A stretch of 50,594 nucleotides of DNA. Origin: Gallionellaceae bacterium (lineage in GTDB: Bacteria > Pseudomonadota > Gammaproteobacteria > Burkholderiales > Thiobacillaceae). The stretch's first letter is position 1. Each line of letters begins with the position of its first letter. Where the stretch lies: positions 1 to 50,594 of the forward strand of contig JAQTLN010000027.1 in the NCBI GenBank assembly GCA_028714875.1, in the 5' to 3' direction. This document shows positions 1 to 50,594 of the stretch, one piece after another. The position numbers were made by a program, and so were the translations under genes. The notes below the pieces were generated by a model. That model was not told where the DNA came from and made no database searches. It was given only the letters and a program-made list of their open reading frames with translations.

Positions 1-86
1 TCATCGTTGCCTGCATGCGCAAATTGCTCACCATCATGAATGCCATGTTGAAAAACAATGACCCCTGGAACCCCAAAACCGCTTGA
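1..86 (+). mobile_element. IS110-family transposase, C-terminal end (cut by window edge)
   Basis: Read from base 3, the sequence encodes 27 residues and then TGA at 84-86. The peptide contains ACMRKLLTIMNAML and ends NPKTA, the pattern at the C-terminus of IS110/IS1111 transposases (DEDD recombinases). The rest lies outside the window, so whether the element is intact cannot be told. No terminal inverted repeat is visible after the stop, which fits this family, whose ends are poorly marked. The family assignment rests on recognition of the tail only. Confidence 0.7.
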
Positions 87-106
87 CGATGAACACGGTT
101 GCTCAT

Positions 107-176
107 TCCCCCTTTGAAAAAGGGGGAGGCCACTCCTTCAGGCGCCTTCTGTTCCATCCCCAGTTAACGAGAAAAG
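107..176. repeat. C-rich hairpin repeat, copy 1
   Basis: A hairpin of the form CCCCCTTTGAAAAAGGGGG lies at 108-126, followed at 158-176 by the module CCCAGTTAACGAGAAAAG. The same hairpin and module pair recurs near 41.63-41.69 kb and 44.15-44.21 kb, where the module reads CACCAGCTAACGCGAAAAG and CACCAGCTAACGTGAAAAG. It sits between the transposase tail and a convergent gene. Function is unknown; a terminator role for the hairpin is possible. Confidence 0.65.
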
Positions 177-243
177 AACCTTAGAAAAACGTTGCCTCTG
201 GGCCGCCCCTCTTCGCGCAAACCCGGGGAGTATTGAACCCGCG

Positions 244-738
244 CTAACCGGCCATGAGTTTGACCAGGGGACCCGCGAAGGCGTTGTCTCGACGGCCCTT
301 GGCCTGGTGCTGAGGCTGAAGGCCCGCCAGGCTGATGATTTGATGGCCGCTATCCTGCATTTGCCGCGGCGGTTGACCCTGATTGACCGTCAGGGAACTG
401 AGGTTGTCGATGACCACTATGGTGATGCCCAGAAAGCGACGCAGATAACTGTTCACCTCGTCAGCCATGACTCCGTCAGTGCTGGCCAGGCGGTAGTCGA
501 TACCACTGTGCTCGAGCCGTATCAGCAATCCCTTCAGCAGCGCGATGGGGGTCGCGGGGGAATTGACCAGCAGGATGTCCAGTCGATCAGTGAGTTGCAC
601 GCAACACCGTAGCGCGGTTTCCAGCAGCGTTTGCGTGACGCTGTTGCCATCAAGGGCAAGCAGTACCCGGGGCTTGGGGCGGACGGTTTGTGCTTTACGA
701 AGGAACTTGGGCAAACGATCCGCGTTGGGAGTTGTCAT
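244..738 (-). CDS. UspA-fold universal-stress-like protein
   Basis: A 164-residue protein. From about residue 23 it reads RVLLALDGNSV, then an amphipathic helix and a second strand, DILLVNSPATP, the beginning of the alpha/beta fold of universal stress proteins. Strand ITIVVIDNL near residue 105 would be the fourth. The usual nucleotide-binding G-x2-G-x9-G(S/T) signature is not obvious, so it may be a non-ATP-binding member. It is transcribed divergently from the DUF302 and copper ATPase genes, consistent with a stress locus. The start is the ATG at 738, with a GAAGG stretch upstream. Family recognition is moderate; no specific function can be assigned. Confidence 0.55.
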   Translation of the reverse strand: MTTPNADRLPKFLRKAQTVRPKPRVLLALDGNSVTQTLLETALRCCVQLTDRLDILLVNSPATPIALLKGLLIRLEHSGIDYRLASTDGVMADEVNSYLRRFLGITIVVIDNLSSLTVNQGQPPRQMQDSGHQIISLAGLQPQHQAKGRRDNAFAGPLVKLMAG

Positions 739-1236
739 CGAGGGCTACCTTCGTAAAGTGGGCTGAGGTCTGTCCAACTCCACATCCCCGCCCAAATCAT
801 GAAGATCGGCAGTGGGGCAGTCGTAAACCAGGACATCGGAGGTGACCTCAAGATTGTCCTGAACACCGCGTAGCCTGTATGTGCGCTAACCAACATACGC
901 AGTTCAAGACGAGGTGCATTGCTCCCGTGCACAGAATTCACTCAGCAGCGGCATATGACCCGAGGTGGTCAAAAAGGAAAATGATCGCCTGGTAATCCAG
1001 GAGGGCAACAGGATTTGTGCCCATCACCACGGTTGAGCCGCGGGCAATGCACTCTGCATTCTTCAGACGCTGTGTTGGCTAGCGCACAGACTGCTTCCGG
1101 CTATGGCATTAGCTTTGCCCGACGCAATTTCAGATGTGGCGGCGGCGTCCCGGAGGCCACAGAACAACAACACTCGTCCGGGCCGTCCTGACGGTCGATG
1201 AAGCCGCGAAGGCGGTTACCTATAGGAGTTGAGCAT
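739..1236. other. Divergent intergenic region with inverted and direct repeats
   Basis: No convincing gene is seen in these 498 bases. They hold a 14-base inverted repeat (GTGCGCTAACCAAC at 881-894 and GTTGGCTAGCGCAC at 1074-1087, one mismatch). They also hold a 14-mer, CCGTCCTGACGGTC (1183-1196), that recurs exactly at 1644-1657 before the SHOCT gene. Its core is self-complementary (CCGTC/GACGG). Promoters for the divergent genes should lie here, but no clear -35/-10 pair was identified. Confidence 0.4.
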
Positions 1237-1626
1237 ATGTATGGATTTTCGATTGATCTCGATTTGCCCTTCGAGCAGGCCGTGGGACAGGTGACCGAAG
1301 CCCTGAAACTGGAAGGCTTCGGCGTCCTGACCGATATCGACGTTCAGGCCACCATGAAAGCCAAGCTGGGCGTGGAAGGGCGGCCGTATCGGATTCTGGG
1401 CGCCTGTAATCCGCAACTGGCCCACAAGGCCATCACCGCCGAGCCGGACATTGGCCTGCTGTTGCCGTGCAACGTGGTGGTGCGAGAGAACCCGACGGGT
1501 AGGGTCACCGTCGCCTTCATGAACCCGGCCGCGGTGCTCAAGCTGGTGGATCGGCAGGAAGTGCACGAATTGGGCAAGGAAGTACTCGCCCGTCTGGAGC
1601 GTGTGCGCGATGCCCTCATGGCCTAG
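1237..1626 (+). CDS. DUF302 family protein
   Basis: A 129-residue cytoplasmic protein. [16 protein letters not shown] at the start, the helix that follows, the [13 protein letters not shown] segment (about 30-42) and [13 protein letters not shown] (about 52-64) are the typical DUF302 sequence, a compact alpha/beta fold of unknown function. No signal peptide is present. The start is chosen at 1237 because AGGAG at 1224-1228 precedes it; an upstream in-frame ATG at 1198 has no such site. DUF302 genes often neighbour metal and redox stress genes, and here it leads into a SHOCT protein and a copper ATPase. A second, secreted DUF302 protein lies at 38607-39131. Confidence 0.85.
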
Positions 1627-1695
1627 TCGTGTTGCTCGCCTACCCGTCCTGACGGTCTGGAGTGCGATAGGCCAGGAACGGATAGGAGAACGATC

Positions 1696-1917
1696 ATGTA
1701 TGGCTACAGTCACTTCGGCATGGGGCTGGGCGGACTGGGCATGATCCTGGTCTGGATCGTGCCGCTGGTTCTGCTCGTACTGCTGTTTCGCAATTTCACA
1801 GGAGGCAGGAACGACCGACAGGACAAGACCGCGTTGGAAATCCTTGATGAACGCTATGCCCGTGGCGAATTCGATCGCGATGACTACCAGAAACGCCGCG
1901 TCGACTTGGCTGGTTGA
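1696..1917 (+). CDS. SHOCT-domain small membrane protein
   Basis: A 73-residue protein. Residues 1-18 are glycine-rich, residues about 13-33 form one hydrophobic helix (MILVWIVPLVLLVLLF), and residues 45-73 carry a SHOCT motif: ALEILDERYARGEFDRDDYQKR. SHOCT domains are short C-terminal modules thought to mediate oligomerisation or regulation. AGGAG at 1683-1687 supports the ATG. It follows the DUF302 gene and precedes the 48-residue ORF and the copper ATPase on the same strand, so it probably belongs to that transcription unit. Its molecular role is unknown. Confidence 0.85.
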   Translation: MYGYSHFGMGLGGLGMILVWIVPLVLLVLLFRNFTGGRNDRQDKTALEILDERYARGEFDRDDYQKRRVDLAG

Positions 1918-1948
1918 GGCCGAGTGGCTCTGAATATGGAGGCCTGAC

Positions 1949-2095
1949 ATGATTCCCTGGCTGAAACGACTGCGTGACGCTTTCCTGGCCTGGACCAAGG
2001 CCAATGCCAAAGCACACGCCGATTCCACACCGCATTCCTACTGTTCCGCCCCGCCCCTCGGGGCCGGCGGCCACGATCCGAAAAGCGGGGTTTGA
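1949..2095 (+). CDS. Small hypothetical protein (48 aa) upstream of the copper ATPase
   Basis: An ATG at 1949, preceded by GGAGG (1939-1943), opens a 48-residue frame ending with TGA at 2093-2095, 6 bases before the ATPase start. The N-terminal half is a basic amphipathic helix (MIPWLKRLRDAFLAWTK). The C-terminal half is rich in His, Ser and Pro and has one Cys (HADSTPHSYCSAPP). The strong ribosome site, tight packing between two real genes and possible metal ligands argue that it is translated. I do not recognise a family. It could be a copper-responsive leader or a small metal-handling peptide; both are inference. Confidence 0.5.
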   Translation: MIPWLKRLRDAFLAWTKANAKAHADSTPHSYCSAPPLGAGGHDPKSGV

Positions 2096-2101
2096 AGCGT
2101 C

Positions 2102-4462
2102 ATGGCAAGCGCTCACTCAGACACAACCACCAAAGATCCAGTTTGCGGGATGACCGTCGACAAAACCTCGGCGCTTTCCGCCGAGCGTGACGGCAAGACC
2201 GCCTATTTTTGCAGCGACGACTGTCGGCAAAAATTTCTGGCGGAACCGGAGAAAGAACAGCCCGATGAAATCGTTTGCGAGGCGTGTGAGTCACTTCCGC
2301 CCGCCAAGCATTCGCCAGACAAAGCCGACTCGCCTGCGCAAAAAACCGTTTACACCTGTCCGATGCACCCCGAAGTGGAGCAGGACAAACCCGGTGCCTG
2401 CCCGAAATGCGGCATGGCGCTGGAACCGAAGGCGGGCACCGCCGCCGAGGGTGACGAAGAGAACGCTGAGCTGAATGACATGACGCGGCGTTTCTGGATC
2501 GGCGCCGCCCTGGCCTTGCCGGTCTTTCTCCTGGCCATGGCCCATTTAATCCCAGGGCTGGGAAGTGACTCATGGGTCGCCGGCCCGGTCTCGCGCTGGC
2601 TGCAATTTGCCCTCACCACCCCCGTGGTCTGGTGGGCTGGCTGGCCGTTTTTCCAACGCGGCTGGCGCTCTCTGCTGACGCGTCACCTGAACATGTTCAC
2701 GCTGATTTCCATGGGCGTCAGCGCCGCCTATCTGTTCAGCGCCGTGGCGATGCTCATGCCCGATCTATTCCCCGCCAGCATGCGGCGCCAAAACATGATC
2801 GACATCTACTTTGAAGCGGCGGCGGTCATCATCGTGCTGGTGCTGCTCGGTCAGGTACTCGAACTTCGGGCCCGCAGCCGCACCGGCAGCGCGATCAAGG
2901 CCTTGCTGAATCTGGCGCCACCCACGGCGCGCCAGGTCGCACCCGATGGCGACAATGTCGTCCCGCTCGAACGGGTGCAGGTGGGCGACTGGTTGCGCGT
3001 GGTGCCCGGCGACAAGGTGCCGGTTGATGGCGAGGTGGTGGAAGGGCATTCCAGCGTTGAAGAATCGATGGTCACCGGCGAACCCCTGCCGGTGGAAAAA
3101 CGCGTCGGCGACAAGGTGACGGGGGGCACCGTCAATGGTTCAGGCAGTTTTGTCATGCGCGCCGAGCGGATCGGCAACGACACCCTGCTCGGGCAGATCG
3201 TCAACATGGTTGCCGAAGCGCAGCGCAGCCGGGCGCCCATTCAAGGCCTGGCAGACAAGGTCGCCAGCATCTTCGTACCCTTGGTGCTGGCCGTCGCGCT
3301 GATCACCTTCGGCCTCTGGATGTGGCTGGGGCCAGAGCCCCGGCTCGCACACGCCATCGTCAATGCTGTCGCGGTTCTGATCATCGCCTGCCCGTGTGCC
3401 CTGGGCCTGGCCACGCCCATGTCCATCATGGTCGGGGTCGGGCGCGGTGCCCAGGCCGGTGTGCTGGTGAAAAATGCCGAGGCGCTGGAACGCCTGGAGA
3501 AGGTCACCACCCTGGTCGTGGACAAGACCGGCACGCTCACCGAGGGCAAGCCCAAGCTGATCGATGTCCTGCCGGTGGACGGTTTCGATGCCAAGACGTT
3601 CCTGCATATCGCCGCCTCACTGGAGCAGAACAGCGAACACCCGCTGGCGGCCGCGATTGTGCGGGGCGCCAAGGAACAAGAGGTCGAGTTGGAGGAGGTG
3701 CAAGATTTTCGCTCGGTGACGGCGGGCGGGGTGCTCGGCAGCGTCGGCGGGCGGGCGGCACTGATCGGCAAACCTGAATTCTTGCGCGACGAAAAGATCA
3801 CCGGCCTGGAACCGCTGGAAGCCTCGGCCGTGAAATTGCAGGAAGAAGGCAAGACCGTGATGTACGTCGCCATCGATGGCAAACCGGCGGGCATTCTTTC
3901 GGTGGCCGATCCGATCAAGGCCTCCACCGCCGAAGCCATCGCCGAGCTTCATGCCCTCGGCTTGCAAATCGTCATGCTCACCGGCGACAACCGCCGCACC
4001 GCGGCAGCCGTGGCCAAGGAACTGGGCCTTGACGCGGTGGAAGCGGAGATCGAACCCGCCGGCAAAGTCGCGCACATCAAGAAGCTGGCCACGAGCGGAG
4101 CGCATGTGGCCATGGCTGGCGACGGCATCAACGATGCCCCGGCCTTGAGCGCGGCCGAGGTCGGCATCGCCATGGGTACCGGCACCGACGTGGCCATGCA
4201 AAGCGCCGGCATTACCCTGGTGAAGGGGGATCTGCGCGGCATTGCCAAGGCCATCAAGCTCAGTCGCGCCACGCTGTGGAATATCCGCCAGAACCTGATG
4301 TTCGCCTTTCTCTACAACGCCCTGGGCATCCCCTTGGCGGCGGGGGCGCTGTATCCATTCTTTGGCTTGCTGCTCAGCCCCATCATTGCCGGCGCGGCAA
4401 TGAGCTTGAGCTCGGTCTCGGTGATCGGCAACGCCTTAAGGCTGCGCAATGTGAAGCTGTGA
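2102..4462 (+). CDS. copA: Copper-translocating P1B-type ATPase with YHS and heavy-metal-binding N-terminus
   Basis: A 786-residue inner-membrane ATPase expected to export Cu(I). Residues about 11-47 form a YHS domain (DPVCGMTV ... YFCSDDC). Residues 84-110 form a heavy-metal-binding module (YTCPMHPEV ... [10 protein letters not shown]). The usual GMTCxxC HMA domain is absent. Core motifs: TGEP actuator loop, transmembrane CPC with first Cys at about 430, phosphorylated Asp474 in DKTGTL, SEHPLA in the nucleotide-binding domain, and GDGIND from about 673. About eight membrane helices are expected. Length fits the YHS-bearing CopA group. It follows the 48-residue ORF by 6 bases, and its stop overlaps the start of a truncated acetolactate-synthase-like stub. 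Confidence 0.93.
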
Positions 4463-4542
4463 TGAAAGCCGCCGAACTCATCGTTCAGTGTTTGGAAAAC
4501 GAGGGTGTCATAGAAGCCGGAAAGCAGCCGTTGAGTATCTGA
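4462..4542 (+). pseudogene. Truncated 5' stub of an acetolactate-synthase-like (TPP enzyme) gene
   Basis: An ATG overlapping the ATPase stop (ATGA) begins [16 protein letters not shown], the conserved opening of acetolactate-synthase-like TPP-dependent enzymes, which normally continue into a Y-x-F-G-x-P-G-E segment. Here the match stops after residue 16, the frame diverges (IEAGKQPLSI) and it terminates at 4540-4542 after 26 residues. The remaining several hundred codons are missing. The natural reading is a deletion or recombination that removed most of a gene once coupled to the ATPase. It may still be translated as a short peptide. Confidence 0.6.
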
Positions 4543-4825
4543 TGGCAGTTTTCCACCGGCGGCTTGCGGGAGCCAGGAAGAACCATTGCTGCCGGCCCTG
4601 GGCCGTCACTGGGGCAATTGGTTTTTGTGTTCGATTATTCCCGGTCGGGGTGCATCCGCATCCCGCCGCGCCGCCGGCACCGAGACAACCTCAGTTCGGA
4701 AACGAACAGACCGCGCACACAACAACACCCATAATCATTTTTGTTGGTGTCGACACGGCCGCGCCCGCATCAGGGTTCAGTCAGTGTGGGCTTGGCAACG
4801 CTTGGCCCGAAAAAAAGGAACTCGA

Positions 4826-5701
4826 ATGACATGGGTGTTGTGGCTCGGTCTGGTTTTATGCCTGCTGGCGGCCATTGCTGTCGGCCTCTCTGCTTATGGG
4901 GCCAAACGCTGGGCCGACACCATGCGGATGCTGGCCAGCAGGCTCGAAGCAGCCCGAATTGAAGACAAGGTTCGGCCGCCGTCCCCGGCGCGCTTTGACT
5001 CACGCGAACTTGAAGGTCTGCCGGCGCCAGTGCAGCGCTACTTTCGCGTGGCGTTGATGGAAGGGCAGCCCATCATCACCGCCGTCACGATTGAACTCGC
5101 CGGCACCATCAATCTCTCCGCCACTGAAGCGCGGTGGAAGCGGTTCACATCCGGGCAACGGGTCGTCACCCGTCGCCCGGGCTTCTTGTGGGATGCCCAA
5201 GTGTCGATGCTGCCGGGTGTGGTGGTGCGCGTGGTCGACAGCTACATCGCTGGCGAGGGCCTGCTGCGCGCCGCGGTCCTGGGTTTGTTCACGGTGGCCG
5301 ACGTCCGTGGCGGCGGCGAGATTGCTCGTGGCGAATTCATGCGCTTCTTTGCCGAAGCGGCGTGGTACCCGACCGCGCTGTTGCCCAGCCAAGGCGTGCG
5401 CTGGGAGGTGGTCGATGACCGTTCCGCGAATGCCACCATCGTCGATGGGCCGCTCACGCTGATCCTGCTGTTCAGATTCAACGGCGCCGGCCTGATTGAC
5501 TCGTTTCGCGCCGAAGCGCGGGGCGCCGGGGTGGGCAAGGAAATGGTCATGCTTCCTTGGGAAGGTCGCTTCTCCAATTACCGGGTGCGCGACGGAATGA
5601 CCGTGCCGTTCACGGGCGAGGTGGCATGGGTGCGGCCCGAAGGCCGCAAGCCTTACTTCCTCGGTAGCGTTACGACGCTGACCTACGAGTTCTCGCTGTG
5701 A
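4826..5701 (+). CDS. DUF6544/DUF6920-like membrane-anchored protein
   Basis: A 291-residue protein with an N-terminal membrane anchor (residues about 3-23, WVLWLGLVLCLLAAIAVGL) and a large soluble region. LEGLPAPVQRYFRVAL (about 64-79), GEFMRFFAEAAWYPTALLPSQGVRW and the closing PFTGEVAW are patterns I associate with the uncharacterised DUF6544/DUF6920 group. The start at 4826 has AAGGA at 4815-4819; longer frames running upstream to 4586 look like random sequence. It sits between the ATPase region and the convergent cbpM gene. No catalytic motif is evident. Confidence 0.65.
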   Translation: MTWVLWLGLVLCLLAAIAVGLSAYGAKRWADTMRMLASRLEAARIEDKVRPPSPARFDSRELEGLPAPVQRYFRVALMEGQPIITAVTIELAGTINLSATEARWKRFTSGQRVVTRRPGFLWDAQVSMLPGVVVRVVDSYIAGEGLLRAAVLGLFTVADVRGGGEIARGEFMRFFAEAAWYPTALLPSQGVRWEVVDDRSANATIVDGPLTLILLFRFNGAGLIDSFRAEARGAGVGKEMVMLPWEGRFSNYRVRDGMTVPFTGEVAWVRPEGRKPYFLGSVTTLTYEFSL

Positions 5702-5747
5702 ATCCGCGCCTTCCTGTTTGAAGCGGGGCTCGCAATCATGATGCCTT

Positions 5748-6065
5748 TCAACTTGCCGCGAACCGCTGGAGCCGCGCCTGTAATGCCGCGATGTCATCCA
5801 GCAGGTCGAGCGCCAAAGCCACACCGGGCGGGTTGATCTCCAGGTCGCGGGTGAGCCACAAGGCCAGCTTGGCGCGCCGCAGTGAGGGGCCTGTGAAACG
5901 CCAGTCCTGCGGCACATCGCCAACCACTTCCAGCGCGCCCTCGATCACCCAGGTGATTACGTGCTGCTCGGAGACATGGCAGGCCTGGCACAACTCCACC
6001 AGCGTCAGCTGGAGTTCCTCCTCAACGATAGCGCCACGTACCGGTTGGGGACTCGCATTGCTCAT
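5748..6065 (-). CDS. cbpM: CbpM-type chaperone modulator
   Basis: A 105-residue MerR-like protein. The N-terminal half carries a winged-helix-like segment, LTLVELCQACHVSEQHVITWVIEGAL (about 20-45). A C-terminal region, LRRAKLALWLTRDLEINPPGVALALDLLDDI (about 62-92), is the classic CbpM/YccV-adjacent signature. CbpM binds the J domain of CbpA and inhibits its activity. The gene follows cbpA with a 4-base ATGA overlap (6062-6065), the usual partner arrangement. The C-terminal helix ends in a leucine-rich coil. Confidence 0.9.
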   Translation of the reverse strand: MSNASPQPVRGAIVEEELQLTLVELCQACHVSEQHVITWVIEGALEVVGDVPQDWRFTGPSLRRAKLALWLTRDLEINPPGVALALDLLDDIAALQARLQRFAAS

Positions 6066-7009
6066 GGCGGATCACCTCTCATGAAAGGCCGCGCGTTGAA
6101 ATCAAAGGCTTTGGCCATGGCGCGGTAGGCCGCCTTCTCATTTTCGCTGCCCGCCGGCGGCAGGACGATCCTCAGCAGGGCATACAGATCGCCTGATGGA
6201 TCGCCCGGTATGCCCTTGCCTTTCATTCGCAACTGGCGCCCGGCCGCCGAGCCAGCCGGTATGGTGAGTTGCAGCGTTCCTTCCGGCGTGGGCACGGGAA
6301 TCGAACAACCCAACGCAGCTTCCCAGGGGGCGAGCGGCAGGTCGAGGAAAACATCACGGCCATCGACGCGAAATTGCGGGTGCGGGTTGAAGCCGATTTC
6401 CAGAAACAGATCGCCCGCCAAGCCCTTTCCGTAGCCGGGTTGGCCCTGACCGGCAAGACGCAAATGCTGTCCGGCGCGTATGCCTTTCGGGATGCTGACA
6501 TCGAGCCGTCGTTCGCGCATGACCACATGCCCTTGGGCATCCCGCATCGGCGTCCGAAGTGAAATGCCGCGCTGGGCGCCGCGATAGGCATCAATCAGGT
6601 CGATCATGACCTTGGCGTGTTGATCTTCGCCGCGCGCATGTTCATTGGATTGACGTGTTTCTCGTGCCTGACGGCCGAATAGCGCTTCGAAAAAATCGCT
6701 TTGATCGAGGTCTTCGCCCGCGTCAGTTCCTCGTCCGCTGTGCCCGAATTCGGCATCCCAACCCGGTGGCGGCTGAAAATCCTGGCCTGATTTCCACTGG
6801 CTGCCGACTTGATCGTAGGCGGCGCGTTTTTCAGGATCCTTCAGAACTGCGTAGGCTTCGCCGAGCTCCTTGAAGCGCGACTCGGCATTGGGATCTTTGC
6901 TGACATCCGGGTGGTATTTGCGTGCCAGCTTGCGATAGGCGCGCTTGATTTCGTCTTGCGAAGCAGTACGCGGCAGGCCAAAAGTTTCGTAGTAGTCCTT
7001 GAATTTCAT
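6062..7009 (-). CDS. cbpA: DnaJ-class curved-DNA-binding co-chaperone CbpA
   Basis: A 315-residue protein. Residues 1-65 form a J domain with HPD at 33-35, which stimulates DnaK ATPase. A G/F-like linker follows. Two C-terminal substrate-binding domains include GIRAGQHLRLAGQGQPG and GRQLRMKGKGIPG. The zinc-finger region of true DnaJ is absent, which fits CbpA. Length matches the family. It is preceded 14 bases upstream by a 36-residue gene and, before that, a BON lipoprotein on the same strand, suggesting a four-gene unit ending in cbpM. Confidence 0.93.
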   Translation of the reverse strand: MKFKDYYETFGLPRTASQDEIKRAYRKLARKYHPDVSKDPNAESRFKELGEAYAVLKDPEKRAAYDQVGSQWKSGQDFQPPPGWDAEFGHSGRGTDAGEDLDQSDFFEALFGRQARETRQSNEHARGEDQHAKVMIDLIDAYRGAQRGISLRTPMRDAQGHVVMRERRLDVSIPKGIRAGQHLRLAGQGQPGYGKGLAGDLFLEIGFNPHPQFRVDGRDVFLDLPLAPWEAALGCSIPVPTPEGTLQLTIPAGSAAGRQLRMKGKGIPGDPSGDLYALLRIVLPPAGSENEKAAYRAMAKAFDFNARPFMRGDPP

Positions 7010-7023
7010 GACAGGACTGACTG

Positions 7024-7134
7024 CTACGGTTTGCTCTTGGCCGTATCCTGAATCTTGTCGCCAACCTGTTCGATCTTCTGACCGGTTTTTTCCACCGCGT
7101 TGTCGACTGCCTGGCCGAATGTTATTTGCTTCAT
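7024..7134 (-). CDS. Small 36-residue protein between BON lipoprotein and cbpA
   Basis: The ATG at 7132-7134 is preceded by a strong AGGAGG site; the stop is at 7024-7026, 14 bases before cbpA. The peptide is a single amphipathic helix with heptad-like alternation (VDNAVEKTGQKIEQVGDKI). It resembles the linker of the adjacent BON lipoprotein (NTAGMKIGETVDKVGEKL), suggesting it arose from that gene or shares its structural role. No signal peptide is present. I give it no function. The ribosome site and position make it a likely real gene. Confidence 0.55.
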   Translation of the reverse strand: MKQITFGQAVDNAVEKTGQKIEQVGDKIQDTAKSKP

Positions 7135-7158
7135 GATTTCTTCCTCCTGGTGCACCGG

Positions 7159-7581
7159 TTAATAGCTCGGTATGACCTGCAGATGGTTTTTAACTTCTAT
7201 GACGCCAGCCACCGATTCCGCCAGCGCTTTTGCCCGGTCGAACTCGGACTGCGAGTTGACCGATCCGGTCAATGTCACCACGCCTTTGATGGTGTCGACG
7301 CTGATGCGTAGCGTGTTCAGTCCGGAGTCGGAAAAAACGGCACTTTTGACCTTCGCCGTCATCTCGGCATCGTCGATGGCAACGCTGACTTTGTCGCTTT
7401 TCTCACTCAGTTTTTCTCCCACTTTATCGACGGTTTCTCCGATCTTCATGCCGGCTGTATTCGCCGCGTCGTCCAGTTTTTTACCTGCGGTTTCGGCAGG
7501 CCCTGGTTTGCCGCATGCCGCGAGGCCGGCCACCAGCAGCATCGAAATACCGACTAATTTGAAGTTCTCCAGGGTTTTCAT
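7159..7581 (-). CDS. BON-domain lipoprotein
   Basis: A 140-residue lipoprotein. The signal peptide ends in the lipobox LAAC at about residue 23. A helical linker follows (about 30-66), then one BON domain (about 72-138: VKSAVFSDSGLNTLRISVDTIKGVVTLTGSV ... VIEVKNHLQVIP). BON proteins such as OsmY bind membranes and help envelope integrity under osmotic stress. It heads the unit leading into the 36-residue gene and cbpA-cbpM. Two further BON lipoproteins at 13.7 and 14.1 kb are more closely related to each other than to this one. Confidence 0.88.
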   Translation of the reverse strand: MKTLENFKLVGISMLLVAGLAACGKPGPAETAGKKLDDAANTAGMKIGETVDKVGEKLSEKSDKVSVAIDDAEMTAKVKSAVFSDSGLNTLRISVDTIKGVVTLTGSVNSQSEFDRAKALAESVAGVIEVKNHLQVIPSY

Positions 7582-7624
7582 TCCAGTTCTCCTTGCTGAT
7601 TGCGTTCAGTCTTAAGCGATAGCG

Positions 7625-7780
7625 TCATGGCTTGGATCGAATCCACCCAATCGTTCTTCCTGTCGTGCTGACGGTACTGGACAGGTCGTAATAATGGCCG
7701 TTAGCAGCGTGTGGGTTGACTACGCCAGCAGAAAACAAAGCCGCGGCAAGCTGGCAGAAACGTAAAGGTGTAAAGCGCAT
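7625..7780 (-). CDS. Possible small secreted protein (51 aa)
   Basis: A candidate frame whose N-terminus (MRFTPLRFCQLAAALFSAG) looks like a signal peptide, followed by HAANGHYYDLSSTVSTTG and a short basic tail. An in-frame extension to 7885 lacks signal-like sequence. The ribosome site is weak (AGAAG). It lies 43 bases upstream of the BON lipoprotein on the same strand. No family is recognised and it may be non-coding. Confidence 0.28.
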   Translation of the reverse strand: MRFTPLRFCQLAAALFSAGVVNPHAANGHYYDLSSTVSTTGRTIGWIRSKP

Positions 7781-8142
7781 GATTCTTCTCATGGTTAGAG
7801 CGACACGCTGTTTTTTATCGTCGCTGCTGAACCAGCTTGTGCGGAGTTCTCGGCAATTTCTGTTCGCTACCGAACATAACTTCACGTTTGATTGAAATCG
7901 GGCTGGTTAGGGGAAGGGGGAACGTGTAGTGGCACAAAGTCGCCATTTTCGGCACCAGGGTCGTCTTTCCCGCTTTGTACGGCAACGCACAGAACCCCAA
8001 CCTGCACTCGCGTAGGGTGTGAATGCCATCTGGGAAGCGCCGATTCAGGCCGCGCACGACACTTCCTGGCAACGCCACCCAGCCCGGCACCCGGCACTAC
8101 ACATGCTGGTGCTTGCGAGCGCAAGAAACAAAGGGTTACGCC

Positions 8143-10515
8143 ATGACGAATAGCACGCTTCCCCAGGAACAGCTCAGAAAGATCGACGCCTATTGGCGCG
8201 CCGCCAACTATCTGTCGGTCGGCCAGATTTATCTTTACGATAATCCGCTGCTCAAACAACCTTTGAAGCTGGAACACATCAAGCCCAGATTGCTGGGGCA
8301 TTGGGGGACCACGCCGGGACTGAATTTTGTATATGTCCACCTCAACCGGATCATCCAGCAATACGACCTGAGCATCATCAACGTCACCGGCCCCGGGCAT
8401 GGCGGGCCGGGTCTGGTGGCCAACACCTATCTGGAGGGGACTTACAGCGAGTTGTATCCAAATATTTCCCGGGATGAAGCGGGGATGAAGAAATTGTTCA
8501 CCCAGTTTTCCTTTCCCGGCGGCATCCCCAGCCACGTTGCACCGGAAACCCCGGGCTCCATCAACGAAGGTGGCGAACTCGGCTATGCCCTGTCGCATGC
8601 CTATGGTGCCGCGTTCGACAATCCCGACCTGCTGGTGGTTTGTGTGGTGGGTGATGGCGAGGCAGAAACCGGCCCGATGGCCACCAGTTGGCACTCGAAC
8701 AAATTTCTCAATCCGGTTCACGACGGGGCCGTGCTGCCGATTCTGCATTTGAACGGCTACAAGATCGCCGGCCCCACCGTGCTGGCGCGTATTCCCCACG
8801 ACGAGTTGGAAGCGCTGTTCCGCGGCTATGGATACACGCCGTATTTCGTCGAGGGTGACGACCCCGAGCAGATGCATCAGTTAATGGCGGCCACCCTCGA
8901 CACCGTGGTTGCCGAGATCCAGAGAATCCAGCGCGACGCGCGCGCCAATGGATTCGGCGAGCGCCCGCGCTGGCCCATGATCATCCTGCGCTCGCCGAAG
9001 GGCTGGACCGGACCTGAAACAGTGGATGGCAAACCGATCGAAGGGACTTTTCGCGCGCACCAGGTGCCGGTAACTAATTTCGTCAAGGAGCCCAGGCATT
9101 TAGAGATCCTCGAACAGTGGATGAAAAGTTACCGGCCCGAAGCGCTGTTTGATGACCAGGGCAGGCTGATTCCGGAACTGGCCGAACTGGCGCCGAAAGG
9201 CGAGCGGCGCATGGGTGCCAACCCGCATGCCAATGGCGGCATGCTGCTGCGCGATCTGAAAATGCCGGATTTCCGCGACTATGCGGTCAAGGTCCCGAAA
9301 CCCGGCGAGGTGGTAGCCGAAGCGACACGCGCGCAGGGTGAGTTGATGCGCGACGTCATGAAGCTCAACGCCGAGGCACGCAACTTCCGTATTTTCAGCC
9401 CGGATGAGACTGCGTCGAATCGCTGGGGTGCGCTGTTTGAAGTGACGAACCGTTGTTCGATGGCAGAAATCATTCCCGGCGACGAACATGTCGCGCCCGA
9501 TGGCCGGGTCATGGAGATGTTGAGTGAGCATCAGTGCCAGGGCTGGCTCGAAGGTTATTTGCTGACCGGGCGCCATGGCTTCTTCTCATGCTATGAAGCC
9601 TTCATCCACATTGTCGATTCGATGTTCAACCAGCACGCCAAGTGGCTCGACGTGACGCGCGACATTGCCTGGCGCCGGCCGATTGCCTCGTTGAACTATT
9701 TGCTGTCTTCGCACGTGTGGCGTCAGGACCACAATGGCTTCAGCCATCAGGATCCGGGGTTCATCGACGTGGTGGCAAACAAGAAGGCTGAAATCATCCG
9801 CGTCTATCTGCCGCCCGATGCCAACACCCTGCTGTGGGTCACCGACCATTGCCTGCGCAGCCACAATGACGTCAATGTCATCGTCGCGGGCAAGCAGCCG
9901 GAACTGCAATGGCTGGACATGGATGCGGCGATCAAACACTGCACCGCCGGGCTTGGCATCTGGGAATGGGCCAGCAACGACGAAGGGGGAGATCCCGATG
10001 TGGTCATGGCCTGCTGCGGCGACGTGCCGACGCTGGAGACCCTGGCGGCGGTGAAGATTCTGCGGCAGCACTTCCCGGAACTGAAAATCCGCGTCATCAA
10101 TATCGTGAATTTAATGACCCTACAGCCGCGGAGCGAGCACCCGCACGGCATCTCAGACAAGGACTTCGACGTCCTCTTTACCCAGGACAAGCCCATCATT
10201 TTCGCCTTCCACGGTTATCCCTGGTTGATCCACCGTCTGACCTACCGCCGCACCAATCATGATCAGTTGCACGTGCGCGGGTACAAGGAAAACGGCACCA
10301 CCACCACGCCATTCGACATGGCGGTGCTGAACGATCTCGACCGCTTCCATCTGGCGGGCGATGTCATCGACCGGGTGCCAAGCCTGGGTTCACGCGCCGC
10401 CTATGCCAAACAGTTCCTGCGCGACAAGCTGCTCGATCACAAGGCCTACATCGAAAAACACGGTGAAGATATGCCGGAGATTCGCGATTGGAAATGGGAA
10501 CGGATCGATGAATAA
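8143..10515 (+). CDS. xfp: Xylulose-5-phosphate/fructose-6-phosphate phosphoketolase
   Basis: A 790-residue TPP-dependent enzyme that cleaves xylulose-5-P (and often fructose-6-P) with phosphate to acetyl-phosphate plus a sugar phosphate. Visible motifs are GPGHGGPG (about 81-88), the TPP/Mg site GDGEAETGP (about 169-177) and a C-terminal transketolase-like part. Length is normal. The start at ATG 8143 gives [31 protein letters not shown], the standard N-terminus; upstream in-frame sequence from 8023 is non-conserved. The next gene (DUF2254) starts inside its last codons. Acetate kinase is not in the window, so the fate of acetyl-phosphate is not shown. Confidence 0.96.
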
Positions 10516-11869
10516 ACTGAGGCAAATTTGGAGCGATCTGCGAGCAAGCTTTTGGTTTATGCCTTCACTGATCGTCGTGGGCAGTATTGTCTTCGCGGCA
10601 GCGTTGATCGAAGCAGACTCCGCCGGAAGCGACCGATGGCTGAGCCAGTGGCCACGCCTGTTTGGCGCCGGGGCGGAAGGCGCGCGCCTGATGTTGTCCA
10701 CACTAGCCGGTTCGATGATGTCCGTTATGGGCATCACGTTCTCCATGACCCTGCTGGCATTGGCGTTGGCTTCGAGCCAATACACCTCGCGCATCCTGCG
10801 GAACTTCATGCGTAGCCGCGTCACGCAGGTCACGCTGGGGATCTTCGCCGGCATTTTTGTCTATTGCCTGATTGTGTTGCGCACCATTCGCGGCGGCGAT
10901 GCGGAATTTGTGCCGAGCCTGGCGGTGTTTTTTGCATTTGTTATGGCACTCGGCGGCGTAGGTGTCCTCATTTTCTTCATTCACCACATCGCCTCGTCGA
11001 TCCAGGCTTCCAGCATCATCGCCTCGGTTGCTCATGAAACCATCGCGGCCATTGAACGGCTGTTTCCGGAAAAACTGGGGCACGGGCCCGATGAAGAGGA
11101 GGACCAGGACCAGGTGCTTCAGTCTCTGGACAAGAGGGCCTGGTACGTAGTGCCGGCAGCCGTGAGCGGCTACATACAGAGCGTGGACAATGATGCCCTC
11201 CTGGGCTTGGCGCGGGACGGGAAGACCATCGTGCGGATGGAGCACGGCGTCGGCGCGTTCGTTGTGCAAGATGCCGCGTTGGCATCGCTCGCCCTGACCT
11301 ACCCGCCGGATCAAGAGACGATTGCCGCCCTGAATGGGGCTTACAGCATCAGCCGCCATCGCACGATTGAGCAGGACCCCGCTTTCGGTATCAGGCAGAT
11401 CGTCGATATGGCCTTGAAGGCACTTTCACCCGGTGTCAATGACACCTCGACGGCCGTGATGTGCGTGGATTATCTGACGGCGATTCTGGCTCGGCTGGCC
11501 TGCCGGCAATTCCCGCCATCACACCGCTACGATGGAGAAGCGCTGCGTGTGATCACCCTAGCCCCGACCTTTGAAGGCCTGCTGGCCGAGGCGTTCGATC
11601 AGATTCGGCGTAGCGCCGAAGGCAATGTCGCGATCATGGCGCGGATGCTCGGCGCCATCGATACCATTGCCAGCCTGACGCTCAGCCCGTGCCACAGACG
11701 AGCACTCCACGAACAGGTGCGGTGGATTGCCGAACTGGCCGATCGCACCATCGAATCCACGCATGATCGCGCGCGGATCGAAAGGCGGCTGATGCAGGTG
11801 CGCGAAGTGCTCGAAGCCGAGCCTGCTTCGAGTTCAGGGAAAGCAGACCATGTTCAGCCAGGAGGCTGA
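10508..11869 (+). CDS. DUF2254 family integral membrane protein
   Basis: A 453-residue protein with four N-terminal membrane helices (about 14-36, 60-86, 106-126, 137-162). The family signature lies around [26 protein letters not shown] (split across residues about 75-101). A large cytoplasmic C-terminal region contains [11 protein letters not shown] (about 348-358), also typical. The start ATG at 10508 overlaps the end of the phosphoketolase gene by 8 bases, so the two are probably translationally coupled. DUF2254 function is unknown; coupling to phosphoketolase hints at a role in the same stress or energy state. Confidence 0.88.
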
Positions 11870-12024
11870 GATGGGCGTGAAGTGCAAAACAAATTTTGTT
11901 GTGCCGCGCCCGGCGGGCGCTGATTTATTCCGTCATGCCCGCGAAGGTGAAGGCAGCCATCTCACCTGCCGGTCTGATTCTTTGTGTCGATAAATTTTAC
12001 ATATATGGTCGCATGCCCTCACTC

Positions 12025-12040
12025 TGGCACGCATAACTAT
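12025..12040 (+). promoter_or_regulatory. Possible sigma-54-like -24 element before the PEP-CTERM gene
   Basis: TGGCAC at 12025-12030 matches the -24 box of sigma-54 promoters, but the expected TTGC -12 box five bases later reads ACTAT, so the match is half. PEP-CTERM genes in several betaproteobacteria are driven by PrsR-dependent sigma-54 promoters, which is why it is listed. The 277 bases 11870-12146 between DUF2254 and this gene are unusually AT-rich and also hold the short inverted repeat ACAAATTTTGT near 11888-11898. Confidence 0.3.
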
Positions 12041-12146
12041 TTGATATAAATAAAAAATATAGTTAAGGAACGAAAATTGCTCGCCTACGCGTCTGCTCGT
12101 TATAACTGATTCAATGGAATTGCCTACGCCCCTCAAGGAGGCCAAC

Positions 12147-13049
12147 ATGAAAAACGCAACCGAGCACGCAATAAGTCCACGCGATCCCGACTCATATAAA
12201 TCGTTGTCGCTTCTGGCATTGGCGGTGGTGGGCGTGTTTTACGGTGCCTCCTCGGCATGGGCCACGCCAATTCTGGGCTCGAATTTGGCGACTTTTGCGG
12301 TTCTGGGTGCCGCGGGGGTGACCAATGTCGCCACGAGCACCATAGGCGGGAATCTGGGTTCCGCTCCCATTGGCGCTGTGGGCGGAGGATACGTTTTTAC
12401 GTCTGGATCGTTGCAAGCGAACACTCCAATCGCGCAAGACGCTCAGATTGAGCTCGACGCTGCGATTCTCGCGGTGAATGCCTTTGCCTTAACCGACACC
12501 ATTGGCAATGGAGACCTGGACGCGTACCAGATTACCCAAGGCGGCGTGATCGCTCCGGGCACCTATGACGTTGCCTACGCGATAACGAATTTGGTGGGAG
12601 ACCTGATACTCGACGGGGGAGGCGACAACTCTGCTGTGTGGGCTTTTCGGTTTGCGAGTTCGCTCATCACAGGAAGCAGCTCAAGGGTTTTTGTGCAAAA
12701 CGTAGGTGACGGTGCAAATGTCGGAATCTATTGGACGGTCGCCAGCGCCGCGACCCTAAACGGACCGGAGTTTGTGGGAAACGTCCTCGCCCATGATCTC
12801 ATCAGCAGTGACGGCGATCTAACTGTGAGTTGTGGCCGGCTCTTGTCGGCCGAGACACAAGTGACGTTGATTAAAGACTCAGTCTCCATCACCGGCTGTG
12901 GTAACAGCGGCGGCTATGACCAAGGTGCCGATATTGGGCCGGGGGGCACTGGTGGATCTGGCGGCCAAGTCGTCCCGGAACCTGCCACGCTAGCGCTGCT
13001 GGGACTCGGACTCGCGGGACTGGGATTTACTCGTCGCCACCAAGGCTGA
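12147..13049 (+). CDS. DUF3494 ice-binding-like PEP-CTERM protein
   Basis: A 300-residue secreted protein. The signal peptide ends near residue 39 (ALAVVGVFYGASSAWA). The body (about 40-260) is rich in Gly, Ala, Thr and Asn with the DUF3494 pattern LGAAGVTNVATSTIGGNLG, GVIAPGTYDV and VFVQNVGDGANVGIYW, the beta-solenoid of ice-binding proteins. The tail is VPEPATLALLGLGLAGLGF plus basic residues, a PEP-CTERM sorting signal processed by exosortase (not in this window). AAGGAGG at 12135-12141 fixes the start. Cell-surface adhesion or matrix use is as likely as ice binding. Confidence 0.88.
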   Translation: MKNATEHAISPRDPDSYKSLSLLALAVVGVFYGASSAWATPILGSNLATFAVLGAAGVTNVATSTIGGNLGSAPIGAVGGGYVFTSGSLQANTPIAQDAQIELDAAILAVNAFALTDTIGNGDLDAYQITQGGVIAPGTYDVAYAITNLVGDLILDGGGDNSAVWAFRFASSLITGSSSRVFVQNVGDGANVGIYWTVASAATLNGPEFVGNVLAHDLISSDGDLTVSCGRLLSAETQVTLIKDSVSITGCGNSGGYDQGADIGPGGTGGSGGQVVPEPATLALLGLGLAGLGFTRRHQG

Positions 13050-13068
13050 GCGCATAAGTTCTCCACGA

Positions 13069-13098
13069 CAGACCCCGCTGCGGCGGGGTCTGTTTTTT
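13069..13098 (+). terminator. Rho-independent terminator
   Basis: A perfect 10-bp stem, CAGACCCCGC (13069-13078) and GCGGGGTCTG (13083-13092), with a 4-base loop and six T residues (13093-13098). It lies 20 bases after the PEP-CTERM stop codon. Confidence 0.9.
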
Positions 13099-13108
13099 AG
13101 TGGAGGCA

Positions 13109-13311
13109 AAATATCCGGCTCTATGTGTTCGTAGTGGGTAACGCGCAGGGCCGGCGGGCAGGTCACGCCGATCAAACCGCATACCGGCGAGGGTAGCGTG
13201 CGCTGTGCGCACGATTGGACGTGTCCCATGGGATGCGGGACAAAAATCGTGCGCACAGCGCACGCTACGGCAACGCGTTACCCACTACGAATCACATAGA
13301 GCCAAATATCC
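13109..13311. mobile_element. MITE-like element with 8-bp target duplication
   Basis: The 187-bp element 13117-13303 has terminal inverted repeats of 29 and 30 bases that start GGCTCTATGTG and differ by one indel. It is flanked exactly by the direct repeat AAATATCC at 13109-13116 and 13304-13311. Inside is a second perfect 24-bp inverted repeat (13193-13216 and 13245-13268, GTAGCGTGCGCTGTGCGCAC core), so the whole can fold as a nested hairpin. No transposase is encoded, so it would be a non-autonomous element. Confidence 0.75.
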
Positions 13312-13668
13312 TGGGCAGGAGGCGGAACTGGACGGTCCATAGGATGCCGCGGACGGAATGCCTGCCGCGCGAAGTAATCGGCCGGTAGCTGTGAATCGCG
13401 CCAAAGTAACCCTTGTAGGGTGCCGTGCACACGCGATTCGCGTTTGATGGTGCGCACGGCGCACCCAACGAAATCCATGGCTTGCAAGGTGTTTCTTTGA
13501 GCACCTTTGAAATGTATGGGCTTGCTCTCCTTCACTTCTTTTTTCTCTATGTGCGTTAGCGAACCGACTGTCTTTGTTCTGGTGACTACCCTGCTGCTCA
13601 GGCTTCAAACCGAACGGGTAGTACGGGATACGGAAGCCCCTTCACGACAACCAACTGGAGAATCAATC
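13312..13668. other. Intergenic stretch with a further partial palindrome
   Basis: No convincing gene is seen. Around 13414-13472 an imperfect palindrome (GTAGGGTGCCGTGCACAC and GTGCGCACGGCGCACCC) resembles the inner arms of the adjacent element. The next gene's ribosome site (CTGGAG) is at the right end. Confidence 0.4.
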
Positions 13669-13983
13669 ATGAAACAAATCAGCAAATATCTTTCCGCGGT
13701 TTTCCTGGCGGCCACCCTGCTGTCAGTCGTGGGTTGCGCGTCTACGTCGCGGACGGAAGGTACCGGACAGTACTTCGACGACAGCGTCATTACCGCCAAG
13801 GTGAAAGCGGCCATCCTCGATGAACCCACACTGAAGGTCGTCGATATCAAGGTCGAGACGTTCAAGGGTGTGGTGCAACTGAGTGGCTTCGTGAATTCAC
13901 TTGAGGTGGCATACAAAGCGGTCGCGGTGGCGCGCGGGGTCAGCGGCGTACAAGCCGTCACGAACGACATGCGGCTCAAGTAA
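13669..13983 (+). CDS. BON-domain lipoprotein, tandem copy 1
   Basis: A 104-residue lipoprotein. The signal MKQISKYLSAVFLAATLLSV ends in lipobox VVGC (Cys at about 23). A single BON domain spans about 38-103 (SVITAKVKAAILDEPTLKVVDIKVETFKG ... VVQLSGFV). The start at 13669 has GGAG upstream; an in-frame extension to 13507 is unlike protein. It is a close duplicate of the gene at 14111, with near-identical signal sequence and C-terminus (GVSGVQAVTNDMRLK). Role inferred: envelope stress or outer-membrane stability. Confidence 0.88.
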   Translation: MKQISKYLSAVFLAATLLSVVGCASTSRTEGTGQYFDDSVITAKVKAAILDEPTLKVVDIKVETFKGVVQLSGFVNSLEVAYKAVAVARGVSGVQAVTNDMRLK

Positions 13984-14110
13984 GCGGCTGATCGCGCGCC
14001 ATCCCCGGCTGTAACACGCCGGAGTTGGCGGCGAAGTCGCCCTTGCCCCACTTCAAGCATTCCAAGACACGGCCTAGCTGCCCTGCATTACTTATCACTG
14101 GAGTATCAAA

Positions 14111-14425
14111 ATGAAACAAATCGGCAAATATCTTTCCGCGGTTTTCCTGGCCGCCACCCTGGTGTCCGTTGTGGGTTGTACCTCCACACCACAGCAACAG
14201 GGGACCGGCGAGTACATCGACGACAGCGTCATCACCACCAAGGTGAAGGCGGCCATCTTTGATGACCCCATCACGAAGGCCACAGAGATCAACGTCAAGA
14301 CTTTCAAGGGCGTGGTGCAACTTAGCGGTTTTGTCAGCTCGATGGCGTCGGCAAACCGGGCGGTCGAACTGGCGCGTGGCGTCAGCGGCGTGCAAGGCGT
14401 CACCAACGACATGCGCCTGAAATAA
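14111..14425 (+). CDS. BON-domain lipoprotein, tandem copy 2
   Basis: A 104-residue lipoprotein of exactly the same length as its upstream neighbour. The signal MKQIGKYLSAVFLAATLVSV ends in lipobox VVGC. The BON domain covers about 38-103 with VVQLSGFVSSMASANRAVELARGV. Differences cluster just after the lipid-anchored Cys (TSTPQQQGTGEY versus ASTSRTEGTGQY) and in the centre of the BON domain. ACTGGAG lies before the ATG. A terminator follows at 14436, closing the pair. Confidence 0.9.
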   Translation: MKQIGKYLSAVFLAATLVSVVGCTSTPQQQGTGEYIDDSVITTKVKAAIFDDPITKATEINVKTFKGVVQLSGFVSSMASANRAVELARGVSGVQGVTNDMRLK

Positions 14426-14435
14426 AGAAGGCTAT

Positions 14436-14475
14436 CCCAGGGCCATTTCCGAACACTCTGGCCCTGGGGCTGTTT
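14436..14475 (+). terminator. Likely rho-independent terminator
   Basis: A 10-bp stem, CCCAGGGCCA (14436-14445) and TGGCCCTGGG (14459-14468), with a 13-base loop, followed by GCTGTTTT. It lies 10 bases past the second BON gene. Confidence 0.75.
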
Positions 14476-14530
14476 TCATCGCGCCACTACTGGATTCCCA
14501 AGAGCAGGCCGAGAGGCGCCAGGGGTCATC

Positions 14531-15478
14531 ATGCCGCCTATGAGGCAGCGCGCCGAAGCAGACTGGGTAACACGGCTAAAGGTCGTCCTGATCGAGTCGC
14601 TGAAATCCTGGATTGATCATCGGGGGGCCAGCAAGGGCGCGGCGCTGGCCTTCTATACCTTGTTCTCCTTGACACCCATCCTGGTGTTGGCGATCGCGGT
14701 CGCCGGCTATTTTTTCGGTGCCAAGGCGGCCCAGGGCGAGATCGTTGCCCAGATGCAAGGGCTGGTCGGGCCGAATGGCGCGCAGGCGATCCAGGCCTTG
14801 CTGGCCGCCGCGCGCGATCCGACCTCCGGCCTGGTGGCGACCCTGGCGGCGAGCGTGCTGTTGCTGCTGGGGGCCACCAGCGTTTTCGCCGAGTTGAAGA
14901 GCAGCCTGGATGAGCTATGGGGCAGCGACAAACCGCCTCGGCCGGTTTTCCATGTGCTCTTGCGGACGCGCCTCCTGTCCCTGGGCTTGGTGCTGGCGCT
15001 GGCTTTCCTGTTGCTGGTCTCCCTCGTCGTCAGCGCCGGGCTGGCCATGCTCGGGAGTTATGCCGACACGGTCCTGGGCAGTCCCGCCGTGGTGCTCGCG
15101 ACGATCTCCTCACTCATTTCGTTTGGCGTCATCACCTGCCTGTTCGCGGTCATCTACAAGACCTTGCCGGACGCGCCGCTGTCCTGGCGCGATACCTGGA
15201 TCGGCGCGGCTTTCACGGCGGGGCTGTTCAGCCTGGGGAAATACGTGATCGGTCTGTATTTGGGCAACAGCGGCGTGGCGTCGAGCTTTGGCGCCGCCGG
15301 ATCACTGATCGCGTTGCTGCTATGGGTGTATTACTCGTCACTGATATTCTTTCTCGGGGCCGAATTTACGCGGCAGTTCGCGCTTGGGTTCGGTAGCCTG
15401 CGGCATGCGCCGCCACGCACCGAGCAGCCTGTCTTAACCAGCGAGGTCCGGCCCGATGGTAACCATCACACCCCCTGA
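14531..15478 (+). CDS. YihY/BrkB family inner-membrane protein
   Basis: A 315-residue protein with about six membrane helices. The family motif GAALAFYTLFSLTPILVLAI (about 36-55) is present, as is the C-terminal SLIALLLWVYYSSLIFFLGAEFTRQF (about 258-283). This family was once called ribonuclease BN and is now treated as membrane proteins of unclear function. The ATG at 14531 lacks a clear ribosome site; a second in-frame Met is at residue 4. Its last 23 bases overlap the next gene, an AI-2E-type permease. Confidence 0.9.
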   Translation: MPPMRQRAEADWVTRLKVVLIESLKSWIDHRGASKGAALAFYTLFSLTPILVLAIAVAGYFFGAKAAQGEIVAQMQGLVGPNGAQAIQALLAAARDPTSGLVATLAASVLLLLGATSVFAELKSSLDELWGSDKPPRPVFHVLLRTRLLSLGLVLALAFLLLVSLVVSAGLAMLGSYADTVLGSPAVVLATISSLISFGVITCLFAVIYKTLPDAPLSWRDTWIGAAFTAGLFSLGKYVIGLYLGNSGVASSFGAAGSLIALLLWVYYSSLIFFLGAEFTRQFALGFGSLRHAPPRTEQPVLTSEVRPDGNHHTP

Positions 15479-16640
15479 ACCGAACGTTCCGGACAGCGAT
15501 CGACCGTCCGACGCGCCTGCTTCGACCGCGTTGTTGTCCACCGTTCGCTTACCCAAGGTGGGGCACGGCCTGGCCGTGATCATCCTTGCCACGATCGCGG
15601 TGATCTTCGCACTGGACTGGGCGCAGAGCTTTGTCATTTCCCTGCTGCTCGGGGTTTTGTTCGCCTACACCCTGAACCCCCTCGTTGTTTGGCTCCAGCG
15701 CCTCCATATCCCGCGTGTGGTGGGCGCCGCTATCGTGATGGCGGGAGTCGTGTGCGCGCTCGTCGTGGGGAGCTACATTTTGCGTGGGCAGGTGCAGGGG
15801 ATACTCGAACAGTTGCCTGAAGCGATCAGCAAGGTGTCGACCAGTCTCGCCAGTCTGCGCGAGGGCCAGACCAGCACCATGCAGAAGGTGCAAACCGCCG
15901 CGATTGAGATCGAGAAAGCGACCAGCCAGGCGATGGAGATGCCCGCGAAGAGCAAACGGCGGACGACGCAGATCGCCATCGACCCACCCGGCTTCAAACT
16001 CGGCAACTTCATTTGGGCGGGTTCCATGGGCGCGGCGGGGCTGATCGGCCAGGCCGCCATGGTGCTGTTCCTGACTTTCTTTCTCCTGCTGTCCGGCGAT
16101 ACCTACAAGAGAAAACTGGTGCGGCTCACGGGACCGACGCTGTCGGACAAGAAGATCACCGTGCACATCCTCGATGACATCAACCAATCCATCCAGCGCT
16201 ACATGTTCATGCTGTTGGCGACCAACGTGCTGGTGGGGCTGCTCACCTGGATCGCGTTGCGCTGGATCGGCCTGGAGAACGCCGGCGCCTGGGCCGTGGC
16301 CGCGGGACTGCTCCACGTCATCCCGTACTTCGGCCCGGCCGTCACCGCCAGCGGCATCGGCATGGCGGCCTTCCTGCAGTTCAATGCCCTGCCGCCGGTG
16401 CTACTGGTCGCCGGGGCTTCGCTGGCGATCGCCACGGTTGTCGGGATATTCGTCACCACCTGGATGACCGGCAGGATCGCCAAAATGAACACGGCGGCGG
16501 TGTTCATCTCGCTGCTTTTCTGGACTTGGCTATGGGGCGTCTGGGGCATGCTGCTGAGCATGCCGATCACCGTCCTGGTGAAAGTGGTGGCCCAGCACGT
16601 GGAGCAACTCGAACCAGTGGCTGAGTTGCTGGGGGACTAG
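15456..16640 (+). CDS. AI-2E family (PerM-like) transporter
   Basis: A 394-residue membrane protein. An N-terminal helix pair (about 30-75) is followed by a soluble amphipathic section (about 105-180), then the conserved C-terminal core with DDINQSIQRYMFMLLATNVLVGLLTW, GLLHVIPYFGPAV and the closing MLLSMPITVLVKVVAQHVE. Members export autoinducer-2 or act as Na+/H+ antiporters, so the substrate cannot be read from sequence. It overlaps yihY, so the two are likely co-translated. Confidence 0.9.
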   Translation: MVTITPPEPNVPDSDRPSDAPASTALLSTVRLPKVGHGLAVIILATIAVIFALDWAQSFVISLLLGVLFAYTLNPLVVWLQRLHIPRVVGAAIVMAGVVCALVVGSYILRGQVQGILEQLPEAISKVSTSLASLREGQTSTMQKVQTAAIEIEKATSQAMEMPAKSKRRTTQIAIDPPGFKLGNFIWAGSMGAAGLIGQAAMVLFLTFFLLLSGDTYKRKLVRLTGPTLSDKKITVHILDDINQSIQRYMFMLLATNVLVGLLTWIALRWIGLENAGAWAVAAGLLHVIPYFGPAVTASGIGMAAFLQFNALPPVLLVAGASLAIATVVGIFVTTWMTGRIAKMNTAAVFISLLFWTWLWGVWGMLLSMPITVLVKVVAQHVEQLEPVAELLGD

Positions 16641-16641
16641 T

Positions 16642-16795
16642 AGTCAGTCATGTTGAATCGAATGAATCGTAGGGTGTGGTGAGCGCAGCGAACCGCACCA
16701 TGCAATGCGGCCGTACTTGATGCGGTTCGCTGCGCTCACCACACCCTACGTCCGGTTCGGGCACGCTTGCGCCATTGTGTTCAACATGACTGACT
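16642..16795. repeat. Nested palindromic element
   Basis: The outer arms AGTCAGTCATGTTGAA (16642-16657) and its exact complement (16780-16795) enclose perfect 30-bp inner arms (16668-16697 and 16721-16750; core GTGAGCGCAGCGAACCGCA). It starts right after the permease stop codon (16638-16640) and could serve as its terminator. No flanking target duplication was found. Confidence 0.7.
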
Positions 16796-16997
16796 GCTGG
16801 CGGCCTATCGGCCGTGTTTCGTCGCGCTTCGATTGTTGGTGTACTGCACACAGACACACCCCCGACTTGCATCGCGCCTTTCCATCGGCCCCGGGACGTC
16901 TGCATGAGCTACCAGCAACAAGGGTTGTTTGGGTAGTATTCGCGTGATTTTCACGATTATTTGGACAGACCCATTCGCGGTGCTGCCGTCAACCGGG
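16796..16997. other. Intergenic stretch without a clear gene
   Basis: Nothing recognisable was found. The sequence is less GC-rich than its surroundings and leads into a short frame that overlaps the start of the acyltransferase gene. Confidence 0.35.
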
Positions 16998-17138
16998 ATG
17001 AGTCTTTTGTCGTTCAATTCCAAGCAAACCCGTCCTGCCAACTACCGTGGTGATGTCCTGGCGGATGCCACCACGTTGCTGCCAGCCACCCTGCCGGTGT
17101 TCGAGAAGCGGGGCACCCGCGTCGAGGCGACCGAGTGA
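16998..17138 (+). CDS. Short hypothetical ORF coupled to the acyltransferase
   Basis: A 46-residue frame, MSLLSFNSKQTRPANYRGDV ... RVEATE, whose TGA overlaps the GTG start of the acyltransferase (GTGA, 17135-17138). The overlap looks like operon coupling, so this could be the end of a longer gene whose front was lost. An in-frame extension reaches 16929. No ribosome site precedes the ATG and no family is recognised. Confidence 0.25.
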   Translation: MSLLSFNSKQTRPANYRGDVLADATTLLPATLPVFEKRGTRVEATE

Positions 17139-17974
17139 GGGCTGACCTGGCTTCGCCGCCTGGATTGGCAAGACGCTGGCTGCATCGGCTCTACGAATAC
17201 GCCGCGCTGTGGTTCGGTCTGGGGCTGCTCGGCACGCTGACCCTGACTTGGTCAATGCTCTCGGTGCCGCTCTATTACGTCTTGCCGAAGCATTGGGCCG
17301 AGCCGCTCGGGCGTTGGGCCATCACGACCATTTTTCGCATCTACCTGGGCGCGCTTGCCCTGGTCGGAGCCTGCCGCTTCGACCTCACGGCGCTCGACGC
17401 CCTGCGCGACGAAGGCCCGCTGGTCATCGCCCCCAACCACCCCTGCCTGCTTGATGCCCTGATGGTCATCTCGCGCCTGCCCAATATGGCTTGCATCATG
17501 AAGGCCGCCCTCGTCGATAACGTTTTCGTCGGCGCCGGCGCCCGCTTGGCCGGCTACATTCGCAATGACGCGCAGCTGAGCATGATCAAGCAATCCGTGG
17601 CCGAACTTAAAAATGGCAGCCAGCTGTTGCTCTTCCCCGAAGGCACCCGCACCACCCGCTGGCCGATCAATCCCTGCAAGGGCACGGCCGCGCTCATCGC
17701 CAGCCGGGCCAAGGTGCCGATCCAGACCGTATTCATCGAAACCGACTCGGCCTACCTCAGCAAGGGCTGGCCTCTGTTTCGTCGCCCGACCATGCCGATC
17801 ACCTATCGGATCCGGCTTGGTCGCCGCTTCGAGCCGCCGGAAAAGGCCGGGATATTCAGCGAGGAACTGGAGCGCTACTTCATCGATGAACTGGCCAATG
17901 CCCCGCGTTTCCTGCCGCCCGACGCGGCGCGGGCCGTGGAATCCGATGCGGGTCGACACCACTGTGGCACATGA
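17135..17974 (+). CDS. PlsC-type lysophospholipid acyltransferase (APE cluster)
   Basis: A 279-residue acyltransferase. The HX4D catalytic motif is NHPCLLDA with His at about 102; the glycerol-phosphate-binding motif FPEGTR is at about 167-172. A hydrophobic segment (about 29-50) would anchor it to the inner membrane. The start is GTG at 17135. In aryl polyene clusters such acyltransferases are thought to help place the polyene on its lipid carrier. It is followed on the same strand by the GT2 gene, from which it is now separated by a palindromic insertion. Confidence 0.85.
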   Translation: MRADLASPPGLARRWLHRLYEYAALWFGLGLLGTLTLTWSMLSVPLYYVLPKHWAEPLGRWAITTIFRIYLGALALVGACRFDLTALDALRDEGPLVIAPNHPCLLDALMVISRLPNMACIMKAALVDNVFVGAGARLAGYIRNDAQLSMIKQSVAELKNGSQLLLFPEGTRTTRWPINPCKGTAALIASRAKVPIQTVFIETDSAYLSKGWPLFRRPTMPITYRIRLGRRFEPPEKAGIFSEELERYFIDELANAPRFLPPDAARAVESDAGRHHCGT

Positions 17975-17978
17975 TATG

Positions 17979-18216
17979 AACCTATATTCCTCAGTTGACC
18001 GCTCCTCGGCCCTCGTGAGGCCGCAGGAATGCCGGCGTTTGCGCCTCCGATGGCGCGCACCAATCGGGTGGCGCCGCTACGCGCCCGATTGTGCGGTTTT
18101 CGGGCCGTCTGTCTGCGTTGCTCCTCCTTGCGGGCCTCGGCCCGCTGCGTCGTCGCGCCTTGCCAGCCGGCCCGAAAACCGCACACTCGGGCGCGTTCAA
18201 CTGAGGAATATAGGTT
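17979..18216. repeat. Nested palindromic insertion between acyltransferase and glycosyltransferase
   Basis: Perfect 20-bp outer arms (17979-17998 and 18197-18216, containing CCTATATTCCTCAGTTGA) enclose 27-bp inner arms with one mismatch (18080-18106 and 18169-18195, containing GTGCGGTTTTCGGGCC). TGAAC occurs at both edges (17977-17981 and 18216-18220). On the left it is part of ATGAAC, one base after the acyltransferase stop. On the right it is TTGAAC, the apparent glycosyltransferase start. Confidence 0.75.
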
Positions 18217-18973
18217 GAACGTCTCCGCGAGTCACCTGGTGCTGATTCCCAGCTATAACCCCGGCGCACGGGTCTATGACACGGTGCGCGCCGCCCGTCG
18301 GCAGTGGACGCCGGTGTGGGTGGTGGTGGACGGCAGCAGCGACGACAGCGCCGCCGGCCTCCAGGAAATGGCGGCGACCGATCCCGGCCTCAGGGTGGTG
18401 GTGTTGCCCGAAAACGTCGGCAAGGGCGCGGCGGTGTTGCACGGTCTCGACCTCGCCGCGAATGAAGGTTTCACCCATGCCCTCACCATGGACTCGGATG
18501 GCCAACATCCGGCCGACCTCATCCCGTCTTTCATGGCGGCCTCCATGGCGGCACCGGGCTGCATGGTGCTGGGGGTGCCGGTGTTCGACGCCAGCGCGCC
18601 CAATCTGCGCGTGCAGGGCCGCAAGTTATCCAACGCCTGGGCCAACCTGGAGACGCTGTGGATGGGCATCGGCGATTCTCTCTACGGCTTCCGCGTCTAT
18701 CCCATCGAACCCCTGCGCCAGGTGATGCGCGGCCAGCGCTGGATGCGCCGCTTCGACTTCGACCCCGAGGCCGTGGTGCGCCTGTGCTGGCGCGGCGTGC
18801 GCCCGATCAACCTGCCCGCGCCGGTGAAATATCTGACTGCCGCGGAAGGCGGTGTTTCGCACTTCAATTACCTGCGCGACAACATCCTGCTGACCTGGAT
18901 GCACGCCCGCCTGCTGTTGGGGTTTCTGCTCAGGCTGCCGCTACTGATCGGACGGCGGTTTACTGGTAACTGA
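18215..18973 (+). CDS. Family 2 glycosyltransferase (APE cluster)
   Basis: A 252-residue GT-A enzyme. The N-terminal LIPSYNPG, VVVDGSSDDS and MDSDGQHP (the DxD-like metal and nucleotide-sugar site, about residues 90-97) are diagnostic. The C-terminal part ends in a hydrophobic segment, LLLGFLLRLPLLIG. The most plausible start is TTG at 18215, with GAGGA at 18203-18207, both supplied by the edge of the palindromic insertion. The original start was probably the ATG now stranded at 17976. A direct repeat of GGTAACTGAGT (18965-18986) covers the stop codon. It probably glycosylates the polyene lipid. Confidence 0.85.
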   Translation: MNVSASHLVLIPSYNPGARVYDTVRAARRQWTPVWVVVDGSSDDSAAGLQEMAATDPGLRVVVLPENVGKGAAVLHGLDLAANEGFTHALTMDSDGQHPADLIPSFMAASMAAPGCMVLGVPVFDASAPNLRVQGRKLSNAWANLETLWMGIGDSLYGFRVYPIEPLRQVMRGQRWMRRFDFDPEAVVRLCWRGVRPINLPAPVKYLTAAEGGVSHFNYLRDNILLTWMHARLLLGFLLRLPLLIGRRFTGN

Positions 18974-19003
18974 GTGGTAACTGAGTGGAAACCGAGGGCA
19001 GCC

Positions 19004-19735
19004 TCAAATCATGCCGCCGTTCACCGAGATGATTTGTCCGCTGATGTAGCTGGCCTGTTCCGAGGCGAGGAAGCCTACCAGGTCCGCCACTTCTTCCGGT
19101 TTTCCGGCCCGCTTCATGGGCACCATGGCGGCGATGGATTTCTCGTCGAAAACCCCTTCGATCATGCCGGTCTGGATGATGCCCGGTGCCACGGCGTTCA
19201 CCGTGATGCCGCGGCTGGCGAGTTCCAGGGACAAGGACTTGGTGGCGGCGTGCAGCCCCCCTTTGGCGGCGGCATAGTTGACCTGGCCGCGATTGCCGGT
19301 CAGCCCGGCGATGGAGGTGATGTTGATGATGCGGCCCCAGCGGCCTCGAATCATGGGCAGGGTCAACGGCTGGGTGACATGGAAAAAGCCGTTGAGCGAC
19401 ACGTCCAGCACGCTGTGCCATTGCTCGGCGCGCATACCGGGGAAGACGGCGTCGTCATGCACGCCGGCATTGTTGACCAGGATCTGGATCGGCGCGTCCG
19501 CAACCAGGGCTTCCAGGGCAACCCGGCTGGCCTCCGCGTCGGTGACATCGAAGGTGATGGCCTCGGCCGCGCCACCGCTCGCGCGAATCTCTTCCACCAG
19601 GGCCGCCGCCTTGGCCAGGTTGCGGTTGGCGTGGACATAGACGTAACAGCCGTCAGCGGCCAGGCGTCTACAGATCGCCGCGCCGATACCGCCGCTGCCG
19701 CCGGTGACGAGGGCGCGTTTCATGTCTGGTTTCAT
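19004..19735 (-). CDS. 3-oxoacyl-ACP reductase, FabG/ApeQ-like
   Basis: A 243-residue short-chain dehydrogenase. The NADPH-binding loop TGGSGGIG is at 11-18, NNAG at 88-91, and the catalytic Ser141, Tyr154 and Lys158 are in INITSIAG and VNYAAAKGG. It reduces the beta-keto group in each round of polyene elongation. The start at 19735 overlaps the dehydratase stop by 4 bases (ATGA); an internal Met at residue 5 is the alternative. It is the last gene of the minus-strand operon and converges with the glycosyltransferase. Confidence 0.93.
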   Translation of the reverse strand: MKPDMKRALVTGGSGGIGAAICRRLAADGCYVYVHANRNLAKAAALVEEIRASGGAAEAITFDVTDAEASRVALEALVADAPIQILVNNAGVHDDAVFPGMRAEQWHSVLDVSLNGFFHVTQPLTLPMIRGRWGRIINITSIAGLTGNRGQVNYAAAKGGLHAATKSLSLELASRGITVNAVAPGIIQTGMIEGVFDEKSIAAMVPMKRAGKPEEVADLVGFLASEQASYISGQIISVNGGMI

Positions 19736-20181
19736 CCTGGACTCCCCAGTTTTGCCGCATCCAGCACCACGATGGCGCGACCGCTCAACAGCACGCGCTC
19801 CCCGGCGGAAACGCTGAAGCCATAAAGGATGAGGTTGTCGTCGCCGGACAGGCGTTCCGCCGCCACGCTGAGATCGGCCGCGATGTCGTCCAGGCGCGCG
19901 ACATGCAGTTCGACCCCGCGCACGCTGGCCAGGTAGCCGGACCTGGGCGCGCTGTCGGCCGCCGCCAGCAGCCCACCATGCGCGGCCATGGCCTGGGCGG
20001 CGTACTCGATGCCGCAAACGGCGCCCAGCCGACCGTGGGCGCGCAGGGGATTGTCCGGGTCGCGGTGGCTGCTGGCCGTGCAGCGGATGTGCTCGCTGTC
20101 CCAGGTCTCGATCTGGTCCAGCAGACACATGCCGCCCTGGTGCGGGATGTGGGCGAGCAGCCAGCCCCGATCTAGCGGCAT
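19732..20181 (-). CDS. Hot-dog 3-hydroxyacyl-ACP dehydratase, ApeP-like
   Basis: A 149-residue single hot-dog protein. The N-terminal LLAHIPHQGGMCLLDQI corresponds to the FabZ/FabA entry segment. GIEYAAQAMAAHGGLLA (about 57-73) is the long central helix with the catalytic acid (Glu59). The C-terminal strands include GYLASVRGVEL. In aryl polyene systems this type pairs with a second hot-dog protein (here 31103-31447) to dehydrate the intermediates. It overlaps the chain-length-factor stop by 10 bases and the reductase start by 4. Confidence 0.85.
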   Translation of the reverse strand: MPLDRGWLLAHIPHQGGMCLLDQIETWDSEHIRCTASSHRDPDNPLRAHGRLGAVCGIEYAAQAMAAHGGLLAAADSAPRSGYLASVRGVELHVARLDDIAADLSVAAERLSGDDNLILYGFSVSAGERVLLSGRAIVVLDAAKLGSPG

Positions 20182-20969
20182 GGCTCTATCGTCACGGCCA
20201 GGCTGAGCGGTTCCAGATATTCCAGAATCACCCGCTCCGCGCGGCCGCTGGCCAAGGCTTGCAGCAGCGGCAGGCCGCGCGCTGAGGGAATCTGACGGCG
20301 CAAGGCCTCCAGGTCTGGATTCTTCAACTGGTCCACGGGCGCTTCCACCAGTTCGACCCGCAGACGGGCCAGGGAATGTGGGCCTTGCCGCGGCAGCAAC
20401 GCCAGGGCCAGGCCGAAGGCGGACGGATGCGGCCGCTTGGTGTGCAGCGGCTCCGGATAGGGCGCCTCGTAGGTCACCAGCAACACGCCGGTAGCGTCCA
20501 CGTTCACCTGTGCCAGCGCCTCCAGCAAACCCGCCGCGAAACTGCCGTCATAGGCGCACAGCACGGTGGCCGGGGTCATGGCGCCGGAGGCGATGCCCCA
20601 ATAGCCGGCCGGGGCGTTATGCACCGAATTGTGGAAGCGGGTGGGGGAAAGGTGGCGATCCTCCGAGGCCAGGGTCCGGCAGATGGCATCGCAGGTATCG
20701 CCATCGGCGCTGGAGGAGGAAAACACGGTGGCCAGTTGTCTGGCATCCAGTTGCGCGGCGGCGACGGCCTCTTGCGCCACGGCCAGGGCGATCTTGACGC
20801 CCAGACCGACGCGGCGCCGCTCTGCGGGGGGAAGCGCCATGGGCGGCGGCACGACGATGGGGCGCGGCGCGTAGTCGGCGGCTCCCGCCAGTATCGGCTG
20901 CGCCGCGATCCAGTTGTCCAGGCCCGGCCCAAGCAGGCCGACGCCGTCGAGGTAAGCGGTCAGATTCAT
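20172..20969 (-). CDS. Ketosynthase-like chain-length factor
   Basis: A 265-residue thiolase-fold protein of the Ketoacyl-synt_2 group. It contains VFSSSSADGDTCDAICRTL and AGYWGIASGAMTPATVLCAYDGSFAAGLLEAL, but no HGT or K-x4-H motif, so the Cys-His-His triad of a working ketosynthase is absent. This fits a chain-length factor that pairs with the ketosynthase upstream. The start is ATG at 20969, immediately next to the palindromic insertion; the in-frame extension to 21044 is that insertion read as protein. Confidence 0.85.
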   Translation of the reverse strand: MNLTAYLDGVGLLGPGLDNWIAAQPILAGAADYAPRPIVVPPPMALPPAERRRVGLGVKIALAVAQEAVAAAQLDARQLATVFSSSSADGDTCDAICRTLASEDRHLSPTRFHNSVHNAPAGYWGIASGAMTPATVLCAYDGSFAAGLLEALAQVNVDATGVLLVTYEAPYPEPLHTKRPHPSAFGLALALLPRQGPHSLARLRVELVEAPVDQLKNPDLEALRRQIPSARGLPLLQALASGRAERVILEYLEPLSLAVTIEPCR

Positions 20970-21118
20970 CCTGATTTGTCCATTAGCCGAGGCAGACCTG
21001 TAGCGCCGGCGTCTCGCCGGCTTCGTCCTTCTGATTAGGCCCACGAAGCCGGCGAGACGCCGGCGCTACAGGTGGGGCCGCCTCCGTAGCCTTGGCTAAT
21101 GAGCGACCTGGGTTCATC
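20965..21118. repeat. Palindromic insertion between ketosynthase and chain-length factor
   Basis: A perfect 29-bp inverted repeat (20997-21025 and 21044-21072, core GTAGCGCCGGCGTCTCGCC) lies inside outer arms CATTAGCC/GGCTAATG (20981-20988 and 21094-21101). TTCATC flanks it at 20965-20970 and 21113-21118. On the coding strand this is GATGAA, containing the start codon of the downstream gene. It is closely related to the element at 29.5 kb and lies in the same orientation to the operon. Confidence 0.75.
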
Positions 21119-22315
21119 TCAACCCGCCCTGCCCAGCACCAAGCTGCAATTGGTGCCGCCAAAACCGAAAGAATTGCTCAGCACCCGGCGCGGCGCGCTT
21201 TCCCGGTTCGCGGTCAGGTACTGGATGGGAATGCCCGGATCGACCTGACGGGTGTTGACGCCCCCCGGCAGGAAGCCGTGGCGCAGCGCCAGGGCGCTGA
21301 TGACGGCCTCCAGGCCACCCGCCGCGCCCAGGGTGTGGCCGGTCGCGCCCTTGGTCGAACTGCATGGCACCCGGTCGCCGAACAATGCCGCCACCGCCCG
21401 GCCCTCGGCGGCATCGTTGCTTGGCGTGGCGGTGCCGTGCAGGTTGATGTAGTCGATGTCGGTCGCTTGCAAGCCGGCCGCTTGCAGGGCGGCGGCCATC
21501 GCCATGCGGGCGCCCAGGCCGTCGGGATGCGGCGATGACATGTGATGGGCGTCGCTCGATTCCCCCGTGCCTAAAAGCAGCACGTCATTGGCATTCAGGC
21601 TGTCCGCCGCTCGTTCCAGCAGGATGAAGGCGGCGGCCTCGCCGATGGAGAGACCGTTGCGCTCGGCATCGAACGGTCGGCAGGGTTCCGGCGAGAGCAG
21701 TTCCAGGGAATTGAAGCCATACAGGGTGGTCAGGCACAAGGAATCCACCCCGCCCACGAGGGCGGCATCGATGAGCCCGGCCGCCAGCATGCGGGCGGCT
21801 GCCGCGAACACCTTGGCGCTCGAAGAGCAGGCGGTGGAGATCACCACCGCCGGCCCTTCCAGGCGAAAGACATGGCGCACGAAATCCGCCAGCGAATAGG
21901 AGTTATGGGTGGTGCGGTAGATGAAGTCGTCCGGCAGGGCACCACTGGCCGGGTCGCGGCGGCGATACGCCTGCTCCGCCTGCAGAATGCCGGCGGTGCT
22001 GGTACCGAGAAAGACGCCCACCCGGCGCCGGCCATGCCGGGCAACGGCCGCTTCCACCGCGACGCTGAAGCCATCCTGTTGCAGCCCCAGGAACGCCAGG
22101 CGATTGTTGCGGCAATCGTATTCGGCGAGAGACGCAGGCAGGGAGGCATCGTCTACCTTCGCCACCTCGCCAATGTGTGCATCGAGATTCCGCACCGTCT
22201 CGAAATGGCAAGCAGCCAGGCCACTATGATGCTGCCGCAATGCGGCCAGCGTGGCTTCCAGGCCGTGGCCGAGGCAACTGCTGGCGGTGAAGTGGGAAAG
22301 GTGGAGAGGGGTCAC
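21119..22315 (-). CDS. Beta-ketoacyl-ACP synthase (APE elongating ketosynthase)
   Basis: A 398-residue KAS-II-like enzyme. Nucleophile Cys163 is in ISTACSSSA, His293 in NLHGTATPSND, and Lys322 and His327 in TKGATGHTLGAAGG. SNSFGFGGTN closes the site near the C-terminus. With the following chain-length factor it should elongate the aryl primer with malonyl units. The start is GTG at 22315, and a run of 11 C (coding strand) ends two bases before it, where a ribosome site would lie. Typical aryl polyene clusters have a further ketosynthase; none is seen here. Confidence 0.93.
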   Translation of the reverse strand: MTPLHLSHFTASSCLGHGLEATLAALRQHHSGLAACHFETVRNLDAHIGEVAKVDDASLPASLAEYDCRNNRLAFLGLQQDGFSVAVEAAVARHGRRRVGVFLGTSTAGILQAEQAYRRRDPASGALPDDFIYRTTHNSYSLADFVRHVFRLEGPAVVISTACSSSAKVFAAAARMLAAGLIDAALVGGVDSLCLTTLYGFNSLELLSPEPCRPFDAERNGLSIGEAAAFILLERAADSLNANDVLLLGTGESSDAHHMSSPHPDGLGARMAMAAALQAAGLQATDIDYINLHGTATPSNDAAEGRAVAALFGDRVPCSSTKGATGHTLGAAGGLEAVISALALRHGFLPGGVNTRQVDPGIPIQYLTANRESAPRRVLSNSFGFGGTNCSLVLGRAG

Positions 22316-22555
22316 GCGGGGGGGGGGGCTCGGCTGTCCGGTCTGACTTTGCGCTGAATTCTAACTGACGACCCGGCCCCGGCCTTCTCGCCCAAGCGGG
22401 CGATCAGCATGACATCGGCAAAAGGTGGATCGCGGCGGCGGGCCGGCAAGCTGATCAGAACCGATAAAGGTTGTCAGCGCCCCATCATCTGTATGGTCTG
22501 AACGGCCACTTGCTGATTGGGATGTTCAAGGGCGAATGAGTTACGGCTCATGTTG
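22316..22555. other. Junction between APE genes and defence genes
   Basis: No clear gene is seen. The stretch contains an 11-base G run (22318-22328) next to the ketosynthase start, and a possible 25-residue frame on the minus strand (22474-22551, MSRNSFALEHPNQQVAVQTI...), which is probably a remnant or chance. Confidence 0.4.
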
Positions 22556-23053
22556 TTATGCCCCAAACAGTTTGAGCAGAGCATCTATGGTCGGCTCCTT
22601 CCCCCGACCGGCTTCTAGTCGCTCCTTGCCAAAATGTTTTTCGTAGCTCTCACGCCGCGTGGGTTCGCAGTCGAGATAGGGCGCCAACATTCGTTTCAAC
22701 ACCTTGGCCTCATCTTCAGCATGTACACCCAGCAATCGCAGCATGACGGCATCAAAACAGGGCTCGGATGCCAGCACCTGGATTTTCTTCCCCTTGGCCT
22801 GCTTGGCCACCTTCGGCGACCAATCCTTGTCGGTATCCAGCATGGCAGCCACCGTGTCATAGGCTGCGTTGGCAATCTGCTTGATCGTCCAGTCGATAAC
22901 GTGCATGGCGCCCTTGCCACGCGCGTTCTTGATGGTGACAGCCAGACCGCAGCCGCGCGAGGCATACAACTGCTTCACGTGGTTGAGGAACGCTTCTTCG
23001 TGGTACCCCTCCCCCACGATCAACAGCGTCCGCTGGGCTTTCCAATTTGCCAT
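22556..23053 (-). CDS. rloB: RloB-like protein (Toprim-like effector candidate)
   Basis: A 165-residue protein. The N-terminal LLIVGEGYHEEAFLNHV (Glu15 in GEG) and the later AAMLDTDKDWSP (Asp73, Asp75) have the G-E-G and D-x-D arrangement of RloB and Toprim-related nucleases. DAVMLRLLGVHAEDE and a basic C-terminus follow. RloB genes were first noted linked to type I restriction loci and usually accompany an RloA ATPase, as here 6 bases upstream. Related ATPase and Toprim-like pairs (PARIS, OLD-type) are phage defence systems in which the small protein is the effector. Function here is inferred. Confidence 0.72.
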   Translation of the reverse strand: MANWKAQRTLLIVGEGYHEEAFLNHVKQLYASRGCGLAVTIKNARGKGAMHVIDWTIKQIANAAYDTVAAMLDTDKDWSPKVAKQAKGKKIQVLASEPCFDAVMLRLLGVHAEDEAKVLKRMLAPYLDCEPTRRESYEKHFGKERLEAGRGKEPTIDALLKLFGA

Positions 23054-23059
23054 GTCGGA

Positions 23060-24244
23060 TCACTCGAAAACTGGCACGGCGCCATAGGCACCCGCCATGT
23101 ATTTCGCATAGAAATTGTCGTCGCTGCGGATGCCGGACACCGCATCCATACGGCTTGCCGCACTCTCGCAGTCCGTGTTCTTCTGGATCAACATCACCTG
23201 AGATTTCTGGACCAGGTTCAGCACCTCCATGGCATGGCAGGTGAACAGAAGCTGGGCCTGGTTCGGGTTGGTGGTCGGATTGGCGAACAGGTCCAGGATG
23301 GGTTCCAGCATGTGGGGATGCAGGTCGTTCTCGAATTCGTCGATCACGGCCAAGCCACCGATTTCCAAGGCCTCCAGCAGTCGCGCCAGGAGGACGAATG
23401 CACCCTGGGTGCCGCTGGACTCCAGGGCGAAAGGGAGCCGGGCCTCAATGTCATGACTCTGGTGTCTGCCAAACGGCATCCAGACTGTCTGACCGGGTTC
23501 CTGGGGGCTGTTGATAGGAACCTCCCGCAACTCAATGCCGGACAGACCGAGATCCCACGTGGAAAGCAATCGATCCATCCGCACCCGCTGATCTGGATGC
23601 TCCGAAAAATGGCGCGCGGCGACCAACATGACCTGTTCACCCATGGGCAGGCGGCCCAACACATTCACGTTGGTGACCACATAAGGCGCCACGATGCGCG
23701 TCGCCAATGGAACGCCGAATTGTGCCGCCCAGGCGATCAGCGACACATTCGGGCGAACCTTGCGCGCCTCCTGGGCGGGCAGACCGAAATCCTGCTGCTT
23801 CACCACATAGGACTTCGCCTCGGCGTCCCAGTCGCGCACGAAGACGTAGCCGAAGCGATCCCGTTTTTGGTAGAGCGCCTCGTGCAATACCCGTTCCGGC
23901 GTGCAGCGCAGCACATAGCGCCATAGCGTGCCGTCGAAATCCACCACGACCTCGAACTCACTGGGCTCATTCGGCGTGGAGAAGTGGGGCGTCACAGGAA
24001 TGCTGGCATCCGGCGGCTGTTGGAACGACTGGCCGATAAACCATGACATGAACGCCATGGGCTTCAACAAGGCCGTCTTGCCGCTGCCATTGGGGCCGAT
24101 CACGGCCATGAGCTTGGAAACCCGCTCACCTGTGGGCGTATCGGCCATCCAGTCGGTCAGTACCACCTTGCGGTTCAGCGTCAGGTCGACTTCAGTGCGC
24201 TCGCGGAACGACTGGAAGTTGGAGAAGGCGTAGCTGTGGAGCAC
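23060..24244 (-). CDS. rloA: RloA-like AAA ATPase (ABC/SMC-type, AAA15/21)
   Basis: A 394-residue ATPase. MLHSYAFSNFQSFRERTEVDL is the usual opening, followed by Walker A GPNGSGKT (50-57). In the C-terminal half are the signature-like ESSGTQGAF, Walker B AVIDEFENDLHP (about 300) and LLFTCHAMEVL with the switch His. This is the AAA15/AAA21 layout of RloA, AriA and OLD-type sensors, without a fused Toprim. It precedes rloB on the same strand with a 6-base gap, so the two should act together. An HsdS fragment lies directly upstream. A phage-sensing role is inferred. Confidence 0.8.
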   Translation of the reverse strand: MLHSYAFSNFQSFRERTEVDLTLNRKVVLTDWMADTPTGERVSKLMAVIGPNGSGKTALLKPMAFMSWFIGQSFQQPPDASIPVTPHFSTPNEPSEFEVVVDFDGTLWRYVLRCTPERVLHEALYQKRDRFGYVFVRDWDAEAKSYVVKQQDFGLPAQEARKVRPNVSLIAWAAQFGVPLATRIVAPYVVTNVNVLGRLPMGEQVMLVAARHFSEHPDQRVRMDRLLSTWDLGLSGIELREVPINSPQEPGQTVWMPFGRHQSHDIEARLPFALESSGTQGAFVLLARLLEALEIGGLAVIDEFENDLHPHMLEPILDLFANPTTNPNQAQLLFTCHAMEVLNLVQKSQVMLIQKNTDCESAASRMDAVSGIRSDDNFYAKYMAGAYGAVPVFE

Positions 24245-24334
24245 GAATACCCCCTTTAACTAACTTAATAAACAAATAATTGTAGATACTACGAGTTAGA
24301 TAAGGCTTTAACAACCATGGATATCATAGGGGCG

Positions 24335-24589
24335 CTACTTGGAAAACGCTTGCGCCAGTAACGCATTGAAGGTTGTCTGTGCCTTGGCGGTGGCGGCGGA
24401 TTGTTGGGATTGGATGGAATGAACAGCGGCGGCATGCTCGCCGAATTCCTGCTGATTGGCATGTGGCGCAACTGGCAGTGATAGACCGAAGAGCTTGCCT
24501 TGGGAGATGTTGCGCATGGATGTGCTGGTGCCACTGGAGAGCTTGCCCAATTCCCGCCGCACATGGGAAGGCTGAAAAAGTGCGTCCAT
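24335..24589 (-). pseudogene. hsdS: C-terminal fragment of a type I restriction specificity subunit (HsdS)
   Basis: An 84-residue frame: residues 14-36 (KLSSGTSTSMRNISQGKLFG) look like the end of a target-recognition domain, then LPVAPHANQQEFGEHAAAV and a coiled coil ending FNALLAQAFSK, the usual HsdS C-terminus. A whole HsdS has about 400 residues and two recognition domains; the rest is missing. Upstream, codons continue open but are not recognisable. With no hsdM or hsdR nearby this is a scar of a lost type I system, in the same orientation as rloA-rloB. Confidence 0.72.
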
Positions 24590-24923
24590 GTATGCCGGCT
24601 CGACAGGTTCAGCCCTTACACATCGCCATAACTTGTCCGGGAGCTATGTTTTGCCGTCAGTCCCGCCAATGATGGCGGTCGCACCGACTAATTTCTCCGT
24701 ATTCGCGAGCGAGAAGCACGTCCGTGCGTTGGCGTACACGAGAAAACCCGGAATCCGATTACGCTGCACCAGTCGGACATTGATCAACCCCCATTCACGA
24801 CTATTCCAGGCCGCGCCTCAACCGCGCGCGACGGGTAGTCGATTCATGCATGGCGAGTTCACTGCCCTTGAATACCGAGAAAACGGGTACGCCCCACCGG
24901 AAATTAGATGAATCGAACCAGCC
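24590..24923. other. Intergenic region, no gene recognised
   Basis: The 334 bases between the HsdS scar and the antiporter show no convincing frame or structured RNA. One edge of the lost restriction locus probably lies near 24590, where HsdS similarity stops. Confidence 0.4.
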
Positions 24924-26240
24924 ATGACTAATGCGCATTGGTTTTTACTCGTGGGCGGTCTGTTGCTCACCAGGGGTTTGACTGCTTCGTTGCTCCAGCG
25001 CCTGCCGGTCACCCCGGCCATCATCTATCTGGCGGTGGGGCTGCTGGTCGGGCCTACGGTATTGAATCTGTTTCACTTCAATCCGCTCAAGGAATCGGCG
25101 CTGCTGGAAGCGCTGACCGAAGTGGTTGTGCTGATTTCGCTGTTTTCCGCCGGCATCAAAATGCCTGTGCCGGTCAGCCTCGCCCGCTGGCGCACACCGA
25201 TTCTGTTGGCAACGGTCTCCATGGCGGTCAGCGTCGGGATGGTTGCCGCCTTCGCCTATTATTTTCTCGGTCTGCCACTGGGTGCCGGCGTCTTGCTGGG
25301 CGCGATTCTGGCGCCCACCGATCCGGTGCTGGCGACCGATGTGCAGATCCGCCATCCCGGTGACCACGACCAGCTCCGCTTCACCTTGACCTGCGAAGCG
25401 GGCATGAATGACGGCAGCGCTTTTCCGCTCGTGATGCTGGGGATGGGATTGCTCGGGCTGCACGATCTCGGTGAATTCGGCCTGCGCTGGGCGCTGGTTG
25501 ATGTGCTGTGGGCCACGCTGGCGGGAATCGCCATCGGGGTCGTGGCAGGCGCCGCGCTGGCCCATTTGGCTTGGAAACTGCGCGGTGAGTCAGCCGCTCA
25601 CACGCTCATGGACGATTTCCTCGGACTCGGCCTGATCGGTGTGGTGTATGGCTTGAGCGTGCAGGTCGATGCGTGGGGATTTCTGGCGGTTTTTTTCGCG
25701 GCCGTGGCGCTGCGCCAGACCGAGCTCAAACTCGCCGGTGCCAGTCAGGATTCCCTGAATCTGACGCAAACCGAGCGCATCGAAGCGGGAACCGCAAACG
25801 CAACGCCTGATAACGAGCCACCGCCGACCGTCAGCGGCGGATCGCTGGTCTTCAAGGAACATATGGAGCGGCTATCGGAAGTAATGCTCGTCCTGCTCAT
25901 CGGCGGCACGCTGTTTCTCGATTCCTGGAGCTGGCGGGCGGTGGGGCTGGCGCTGTTCTTGTTCATGGTCGCGCGCCCGGTCAGCGTCCTCGCCAGCCTG
26001 TGGGCTACCCGCGCTTCGTGGCCGCTACGCGGCATGGTCGGCTGGTTCGGGGTACGCGGCATCGGTTCACTGTATTACCTGATGTACGCCATTCAGCATG
26101 GTCTCCCCGAAGATCTGGCCTTGGAACTGATCCAATTGACGCTCATTGCCGTGTCGCTCTCCATTCTCTTCCACGGAACCAGCGTCAAGCCGCTGATGAG
26201 CCGCTTTTGGCGATACCGCAAGCGTCTGCCCGCGTCATAA
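24924..26240 (+). CDS. CPA1/NhaP-type Na+(K+)/H+ antiporter
   Basis: A 438-residue membrane protein with about 12 helices. LLGAILAPTDPVLATDVQI (about 127-145) and CEAGMNDGSAFP (about 156-167) carry the conserved Asp and Asn-Asp ion-binding residues of this family. GWFGVRGIGSLYYLMYA (about 373-389) is the late signature with Arg. A hydrophilic loop (about 270-310) divides the halves. The only plus-strand gene inside the split polyene operon, it probably arrived with or after the neighbouring defence genes. It converges with the deacetylase. Confidence 0.92.
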   Translation: MTNAHWFLLVGGLLLTRGLTASLLQRLPVTPAIIYLAVGLLVGPTVLNLFHFNPLKESALLEALTEVVVLISLFSAGIKMPVPVSLARWRTPILLATVSMAVSVGMVAAFAYYFLGLPLGAGVLLGAILAPTDPVLATDVQIRHPGDHDQLRFTLTCEAGMNDGSAFPLVMLGMGLLGLHDLGEFGLRWALVDVLWATLAGIAIGVVAGAALAHLAWKLRGESAAHTLMDDFLGLGLIGVVYGLSVQVDAWGFLAVFFAAVALRQTELKLAGASQDSLNLTQTERIEAGTANATPDNEPPPTVSGGSLVFKEHMERLSEVMLVLLIGGTLFLDSWSWRAVGLALFLFMVARPVSVLASLWATRASWPLRGMVGWFGVRGIGSLYYLMYAIQHGLPEDLALELIQLTLIAVSLSILFHGTSVKPLMSRFWRYRKRLPAS

Positions 26241-26268
26241 GCGACCGGCGTTCACGCCGGATGGATGT

Positions 26269-27126
26269 TCATGACTTGGAAATAGCCAGCGCGGAACGCA
26301 GGGTGATGGATTTGAGGCCGGCGGCCGCGGCGGCTTCCAGCAGGCGGGGGAGAACAGCCAGAATCACCGCTTGGCCGGCGCGGGTTCGCGCGGCGTGGCC
26401 GTCGTGCAGGAGCAGGATGTCGCCGGCGGCGAGGTTGCGGGTCAGGCGCCTGGTCACATCGTCGGCATCGCGGTTGCGGGTGTCGAAACCGCGCCGGGTC
26501 CAGCTCGCCAGATGCAGGCCGTGCCGGGCCAGGATGGGTTCGAGAAAGGGATTGCGCAGGCCGGCGGTGGGGCGGAAGAAACACGGCCGCTGGCCGGTGA
26601 TGGCGGCCAGATTGTCCTGGCCGGACGCGATCTCGTGGGCCATGCGGCGCGGCCCGAGGGTGGCGAAATGATGCTGGTGATGCTGACTGTGGTTTTCCAC
26701 GGCATGGCCGCGCCGGACGATCTCGCGGCACAACTCGGGGTGACGTTGCGCCTGTGCCCCAATGCAGAAAAAGCTGGCGCGGGCGGCATAGCGATCCAGC
26801 AGGTCGAGCACCCGCGGCGTCACTTCCGGGTCGGGGCCGTCATCAATGGTGATGGCGATATGCCCCGGCGTAGCGGCCGCCGGTAGCCGCACCCAGTTGG
26901 GGCCGAGACTCTTGCTGCGCGGCCAGAGGCCGGCGGCGCCCAGGATCAGGTGATTGGCGGCCAGCGTGCTCAGCCCCCAGAGCCACAGCCCCGGTTGCAG
27001 CGCCAGCAGCCCCAGGGTTCCGACATGCAGGATAAACGTGGCCTGCAACAGCGGCGTGGGATGCCAGCGGCGGCGGGTATGGGGGGGTGGCAAGTTCGCT
27101 GGCAAAGGCGGTGGCGGTGCCGTCAT
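26269..27126 (-). CDS. NodB-type polysaccharide deacetylase (APE cluster)
   Basis: A 285-residue protein. A proline-rich start and two hydrophobic segments (about 25-67) suggest membrane attachment, followed by a NodB domain. Its motifs are TIDDGPDPE (catalytic and metal Asp, near 95), HAVENHSQHHQHHF with the metal-binding H-x3-H, RPTAGLRNP, and LLLHDGHAART near the end. Family members remove N-acetyl groups from sugars or peptidoglycan. The start overlaps the exporter stop by 4 bases, so it belongs to this operon. It may act on the sugar added by the GT2 enzyme; that is inference. Confidence 0.88.
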   Translation of the reverse strand: MTAPPPPLPANLPPPHTRRRWHPTPLLQATFILHVGTLGLLALQPGLWLWGLSTLAANHLILGAAGLWPRSKSLGPNWVRLPAAATPGHIAITIDDGPDPEVTPRVLDLLDRYAARASFFCIGAQAQRHPELCREIVRRGHAVENHSQHHQHHFATLGPRRMAHEIASGQDNLAAITGQRPCFFRPTAGLRNPFLEPILARHGLHLASWTRRGFDTRNRDADDVTRRLTRNLAAGDILLLHDGHAARTRAGQAVILAVLPRLLEAAAAAGLKSITLRSALAISKS

Positions 27127-29474
27127 GTTCGCCGCGCCAGAATGGCGGAGAAGACCAGGGCGAGGATGGCGCCCGGGCCGACCGTGGCGCCGATGGCGTT
27201 GAGCACCGGCACGCTGGAAAAAGCAAGAATGCCGAAGCCGGCCACCGTGGTGCTGGTGGCCACTAGCAGGGAGGCCAGGGTGCGCGGCGAGAGGCCCCCT
27301 TCTTCAAGGCCCCGGTCGAAGAACAGGGCATAGTTGGAACCGACCGCCACCACCAGCAGCATGCCCACCAGATGCAGGATGGTGAGTTGCCGCCCGGCCA
27401 GGACCAGACCGGCGATGACCACGGCAACGGCCACGACCAGCGGGGCGAGGATGCGGAACACCCTGGCCGGTGAACGGGTGGTGGCGAACAGCAGGCCGAG
27501 GATGGCGGCCAGGCCGCTAAGCGAGAGCAGGATGGCCTCGCGCAGATAGCCTTGGTAAAGGCGATCGGCCTCACCCTTGATATCGACGAAGTGAACGCCC
27601 GCCAAGCCCGTCTGCGCGAGGGCGGCACGCACCCGCGCCGCGTCGAGGACGGCATGGGCTCCGGAAGCACTGGCGCGCAGCGGCAGCAGGGCCGTCCAGC
27701 TCCCCGGCGACGGCAACAGCAGGGCATCCACCCCTTCCACCAGGGAACTTCCCTCCAGGTCTTGCCGAGTCAACGGCCTCTGGCCGCGGGCCTTCGCGAC
27801 ATCGGCAAAAAACGGCTCGCAGCGATCCGGACGCAGGGGCAGATCGGCAATGGCTTCCTTGAAGCGTCGCCGCAGCTCGGCGTCGGGTGGCAGGCTCGCC
27901 AGGCGCTGACGCTGGGTCGCCTGGCTGGGTAGGTAAAAGGCGGGGCTCTCGAAGGCGTCGATCACACCTGCCGCTTCGAGTTGTCGGAGCGCCACTGACG
28001 CGTGTTCGCTGGTGGCGAGCGCCGCCTCCTGGCTGGCGGCGGTCACCACCACCAGATAGCGCACGTCCGGGGCGCCGAGGTCGGCGCGCATGCTCATGTC
28101 GAGGGCCTGATCGGCGGCGGACACCGGGCTCAGGGCCGCCAGTTCCCGATTCCACATGTGGTCGCTATTTGTCACGAGCACGACGCAGGCCGCCACAAAC
28201 AAAACCAGAACCGGCGCGCGCAGACGGCCCGCCCACGCTACCCAGACCTGCACGCGGCGACCGAAGGCGCTGAGATCGCGCAGGCGCAGGTTGACGGGCA
28301 AAAGACGCGGCAGCACGAAACGGGTGATCAGGGCGGCTGTGACTACACCGGCTATGGCGTAGAGGCCCAGTTGGGCCAGGCCGGGGAAGCCGGAGAACAG
28401 CAGGGAGGCAAAGCCGAACACCGAGGTGAGTACGCCGATGCGTATCGTCGGCCAGGAGGTGGCCACCCAGGTGGCCGTCCCACTGCTGCGCGGCTCGCCC
28501 GCCACGGCGCGTTCCGACTGCGTGAAAAGGTAGATGGAATAATCCACCGCCTCGCCCATCAGGGCGGTGCCGAAGCCGAGCGTGACGCCATGGACGACGC
28601 CGAAGCCCAGGCTGACCGCCGCCACCCCGGCCAGAGCGCCGGACAGCACGGGCAACAGGCCGAGCAGCAAAGCCGTGGGCGAACGGTAAACCAGCAACAG
28701 GATAGTGATGATGATCAGCCCGCCGAGGCCGGAGAGGGTGGCCACTTCGCCCTTGATGGTGGCGCGGGCCGTTACGGAAAAAGGCCCGGGGCCGGTTAGC
28801 GCCAGGCGCAGCTCTGGCCCGGCCGCCGCGTGGAAGGCCGCGCGGATGGCCGCGACGGCCGCTTCCTGTGCGTCCGTGTCGGCGCCATCGGCACGGGTGC
28901 GGGCCAGGAGCAGGGCACGCTGACCGTCACGGGAAACCCAGACGCCATCGGCCATTTGCGGATGCTGGCGGCTCCCCATGGCATCCAGCAGTTGCATGAA
29001 CTCGCCGGTGGGGTCGCGCGGCAACAGGGCCTTGCTGAACAGCCCGGCAGAGGTGGCCAGGAGGTCGATGCTGTCCGCCACGCCGGCACGCAATCCCGCT
29101 ACCGAGAAGCGCTCGGCATTCACCGCCGGGCTCAGCAGATAGCGGTTTTCCAACAGAATCTGGCGGTCGCGCGCCAGCCCCAGGGTCTCGCCGTTGGCAA
29201 TGTGCGGGAAGCGGGGGTCGCCGCGCAGGCGGGCGGCCAGATTGCGGGAGGCGCGGGCGCGGGCGGCCGGGTCGCCACCTTCGATGCCGATCAGGATCAG
29301 GCGAGAGGCGGCGCCGGATTTGATCTGGTCGACGAGGAGCTGCTGTTCCGGGGTCGGGCTACTCGGCAAAAAGGCGGACAGATCGGCCGTGAAGCTGGCC
29401 CGACTCACCAGCCAGACACAGACGAGCAGAAAGGCCAACCAGAGGGCGATGGCGACGCTTGCACGTCGGCTCAT
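27123..29474 (-). CDS. MMPL/RND-type exporter (ApeM-like)
   Basis: A 783-residue inner-membrane transporter in two halves, each with one N-terminal helix, a periplasmic domain and five more helices. The first half has GEAVDYSIYLFTQSER, with the proton-relay Asp. The second half has AVGSNYALFFDRGLEEGG, where Asn takes that place. In aryl polyene clusters this protein is thought to move the lipid product towards the outer membrane with the LolA-like carrier. The start is ATG at 29474 next to a palindromic insertion; the extension to 29576 is insertion sequence. Confidence 0.9.
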   Translation of the reverse strand: MSRRASVAIALWLAFLLVCVWLVSRASFTADLSAFLPSSPTPEQQLLVDQIKSGAASRLILIGIEGGDPAARARASRNLAARLRGDPRFPHIANGETLGLARDRQILLENRYLLSPAVNAERFSVAGLRAGVADSIDLLATSAGLFSKALLPRDPTGEFMQLLDAMGSRQHPQMADGVWVSRDGQRALLLARTRADGADTDAQEAAVAAIRAAFHAAAGPELRLALTGPGPFSVTARATIKGEVATLSGLGGLIIITILLLVYRSPTALLLGLLPVLSGALAGVAAVSLGFGVVHGVTLGFGTALMGEAVDYSIYLFTQSERAVAGEPRSSGTATWVATSWPTIRIGVLTSVFGFASLLFSGFPGLAQLGLYAIAGVVTAALITRFVLPRLLPVNLRLRDLSAFGRRVQVWVAWAGRLRAPVLVLFVAACVVLVTNSDHMWNRELAALSPVSAADQALDMSMRADLGAPDVRYLVVVTAASQEAALATSEHASVALRQLEAAGVIDAFESPAFYLPSQATQRQRLASLPPDAELRRRFKEAIADLPLRPDRCEPFFADVAKARGQRPLTRQDLEGSSLVEGVDALLLPSPGSWTALLPLRASASGAHAVLDAARVRAALAQTGLAGVHFVDIKGEADRLYQGYLREAILLSLSGLAAILGLLFATTRSPARVFRILAPLVVAVAVVIAGLVLAGRQLTILHLVGMLLVVAVGSNYALFFDRGLEEGGLSPRTLASLLVATSTTVAGFGILAFSSVPVLNAIGATVGPGAILALVFSAILARRT

Positions 29475-29608
29475 CCGAGATTGTCCATTAGCCAAAGTAG
29501 GCCTGTAGCGCAGGCGTCCCGCCTGCTTCGTAGGCCTGATCGGAAGGACGAGGCAGGCGAGACGCCTGCGCTGCATGTGGGCCTCCGGCTAATGGACACT
29601 CGGCTCAT
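29466..29608. repeat. Palindromic insertion with 9-bp target duplication between LolA-like and exporter genes
   Basis: Outer arms TGTCCATTAGCC (29482-29493) and GGCTAATGGACA (29587-29598) enclose inner arms around GTAGCGCAGGCGTC and GACGCCTGCGCTGC. The direct repeat TCGGCTCAT flanks it at 29466-29474 and 29600-29608. On the coding strand this is ATGAGCCGA, the first nine bases of the exporter gene; the second copy contains the TGA stop of the LolA-like gene. Removing the element restores a 4-base ATGA overlap. Confidence 0.85.
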
Positions 29609-30183
29609 GGCAAGGCGGTCTTCTGGATGCTCATCAGCGAGCGGTCGCCGTCCGCCTGTAGGATTTCCACCGCGCGGACCTCATCCTGCGAGCCATCCAT
29701 GCGGATGCGGGCGACCATCCCGCCCACTTTGGCATCCCGCGGGATCAGCACCAGGGTCCAACGCTCGCGGTCGCCTTGCAGGGCCAGGTGATAGATCCGT
29801 TCCAGCGCCTTGCGGTCGCCGGCCAGCGTGGCGCGCATGCTCTCGATCATGCCCGCCACCTCCGGGTAGTCCTTGAGTTGCAGGACATGTTTCTGCCGTC
29901 GTCGTTCGATGCTCAGAACGTCGCCGTCCAGCACCAGGGTTTCACGCTTCGGCTTGAGGGTGCGTTTCTCCAGGCGGGCGGGCGGAATGAACAGGAGCTC
30001 GCCCGACGACTCGACCGGCTGGTCCAGGATGGAAATGAATTTCTTCTCGGTGAAGCTGGCCGCTCCGTGCTTGTTGTTGGCCAACGCGGCCATGAGCTGG
30101 CTGACCGTGAATTGGGCCGCCTGGGCGGACAGGGTAAAGCCAAACAGGAGCGCGCCGAGCAGAAGTCGAATGGATCGGCTCAT
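29605..30183 (-). CDS. LolA-like periplasmic lipid carrier (ApeL-like)
   Basis: A 192-residue protein with signal peptide MSRSIRLLLGALLFGFTLSAQA. A LolA/LppX fold follows: FTEKKFISILDQPVESSGELLFIPPARLEKRTL (about 44-76) is the typical front of the half-barrel. The C-terminal strands include VARIRMDGSQDEVRAVEI. It should carry the polyene lipid across the periplasm, working with the MMPL exporter that follows. It starts within the last codons of the acyltransferase gene (4-base overlap). Confidence 0.85.
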   Translation of the reverse strand: MSRSIRLLLGALLFGFTLSAQAAQFTVSQLMAALANNKHGAASFTEKKFISILDQPVESSGELLFIPPARLEKRTLKPKRETLVLDGDVLSIERRRQKHVLQLKDYPEVAGMIESMRATLAGDRKALERIYHLALQGDRERWTLVLIPRDAKVGGMVARIRMDGSQDEVRAVEILQADGDRSLMSIQKTALP

Positions 30184-31106
30184 GATGTCTCCGTCGGCGG
30201 CCGCCAGAAATCGAAGAAGTTGAACCAGTTGAATGGCGCCGCGCGACAGTGACGTTCCAGGCAGCCTGCATAGGCGGCAACCGCATCACTGACGGCGGCG
30301 CTGCGCGCCTTGCGCTCGATGTCGGTGAAATCGGCCAGGCGCTCGAAATGGATGGCGTAGCGGTTGCCGCCCAGATAGAGGCCGCAGATGAACAGTACCG
30401 GGCGCTTGAGGATGGCCGCCAGACGCATGGGGCCGACCGGGAATGCCACTGTCTGGCCGAGGAACGCTACCGGCTGGGTGGGGTTCTGGGCCAGGGTGCG
30501 ATCGCCCATCATGCCCACCACCACGCCTTCATCCAGCCGTTCCTGTACCTGGAGCATGGAATCGAACTGGCCCAGCGGAATGACGTCCAGCATGGCGGAC
30601 GGATTGATGGCGGCCAGGGCGGCGTTGATCTTATGGGCATTTTCCACGTACATGGCCATGGCTATCTTAAGGTCGGGCTGGCGCCGGCCGAGGGCGCGTA
30701 TTACCTCGAAGCTGCCCAGGTGGGCGCCTATCAGGAAGGCGCCGCGTCCGGCGGCCAGCACTTCCTTGACGACGTCCTCTCCTTCCACCTGGATATCGAA
30801 CTGATCGAAGCGGTCGTTGAGCAGGTAGACCCGGTCATGGATACAGGAAGCGAAACTGTGGAAGTGCCGGAACTGTTCGGCCAGCCGGGGCGGCCGCCCC
30901 AGGGCACGCCGCAGGTAGGCGCGCGAGGCGTTGCGGGCGGCCGCTGCGAAAAGCAGGAAATAGAGGCTGATGCCGACCAGCACGACCCGTGACACAGGCC
31001 GTCCCAACGCCAGGGACAGCCAGGTCATCGCGCGCAGCAAGACCAGGCTGCCGCGTTCCGGTTGTTTCCTCCATTCGGACTGAAGGGCGGGATCGGCTGG
31101 GTTCAC
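30180..31106 (-). CDS. LpxL/HtrB-like acyltransferase (APE cluster)
   Basis: A 308-residue enzyme of the lipid A acyltransferase family. The HX4E motif is IGAHLGSFEV with His129 and Glu134. An N-terminal hydrophobic segment (about 40-56) anchors it. GMMGDRTLAQNP and PVGPMRLAAILKRPVLFI are further family patterns. In aryl polyene clusters such enzymes are thought to join the polyene to a glycerolipid or sugar core. Both ends overlap neighbours by 4 bases. Confidence 0.87.
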   Translation of the reverse strand: MNPADPALQSEWRKQPERGSLVLLRAMTWLSLALGRPVSRVVLVGISLYFLLFAAAARNASRAYLRRALGRPPRLAEQFRHFHSFASCIHDRVYLLNDRFDQFDIQVEGEDVVKEVLAAGRGAFLIGAHLGSFEVIRALGRRQPDLKIAMAMYVENAHKINAALAAINPSAMLDVIPLGQFDSMLQVQERLDEGVVVGMMGDRTLAQNPTQPVAFLGQTVAFPVGPMRLAAILKRPVLFICGLYLGGNRYAIHFERLADFTDIERKARSAAVSDAVAAYAGCLERHCRAAPFNWFNFFDFWRPPTETS

Positions 31107-31447
31107 GAAGCCGCCTCTTCGAACGCGGTGAAGGCGAAGATGCCGCTCGCGACCACCCGATTATGGGCGGGGTCGGCGGCCACCACCTCGAAGCGGAACA
31201 CGCCGCTCGCCGTGGCGGCATAGTCGAGACGCAGGGCCTCGCCCGGACTGACCGGACTGAGAAACTTCGCCGACCGGATCTGGCCGCCGGCGACCGTCAG
31301 GCCTTGCCGCGCGGCCAAAGCATGCAGTGCCTCGTCCAGCAGCACCACGCCGGGCAGGATGGGCTGGCCAGGGAAATGGCCGGCATAGGCGGGGTGATCG
31401 GCCGCGACGGATAAGGACAAGGACGAAGGCAGGGACAGGTCGGTCAT
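31103..31447 (-). CDS. Hot-dog 3-hydroxyacyl-ACP dehydratase, ApeI-like
   Basis: A 114-residue single hot-dog protein with the catalytic motif YAGHFPGQPILPGVVLLDEAL: His24 and Glu39. The C-terminal strands (FRFEVVAADPAHNRVVASGIFAF) complete the fold. It is the likely partner of the dehydratase at 19732, as ApeI and ApeP form a heteromeric dehydratase in characterised systems. Short length and a 4-base overlap at each end fit an operonic subunit. Confidence 0.87.
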   Translation of the reverse strand: MTDLSLPSSLSLSVAADHPAYAGHFPGQPILPGVVLLDEALHALAARQGLTVAGGQIRSAKFLSPVSPGEALRLDYAATASGVFRFEVVAADPAHNRVVASGIFAFTAFEEAAS

Positions 31448-32823
31448 GACGGGATGGCGTCCGTGTTTGGCGCCCGCTGGCTGGCCAGGAGATTCTGCGT
31501 CGCCTGGCGGGGCAGCTTGCCGGTGGCGTTGCGCGGCAGGGCAGCGACGAACAGCAGCGGCCGCGGCAGGAAGAGGGGGTCGATGCGCTCGCGCAGGGCT
31601 TGCATGAGGGCGGCGGGCGTCAACTCCGGCGCCACCACCAGCGCGGTGAGGCGGCGGACGTTTTCCGGCGCGTCAGCCGCGTCTTCCGGTGGCGGGAGAA
31701 ACACCCCGTCGCGCACGCCGGGGATGGCATTGAGCTGGTGATTGAGATAAGCCAGGGAGGTCCGTTTGCCTGCGATGTTGACGAGATCGGCATGACGGCC
31801 GTGGAGCAGGAAATAGGCAAAATCGGTGGTCAAATCCGCCGCGCCCATCAGCTCGATGTCGTCATGCAGCCGTGTCGCTGCTTCGATGTGCCCGCCCTCG
31901 GCCCAGACCGCCTCCCCCTCACGGCGCAGATGGACCTCCGGCAAGGTCTGCCAGATTGCGCCGGCCGTGGTGCGGCGGGAAGCGAGCTGGCCGGTTTCGG
32001 TGCAGCCGTAGATCTCGAACAAGGGCGCCGCGAAGCAGGTCTCCGCCGCGACGGCCAGGTTTTGCGAAAGGGGGGCGGTGGCGGACAGCAGCAGGTCCAC
32101 CGCCGGGAGGGCGGACTGCTCGGCCAGCAGCATCCGCAGGTGGTAGGGCGTGGTGACCAACATACGCGGCCGCGGCAGATCTTTCAGCGCCACGCAGATG
32201 TCGGCCGGGTAGAAGGGGTGTCCGGCATGCAAGGCGGCGCCGATCTGCAAGGGCATCAGCACGGTGAATTCCAGGCCGTACATGTGTTGCGGCGGTACGG
32301 TGCCGACCAGGGCGTGCTCGCGAGTGACGCGCAACCGCTCCGCCCCCGCTTGCACGCCACGCACCAGGCTGCCCCAGCGCTTGGGATGGGGGACCGGCAT
32401 GCCGGTGGAGCCGGAGGTGAATAGTTGGGCGATGACTTGGTCGCTATCTATTTGAGGAATGACGGGCTCTGCCGGCGACTCCGGCTGCGACTCCGGAAAG
32501 TGAAAGAGCGGCAGTTCGACGCCGCTGTCAGCCCGGTCGGTGACACAGAAAACATCTGGGGCGAAGCGTTGCATCTGCCTGAGCGATTCCGGGGTTTGGC
32601 TGGAGGGCAGCAGGCTGATTCGGCCGCTGACGATGCTGGCCGCCAGAGCGACGGCAAAATGGTAGCGGTCACCGCACAGGTTGAGTACATGCCGCCCCGG
32701 GGGCAATTGGCCGGCGACATGGTCAACTTCGCCGAGAAACTGCCTGACCCTGACCGGGGTGCCGCCGCGCCACGCCATGACGGCATCGGGATGGCGATGG
32801 GCAATGAGCGGCAGGGACGACAT
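31444..32823 (-). CDS. AMP-binding acyl ligase (ApeH-like)
   Basis: A 459-residue adenylate-forming enzyme. The P-loop QLFTSGSTGMPVPHPKRW (about 124-141), the mid motif FEIYGCTETGQLASR and the C-terminal ALPRNATGKLPRQ, with the adenylating Lys, are present. It is shorter than typical acyl-CoA synthetases, as in aryl polyene clusters, where it activates an aryl acid such as 4-hydroxybenzoate or loads it on ACP; the substrate is inference. The start is ATG at 32823; the in-frame extension to 32976 lies within the upstream gene. Confidence 0.9.
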   Translation of the reverse strand: MSSLPLIAHRHPDAVMAWRGGTPVRVRQFLGEVDHVAGQLPPGRHVLNLCGDRYHFAVALAASIVSGRISLLPSSQTPESLRQMQRFAPDVFCVTDRADSGVELPLFHFPESQPESPAEPVIPQIDSDQVIAQLFTSGSTGMPVPHPKRWGSLVRGVQAGAERLRVTREHALVGTVPPQHMYGLEFTVLMPLQIGAALHAGHPFYPADICVALKDLPRPRMLVTTPYHLRMLLAEQSALPAVDLLLSATAPLSQNLAVAAETCFAAPLFEIYGCTETGQLASRRTTAGAIWQTLPEVHLRREGEAVWAEGGHIEAATRLHDDIELMGAADLTTDFAYFLLHGRHADLVNIAGKRTSLAYLNHQLNAIPGVRDGVFLPPPEDAADAPENVRRLTALVVAPELTPAALMQALRERIDPLFLPRPLLFVAALPRNATGKLPRQATQNLLASQRAPNTDAIPS

Positions 32824-32848
32824 AGGCAGTCTGGACTCCGAATGCGAC

Positions 32849-33526
32849 CTAGCGGGGTGGGAGGGAAGCGGCGCGAGGCGTGGCTGGGGTTTTCCAGTAG
32901 GCGAGGATGCCATCCATGATGCTGTGCTTTTCCAGTTGCGGCAGCTTGCGCAGGCGGACCAGATACTCGGCGGCAAACATCAGCAGGACCAGCGGCAAAG
33001 AGAGGAAATTGGCGAAGACCGACCAGGCTTCGATGGGCGCGAACAGGAACAGCAGCGTCGAAACCAGGCTGACCGTCAGAAAAAACAGCGTCCAGGCCAG
33101 GGTGACCTGGCGGGTATAGCGCACCAACTCGGAAGTGAGCCCGCCGTGCACGACTTCGGCAAAGCGGGTGCAGATGGGCTGTCGCCCACGCGCCAGGGTG
33201 GCGCCGAATACCGCCGCCAGCATGACATTGGTGCCTGCGTGCTGGAGGAAATAGACCCAGCTGAAATTCCGTTCCAGGGCGCCCCAGAATCCCCACAGCA
33301 GCAAACCCACACCGGCGCACAGCGGCAACATGGCCAATCGTCTGGGTGAGCGCCAGGCCAGCAACAGCAGGATGCTCAGGGACGGCGCTAGCGAAACGGC
33401 GACCCCCATGGCCGGGAAGCGGGTCGCCGCGGAAGTAGCCGCGCTGTAATGGGCCAGCACGGCATAGCCGATGACCCCGGCGGCGATGACGGTCCAGCGG
33501 ATCGCGCCGGCCAGGGTAAAGCTCAT
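32849..33526 (-). CDS. COG4648-type membrane protein (ApeG-like)
   Basis: A 225-residue protein with about seven membrane helices (TVIAAGVIGYAVLAHY; SLSILLLLAW; LPLCAGVGLLLWGFW; NVMLAAVFGATLA; TLFFLTVSLVSTLLFLFAP; VFANFLSLPLVLLMFAAEYLV). GRQPICTRFAEVVHG and YTRQVTLAWTLFF are conserved in the unnamed COG4648 proteins of aryl polyene clusters. Its task is unknown. It starts inside the last codons of the ACP gene and ends 25 bases before the ligase. Confidence 0.82.
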   Translation of the reverse strand: MSFTLAGAIRWTVIAAGVIGYAVLAHYSAATSAATRFPAMGVAVSLAPSLSILLLLAWRSPRRLAMLPLCAGVGLLLWGFWGALERNFSWVYFLQHAGTNVMLAAVFGATLARGRQPICTRFAEVVHGGLTSELVRYTRQVTLAWTLFFLTVSLVSTLLFLFAPIEAWSVFANFLSLPLVLLMFAAEYLVRLRKLPQLEKHSIMDGILAYWKTPATPRAASLPPR

Positions 33527-33792
33527 TTTGTTCTGTTCGCCGCGATGTGCTGAGTCAGGCTGGCGAGTGAACTGAAGATGCGGGTGTTGTCCGCGTCATC
33601 GGAGCGTAGCTGGAAACCGAACCGCTTGGAGACGACCAGGGCCACTTCCAGAATGTCGATCGAGTCGAGCCCCAATCCTTCGCCGTAAAGCGGAGCGTCG
33701 GGCTCAATCTCGTCTGGACTGATGTCCAGGTTCAGGGCGGAGGCGACAAGCTCGGCGACCTCGTTTTGCAATTCCTGGTTGGTGTCAGGCAT
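33523..33792 (-). CDS. Acyl carrier protein (APE cluster)
   Basis: An 89-residue acidic four-helix carrier protein. Ser44 in GLGLDSIDILEVALVV is the 4'-phosphopantetheine site. It carries the growing polyene between ketosynthase, reductase and dehydratases. Characterised aryl polyene clusters usually have two ACP genes side by side; only this one is present here. It is the first gene of the minus-strand operon, so the operon promoter should lie in 33793-34032. Confidence 0.93.
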   Translation of the reverse strand: MPDTNQELQNEVAELVASALNLDISPDEIEPDAPLYGEGLGLDSIDILEVALVVSKRFGFQLRSDDADNTRIFSSLASLTQHIAANRTK

Positions 33793-34032
33793 GGTGGTTT
33801 CACATCAATGATGGGTGGGGCGACCCGACGGAATCAGGCCGGTGCCCATTGTATTCGGTAAGCAGCCACACTGACGCCAGTGTGCCCCGACTTGCCGTAC
33901 ACCCTGTGGCACAGGTGGCCGGGTCGCGGATAGCGACTTGATGTGGCTGTGCTTGCCCCAGACACCTGGATCAATTTGATGTAAACAAAGAAAAGCGTGC
34001 CCGTAGCACTACCGCGAGGTCGAATCAGGCCA
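33793..34032. other. Divergent promoter region, APE operon / AsmA-like gene
   Basis: This 240-base region must hold promoters for both divergent units. A small palindrome, CACACT-N6-AGTGTG (33867-33884), could be an operator. No convincing -35/-10 pair is claimed. Confidence 0.35.
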
Positions 34033-35457
34033 ATGTCAAAATCACTTAAAAATATCAGCTTTGCCATCGGTGCCCTCATCGGGTTCCTCGTCCTCGTCGC
34101 GATCGCTCTACGTCTGTTCTTCGATGTCAACGCCTACAAGCCGCGTATCGAAGCGGCCGCATCGAGAACTTTGGGAATGGAAGTCAGCGTTGCTGGACGT
34201 TTGGGAATCGATGTTTTTCCGGGCCTGCTCGTCACCCTGGAAGACGTCCGCATTCGCAACCGGGGGACGGATGTCGCCAGTGCGAAAAAGGCCAGGCTTG
34301 GGATCGCATTCCCGCCTCTGTTCCAGAGCGAAGTCCGGATCGGGATGATCGCGCTGGAACACCCCAGGATTTCCATTGAAAAGGGGTTGGATGGCAGGTT
34401 CAACTACGAGAAATCGGAGGCGGCCGGAGGGACATTACCTGCCCTGAACCTGGCAAAAATATCCCTTTCAGACGGGACGCTTCGCTACCTGGACAAACAA
34501 TCAGGAAAAGGATTCGAGGCCGTGGAATGCAACTCGGAGGTGAGCCACTTTCAGCTTTCAGCCAGGGAAGGGCCGGGCATCATGAAGTACCTTTCCTTGG
34601 CGGCGGAGACCACCTGCGGGGAGGTCCGGACAAAGGACTACGCCGCATCCGACCTGAAGTTTTTGCTCACCGGAAAGGAGGGAGTTTTCGATTTCAAGCA
34701 ACTCACGATGAAGGTTTTCGGCGGGCAAGGTTCGGGGAGCATCCGGGCGGACTTCGTCGGCGCGGTCCCTCTTTATTGGGTCAACTACACCCTTCCCCAG
34801 TTCCGCATTGAGGCGCTTCTCAAGACCGTGCCACCACACAAGGTTGTGGAAGGCGCGTTGGACTTCTCCGCACAGTTGTCGCTGCGGGGCAAGACTGTGA
34901 ACGAGCTGCGGCAGACTGCGCAGGGGCGGATCACGCTGCGGGGCAAAAACATCACCCTCTATGGCCGCGATCTCGATCAGGCGTTCGCCCGGTTTGAATC
35001 GAGTCAGAACTTCAACCTGGTTGACGTGGGCGCCTACCTCCTTACCGGACCATTGGGCCTGGTGGTCACCAAGGGGTACGACTTTGCCCGCCTTGTTCAA
35101 GGAAAAGGGGGCCAAAGCGAGATCCGGACCCTCGTCTCCGACTGGAAGGTCGAGCATGGCGTGGCGCGGGCGCGGGATGTGGCCATGGCGACGAAGGAGA
35201 ACCGGGTCGCCCTGCGGGGTGCGCTCGATTTGGTCAAAGAGCGCTACGCTGGCGTGACCCTGGCGTGGATCGACGCCCAGGGTTGCGCCAAGGTGCGGCA
35301 AAAAATTCGGGGAACCTTCTGGAAACCGGTAGTAGAGCGGCCGAGCACTCTGATAGCCCTCGCCGGGCCGGCACTCAAGTTGCTCAAGCAGGTGAAAAGC
35401 CTGTTTCCCGGTGGCGAGTGCGAAGTGTTCTATGCCGGTTCGGTGGCGTCGCCGTGA
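34033..35457 (+). CDS. AsmA family protein
   Basis: A 474-residue envelope protein. An N-terminal membrane anchor (about 6-30) is followed by the AsmA N-terminal pattern: FDVNAYKPRIEAAASRTLGMEVSVAGRLGI (about 32-62) and LVTLEDVRIRNRG. A C-terminal AsmA_2-like part contains DLDQAFARFESSQNFNLVDVGAYLLTGPLG (about 324-353). AsmA-like proteins bridge the periplasm and are linked to phospholipid transport or outer-membrane assembly. The start is chosen at MSKSLKN; the extension to 33997 adds unconserved residues. It is divergent from the polyene operon, whose lipid product may share its destination. Confidence 0.88.
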   Translation: MSKSLKNISFAIGALIGFLVLVAIALRLFFDVNAYKPRIEAAASRTLGMEVSVAGRLGIDVFPGLLVTLEDVRIRNRGTDVASAKKARLGIAFPPLFQSEVRIGMIALEHPRISIEKGLDGRFNYEKSEAAGGTLPALNLAKISLSDGTLRYLDKQSGKGFEAVECNSEVSHFQLSAREGPGIMKYLSLAAETTCGEVRTKDYAASDLKFLLTGKEGVFDFKQLTMKVFGGQGSGSIRADFVGAVPLYWVNYTLPQFRIEALLKTVPPHKVVEGALDFSAQLSLRGKTVNELRQTAQGRITLRGKNITLYGRDLDQAFARFESSQNFNLVDVGAYLLTGPLGLVVTKGYDFARLVQGKGGQSEIRTLVSDWKVEHGVARARDVAMATKENRVALRGALDLVKERYAGVTLAWIDAQGCAKVRQKIRGTFWKPVVERPSTLIALAGPALKLLKQVKSLFPGGECEVFYAGSVASP

Positions 35458-35612
35458 TAGGTGGTTTGCACCGGAATCAGCGAACAGGCTGGCCGCATCC
35501 CTTCATGGGCGCTCATAGGGTTTTCCACCGAGGCGAAGAGACGAAATCTACATTCTGTCGTCCAACGCCGGCTCCGCCGCAGGAACCTTGTCCAGGATGG
35601 CCAGTGCGTCTT

Positions 35613-35869
35613 CTGTTCAGCCGGGGTCCGCACATAAATACCCGCGAGTTTCAGTTCGCCACCCACAAAGTCCCGGATGTTGTGCGTGGCGATGGTGCAT
35701 GGCGCGGCAGCCACCGCGATTTCGTAGACAAAGTTGTCACCCTCCTCTCGCAAGTTCGGGCGCCAGTGGTAGCGACCCTGACCTCATTCGCATCGACCAG
35801 CAGCCGTGCCAGTACCTTCTCCATCTCCGGGTAAGTTAGCAAGTCAGGGCTGAAAAATCCGCGAACGAT
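35613..35869 (-). pseudogene. Frameshifted PIN-domain toxin gene fragment
   Basis: Two pieces in different frames make one PIN-like sequence. GFFSPDLLTYPEMEKVLARL and VDANEVRVATT come from 35869 to about 35770. Then, one frame over, WRPNLREEGDNFVYEIAVAA and THNIRDFVGGELKLAGIYV run from about 35768 to 35613. The second piece has the THN-x2-DF and GEL-x3-GI endings of PIN_3-type toxins. The N-terminus with the first acidic residue is missing, and another frame change follows the end. No intact antitoxin gene is present, so this is a decayed toxin-antitoxin locus. Confidence 0.6.
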
Positions 35870-36069
35870 TCATCACCTCGGAAGCGGCAACTTCATGGTT
35901 GCCGGTGAGCACATCAAGTTGAAGTCAAAGATGAAATAGAAAAATCCTTCACCCTGTTCGGTGAGGTTCACATGGTGACCGTAGGCGCGGGCAAGCCCGC
36001 TCCCATGACGCGAACAACCCTGGTTTTAGGGGGAGCGGTTTCGATTTCCGCCGACCGCTACAGCAGTCT
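35870..36069. other. Intergenic remnant sequence
   Basis: No gene is recognised. A perfect hairpin GCGGGC-AA-GCCCGC at 35987-36000 belongs to a common dispersed GC hairpin type, and GGGAGCGG repeats its theme at about 36031. Together with 35458-35612, which also lacks a clear gene, this surrounds the decayed PIN locus. Confidence 0.35.
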
Positions 36070-36840
36070 TCAGGTTTTTCCACGCTGGTTGTCGGCCAGC
36101 CAATGCTTCACCTCGCGCGCCACCCAGTCGCCGTCGTCCAGGGGCAGGTCGTGGCCGGCGCTTGGGTGAAGCGCGAAATCGGCGTTCCAGGCTTGCGCCA
36201 GCCGTTGCGAACAATGAGGGTGGACCATGCGGTCGCGTTCGCCGGCGAGAATGAGGAGCGGCACGTTCGGCCTGGCGACGGCGGAGAAGCGCGCGGCGGC
36301 GAGCAGTTGGCGCAGGGTATTGCGGCGCGAAACCGGACATTCGCGCGCCCAGGCGGTCCAGTCCGGCAGGACATGGCGCAGTTCCTTTGCGTGGGCGCTG
36401 GTGAGTTCAAGGATGGCTTGCTCGCGCGCCGCGCCGCTCGGCAACAGTTGCCGCAACAGGGCGGGGTAGGCGCTCGGCCGCAGGCGTTGCTGGAACGAGT
36501 TCCAGGGGCGCAGGCTGGTACTGAGCAAGACCGCGGCCCGGCATTCCTCCGGGTGGCGCGCGGCCCAGGCCACGGCCACCATGCCGCCCAGCGAGAGGGC
36601 CAGCAGGTGGTAGGGCGGCTTCGCGCCCTGTTCGCGAAGGTCGCGGCGACAGGCTTCCATCATGGCTTCCACGCTGCACGAGCTGGTCTCCATGAAGCGC
36701 CGGCCGTTACCGGGCAGGTCGGGGGTGAGGAGGTCACCTGGCGCCAACGCTTGCGCGAAGGCGGCGCGGAAACGGGTGGGGAAATCACCCCAGTGCCGCG
36801 CCTCGCGGGTCAGGCCGCGGAGAAAAACCCAGGTGGTCAT
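36070..36840 (-). CDS. Alpha/beta hydrolase
   Basis: A 256-residue serine hydrolase. The nucleophile elbow LALSLGGMV puts the Ser at 83; the acid is probably in LILAGERDRMVHPHC and the His in HPSAGHDLPLDDGDWV near the C-terminus. The oxyanion segment VFLRGLTREARHWG is at the front. The start at 36840 overlaps the stop of the M14 peptidase gene by 4 bases (ATGA), so the two form a unit. The upstream in-frame extension is shadow sequence of that gene. Substrate unknown. Confidence 0.87.
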   Translation of the reverse strand: MTTWVFLRGLTREARHWGDFPTRFRAAFAQALAPGDLLTPDLPGNGRRFMETSSCSVEAMMEACRRDLREQGAKPPYHLLALSLGGMVAVAWAARHPEECRAAVLLSTSLRPWNSFQQRLRPSAYPALLRQLLPSGAAREQAILELTSAHAKELRHVLPDWTAWARECPVSRRNTLRQLLAAARFSAVARPNVPLLILAGERDRMVHPHCSQRLAQAWNADFALHPSAGHDLPLDDGDWVAREVKHWLADNQRGKT

Positions 36841-37868
36841 GAATGCAGGTGCCAGCCGTACCACTCGACCATGGCCAGCTTCTTGTGGCGCAAGCGCGCG
36901 TCGCCTTGTGGCAGCCAGTTTTCCCAGCCGCAGGCGGCGCGCGCGAGAAAATCCAGCCACAGCAGATGGCGCCGCAGGATGCGGTGCAGGCGGTGGCCGG
37001 GGCGCGGGTTGAACAGGCCCTGGCGGGTGAATAGTTGACGCGGGTTCTTCTTCACCCACAGCCAGGAGCCCATTTCCAGGGTGAGCGGCAGGAACACCCG
37101 CTCCGCGCCGCCGGCCGCCCGCGCGCGCAGGTAGAAATGGTCCCAGAGGTCGCCATGCGCCAGGTATTGCCGGCTTTGCGGTTCGATCACGTAGTTGTGC
37201 GAGGGATAGGTCTGCTCGAAAAGGTCTTTCAGCGCGTGGACTTCCGGCAGGTTGGGAAACGGCCTGGAAGTGTGGGCGTAGGGAAACCAGATGCGGTCGC
37301 GCGCGCCGAAGCCGGAGTGGCAATCGAGCGCCAGGCTGAAGCGGCGCCGGCCGAGTTCTTCTTCCACCACCCGCGCCAGCACCTGGCTTTCAGCCTGCAT
37401 CGGCGCGTCGGCCGGGCCGCGATACCAGGGCAGCCTGGCGCTGAAGCGCTGGCCACCGAGCAGGAAGGGCACCCGTTCCAGGGCATCCAGCGGCGCGTTG
37501 CGCATGAGATCAATCCCGCCTGGATTGCAGCGCGTGTTGCGCCACATGCCGCCGGGGTTGGCCAGCGGGACGAACACCATGCGCAGCGTTTCCAGTTGCC
37601 GGTGCAGCAGGGGGTCCCACTTCAGACGGTTCAGCAGGCCGCGCAGAAACACCAGCAAGACCCGGGTGCCGATGCGCTCCAGACCATGCACGCCGGCGAA
37701 ATAGCCGATCGCCGGTAGGCTCGGATCGGGATTGCCCAGGGTCAGGACATGGATGGGTAACGCCGCGCCCTCCACCACGACCGTATGCGCCACGCGCGCC
37801 GCCAACTCGGGTGGCGCCGCGTCGAGCAGGCGATGCAGTTCAATGAGTTCGGGAAGGTGTTTATTCAT
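36837..37868 (-). CDS. M14 family zinc carboxypeptidase-like protein
   Basis: A 343-residue cytoplasmic protein. The zinc ligands HGLE (His61, Glu64) and a third His in LDCHSGFG (His184), with catalytic Glu265 in LTLEMGSW, give the complete M14 set. PLANPGGMWRNTRCNPGGIDLMRN is the typical substrate-binding stretch. No signal peptide is seen, so the target is probably an intracellular peptide or amidated compound. It is coupled to the downstream hydrolase, suggesting sequential processing of one substrate; that is inference. Confidence 0.88.
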   Translation of the reverse strand: MNKHLPELIELHRLLDAAPPELAARVAHTVVVEGAALPIHVLTLGNPDPSLPAIGYFAGVHGLERIGTRVLLVFLRGLLNRLKWDPLLHRQLETLRMVFVPLANPGGMWRNTRCNPGGIDLMRNAPLDALERVPFLLGGQRFSARLPWYRGPADAPMQAESQVLARVVEEELGRRRFSLALDCHSGFGARDRIWFPYAHTSRPFPNLPEVHALKDLFEQTYPSHNYVIEPQSRQYLAHGDLWDHFYLRARAAGGAERVFLPLTLEMGSWLWVKKNPRQLFTRQGLFNPRPGHRLHRILRRHLLWLDFLARAACGWENWLPQGDARLRHKKLAMVEWYGWHLHS

Positions 37869-37892
37869 CGTGCTGTAGTCGCGTGACGCGGA

Positions 37893-38513
37893 CTACAGGG
37901 CCGGGCTTTCCAGGCCCAGAAGCGATCGTTTCAGCGTGAGTTGGATCGGGTTGTCGCCCAGCCAGATTTTCAGCAACGCGCGGTTGAAGCGTTCGCCCGG
38001 GACAAGTCCCAGGTCGTGGTTGCCGATACGGGTGTAAGTGCCTTTCCCAGGCAGGTAATCCAACTGGATTTCCATGCCGGACGGCACTTCATGCACTTGC
38101 TGGATGAGCCCGAAAAAGTGCGCGACTTCGGGCTTGATCGCGTCCAGTTCCGCCGCGCTGTTGTTGTCGCTCAGGCCTTCCTTGAGGGCGTCCAGATTCT
38201 GCTCCGTGGAGGTGTCGCGCAGGAGAACGAGCTGGAGCCGCCGAGGGAGGTCGCTTTCCAGGATATGGCTGGCCACGCGCGCGGGTTCCGCCAGATAGAG
38301 TGACGCCACATAGACGCGGAAACCATAGAGCCGACGCACCCCGGCGCCGTTCAATTGCAGTTGTTTTCCGGCGAATTGGGTGTGTTCCGCGATCGTGATG
38401 CCCGCCACTTGAACGTCCCGCGCCGCCACGTGAGCGGCGGCGCAGGTCAGAAAGAGGCTGAGGATGCTTCGGGAGAGAAGCCGGGCGCGTGGCGACAGGG
38501 ATAAGACCGACAT
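37893..38513 (-). CDS. Periplasmic chalcone-isomerase-fold protein
   Basis: A 206-residue protein from the chosen ATG at 38513 (MSVLSLSPRARLLSRSILSL), with a signal peptide ending near AAHVAA. The mature part has the bacterial chalcone-isomerase-like pattern: LQLNGAGVRRLYGFRVYVASLYL (about 50-72), then LQLVLLRDTSTEQN and LDYLPGKGTYTRI. These proteins bind fatty-acid-like ligands and rarely act as isomerases. An alternative ATG at 38543 adds ten residues; no strong ribosome site decides. Confidence 0.82.
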   Translation of the reverse strand: MSVLSLSPRARLLSRSILSLFLTCAAAHVAARDVQVAGITIAEHTQFAGKQLQLNGAGVRRLYGFRVYVASLYLAEPARVASHILESDLPRRLQLVLLRDTSTEQNLDALKEGLSDNNSAAELDAIKPEVAHFFGLIQQVHEVPSGMEIQLDYLPGKGTYTRIGNHDLGLVPGERFNRALLKIWLGDNPIQLTLKRSLLGLESPAL

Positions 38514-38606
38514 GTGCGGGATGGACCGAGTTTTTTCGATCATCGCCCACTATCGTGTCGTTCTTGTGACAGCGCCCCTGACAAGCTGCCGTCGCCGCGG
38601 GGCGAC

Positions 38607-39131
38607 TTATTCGAGGATATCCTTGTACAGCGCGTCTTCCTCGGCGGCGAGTTCGCCCAAGACTTTGGACAGGTCGCCCTGCATGCCCTTGGCGAGGGTA
38701 TGCAGGTTCAAGTGCACCACGTTGATCTTGCCGTCGGCGGTTTCGAACACAGTGGTGCGGCAGGGCAGGGGCGGGGCCTTGCCGCCGCTGGCCTTGATGA
38801 CGCGCTCGTTGGCGCCGGCCGGGCAGAGGCCGAGCGTTTTCATGCGCCGCGCGTCCTTGACCCCGGCCGTGCGCATCTCGGCCTGCACGTCATGCACATC
38901 GCCCAGTTTCCAGCCGCGTTTTTCCGCGCCGCCCCTGATGGCCGCTACGGTTTCGTCGAAGCCGACACGCGAGTAACGCAGGTCGTACATGGTGGCCATC
39001 ATCTGCATCTGCATCTGTTTCGCCAGAATCATTTGCTGTGCTTGCTGAATTTGCTCCTTGCTGGGCTGGGGGGCTTGCGCCAGGGCGGACAGGCTGCAAC
39101 AGGCGAGCAGGGTAAATGCCAGTTTTTTCAT
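38607..39131 (-). CDS. Secreted DUF302 protein
   Basis: A 174-residue protein with signal peptide MKKLAFTLLACCSLSALA and a Gln/Met-rich helix (IQQAQQMILAKQMQMQMMATMYD). A DUF302 domain follows (about 52-160: SRVGFDETVAAIRGGAEKRGWKLGDVHDV ... KINVVHLNLHTLAKGM). Two cysteines (LCPAG and PCRTT, about 103 and 124) could be a metal or redox pair. The Met-rich helix suggests copper exposure, as the other DUF302 gene neighbours a copper ATPase; this is inference. Confidence 0.8.
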   Translation of the reverse strand: MKKLAFTLLACCSLSALAQAPQPSKEQIQQAQQMILAKQMQMQMMATMYDLRYSRVGFDETVAAIRGGAEKRGWKLGDVHDVQAEMRTAGVKDARRMKTLGLCPAGANERVIKASGGKAPPLPCRTTVFETADGKINVVHLNLHTLAKGMQGDLSKVLGELAAEEDALYKDILE

Positions 39132-39144
39132 GTATCAATTCCTC

Positions 39145-39342
39145 TCAGTGTTTGCGGTGAGCATGACCATCCCAGCCTTGCAGCTGGTACAGCGTGCCGC
39201 AGTAGGGACAGCGTGCCTCACCTGTTTCTTCCACCGCCAGGAACACGCGCGGGTGCGCGTCCCACAGGGCATCGCCCGACATCGGGCAATGCAGCGGCAG
39301 ATCGGATTCCTTTACTTCAACGACGCGTTGCTCCTTGCTCAC
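39145..39342 (-). CDS. CHCC-type zinc-finger protein
   Basis: A 65-residue protein from a GTG start with GAGGAG a few bases upstream. The ligands Cys19, His30, Cys45 and Cys48 (LPLHCP, WDAHPR, RCPYCG) give the CHCC pattern of the zf-CHCC family, related to a mitochondrial complex I subunit. In betaproteobacteria this gene commonly follows ilvE, as here with 10 bases between. Function is unknown. Confidence 0.85.
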   Translation of the reverse strand: MSKEQRVVEVKESDLPLHCPMSGDALWDAHPRVFLAVEETGEARCPYCGTLYQLQGWDGHAHRKH

Positions 39343-39352
39343 GGCCGTCTCC

Positions 39353-40273
39353 TCAAACGTGGCTGAGCCAGCCGGCATGCGCCGGGGAACGCCCCTGCAC
39401 GCAGTCGAAATACAGCGCTTGCAGCTTTTCCGTGATCGGGCCGCGGTGGCCGCTGCCGATGGCGCGGTTGTCGAGTTCGCGGATCGGGGTGACCTCGGCG
39501 GCGGTGCCGGTGAAGAAGGCTTCGTCGGCGACATACACCTCGTCGCGGGTGATGCGCTTCTCGATCACCGGAATGCCCAGTTCCCCGGCAAGCTGGACGA
39601 TGGTGTCGCGAGTGATGCCTTCCAGGGCGGAGGTGGTGTCCGGCGTATACAGCTTGCCGTTGCGGATGATGAACACGTTCTCGCCGGAGCCTTCCGCGAC
39701 GAAACCGTCGACGTCGAGGAGCAGGGCTTCCTGATAGCCATCCATTTCGGCCTCGCGGTGGGCCAGGATGGAATTCATGTAGTTGCCGTTGGCCTTGGCC
39801 TTGCACATGGTGATGTTGACGTGGTGGCGGGTGAACGAGGAGGTCTTCACGCGGATGCCGTCGGTCAGCGCTTCCGCACCCATGTATGCGCCCCAGGGCC
39901 AGGCGGCGACGATCACATGCACCGAGAGATTCTTCGCGGAAATGCCCATGGCTTCCGGCCCGAAAAACGCCATCGGCCGCAGATAGCCGCTTTTCAGGTT
40001 GTTCTCGCGCACGGCGGCCTTCTGCGCCTCGACCAGGGTTTCCTTGTCGTAGGGCAACTTCATGCCGAGGATATGGGCCGAGCGGAACAGCCTGTCGGTG
40101 TGTTCCTGAAGCCGGAAGATGGCCGGGCCGTCGGGGGTTTCGTAAGCGCGTACGCCCTCGAACACGCCCATGCCGTAGTGCAGGGTATGGGTGAGGACGT
40201 GGGTGGTGGCGTCGCGCCAGTTCACCATCTTGCCGTCGTACCAGATAAGACCGTCGCGGTCGGCCATGGACAT
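39353..40273 (-). CDS. ilvE: Branched-chain amino acid aminotransferase
   Basis: A 306-residue class IV PLP enzyme that transfers amino groups between glutamate and the 2-oxo acids of valine, leucine and isoleucine. The PLP lysine is Lys160 in CKAKANGNYMNS. HTLHYGMGVFEGVRAY and GFVAEGSGENVFIIRNG are the expected early and late signatures. The start at 40273 (MSMADRDGLIWYDGKMV) has GGAG upstream; a longer frame to 40498 is shadow sequence over the divergent dsbB. Length matches E. coli IlvE. Confidence 0.96.
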   Translation of the reverse strand: MSMADRDGLIWYDGKMVNWRDATTHVLTHTLHYGMGVFEGVRAYETPDGPAIFRLQEHTDRLFRSAHILGMKLPYDKETLVEAQKAAVRENNLKSGYLRPMAFFGPEAMGISAKNLSVHVIVAAWPWGAYMGAEALTDGIRVKTSSFTRHHVNITMCKAKANGNYMNSILAHREAEMDGYQEALLLDVDGFVAEGSGENVFIIRNGKLYTPDTTSALEGITRDTIVQLAGELGIPVIEKRITRDEVYVADEAFFTGTAAEVTPIRELDNRAIGSGHRGPITEKLQALYFDCVQGRSPAHAGWLSHV

Positions 40274-40370
40274 GATCAAAACTCCGGGTAGCTCAGAAAA
40301 CGGCGATTTTAACCCGGCGCCCATGTTCCGGTGGGCCGGCTCGCGGCTTCGCTGCGTTACGATTGGGGCC

Positions 40371-40892
40371 ATGACGCGGCAATCCTTCTTCTCCCCCCGA
40401 TTCCTCTGGCTGTTATTGGCCGCTGGTAGCGCCAGCTTGGTCATTGCCAGCCTGGCGCTGACCGCCTGGCAAAACCTGCATCCCTGCCACCTGTGCATCT
40501 TCCAGCGCCTGCTCTACCTGCTGTTGGCCGGCGTCGCTTTGGCCGCCGGGTTGCTGGTGCCACGCCCGCCGGCGCGTTGGGTCGGCTTCTTCGCCCTGCC
40601 CCTGGCCGCCGGTGGGCTGGCGGTGGCGGCTTATCAGAGCTGGTTGCAAGCGCAACCGCCCGGCAGCGTTTCCTGTGTGGGTGGCGAACTCGGTCTTATC
40701 GAACGCCTGGTGGAATGGCTGGGCCAGCTTCAGCCGGAACTTTTTCTCGCCACCGGGTTCTGCGAAGAAGTCGAAATGACGATCCTGAAACTGTCTCTGG
40801 CCAACTGGTCCGTGCTCGGTTTCGCGGTCTGTCTGGCGCTGGCCTATCGGGCCTGGCGCCCGACGCCGGAACGTAGACTCTTCAGCTCTTGA
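40371..40892 (+). CDS. dsbB: Disulfide bond formation protein B
   Basis: A 173-residue inner-membrane quinone reductase that reoxidises DsbA. Four helices are present. The first redox pair is Cys39 and Cys42 in HPCHLCIFQR; the second is Cys102 and Cys131 in the periplasmic loop (VSCVGG, GFCEEVE). LYLLLAGVALAAGLL is helix 2. The ATG at 40371 is preceded by TTGGGG. dsbA follows 14 bases later on the same strand, so oxidant and carrier are made together. Confidence 0.95.
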   Translation: MTRQSFFSPRFLWLLLAAGSASLVIASLALTAWQNLHPCHLCIFQRLLYLLLAGVALAAGLLVPRPPARWVGFFALPLAAGGLAVAAYQSWLQAQPPGSVSCVGGELGLIERLVEWLGQLQPELFLATGFCEEVEMTILKLSLANWSVLGFAVCLALAYRAWRPTPERRLFSS

Positions 40893-40906
40893 TCAAGGAA
40901 CCCGTC

Positions 40907-41578
40907 ATGTCCCATCTCAACGCGCCCCGCGACCCTTCCCGCCGCCAGTTCCACCGCCTCCTGCTGGCCACCCTGGCGGCCTCGGCCCTGCCCGCGCGCG
41001 CAGCCGCCAGCCCGGAATGGCTGCCGATCACGCCGCCGCAACCAGGCGACAGTCCCGGCAAGATCGAAGTGCTGGAATTCTTTTCCTGGGGTTGCCCGCA
41101 TTGCCGCGACTTCAATCCCGTGGTCAAACGCTGGACGGAAAAGCTGCACAAGGACGTGGAATTCAAACGCGTGCCGGTGAGCTTCGGGCGCGCGGCCTGG
41201 AGCAATCTGGCGCGGATGTTCTATGCGCTGGAAGGCATCGGCGAACTCGAACGCCTGGACGAAGCCGTATTCGCCGCCATACATGACCGCCGCGTCAATC
41301 TCTATACGGAAGCCAGCGCGCTCGCCTGGGTACGGCAACAGGGCATCGACGCCAGCCGCTTCAGTGAAGCGTTCAAAAGTTTCTCCACGGAAACCCATGT
41401 CGCGCGCGCCGAACAACTCAGCCGCGCCTACAAGGTGGATAGCGTGCCCCTGATCACCGTGGCCGGCCGCTTCCGCGTGGTCAACAAAGCGGCGCATGAC
41501 CAGGCCGGTCTGTTCACCGTGGTCGACGAACTGATCGCGCGAGTACGCAAGGAACAGCCGACACACCGCAAGCGTTGA
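40907..41578 (+). CDS. dsbA: Thiol:disulfide interchange protein DsbA
   Basis: A 223-residue periplasmic oxidase. The active site is Cys63-Pro-His-Cys66 in FFSWGCPHCRDF and the cis-Pro loop is DSVPLITV near 184. The N-terminus, DPSRRQFHRLLLATLAASALPARA, has a twin-arginine-like SRRQFH motif before the hydrophobic stretch, unusual for DsbA. AAGGA at 40895-40899 sets the start; an in-frame ATT-led extension overlapping dsbB is less likely. The insert between CPHC and the cis-Pro is helical, as expected. Confidence 0.95.
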   Translation: MSHLNAPRDPSRRQFHRLLLATLAASALPARAAASPEWLPITPPQPGDSPGKIEVLEFFSWGCPHCRDFNPVVKRWTEKLHKDVEFKRVPVSFGRAAWSNLARMFYALEGIGELERLDEAVFAAIHDRRVNLYTEASALAWVRQQGIDASRFSEAFKSFSTETHVARAEQLSRAYKVDSVPLITVAGRFRVVNKAAHDQAGLFTVVDELIARVRKEQPTHRKR

Positions 41579-41616
41579 GCACGTCTTTGGGCCGTTGCGG
41601 ATGTGCGGGCGTCAGA

Positions 41617-41815
41617 AAATCCCCCCTAGCCCCCCTTTGAAAAAGGGGGGGATATTTACCCGCAAGCGCTTCACCAGCTAACGCGAAAAGTTTTTTTCAA
41701 AGGGGCGAGTCCCCCCCCTTTTTTCAAAGGGGGGCTAGGGGGGATTTAGCAACATTCGACCGCGCGCAACCCTCGGAGAAATCCCCCCCCGGCCCCCCTT
41801 TCCCAAAGGGGAAAG
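41617..41815. repeat. C-rich hairpin repeat, copy 2 (with partial third hairpin)
   Basis: Perfect 24-bp arms (41617-41640, ATCCCCCCTAGCCCCCCTTT core, and 41724-41747) face each other across the module CACCAGCTAACGCGAAAAG (41672-41690). A further imperfect copy (ATCCCCCCCCGGCCCCCCTT) spans 41781-41800. It fills most of the 364-base gap between dsbA and dacC. Confidence 0.75.
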
Positions 41816-41942
41816 TAGGTGGCGCGGACACAGTCACCGTGGATGAAACCAGCCGGTTCATAACTTCCCCAACCCGAGCGTGGGGAACCAAGCCGATATA
41901 ATCGGCCTCTTCTTTTGCCCTTTCCTCAACTTCCCGCACCCA

Positions 41943-43073
41943 ATGAAAGCTTTCACTCTCCTGCTCTCCCTCGCGTTTCTCGTCCTTCCCGCCGCCGCCG
42001 CCCTGCCGGTGCCTCCCTCCCCACAACTCGACGCGCGCGCCTGGTTGCTGACCGATACCGACAGCGGGTTGCCGCTGGCGGAAAAGAATGCCGATGAATC
42101 GGTGGAGCCGGCTTCTCTGACCAAGCTGATGACCGCCTACCTGGCGTTCAGCGCGATCAAGGAAGGGCGTCTGGCGCTGGATCAGGAACTGCCGGTGTCA
42201 GAGAAAGCCTGGAAAGCCGAGGGCTCGCGCATGTTCCTGGACCCGCGCAAGCCGGCCAAAGTGCAAGACCTGTTGAAGGGCATGATCGTGCAGTCCGGCA
42301 ACGACGCCTGCATCGTTCTGGCCGAGGCCATCGCTGGTTCCGAGGAAGGTTTCGCCGCCATGATGAATGCGCAGGCCAAGCGTCTGGGCATGACCGGCAC
42401 CCACTACATGAACTCCACCGGCCTGCCGCATGCGCAACACGTCACCACCGCGCGCGACCTGGCCCGCCTCAGCAGCACCCTGATCCGCACCTTCCCCGAG
42501 TTCTACAAGATCTACTCGATGAAGGAGTATTCCTATAGCGGCATCCGCCAGCCCAACCGCAACCGCCTGCTGTTCGTCGACCCGAGCGTCGATGGCGTGA
42601 AAACCGGCCATACCGACAGCGCCGGCTATTGCCTGATCGCCTCCGCCAAGCGCGATCAGCGCCGCCTGCTCTCCGTGGTGCTGGGCACCAATTCCGACCG
42701 CGCCCGCGCGATGGAAAGCCAGAAACTGCTCAACTACGGCTTTCAGTTCTTCGAGACTGTGCGCCTCTATTCCGGCAATCAGGCCGTCAGCACCATGCGC
42801 CTGTACAAGGGCGACACGAGCGAAGCCAAGGCCGGCTTCCTGTCCGACTTCTACGTCACCGTGCCACGTGGCAGCGGCAAGCGCATCCAGGCCCAGGTCA
42901 TTTCCCAGCAGCCGCTGCTCGCCCCTCTGCGTCGTGGTCAGCGCATCGCCACTCTGCGCCTCTCCATCGATGGCAGTCCCCTCGCCGATTACCCGCTGGT
43001 TGCCCTGGAAAATGCCGCCGTCGCCGGTCTGCTCGGCCGCACCTGGGACAACATGTTGCTGATGTTCAAATGA
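41943..43073 (+). CDS. dacC: D-alanyl-D-alanine carboxypeptidase (PBP5/6-like)
   Basis: A 376-residue penicillin-binding protein that trims the terminal D-Ala of peptidoglycan stem peptides. It has a signal peptide (MKAFTLLLSLAFLVLPAAA). The active-site motifs are S58-x-x-K61 in EPASLTKLM, S118-G-N in VQSGNDAC, and K220-T-G in VKTGHTD. A C-terminal PBP5-type domain ends in an amphipathic anchor (GLLGRTWDNMLLMFK). The start at 41943 gives the signal peptide; the ribosome site is weak. dat follows downstream, the usual proteobacterial order. Confidence 0.94.
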   Translation: MKAFTLLLSLAFLVLPAAAALPVPPSPQLDARAWLLTDTDSGLPLAEKNADESVEPASLTKLMTAYLAFSAIKEGRLALDQELPVSEKAWKAEGSRMFLDPRKPAKVQDLLKGMIVQSGNDACIVLAEAIAGSEEGFAAMMNAQAKRLGMTGTHYMNSTGLPHAQHVTTARDLARLSSTLIRTFPEFYKIYSMKEYSYSGIRQPNRNRLLFVDPSVDGVKTGHTDSAGYCLIASAKRDQRRLLSVVLGTNSDRARAMESQKLLNYGFQFFETVRLYSGNQAVSTMRLYKGDTSEAKAGFLSDFYVTVPRGSGKRIQAQVISQQPLLAPLRRGQRIATLRLSIDGSPLADYPLVALENAAVAGLLGRTWDNMLLMFK

Positions 43074-43078
43074 GCGTC

Positions 43079-43161
43079 TGGCATTGCCCGTAGGTCAGGT
43101 CGCGGCTTCATCGCTACCTGACACGGCAATGCGCCAGGTAGCCTTCGGCAATCTGACCTAC
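43079..43161. repeat. Small palindromic element between dacC and dat
   Basis: GTAGGTCAG (43090-43098) and CTGACCTAC (43153-43161) are outer arms; TCAGGT/ACCTGA (43095-43100, 43116-43121) pair inside. The type resembles the longer element at 44506-44607 (GTAGGTCGGGTTA). Confidence 0.55.
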
Positions 43162-43178
43162 TTTGGACTGCTTTTCCC

Positions 43179-44042
43179 ATGCCCACCATCTACCTCAACG
43201 GCCAATACCTCCCGCTGGAAGAAGCACGCATTCCGGTCATGGATCGCGGCTTCCTGTTCGGCGACGGGGTGTATGAAGTCATTCCGGTGTATTCGCGGCG
43301 ACCGTTTCGCCCGCATGAACACCTTGACCGCCTGCAAGCCAGCCTGGACAGCATTCGCCTGGCCAACCCGCATACGGCGGAGGAGTGGGAAAACCTGATC
43401 GACCGCATTGCCGCGCAAGCGGAAAGCGAGGATCAGGGCGTCTACCTGCAAGTTACCCGCGGCCCCGGCCCGCGCGACCATGCCTTCCCGAAACAGGCGC
43501 GGCCCACCGTGTTCATCATGCCGCTGGCCATGACCGCGCCCGCGCGCGAATTGGTGGAAAGCGGCGTCGCCGCCATCACCGCCGTGGACAACCGCTGGCT
43601 GCGCTGCGACATCAAGGCCACCTCATTGCTGCCCAACGTCCTGTTGCGGCAGCTCTCGGTGGACGCCGGCTGCGCGGAAACCCTGTTGTTGCGCGACGGC
43701 TACCTCACGGAAGGCTCCGCCAGCAACATCTTCATCGTTGCCAACGGCCGCTTGCTGGCGCCGCCCAAGTCCAACCTCGTGCTGCCCGGCATTACCTACG
43801 ACGTGGTGCTGGAACTGGCGCGCGCACAAGGCATCGCCCATGAAATCCGGCCGATCAGCGAAGCCGAACTGCGCGGCGCCGATGAAGTGTGGCTTACCTC
43901 CTCCACCAAGGAAGTCCTCGCCGTCACCACCCTGGACGGCCAGCCGGTCGGCGACGGCCGCCCCGGCCCCATGTTCCGGCGCATGCACGCCGCCTACCAG
44001 GATTACAAACACACCGTCATGCGCGGGAAGGAAGCGAAATGA
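43179..44042 (+). CDS. dat: D-amino-acid aminotransferase
   Basis: A 287-residue class IV PLP aminotransferase that interconverts D-alanine and D-glutamate via 2-oxo acids. The PLP lysine is Lys146 in RCDIKATSLLPNVL. MDRGFLFGDGVYEVIPVY is the front signature and DGYLTEGSASNIFIV the glutamate loop. WLTSSTKEVLAVTTLDG near 240 is the D-selective C-terminal motif. It lies between dacC and a DUF493 gene, linking it to cell-wall D-amino acid supply. Confidence 0.93.
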   Translation: MPTIYLNGQYLPLEEARIPVMDRGFLFGDGVYEVIPVYSRRPFRPHEHLDRLQASLDSIRLANPHTAEEWENLIDRIAAQAESEDQGVYLQVTRGPGPRDHAFPKQARPTVFIMPLAMTAPARELVESGVAAITAVDNRWLRCDIKATSLLPNVLLRQLSVDAGCAETLLLRDGYLTEGSASNIFIVANGRLLAPPKSNLVLPGITYDVVLELARAQGIAHEIRPISEAELRGADEVWLTSSTKEVLAVTTLDGQPVGDGRPGPMFRRMHAAYQDYKHTVMRGKEAK

Positions 44043-44071
44043 TGGTTTACCCCGTCGCCTATGGGCGCCTT

Positions 44072-44229
44072 ACTCCCCCCTTGCCCAAAGGGGGGCTGGG
44101 GGGGATTTGGCGACGTATGCTTGGGTACTGGCTGCGGAAATCCCCCCTAACCCCCCTTTGGAAAAGGGGGGAACCTCGTCCGTCCGCGTCACCAGCTAAC
44201 GTGAAAAGAGCCTTTACCAAAGGGGGAGG
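44072..44229. repeat. C-rich hairpin repeat, copy 3
   Basis: It contains ATCCCCCCTAACCCCCCTTT (44137-44156), its G-rich complement, the module CACCAGCTAACGTGAAAAG (44190-44208), and a closing ACCAAAGGGGGAGGT (44216-44230). The G-rich end doubles as the ribosome site for the DUF493 gene that starts at 44235. Confidence 0.7.
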
Positions 44230-44234
44230 TGAGC

Positions 44235-44498
44235 ATGAGTGAAGACAGCCTGATCGAATACCCCTGCGACTTCCCGATCAAGGTCATGGGTAAACACAGC
44301 GACGACTTCGTCCGGAACATGGTGGACATCGTTCTCCGCCACGCTCCGGATTTCGCCGCCGAAACCGTGGAAATGCGCGCCTCCAGCGGCGGCGCCTACC
44401 TCTCCGTTACCTGCACCATCCGCGCCGTCTCGCGCGAGCAACTGGACAACCTCTACCGGGAATTGAGCGGGCACCCGGCGGTGAAAGTGGTGTTGTAG
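44235..44498 (+). CDS. ybeD: DUF493 (YbeD-like) protein
   Basis: An 87-residue ferredoxin-like alpha/beta protein: LIEYPCDFPIKVMGKHSDDFV at the front and YLSVTCTIRAVSREQLDNLYRELSGHPAVKVVL at the end are diagnostic. The family resembles the ACT/allosteric domain of SerA; E. coli YbeD sits between dacA and lipB. No lipB follows here. ATG at 44235 has GGAGGT four bases upstream, donated by the C-rich repeat; a GTG at 44229 would lack a site. Confidence 0.9.
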   Translation: MSEDSLIEYPCDFPIKVMGKHSDDFVRNMVDIVLRHAPDFAAETVEMRASSGGAYLSVTCTIRAVSREQLDNLYRELSGHPAVKVVL

Positions 44499-44505
44499 CG
44501 ATAGC

Positions 44506-44607
44506 GGTGTAGGTCGGGTTAGGCGCGGCTTTATCGCGCCGTAACCCGACAAACCACCATCGCCAAGCGTCGGGTTACGCGATGAGGCCGCTAACCCGAT
44601 CTACACC
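44506..44607. repeat. Palindromic element between DUF493 and rdgC
   Basis: The 17-bp arms GGTGTAGGTCGGGTTAG (44506-44522) and CTAACCCGATCTACACC (44591-44607) differ at one base. A second inner pair, GGCGCG/CGCGCC, sits at about 44523-44540. It lies between convergent genes and may serve as a two-way terminator. Confidence 0.65.
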
Positions 44608-44609
44608 AT

Positions 44610-45512
44610 TCAAATCGCCGCCGCCTTCTCCCCGCCCAGCGCAGCCACCAGGTCGGCCAGCAGCTTCGCCAGTTCCCCGCTCATCAACGCGAAATCCAGG
44701 TCGAACTGTTCGTCGGCGGATTCGCCCTGTTCGCTCTGTTCCTTGAGGATGTCCAGGAAAGCCAGGCGCTTGACCTCCATCTGCTCGCCCAGGACGAAGG
44801 AAATGCGGTCGTTCCAGGTCATGGCGAGCTTGGTCGCCTGCTTGCCCGCGCCGATGTGCGCCGCGATCTCCTCGCCTTCCAGGTCGTGCCGCACGTAACG
44901 CACGGTGGCCTTGCCCTCATCGGAGGCGCGCAGTTCCAGATCGCGATCGATGCTGAAGCCGGTCGGCGCTTCGCCACTCAGCAGCCAATCGGTCATCGCC
45001 GCGCTGGGTGAACGTTCGGTGTGCAGGCTCTTCACCGTCAGGTCGTCCACCGACTTCGACAGCGCCTCCAGCAATACCTCCGCCTTGGCCGGCGTCGCCG
45101 CGTCCACCACCAGCCAACCATTCACCGGGTCGATCCAGGCCCAGGACTGGTGGCGGCGCACGAAAGCGCGCGGCAGCAATTCGTCGGTCACCTGATCCTT
45201 CAATTCCCGCATCTGCTTCTTGCCGACCTTGAAGCCTTGTTGTTCCTCGATCTCGGCCGCCTTCTCCTCGGCGAACTGGTTCACCACGGAAGACGGCAAC
45301 AATTTCGCCTCCATGCCCAGGGTGATCAGCACCTGCTGATTGAGCACATGCAGCAAGCGATCATCACCGCGCGGCGACACCCAGCCGCGTGTTTCCCGAT
45401 CCATATTGCCGCACGGCTGCATGGTCAGGGTCGCCAGCTTTTCCTCCAGCGCGGTGGTGTCCAGCTTCAGCCCGGCGGGCAGGCGATAAACGGCAAGATT
45501 CTTGAACCACAT
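44610..45512 (-). CDS. rdgC: Recombination-associated protein RdgC
   Basis: A 300-residue DNA-binding protein that forms a ring and modulates RecA. MWFKNLAVYRL at the start, GWVSPRGDDRLLHVLNQQVLITLGMEAKLLPSSVVN (about 43-78) and WIDPVNGWLVVDAATPAKAEVLLEAL (about 125-150) are clear family sequence. GGAGG upstream supports the start at 45512. Length matches E. coli RdgC. It lies downstream of, and on the same strand as, the three-component regulatory genes, but with its own leader. Confidence 0.95.
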   Translation of the reverse strand: MWFKNLAVYRLPAGLKLDTTALEEKLATLTMQPCGNMDRETRGWVSPRGDDRLLHVLNQQVLITLGMEAKLLPSSVVNQFAEEKAAEIEEQQGFKVGKKQMRELKDQVTDELLPRAFVRRHQSWAWIDPVNGWLVVDAATPAKAEVLLEALSKSVDDLTVKSLHTERSPSAAMTDWLLSGEAPTGFSIDRDLELRASDEGKATVRYVRHDLEGEEIAAHIGAGKQATKLAMTWNDRISFVLGEQMEVKRLAFLDILKEQSEQGESADEQFDLDFALMSGELAKLLADLVAALGGEKAAAI

Positions 45513-45559
45513 GAGAACGGGCCTCCCAAAAAGGGCGGGATTATCCCGGAAACAAAGTG

Positions 45560-46882
45560 CTATTCCCTGTCTTCGTTCCGCCGGATTTCCAGCCGTTTCA
45601 TCTTCTCCCATAGATTCTTGCGGCTGATGCCGAGGAGGTTGGCGGTTTCCTGGATTTGCCAGCCCTGGGATTCCAGCGCGCGCAGGATGTACTCCCGCTC
45701 GTGGCCGGCGAGGTAGTCGCCCAGGGTGTCGCGGGGAGCGGGCGAGTTGGCGGGCGAAGTTTCGCCGAACAGCAGTTCCGGAGTCAGGAGGGGGCCGGTG
45801 GCGAGAACCTGGGCGCGTTCCAACAGGTGTTTCAATTCGCGCACGTTGCCGGGCCAGGGGTGGTCGAGAAGGGCGCGCTCCGCCGCCGGGGCCAGAACCA
45901 GACGCCGCTCATCGCCGCGTCGCGCGGCCTGCTCAAGGAAGCGGGTGGCGAGCCAGAGGATGTCATCCTTGCGTTCACGCAGGGGCGGCACCCGGATCTG
46001 GATGACGTTGATGCGGTAATAAAGGTCTTCGCGGAACAGGCCTTGTTCCACCCGCGCCTTGAGGTCCTGGTGGGTGGCGGTGACCAGGCGAAAATCAACG
46101 GCGATCGGGCTTTCGCCGCCGATGCGGGTGATCTGGTGTTCCTGGATCGCGCGCAGCACCTTGATCTGCATGGTTAGCGGCATGTCGCCGATTTCGTCGA
46201 GGAACAGGGTACCGCCCTCGGCTTGTTCGAACAGGCCGCGCTTGGTCCGGTGCGCGCCGGTGAACGCACCTTTTTCGTGGCCGAACAGTTCCGCTTCCAA
46301 TAACGTTTCCGTGAAGGCGCCGCAGTTGGCGGCCACGAAGGGACGGGTCGCGCCTTGCAGCTTGTGCAACTTCTGGGCGACCCGCTCCTTGCCGACGCCG
46401 GATTCGCCGGTGATCAGCACCGAGGCCTGGCTCTGCGCCAGGCGCGGCAGAAGCTCTTCCAGCGCGCGCATGGCGGGCGAGATACCCAGTGTGTCGGCAT
46501 CCGTCCGGCCGGGAACCTGGCGGGATACGAGTTCTTTCAGCTTGCCCAGCAACAGATCCGGCTCGAACGGCTTGAGCAGGTAGTCCACCGCGCCGCGCTT
46601 GAGCAGGCGCACGGCCTGGTCCACCGCGCCGTGGCCGGTCATGAAGATGAAGGGGGGCGCGGCGGCGCTTTCCAGCAGTGCCAGATACAGTGTTTCGCCG
46701 GACATGTCGGGCAGGGCGATGTCACTGACCACCGCGCCATATGCCTGTTTGCGCAGGGCGGCCAGTGCCGCTCTGCCGGTCTGGTGCCAGTCGCAATCGA
46801 GGCCTTCCAGCTCGAAGCGCAGCGCCAGGGCGCCGCCCATGATTTCGTCGTCCTCGATCAGGCAGATTCGCTCGGCGTTCAT
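45560..46882 (-). CDS. Sigma-54-dependent response regulator (NtrC family)
   Basis: A 440-residue regulator. The receiver domain has Asp54 (VVSDIALPD), Thr82 and Lys104. The AAA+ domain has Walker A GESGVGKE (159-166), GAFTGA (205-210) for sigma-54 contact, and Walker B GGTLFLDEIGDM. A Fis-type helix-turn-helix, ETANLLGISRKNLWEKMKRL, is at the end. GAFTGA is intact, so it should activate sigma-54 promoters. Its start overlaps the kinase stop by 4 bases. Targets cannot be read from the window. Confidence 0.95.
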   Translation of the reverse strand: MNAERICLIEDDEIMGGALALRFELEGLDCDWHQTGRAALAALRKQAYGAVVSDIALPDMSGETLYLALLESAAAPPFIFMTGHGAVDQAVRLLKRGAVDYLLKPFEPDLLLGKLKELVSRQVPGRTDADTLGISPAMRALEELLPRLAQSQASVLITGESGVGKERVAQKLHKLQGATRPFVAANCGAFTETLLEAELFGHEKGAFTGAHRTKRGLFEQAEGGTLFLDEIGDMPLTMQIKVLRAIQEHQITRIGGESPIAVDFRLVTATHQDLKARVEQGLFREDLYYRINVIQIRVPPLRERKDDILWLATRFLEQAARRGDERRLVLAPAAERALLDHPWPGNVRELKHLLERAQVLATGPLLTPELLFGETSPANSPAPRDTLGDYLAGHEREYILRALESQGWQIQETANLLGISRKNLWEKMKRLEIRRNEDRE

Positions 46883-48315
46883 TCGGGAGCCCCCGTGGGC
46901 AGCGTGACCACGAAGCGGGTCCAGTCGTCTAGGCTGTCCACCTCGATGTGGCCGTGCAATTGCTGGACGATCTGGTAGGTAATCCAGAGTCCCAGACCCT
47001 GTCCTTCCTCATTGAGCCCGGTGAAAGGTTCAAACAGGTGTTCCATCAATTCCGGCGTGATGCCGCTGCCGTCGTTGCCCACGTCGATCAGCAGGTTGTC
47101 ACCGCTTGTCGTGATGTGCGCGCTGACACGCCCCTGTTCGCCGGCGGCCTGCACCGCGTTCAACACCAGGTTGATGAGTACCTGGCGCACCAGGGTGGCG
47201 GGCAACACGATCGTATCCGCCAGGTCGTTGTGCCATTTCCAATCCACGCCCCTTTTTTTTGCTTCCTGGGCAAGCAGGGTATGCACGTCTTCCACATCTT
47301 GATGGGTCAGGTTACGGCTCTTGGCCTTGGCCTCCACCAGCAGCGTGGCGACGATGTCCTGAATCTGGGCGAGTCCACGCTCCAGCAGGGGCAATACCTT
47401 GGCCTGAATCGGGTCGAGCCGGCTATGCCGCTTCAGGGTATCCACCGCCGTCAACAGGCCACCCAGCGGATTGTTGATTTCGTGCGCCATGCTGGCGGTC
47501 AGGCGTCCGAGCGCGGCGAGGCGGTCGGATTTGACGATCTGCCGCTCCAGGGCTTCCTTGTCGCTGAGTTCGTGGCGCATCTGTTCGTAGACCTGGAATA
47601 GACGGCCCAACTCGTCGCCGTGGGGATAGACACGCTCGGGCAGCGGCGCCGGCAGGCGCTGGCCGAGCTCCGCCATGCGCTCGGTCAACTGGAGTAGCGG
47701 TGAGGCCATACGGCGCCCCCACAACCAGGTGAGCGGCAGGAGGATCAGTAGAACGACCAGCGTGGTCCAGGTGTTGCGTTTGAGTACCCGGTCGAAGCTG
47801 GTCTGGTAGTAGTCGCCGGGATGCAGCAACACCAGGGTGCCCAGGTTCATGCCCTCCGCGACCAGGGGGATGGCCAACAAAATGCGCCCGGATTCCTGCA
47901 CCAGCATGCGGCCGTCGTTTTGCTCCAGGCGCGCCTTCAGCGAACTGAACTCCGAACCCAGGCTGGCCAGGTCGCGCTGCAAGGGGTAACGCTTGGGTTG
48001 CGTGGAAATGAACACCCGATTCTTGGCATCCAGCACGATCATGTCTTCGAGCTGAAAACTCGGATGTCTGGCCTCCGCGCTGATCGGGAAGTTGATGATT
48101 TCGTAGGCGCGCCAGACGTCGTCCTGGGAGATCGCGGAATACAGCGTCCTGCTCAGCGAGCGCCCGAGTATCTCGGAGCGGACGAGCATGTTCTTCTTGA
48201 TGCTTTCTCTTGTCAGTACCAGATTGGAGCCGGTGATCGCCAACGCCGTGACGACGATCAGGAGGCCACCCCAGAGCGGCAGCTTATGGCGCAGGCTGAG
48301 ATCGAACAGGCCCAT
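46879..48315 (-). CDS. Sensor histidine kinase
   Basis: A 478-residue membrane kinase. Two membrane helices (about 14-34 and 184-203) flank a periplasmic sensing domain of about 150 residues. A HAMP-like segment, an H box, ASMAHEINNPLGG with His278, an N box, LINLVLNAVQAA, and G boxes, NDGSGITPE and GQGLGLWI, follow. It is co-translated with the regulator. The substrate-binding protein gene ends one base upstream, so that protein probably presents the signal to the periplasmic domain. Confidence 0.94.
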   Translation of the reverse strand: MGLFDLSLRHKLPLWGGLLIVVTALAITGSNLVLTRESIKKNMLVRSEILGRSLSRTLYSAISQDDVWRAYEIINFPISAEARHPSFQLEDMIVLDAKNRVFISTQPKRYPLQRDLASLGSEFSSLKARLEQNDGRMLVQESGRILLAIPLVAEGMNLGTLVLLHPGDYYQTSFDRVLKRNTWTTLVVLLILLPLTWLWGRRMASPLLQLTERMAELGQRLPAPLPERVYPHGDELGRLFQVYEQMRHELSDKEALERQIVKSDRLAALGRLTASMAHEINNPLGGLLTAVDTLKRHSRLDPIQAKVLPLLERGLAQIQDIVATLLVEAKAKSRNLTHQDVEDVHTLLAQEAKKRGVDWKWHNDLADTIVLPATLVRQVLINLVLNAVQAAGEQGRVSAHITTSGDNLLIDVGNDGSGITPELMEHLFEPFTGLNEEGQGLGLWITYQIVQQLHGHIEVDSLDDWTRFVVTLPTGAPE

Positions 48316-48316
48316 G

Positions 48317-49174
48317 TCACTTCCTTTCCATGAAACGGACCATTTCCCCGACGGGCCGGTATATCTCGGGTCGCGGGCGCGCGAAGCCGTCGAGATTCAT
48401 GCGTTCCAGCACCTCGCGGCCGAGTGGGTCGGCGGTCATCGTGAGCAGCGCCTGTTGCAGCGCGTCGAATTCCCGAGCCGGCAGGGTATGGTAGGCCACG
48501 AGAGGCGGGAAACCGTACTCCTCGGAGCGCGCGGCAATCCGGGTCCGGCCGGTGAGCGCGGGTCCCTGGCGATCGAGCGTCTCCCAGATATAACTGCTCA
48601 CGGAAGCGGCGTCGGCCACCCCGACGGCGACGGCTTCGATGGCTTTGCGGTGAGAGTGGGTGAAAAAGGTGCGGCGGAAGAAGGTGTCCGGGTCGATGCC
48701 CCGCTTCTTTAGTGCGTAGCGCGGGTTCATGAAGCCGGCATTGGAATAGGGGTCGCTGTAGGCGAAAACCTTGTCCTTGAGGTCGAGGAGTCCGCGCGTG
48801 CCCTTGTCATGCTCGGGCACGATCACGTAGGAACGGTAGTACGGGCGTCCCTGGAACAAGGGCGTCGCCAGCAGACGAAATTCCGGATTCGCGGTGACAT
48901 GCGGGCAGTCGCACAGCCAGGCCACCTGAATTTGCCGCTGGTGCAACAGCTCCATGGTTTCCTCGTAGCTGTCCTTGAGGACGAAGGCCACCGGCCGCCC
49001 CAGCTTGCTTTCCAGATAGACGCGCCAGTCCGCTATCAGGGCATGGCGTTCGTTGAGGAAGGTGGGGGTCAGGCCGATGCGCAGGGGTTGCACAGCCCAG
49101 GCCGGATTGCCGCACAGGAACAGCGCCAATCCTAGAAGCACCAGCAGGTATTGCCCTGGTCGATTTGCTTGCAC
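48317..49174 (-). CDS. PhnD-like periplasmic substrate-binding protein coupled to a kinase
   Basis: A 285-residue protein with a signal peptide ending AWA, then LRIGLTPTFLNERHALIADWRVYLESKLGRPV, the opening of PhnD-type phosphate/phosphonate binders. VAWLCDCPHV, FAYSDPYSNAGFMNPRYAL and VGVADAASVSSYIWE are the other binding-site segments. No permease or ATPase gene accompanies it; it abuts the kinase gene instead. GTG at 49174 is preferred, with GAGG nine bases upstream; TTG at 49180 would be too close to that site. Confidence 0.85.
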   Translation of the reverse strand: MQANRPGQYLLVLLGLALFLCGNPAWAVQPLRIGLTPTFLNERHALIADWRVYLESKLGRPVAFVLKDSYEETMELLHQRQIQVAWLCDCPHVTANPEFRLLATPLFQGRPYYRSYVIVPEHDKGTRGLLDLKDKVFAYSDPYSNAGFMNPRYALKKRGIDPDTFFRRTFFTHSHRKAIEAVAVGVADAASVSSYIWETLDRQGPALTGRTRIAARSEEYGFPPLVAYHTLPAREFDALQQALLTMTADPLGREVLERMNLDGFARPRPEIYRPVGEMVRFMERK

Positions 49175-49487
49175 TCTCAATATCCTCAGTATCCAGTGTT
49201 ACCGGATTGTAACGACTACATCCGCGGGGCTCATGCCACGTCACCGAACGGTAACCAGGCCTCCACTTAATGGCGATGATAAGTGGTTGAATTAATTGAT
49301 GTTCGTCAATTGTTTGCGAAAGACATTCCGGAAACGGTGACATGACCAATCCAGTTCAATGCCTGTGGTGGTCATGTTGTTCAAGAGAAACAACCAATAA
49401 AACATGGAGTTATGTATTTTTTAAGCAAATAACTTTGCTGGCATGGTTCGTGCGGAAGTGATCTCACAGGACTCTTGTCGAGCAAGC
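49175..49487. other. Divergent intergenic region (PhnD-like / Crp-Fnr)
   Basis: About 310 bases, relatively AT-rich. It holds an FNR-like box at 49296-49309 and a second palindrome CCACTTA/TAAGTGG (49263-49269 and 49280-49286). No gene was recognised; the frame from 49443 could extend the Crp/Fnr protein by 15 residues but has no ribosome site. Confidence 0.5.
49296..49309. promoter_or_regulatory. FNR-like operator
   Basis: TTGATGTTCGTCAA matches the FNR/DNR consensus TTGAT-N4-ATCAA at nine of ten conserved positions. It lies between the divergent PhnD-like and Crp/Fnr genes and could serve either. The neighbouring regulator has an E-x2-SR recognition helix suited to such a site. Confidence 0.5.
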
Positions 49488-50216
49488 ATGAACTTCACCT
49501 CCATCCCCACCGCCCAGATTCAGGACACGATGGCTCGTCTGAGCTATTTCGAAGGCTGGGACAAGGAGCAACTGGCGCGTCTGGCGGTTGGCGCGAAGCA
49601 GTTTGCCCTGCTCCGGAAAGAGAAACTCGCCGCAAAGGGCGATCGGCTCGAAGCGCTGTATATCGTGGTCAGCGGCCAGATGCGTCTCTTCATCCCGCTT
49701 TCCAATGGCGCGGAACGGGTCGTCTCCCTGGTCGAGCGCGGCGACGGTTTCGGCGAACCCTGTCTGATCCAGGATGAGCCCTGTCCCTTTGAAGCCGTGG
49801 CCGGCAAGGATAGCCACCTGATCGCGATCGACAAGCTGGTTTACCGCCGGGAACTACGCCAGAGCCAGGCCATGACCGAGCGAACCTTGAACCTGATTTC
49901 ACAGCGCCTGCTGCATACGCTGCACGACATCGAAATCTGCGCCCAGCCCTCCAGCCTGCAGCGTGTGGCGCATTACCTGGTCCATCTGCGGCCGCCCAGC
50001 CTGGATACCGAGCAGGAATTCCGCCTGCCCGCGCTCAAGCGTGACATCGCCGCCAAACTGGGGCTCAGCCAGGAAACCTTCTCCCGCATGCTCGCCTTCA
50101 TGGCCCAGCAGGGCTTCATCCAACTCAGCGGCAGCCAGGTTCGCGTCGATGACTGGAATCGGATGCATGGCCTGGCAAAAGCGGGCTGTCCGATGGAGGT
50201 CGCCGGCAAGAATTGA
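49488..50216 (+). CDS. Crp/Fnr family transcriptional regulator
   Basis: A 242-residue regulator. The cyclic-nucleotide-binding-like beta barrel covers about 20-130 (LEALYIVVSGQMRLFIPLSNGAERVV, ERGDGFGEPCL), followed by a dimer helix, then a winged helix-turn-helix, IAAKLGLSQETFSRMLAFM. The recognition motif E-T-F-S-R resembles FNR, but the N-terminal cysteine cluster for an Fe-S centre is absent. Cys99 and Cys106 are the only cysteines in the sensor region. ATG 49488 is preferred over 49443; neither has a good ribosome site. It may control the cytochrome gene that follows. Confidence 0.88.
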   Translation: MNFTSIPTAQIQDTMARLSYFEGWDKEQLARLAVGAKQFALLRKEKLAAKGDRLEALYIVVSGQMRLFIPLSNGAERVVSLVERGDGFGEPCLIQDEPCPFEAVAGKDSHLIAIDKLVYRRELRQSQAMTERTLNLISQRLLHTLHDIEICAQPSSLQRVAHYLVHLRPPSLDTEQEFRLPALKRDIAAKLGLSQETFSRMLAFMAQQGFIQLSGSQVRVDDWNRMHGLAKAGCPMEVAGKN

Positions 50217-50356
50217 CAGGCATCAAGCTCGATGTGCGGTTCCCGCGACAGTGAGGCCGATACACCGGAATCTGCGCGCCGCTGTTCATTTGTACCAACA
50301 ACATCGCCTGATGAATCAGGCGCTTTGACTTCAACCGCGACAATGGAGGAGACACC

Positions 50357-50594
50357 ATGCGCAGAAAGTCCACCCTGGCCCTGCTGGCTTGCCTGGGGCT
50401 GAGCACGCTCCCGGCCCTGGCCGCCGACCCGATTGAAGGTCTGGCCCGCACCTGCAACAACTGCCACGGCACCGGCGGCGTCAGCGTCGGGCATTCCATG
50501 CCCTCAATCGCGGGGCTGTCGGAAACCTACCTGAAGAACATTCTGATGGAATGGAAATCCGGTGCGCGTTCATCCGCCAACATGACCCGTTTGA
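50357..50594 (+). CDS. fccA: Class I cytochrome c, probable sulfide dehydrogenase small subunit (partial)
   Basis: An open frame of 79 residues runs off the window. The signal peptide MRRKSTLALLACLGLSTLPALAA is followed by GLARTCNNCHGTGG, a c-type haem site (CNNCH), then SMPSIAGLSETYLKNILMEWKSGARSSANMTRL. The PSIAG and FKSG-like spacing resembles FccA of flavocytochrome c sulfide dehydrogenase; a SoxE-like or other small cytochrome is possible. GGAGGA at 50345-50350 precedes the ATG at 50357. An fccB flavoprotein gene would be expected just beyond the edge. Confidence 0.75.
   Translation, partial: MRRKSTLALLACLGLSTLPALAADPIEGLARTCNNCHGTGGVSVGHSMPSIAGLSETYLKNILMEWKSGARSSANMTRL

Follow-up and report, generated by a model that had tools for sequence, protein, structure and literature searches.

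The locus raises the question of how a palindrome of about 130 bases came to lie between two consecutive genes of a cluster with neither protein changed. In the window, that is, the whole stretch of 50,594 nucleotides that was analysed, TCGGCTCAT was found at 29466-29474 and at 29600-29608, on either side of a strong palindrome that separates a LolA-like gene from an MMPL-type exporter gene. The sequence-only reading of this junction had taken the palindrome for an element inserted at a stop/start overlap, with the 9-base repeat as its duplicated target. A third exact copy of TCGGCTCAT is located where the LolA-like gene itself starts (30175-30183), so that the flanking 9-mer alone is weak evidence; the nature of the repeat was settled by copies of the element elsewhere in the genome. 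When the element and one target copy were removed, the ATGA overlap of the two genes was restored, in line with the earlier proposal that this would resemble other junctions of the cluster. Four more 4-bp overlaps between consecutive cluster genes follow from the gene coordinates (30180-30183, 31103-31106, 31444-31447 and 33523-33526), and the one at 30180-30183 reads ATGA. Both proteins are intact at the LolA-like/exporter junction despite the insert. The coordinates of all features are given in Table 1.

Table 1. Features of the element, of its core and of the second element in the cluster (positions of the window)
Feature	Position	Strand	Remarks
Ketosynthase-like gene, downstream of second element	20172..20969	-	Pfam Ketoacyl-synt_2, 98.3 bits
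Target duplication of second element, TTCAT (coding ATGAA)	20965..20969	.	Contains ATG of gene 20172-20969
Second element, same kind, CCGG core variant	20970..21112	.	143 bp
Target duplication of second element, other copy, TTCAT	21113..21117	.	
Ketosynthase gene, upstream of second element	21119..22315	-	Pfam Ketoacyl-synt_C, 101.9 bits
MMPL-type exporter gene	27123..29474	-	Downstream of element; Pfam MMPL, 81 bits
Target duplication copy 1, CTCAT (coding strand ATGAG)	29470..29474	.	Contains exporter gene's ATG
Very probable MITE of IS1380 type, near-palindromic	29475..29603	.	129 bp; assigned from ends, copies and duplication
Terminal inverted repeat CCGAGATTGTCCATTAGCC	29475..29493	+	19 bp
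REPIN-like core	29505..29574	.	70 bp; two GTAG-type REP hairpins, inverted: 29505-29531 (+), 29548-29574 (-)
Terminal inverted repeat	29587..29603	-	17 bp, two bases missing
Target duplication copy 2, CTCAT (coding strand ATGAG)	29604..29608	.	Contains LolA-like gene's TGA
LolA-like gene	29605..30183	-	Upstream of element; Pfam LolA_3, 81 bits

The genome (G000) comprises 4,083,417 bases in 54 contigs. The element was found to be multi-copy, with at least 79 match rows in these 4.08 Mb (40 of 129 candidates scored), a figure in which palindromic places were often counted on both strands. Within the element, TGTCCATTAGCC is present at 29482-29493 and in inverted copy at 29587-29598, a 12-mer whose count alone does not exceed chance at two mismatches, and two GCAGGCG/CGCCTGC hairpins were detected against a shuffle mean of 0.07. 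When the arms were followed outward from 55 REP-pair cores, a few of which are chance pairs, the consensus of the terminal inverted repeat (TIR) extended to CC(C/G)AGATTGTCCATTAGCC. The right end of the window element is without two bases, which displaced its apparent boundary, and of the two copies of the extra TCGG in the 9-mer, one turned out to belong to the end of the element and the other to the host DNA. The element is small and multi-copy and carries no transposase gene, as is usual for MITEs. A search of the window with Rfam gave no match at gathering scores.

The flanks of the copies defined the target duplication. In the own genome, 16 copies with both ends within four errors were drawn from 26 in which both ends could be found leniently. 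Matching at 4-5 of the 5 flank bases was observed for 15 of them, and at all five bases for 10, while the maxima reached in 20,000 shuffles were 14 and 9, respectively; one base of register freedom was allowed in data and shuffles alike. The same pattern was obtained with the 59 TIR-paired elements of the loci compared: all five bases agreed in 36 of them (shuffle maximum 12), and four or five in 48 (shuffle maximum 29). Over these 59 elements the flanks matched in 81-86% at exactly five positions and at about the unpaired level on either side. The target motif is N-T-N-A-N. Since T and A stand at positions 2 and 4 in nearly all copies, these two say little on matching; the informative positions are 1, 3 and 5, with unpaired matching of 0.41, 0.26 and 0.47. 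Eleven of the 59 elements match at fewer than four target bases, and these include the window element, which is mis-registered by its deletion, as well as pairs that are doubtful, among them L019, L065 and L190. At the window element the duplication is read as CTCAT on both sides. The 9-base repeat noted earlier is therefore present, but the duplicated target within it is 5 bp and not 9. Tabulation of the copies, which had been put forward as a check, did not reveal a family without flanking duplications.

Comparison with related clusters had likewise been suggested, and it gave a clear result. The nearest orthologues of the exporter gene, in G018 (87% identity) and G007 (78%), are preceded by an ATGA overlap and no insert. 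Among the best 80 of 558 orthologous loci, 70 show an overlap of 4 bp and six an overlap of 1 bp, and four were unreadable; an insert was found at 0 of the 76 readable junctions, and relatives without the overlap, the outcome that would have spoken against the insertion, were not seen. On the sequences compared, the gene overlap is confirmed as the ancestral state of the junction, and the orthologues without an insert argue against a conserved role for it. The statement that the element spaces the two genes by about 130 bases and changes neither protein agrees with both the intact genes here and the overlap in relatives. So does the central claim of the sequence-only reading, a palindromic element inserted at a stop/start overlap with target duplication, which is borne out by the multiple copies, the TIRs and the matched 5-bp flanks.

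A second element of the same kind is located in the same cluster. The stop of the ketosynthase gene upstream of it lies one base from its target, and the counterpart site in G018 is empty, with the stop TGA, one base and then ATGAATCTGACC. Between the exporter and ketosynthase genes (22316-27122), an AAA_21 ATPase gene (23060-24244) and a RloB-like gene (22556-23053) were observed. Judged by match coordinates, the exporter gene and the second ketosynthase gene are about 6.2 kb apart in this cluster, compared with 1.3 kb in G018 and 2.6 kb in G007. Because the gap is larger here than in these two genomes, this cluster may have gained a block that includes a possible defence pair.

In order to classify the landing sites, each element and one target copy were removed in silico. 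This could be done for 44 of the 59 elements; ten with fewer than 4/5 matching bases were left out (L016 was kept by means of a gapped alignment), as were five with flanks shorter than 500 bp. Genes were called with a simple codon-usage script that was checked on the cluster of the window only. Of the 44 landings, 24 are intergenic, 10 have a stop in the target, 3 have stop and start (ATGA), 2 a start and 5 were called inside genes. The same loci contain 3431 other N-T-N-A-N sites, 2784 of them inside genes. Outside coding sequence, 15/39 elements landed at gene boundaries compared with 96/647 sites (odds ratio 3.6, p = 0.0005), and 13/39 had a stop in the target compared with 69/647 (p = 0.0002). 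For the ATGA type the values are 3/39 and 11/647 (p = 0.04). The boundary test was designed after the data had been seen, the control sites are not independent, and the first form of the test counted the two window elements that had prompted it. Without these two, the values are 13/37 for boundaries (p = 0.003), 12/37 for stops (p = 0.0005) and 2/37 for the ATGA type (p = 0.15). The lean to stops and boundaries stands. The bias of the copies to gene junctions that had been expected is therefore seen as an enrichment of boundary landings, but exact ATGA overlaps are too few for a special preference once the window elements are left out. L267 is likely a further ATGA case, the gene caller having set its start 21 bases upstream. 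The motif itself makes such landings tolerable, since T-N-A gives TGA or TAA when read on one of the strands and N-T-N-A-N also accommodates ATGAN; for the same reason the duplication keeps the stop, the start or both intact.

The inner core of the element has the layout of a REPIN, with two GTAG-tagged REPs in inverted orientation. At up to three mismatches the core REP occurs 73 times on one strand of the genome and 64 times on the other, and its reversed control 0 times. Cores of the CCGG variant are often without outer arms, as read off the arm alignment and uncounted. The same outer ends were found to enclose other contents as well: a GTAGGGTGCGC dimer in L267 and in L162 (a Thiobacillus bin), a GTAGCCCGGATGG palindrome in L257, the CTCTCCCGC/GCGGGAGAG types in L249 and L250, and other palindromes elsewhere. 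The shell at L233 1426-1570 (G006) is a hybrid, in which a GTAGGGTGCGC REP dimer occupies one side and the GTAGCGC type the other, and in some shells (L279, L293 and kin) no REP was recognised. Palindromes are also met outside such ends. In 0.395 Mb of G007, 8 of 18 had no end-like sequence within 150 bp, and in 0.385 Mb of G012, 11 of 16, on a background of 16-20% of random windows for this test. Several naked GTAGGGTGCGC dimers were seen in G017; since the 11-base pattern gave 16 matches there against 13 in the control, this reading rests on the dimers as printed.

Shortened shells were detected too. Shells of 64 bp with most of the core missing are present in G006 (L253 1511-1574, L254 1481-1544 and L263 1508-1571); their targets match at 5, 4 and 4 of 5 bases, and collapse of the palindrome in assembly is possible. 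In 111-bp shells of G011 and G013 the targets match at 4-5 of 5. The own genome contains a 65-bp shell without REP core (L079 1494-1558, C16), in whose target, TTCAT/CTCAT, the stop of a gene is held. From the other palindromes in the same shell and the shortened shells between matching targets, we infer that the ends move and that the REP is cargo. That IS1380 shells act as vehicles for REP dimers is plausible, if slightly less than probable. The REPs may have entered by insertion into the loop of a shell, or shells may have formed around them.

The likely partner was recognised by its ends. The end sequence, searched at one mismatch in 399 genomes of the order, gave matches in 16. Two complete insertion sequences (ISs), L278 (1493 bp) and L280 (1492 bp), have ends identical to those of the window element at 15-17 of 19 bases and perfect 5-bp duplications, ATTAA and TTAAT. 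The transposase of L278 belongs to the IS1380 family (NF033539, 266.8 bits, cut-off 180; Pfam PF13701, 184.7 bits). In G020, of the same genus, two contigs share their first 127 bp, at the end of which stands CCCAGATTGTCCATTAGCC, 18/19 identical to the end of the window element; this IS is known from the two contig ends only. The 127-bp stretch is identical at 116 of 127 positions to an IS end in G071, beside which a partial frame matches IS1380 with 49.2 bits, below the cut-off. Altogether, 15-18 of 19 end bases are shared with IS1380 ISs, and the IS1380 derivation proposed for the element is based on this likeness of the ends and on the length of the duplication.

Within the genus, an IS1380 gene over the cut-off was found in 4 of 23 genomes, and 11 of 23 contain DNA that matches the element or, in some cases, the core only. 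No autonomous copy was found in the own genome, nor an IS1380 gene by protein or over the cut-off (best match weak, 25.4 bits against 180), so that the source of the transposase was deduced from relatives. For the IS1380 genes of G008, G017, G021 and G022 and the fragments in G011 and G001, no convincing end pair was found. The end of the G020 IS gave no match in plasmids, and the end sequence is present on two viral contigs. End-like sequence on three contig ends of G017 was rejected as a candidate, the outer flank being the same 14 bases in all three. A further MITE family of 205-207 bp with very similar ends was observed in G056 (L293, L299, L303) and G183 (L294, L300, L304), two well-assembled genomes of the order with 15+14 and 10+9 pattern matches to the end.

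The element is very probably a non-autonomous MITE of IS1380 type. This is suggested by the similar inverted ends of 17-19 bp, the 5-bp N-T-N-A-N duplication and the orthologues that lack the insert and keep the overlap. An IS1380 transposase, from outside the gene content of this assembly, would have excised the element at its ends and inserted it into a staggered break around ATGAG, whose five bases would then have been doubled when the gaps were repaired. Holding the upstream TGA and the downstream ATG, the duplicated ATGAG would let both proteins survive, and the junction would become a 130-base spacer folding as one long hairpin. The inner inverted GTAG REP pair would be carried as cargo. 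The lean to stops would arise from the motif, which gives TGA or TAA on one strand, together with selection against landing inside genes.

Three other explanations were weighed. The reading that two unrelated gene starts, or a duplication of 9 bp, account for the flanking 9-mers around an element ending at TGTCCATTAGCC is extremely improbable. The 9-mer does flank the palindrome, and its copy at 30175-30183, at another MSR-starting gene, demonstrates that it can recur; however, the 59 elements match at five positions and not nine, the TIR consensus runs past TGTCCATTAGCC, and the sites are empty in relatives. Movement as a REPIN by a RAYT (REP-associated tyrosine transposase), with incidental outer arms, would account for the layout of the 70-bp core, its high copy number and the cores without recognisable arms, and the genome does have five Y1_Tnp genes. 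None of these five loci, however, has the core REP within about 1.5 kb on each side (≤2 mismatches), the 5-bp duplication sits at the outer ends and not at the REP core, and matching targets likewise flank shells that have lost most of the core, which makes this explanation very unlikely.

The remaining alternative takes the shell for a regulatory hairpin selected at the junction, as attenuator, mRNA stabiliser or ratio setter, its mobile origin being secondary. The RNA folds are indeed very stable at both junctions of the window: -100.6 kcal/mol at the LolA-like/exporter junction, where shuffles average -65.0 (z -9.0), and z -9.3 for the transcript of the second-element junction. The presence of two copies within one gene cluster points in the same direction. 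Against it, none of the readable orthologous junctions has the insert and no promoter-like or terminator-like site was found in 29300-29800, so selection for such a role appears unlikely. The predicted mRNA stem closes CCGAG to CUCGG, with the upstream UGA at one foot and the downstream AUG at the other. Coupling of the two genes may thereby be lost, be kept across the stem or give way to separate initiation, and mRNA stability or the carrier:exporter ratio may change, as the sequence-only reading had suggested. A fold-back insertion might then be nearly invisible to translation, the ribosome restarting across the closed stem and the genes staying coupled, although we regard this as decidedly improbable. 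If it were true, shells of the IS1380 type that carry REPs would form a general class of insertions able to enter overlapping genes without loss, since the target motif duplicates ATGAN.

The IS1380-type MITE would suggest a rule for the entry of small mobile elements into dense operons, in which the landing repairs itself because the target motif bears a stop codon on one strand and is compatible with ATGA overlaps. It would also offer a testable origin for REP dimers in longer palindromes, since the ends of a MITE of IS1380 type can make up the outer palindrome. Different genomes appear to have different REP cargo in such ends; if true, this would connect two classes of repeat that are usually considered separately. 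With a filled junction in this genome and an empty one in relatives, an experiment on how a hairpin between coupled genes affects translation is ready at hand.

Several parts of this picture are already known, namely IS1380 elements with 5-bp duplications, bacterial MITEs and REP dimers in longer palindromes. In the open-licence papers searched, no IS1380-derived MITE with REP cargo was found, nor a description of a stop/start overlap restored by a duplication. The ends of ISEcp1 begin CCnAGATT. Such ends and 5-bp duplications are common to the IS1380 ISs, ISEcp1 included, and the window element; unlike these ISs, the latter has no transposase gene, is about 130 bp long and palindromic, and has a REP cargo. 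One duplication given for ISEcp1, of the IS1380 family, is TATGA (PMC2887853), which departs from N-T-N-A-N when set in the same register.

MITEAba12, MITEPye1 and Chunjie are described as bacterial MITEs, small and non-coding, with IS-like ends and target duplications (PMC6382973, PMC11578231), all of which holds for the window element. The partner of MITEAba12 is ISAba12, with 9-bp duplications, and that of MITEPye1 is IS1182, whereas the window element very probably belongs with IS1380. Chunjie also resides in an operon, undisturbed according to the title of its report, while one copy of a phosphate operon is disrupted according to the text of the review (PMC10969869). The Tn3-derived TIME, described with ends of 38 bp and duplications of 5-6 bp (PMC4133298), was rejected as a relative, since the ends here are 17-19 bp and IS1380-like, compared with about 38 bp of Tn3 type.

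GTAG-tagged REP hairpins that form inverted pairs in many copies are described as REPINs or REP dimers (PMC3116915, PMC3733652), and the inner core of the window element shares these traits. REP dimers within longer palindromes are reported for A. variabilis and H. neapolitanus (PMC3733652, section 7); that section treats the outer palindromes as targets, does not identify IS ends in them and leaves them unexplained. Unlike the REPINs, the core in the window is housed in a shell of IS1380 type.
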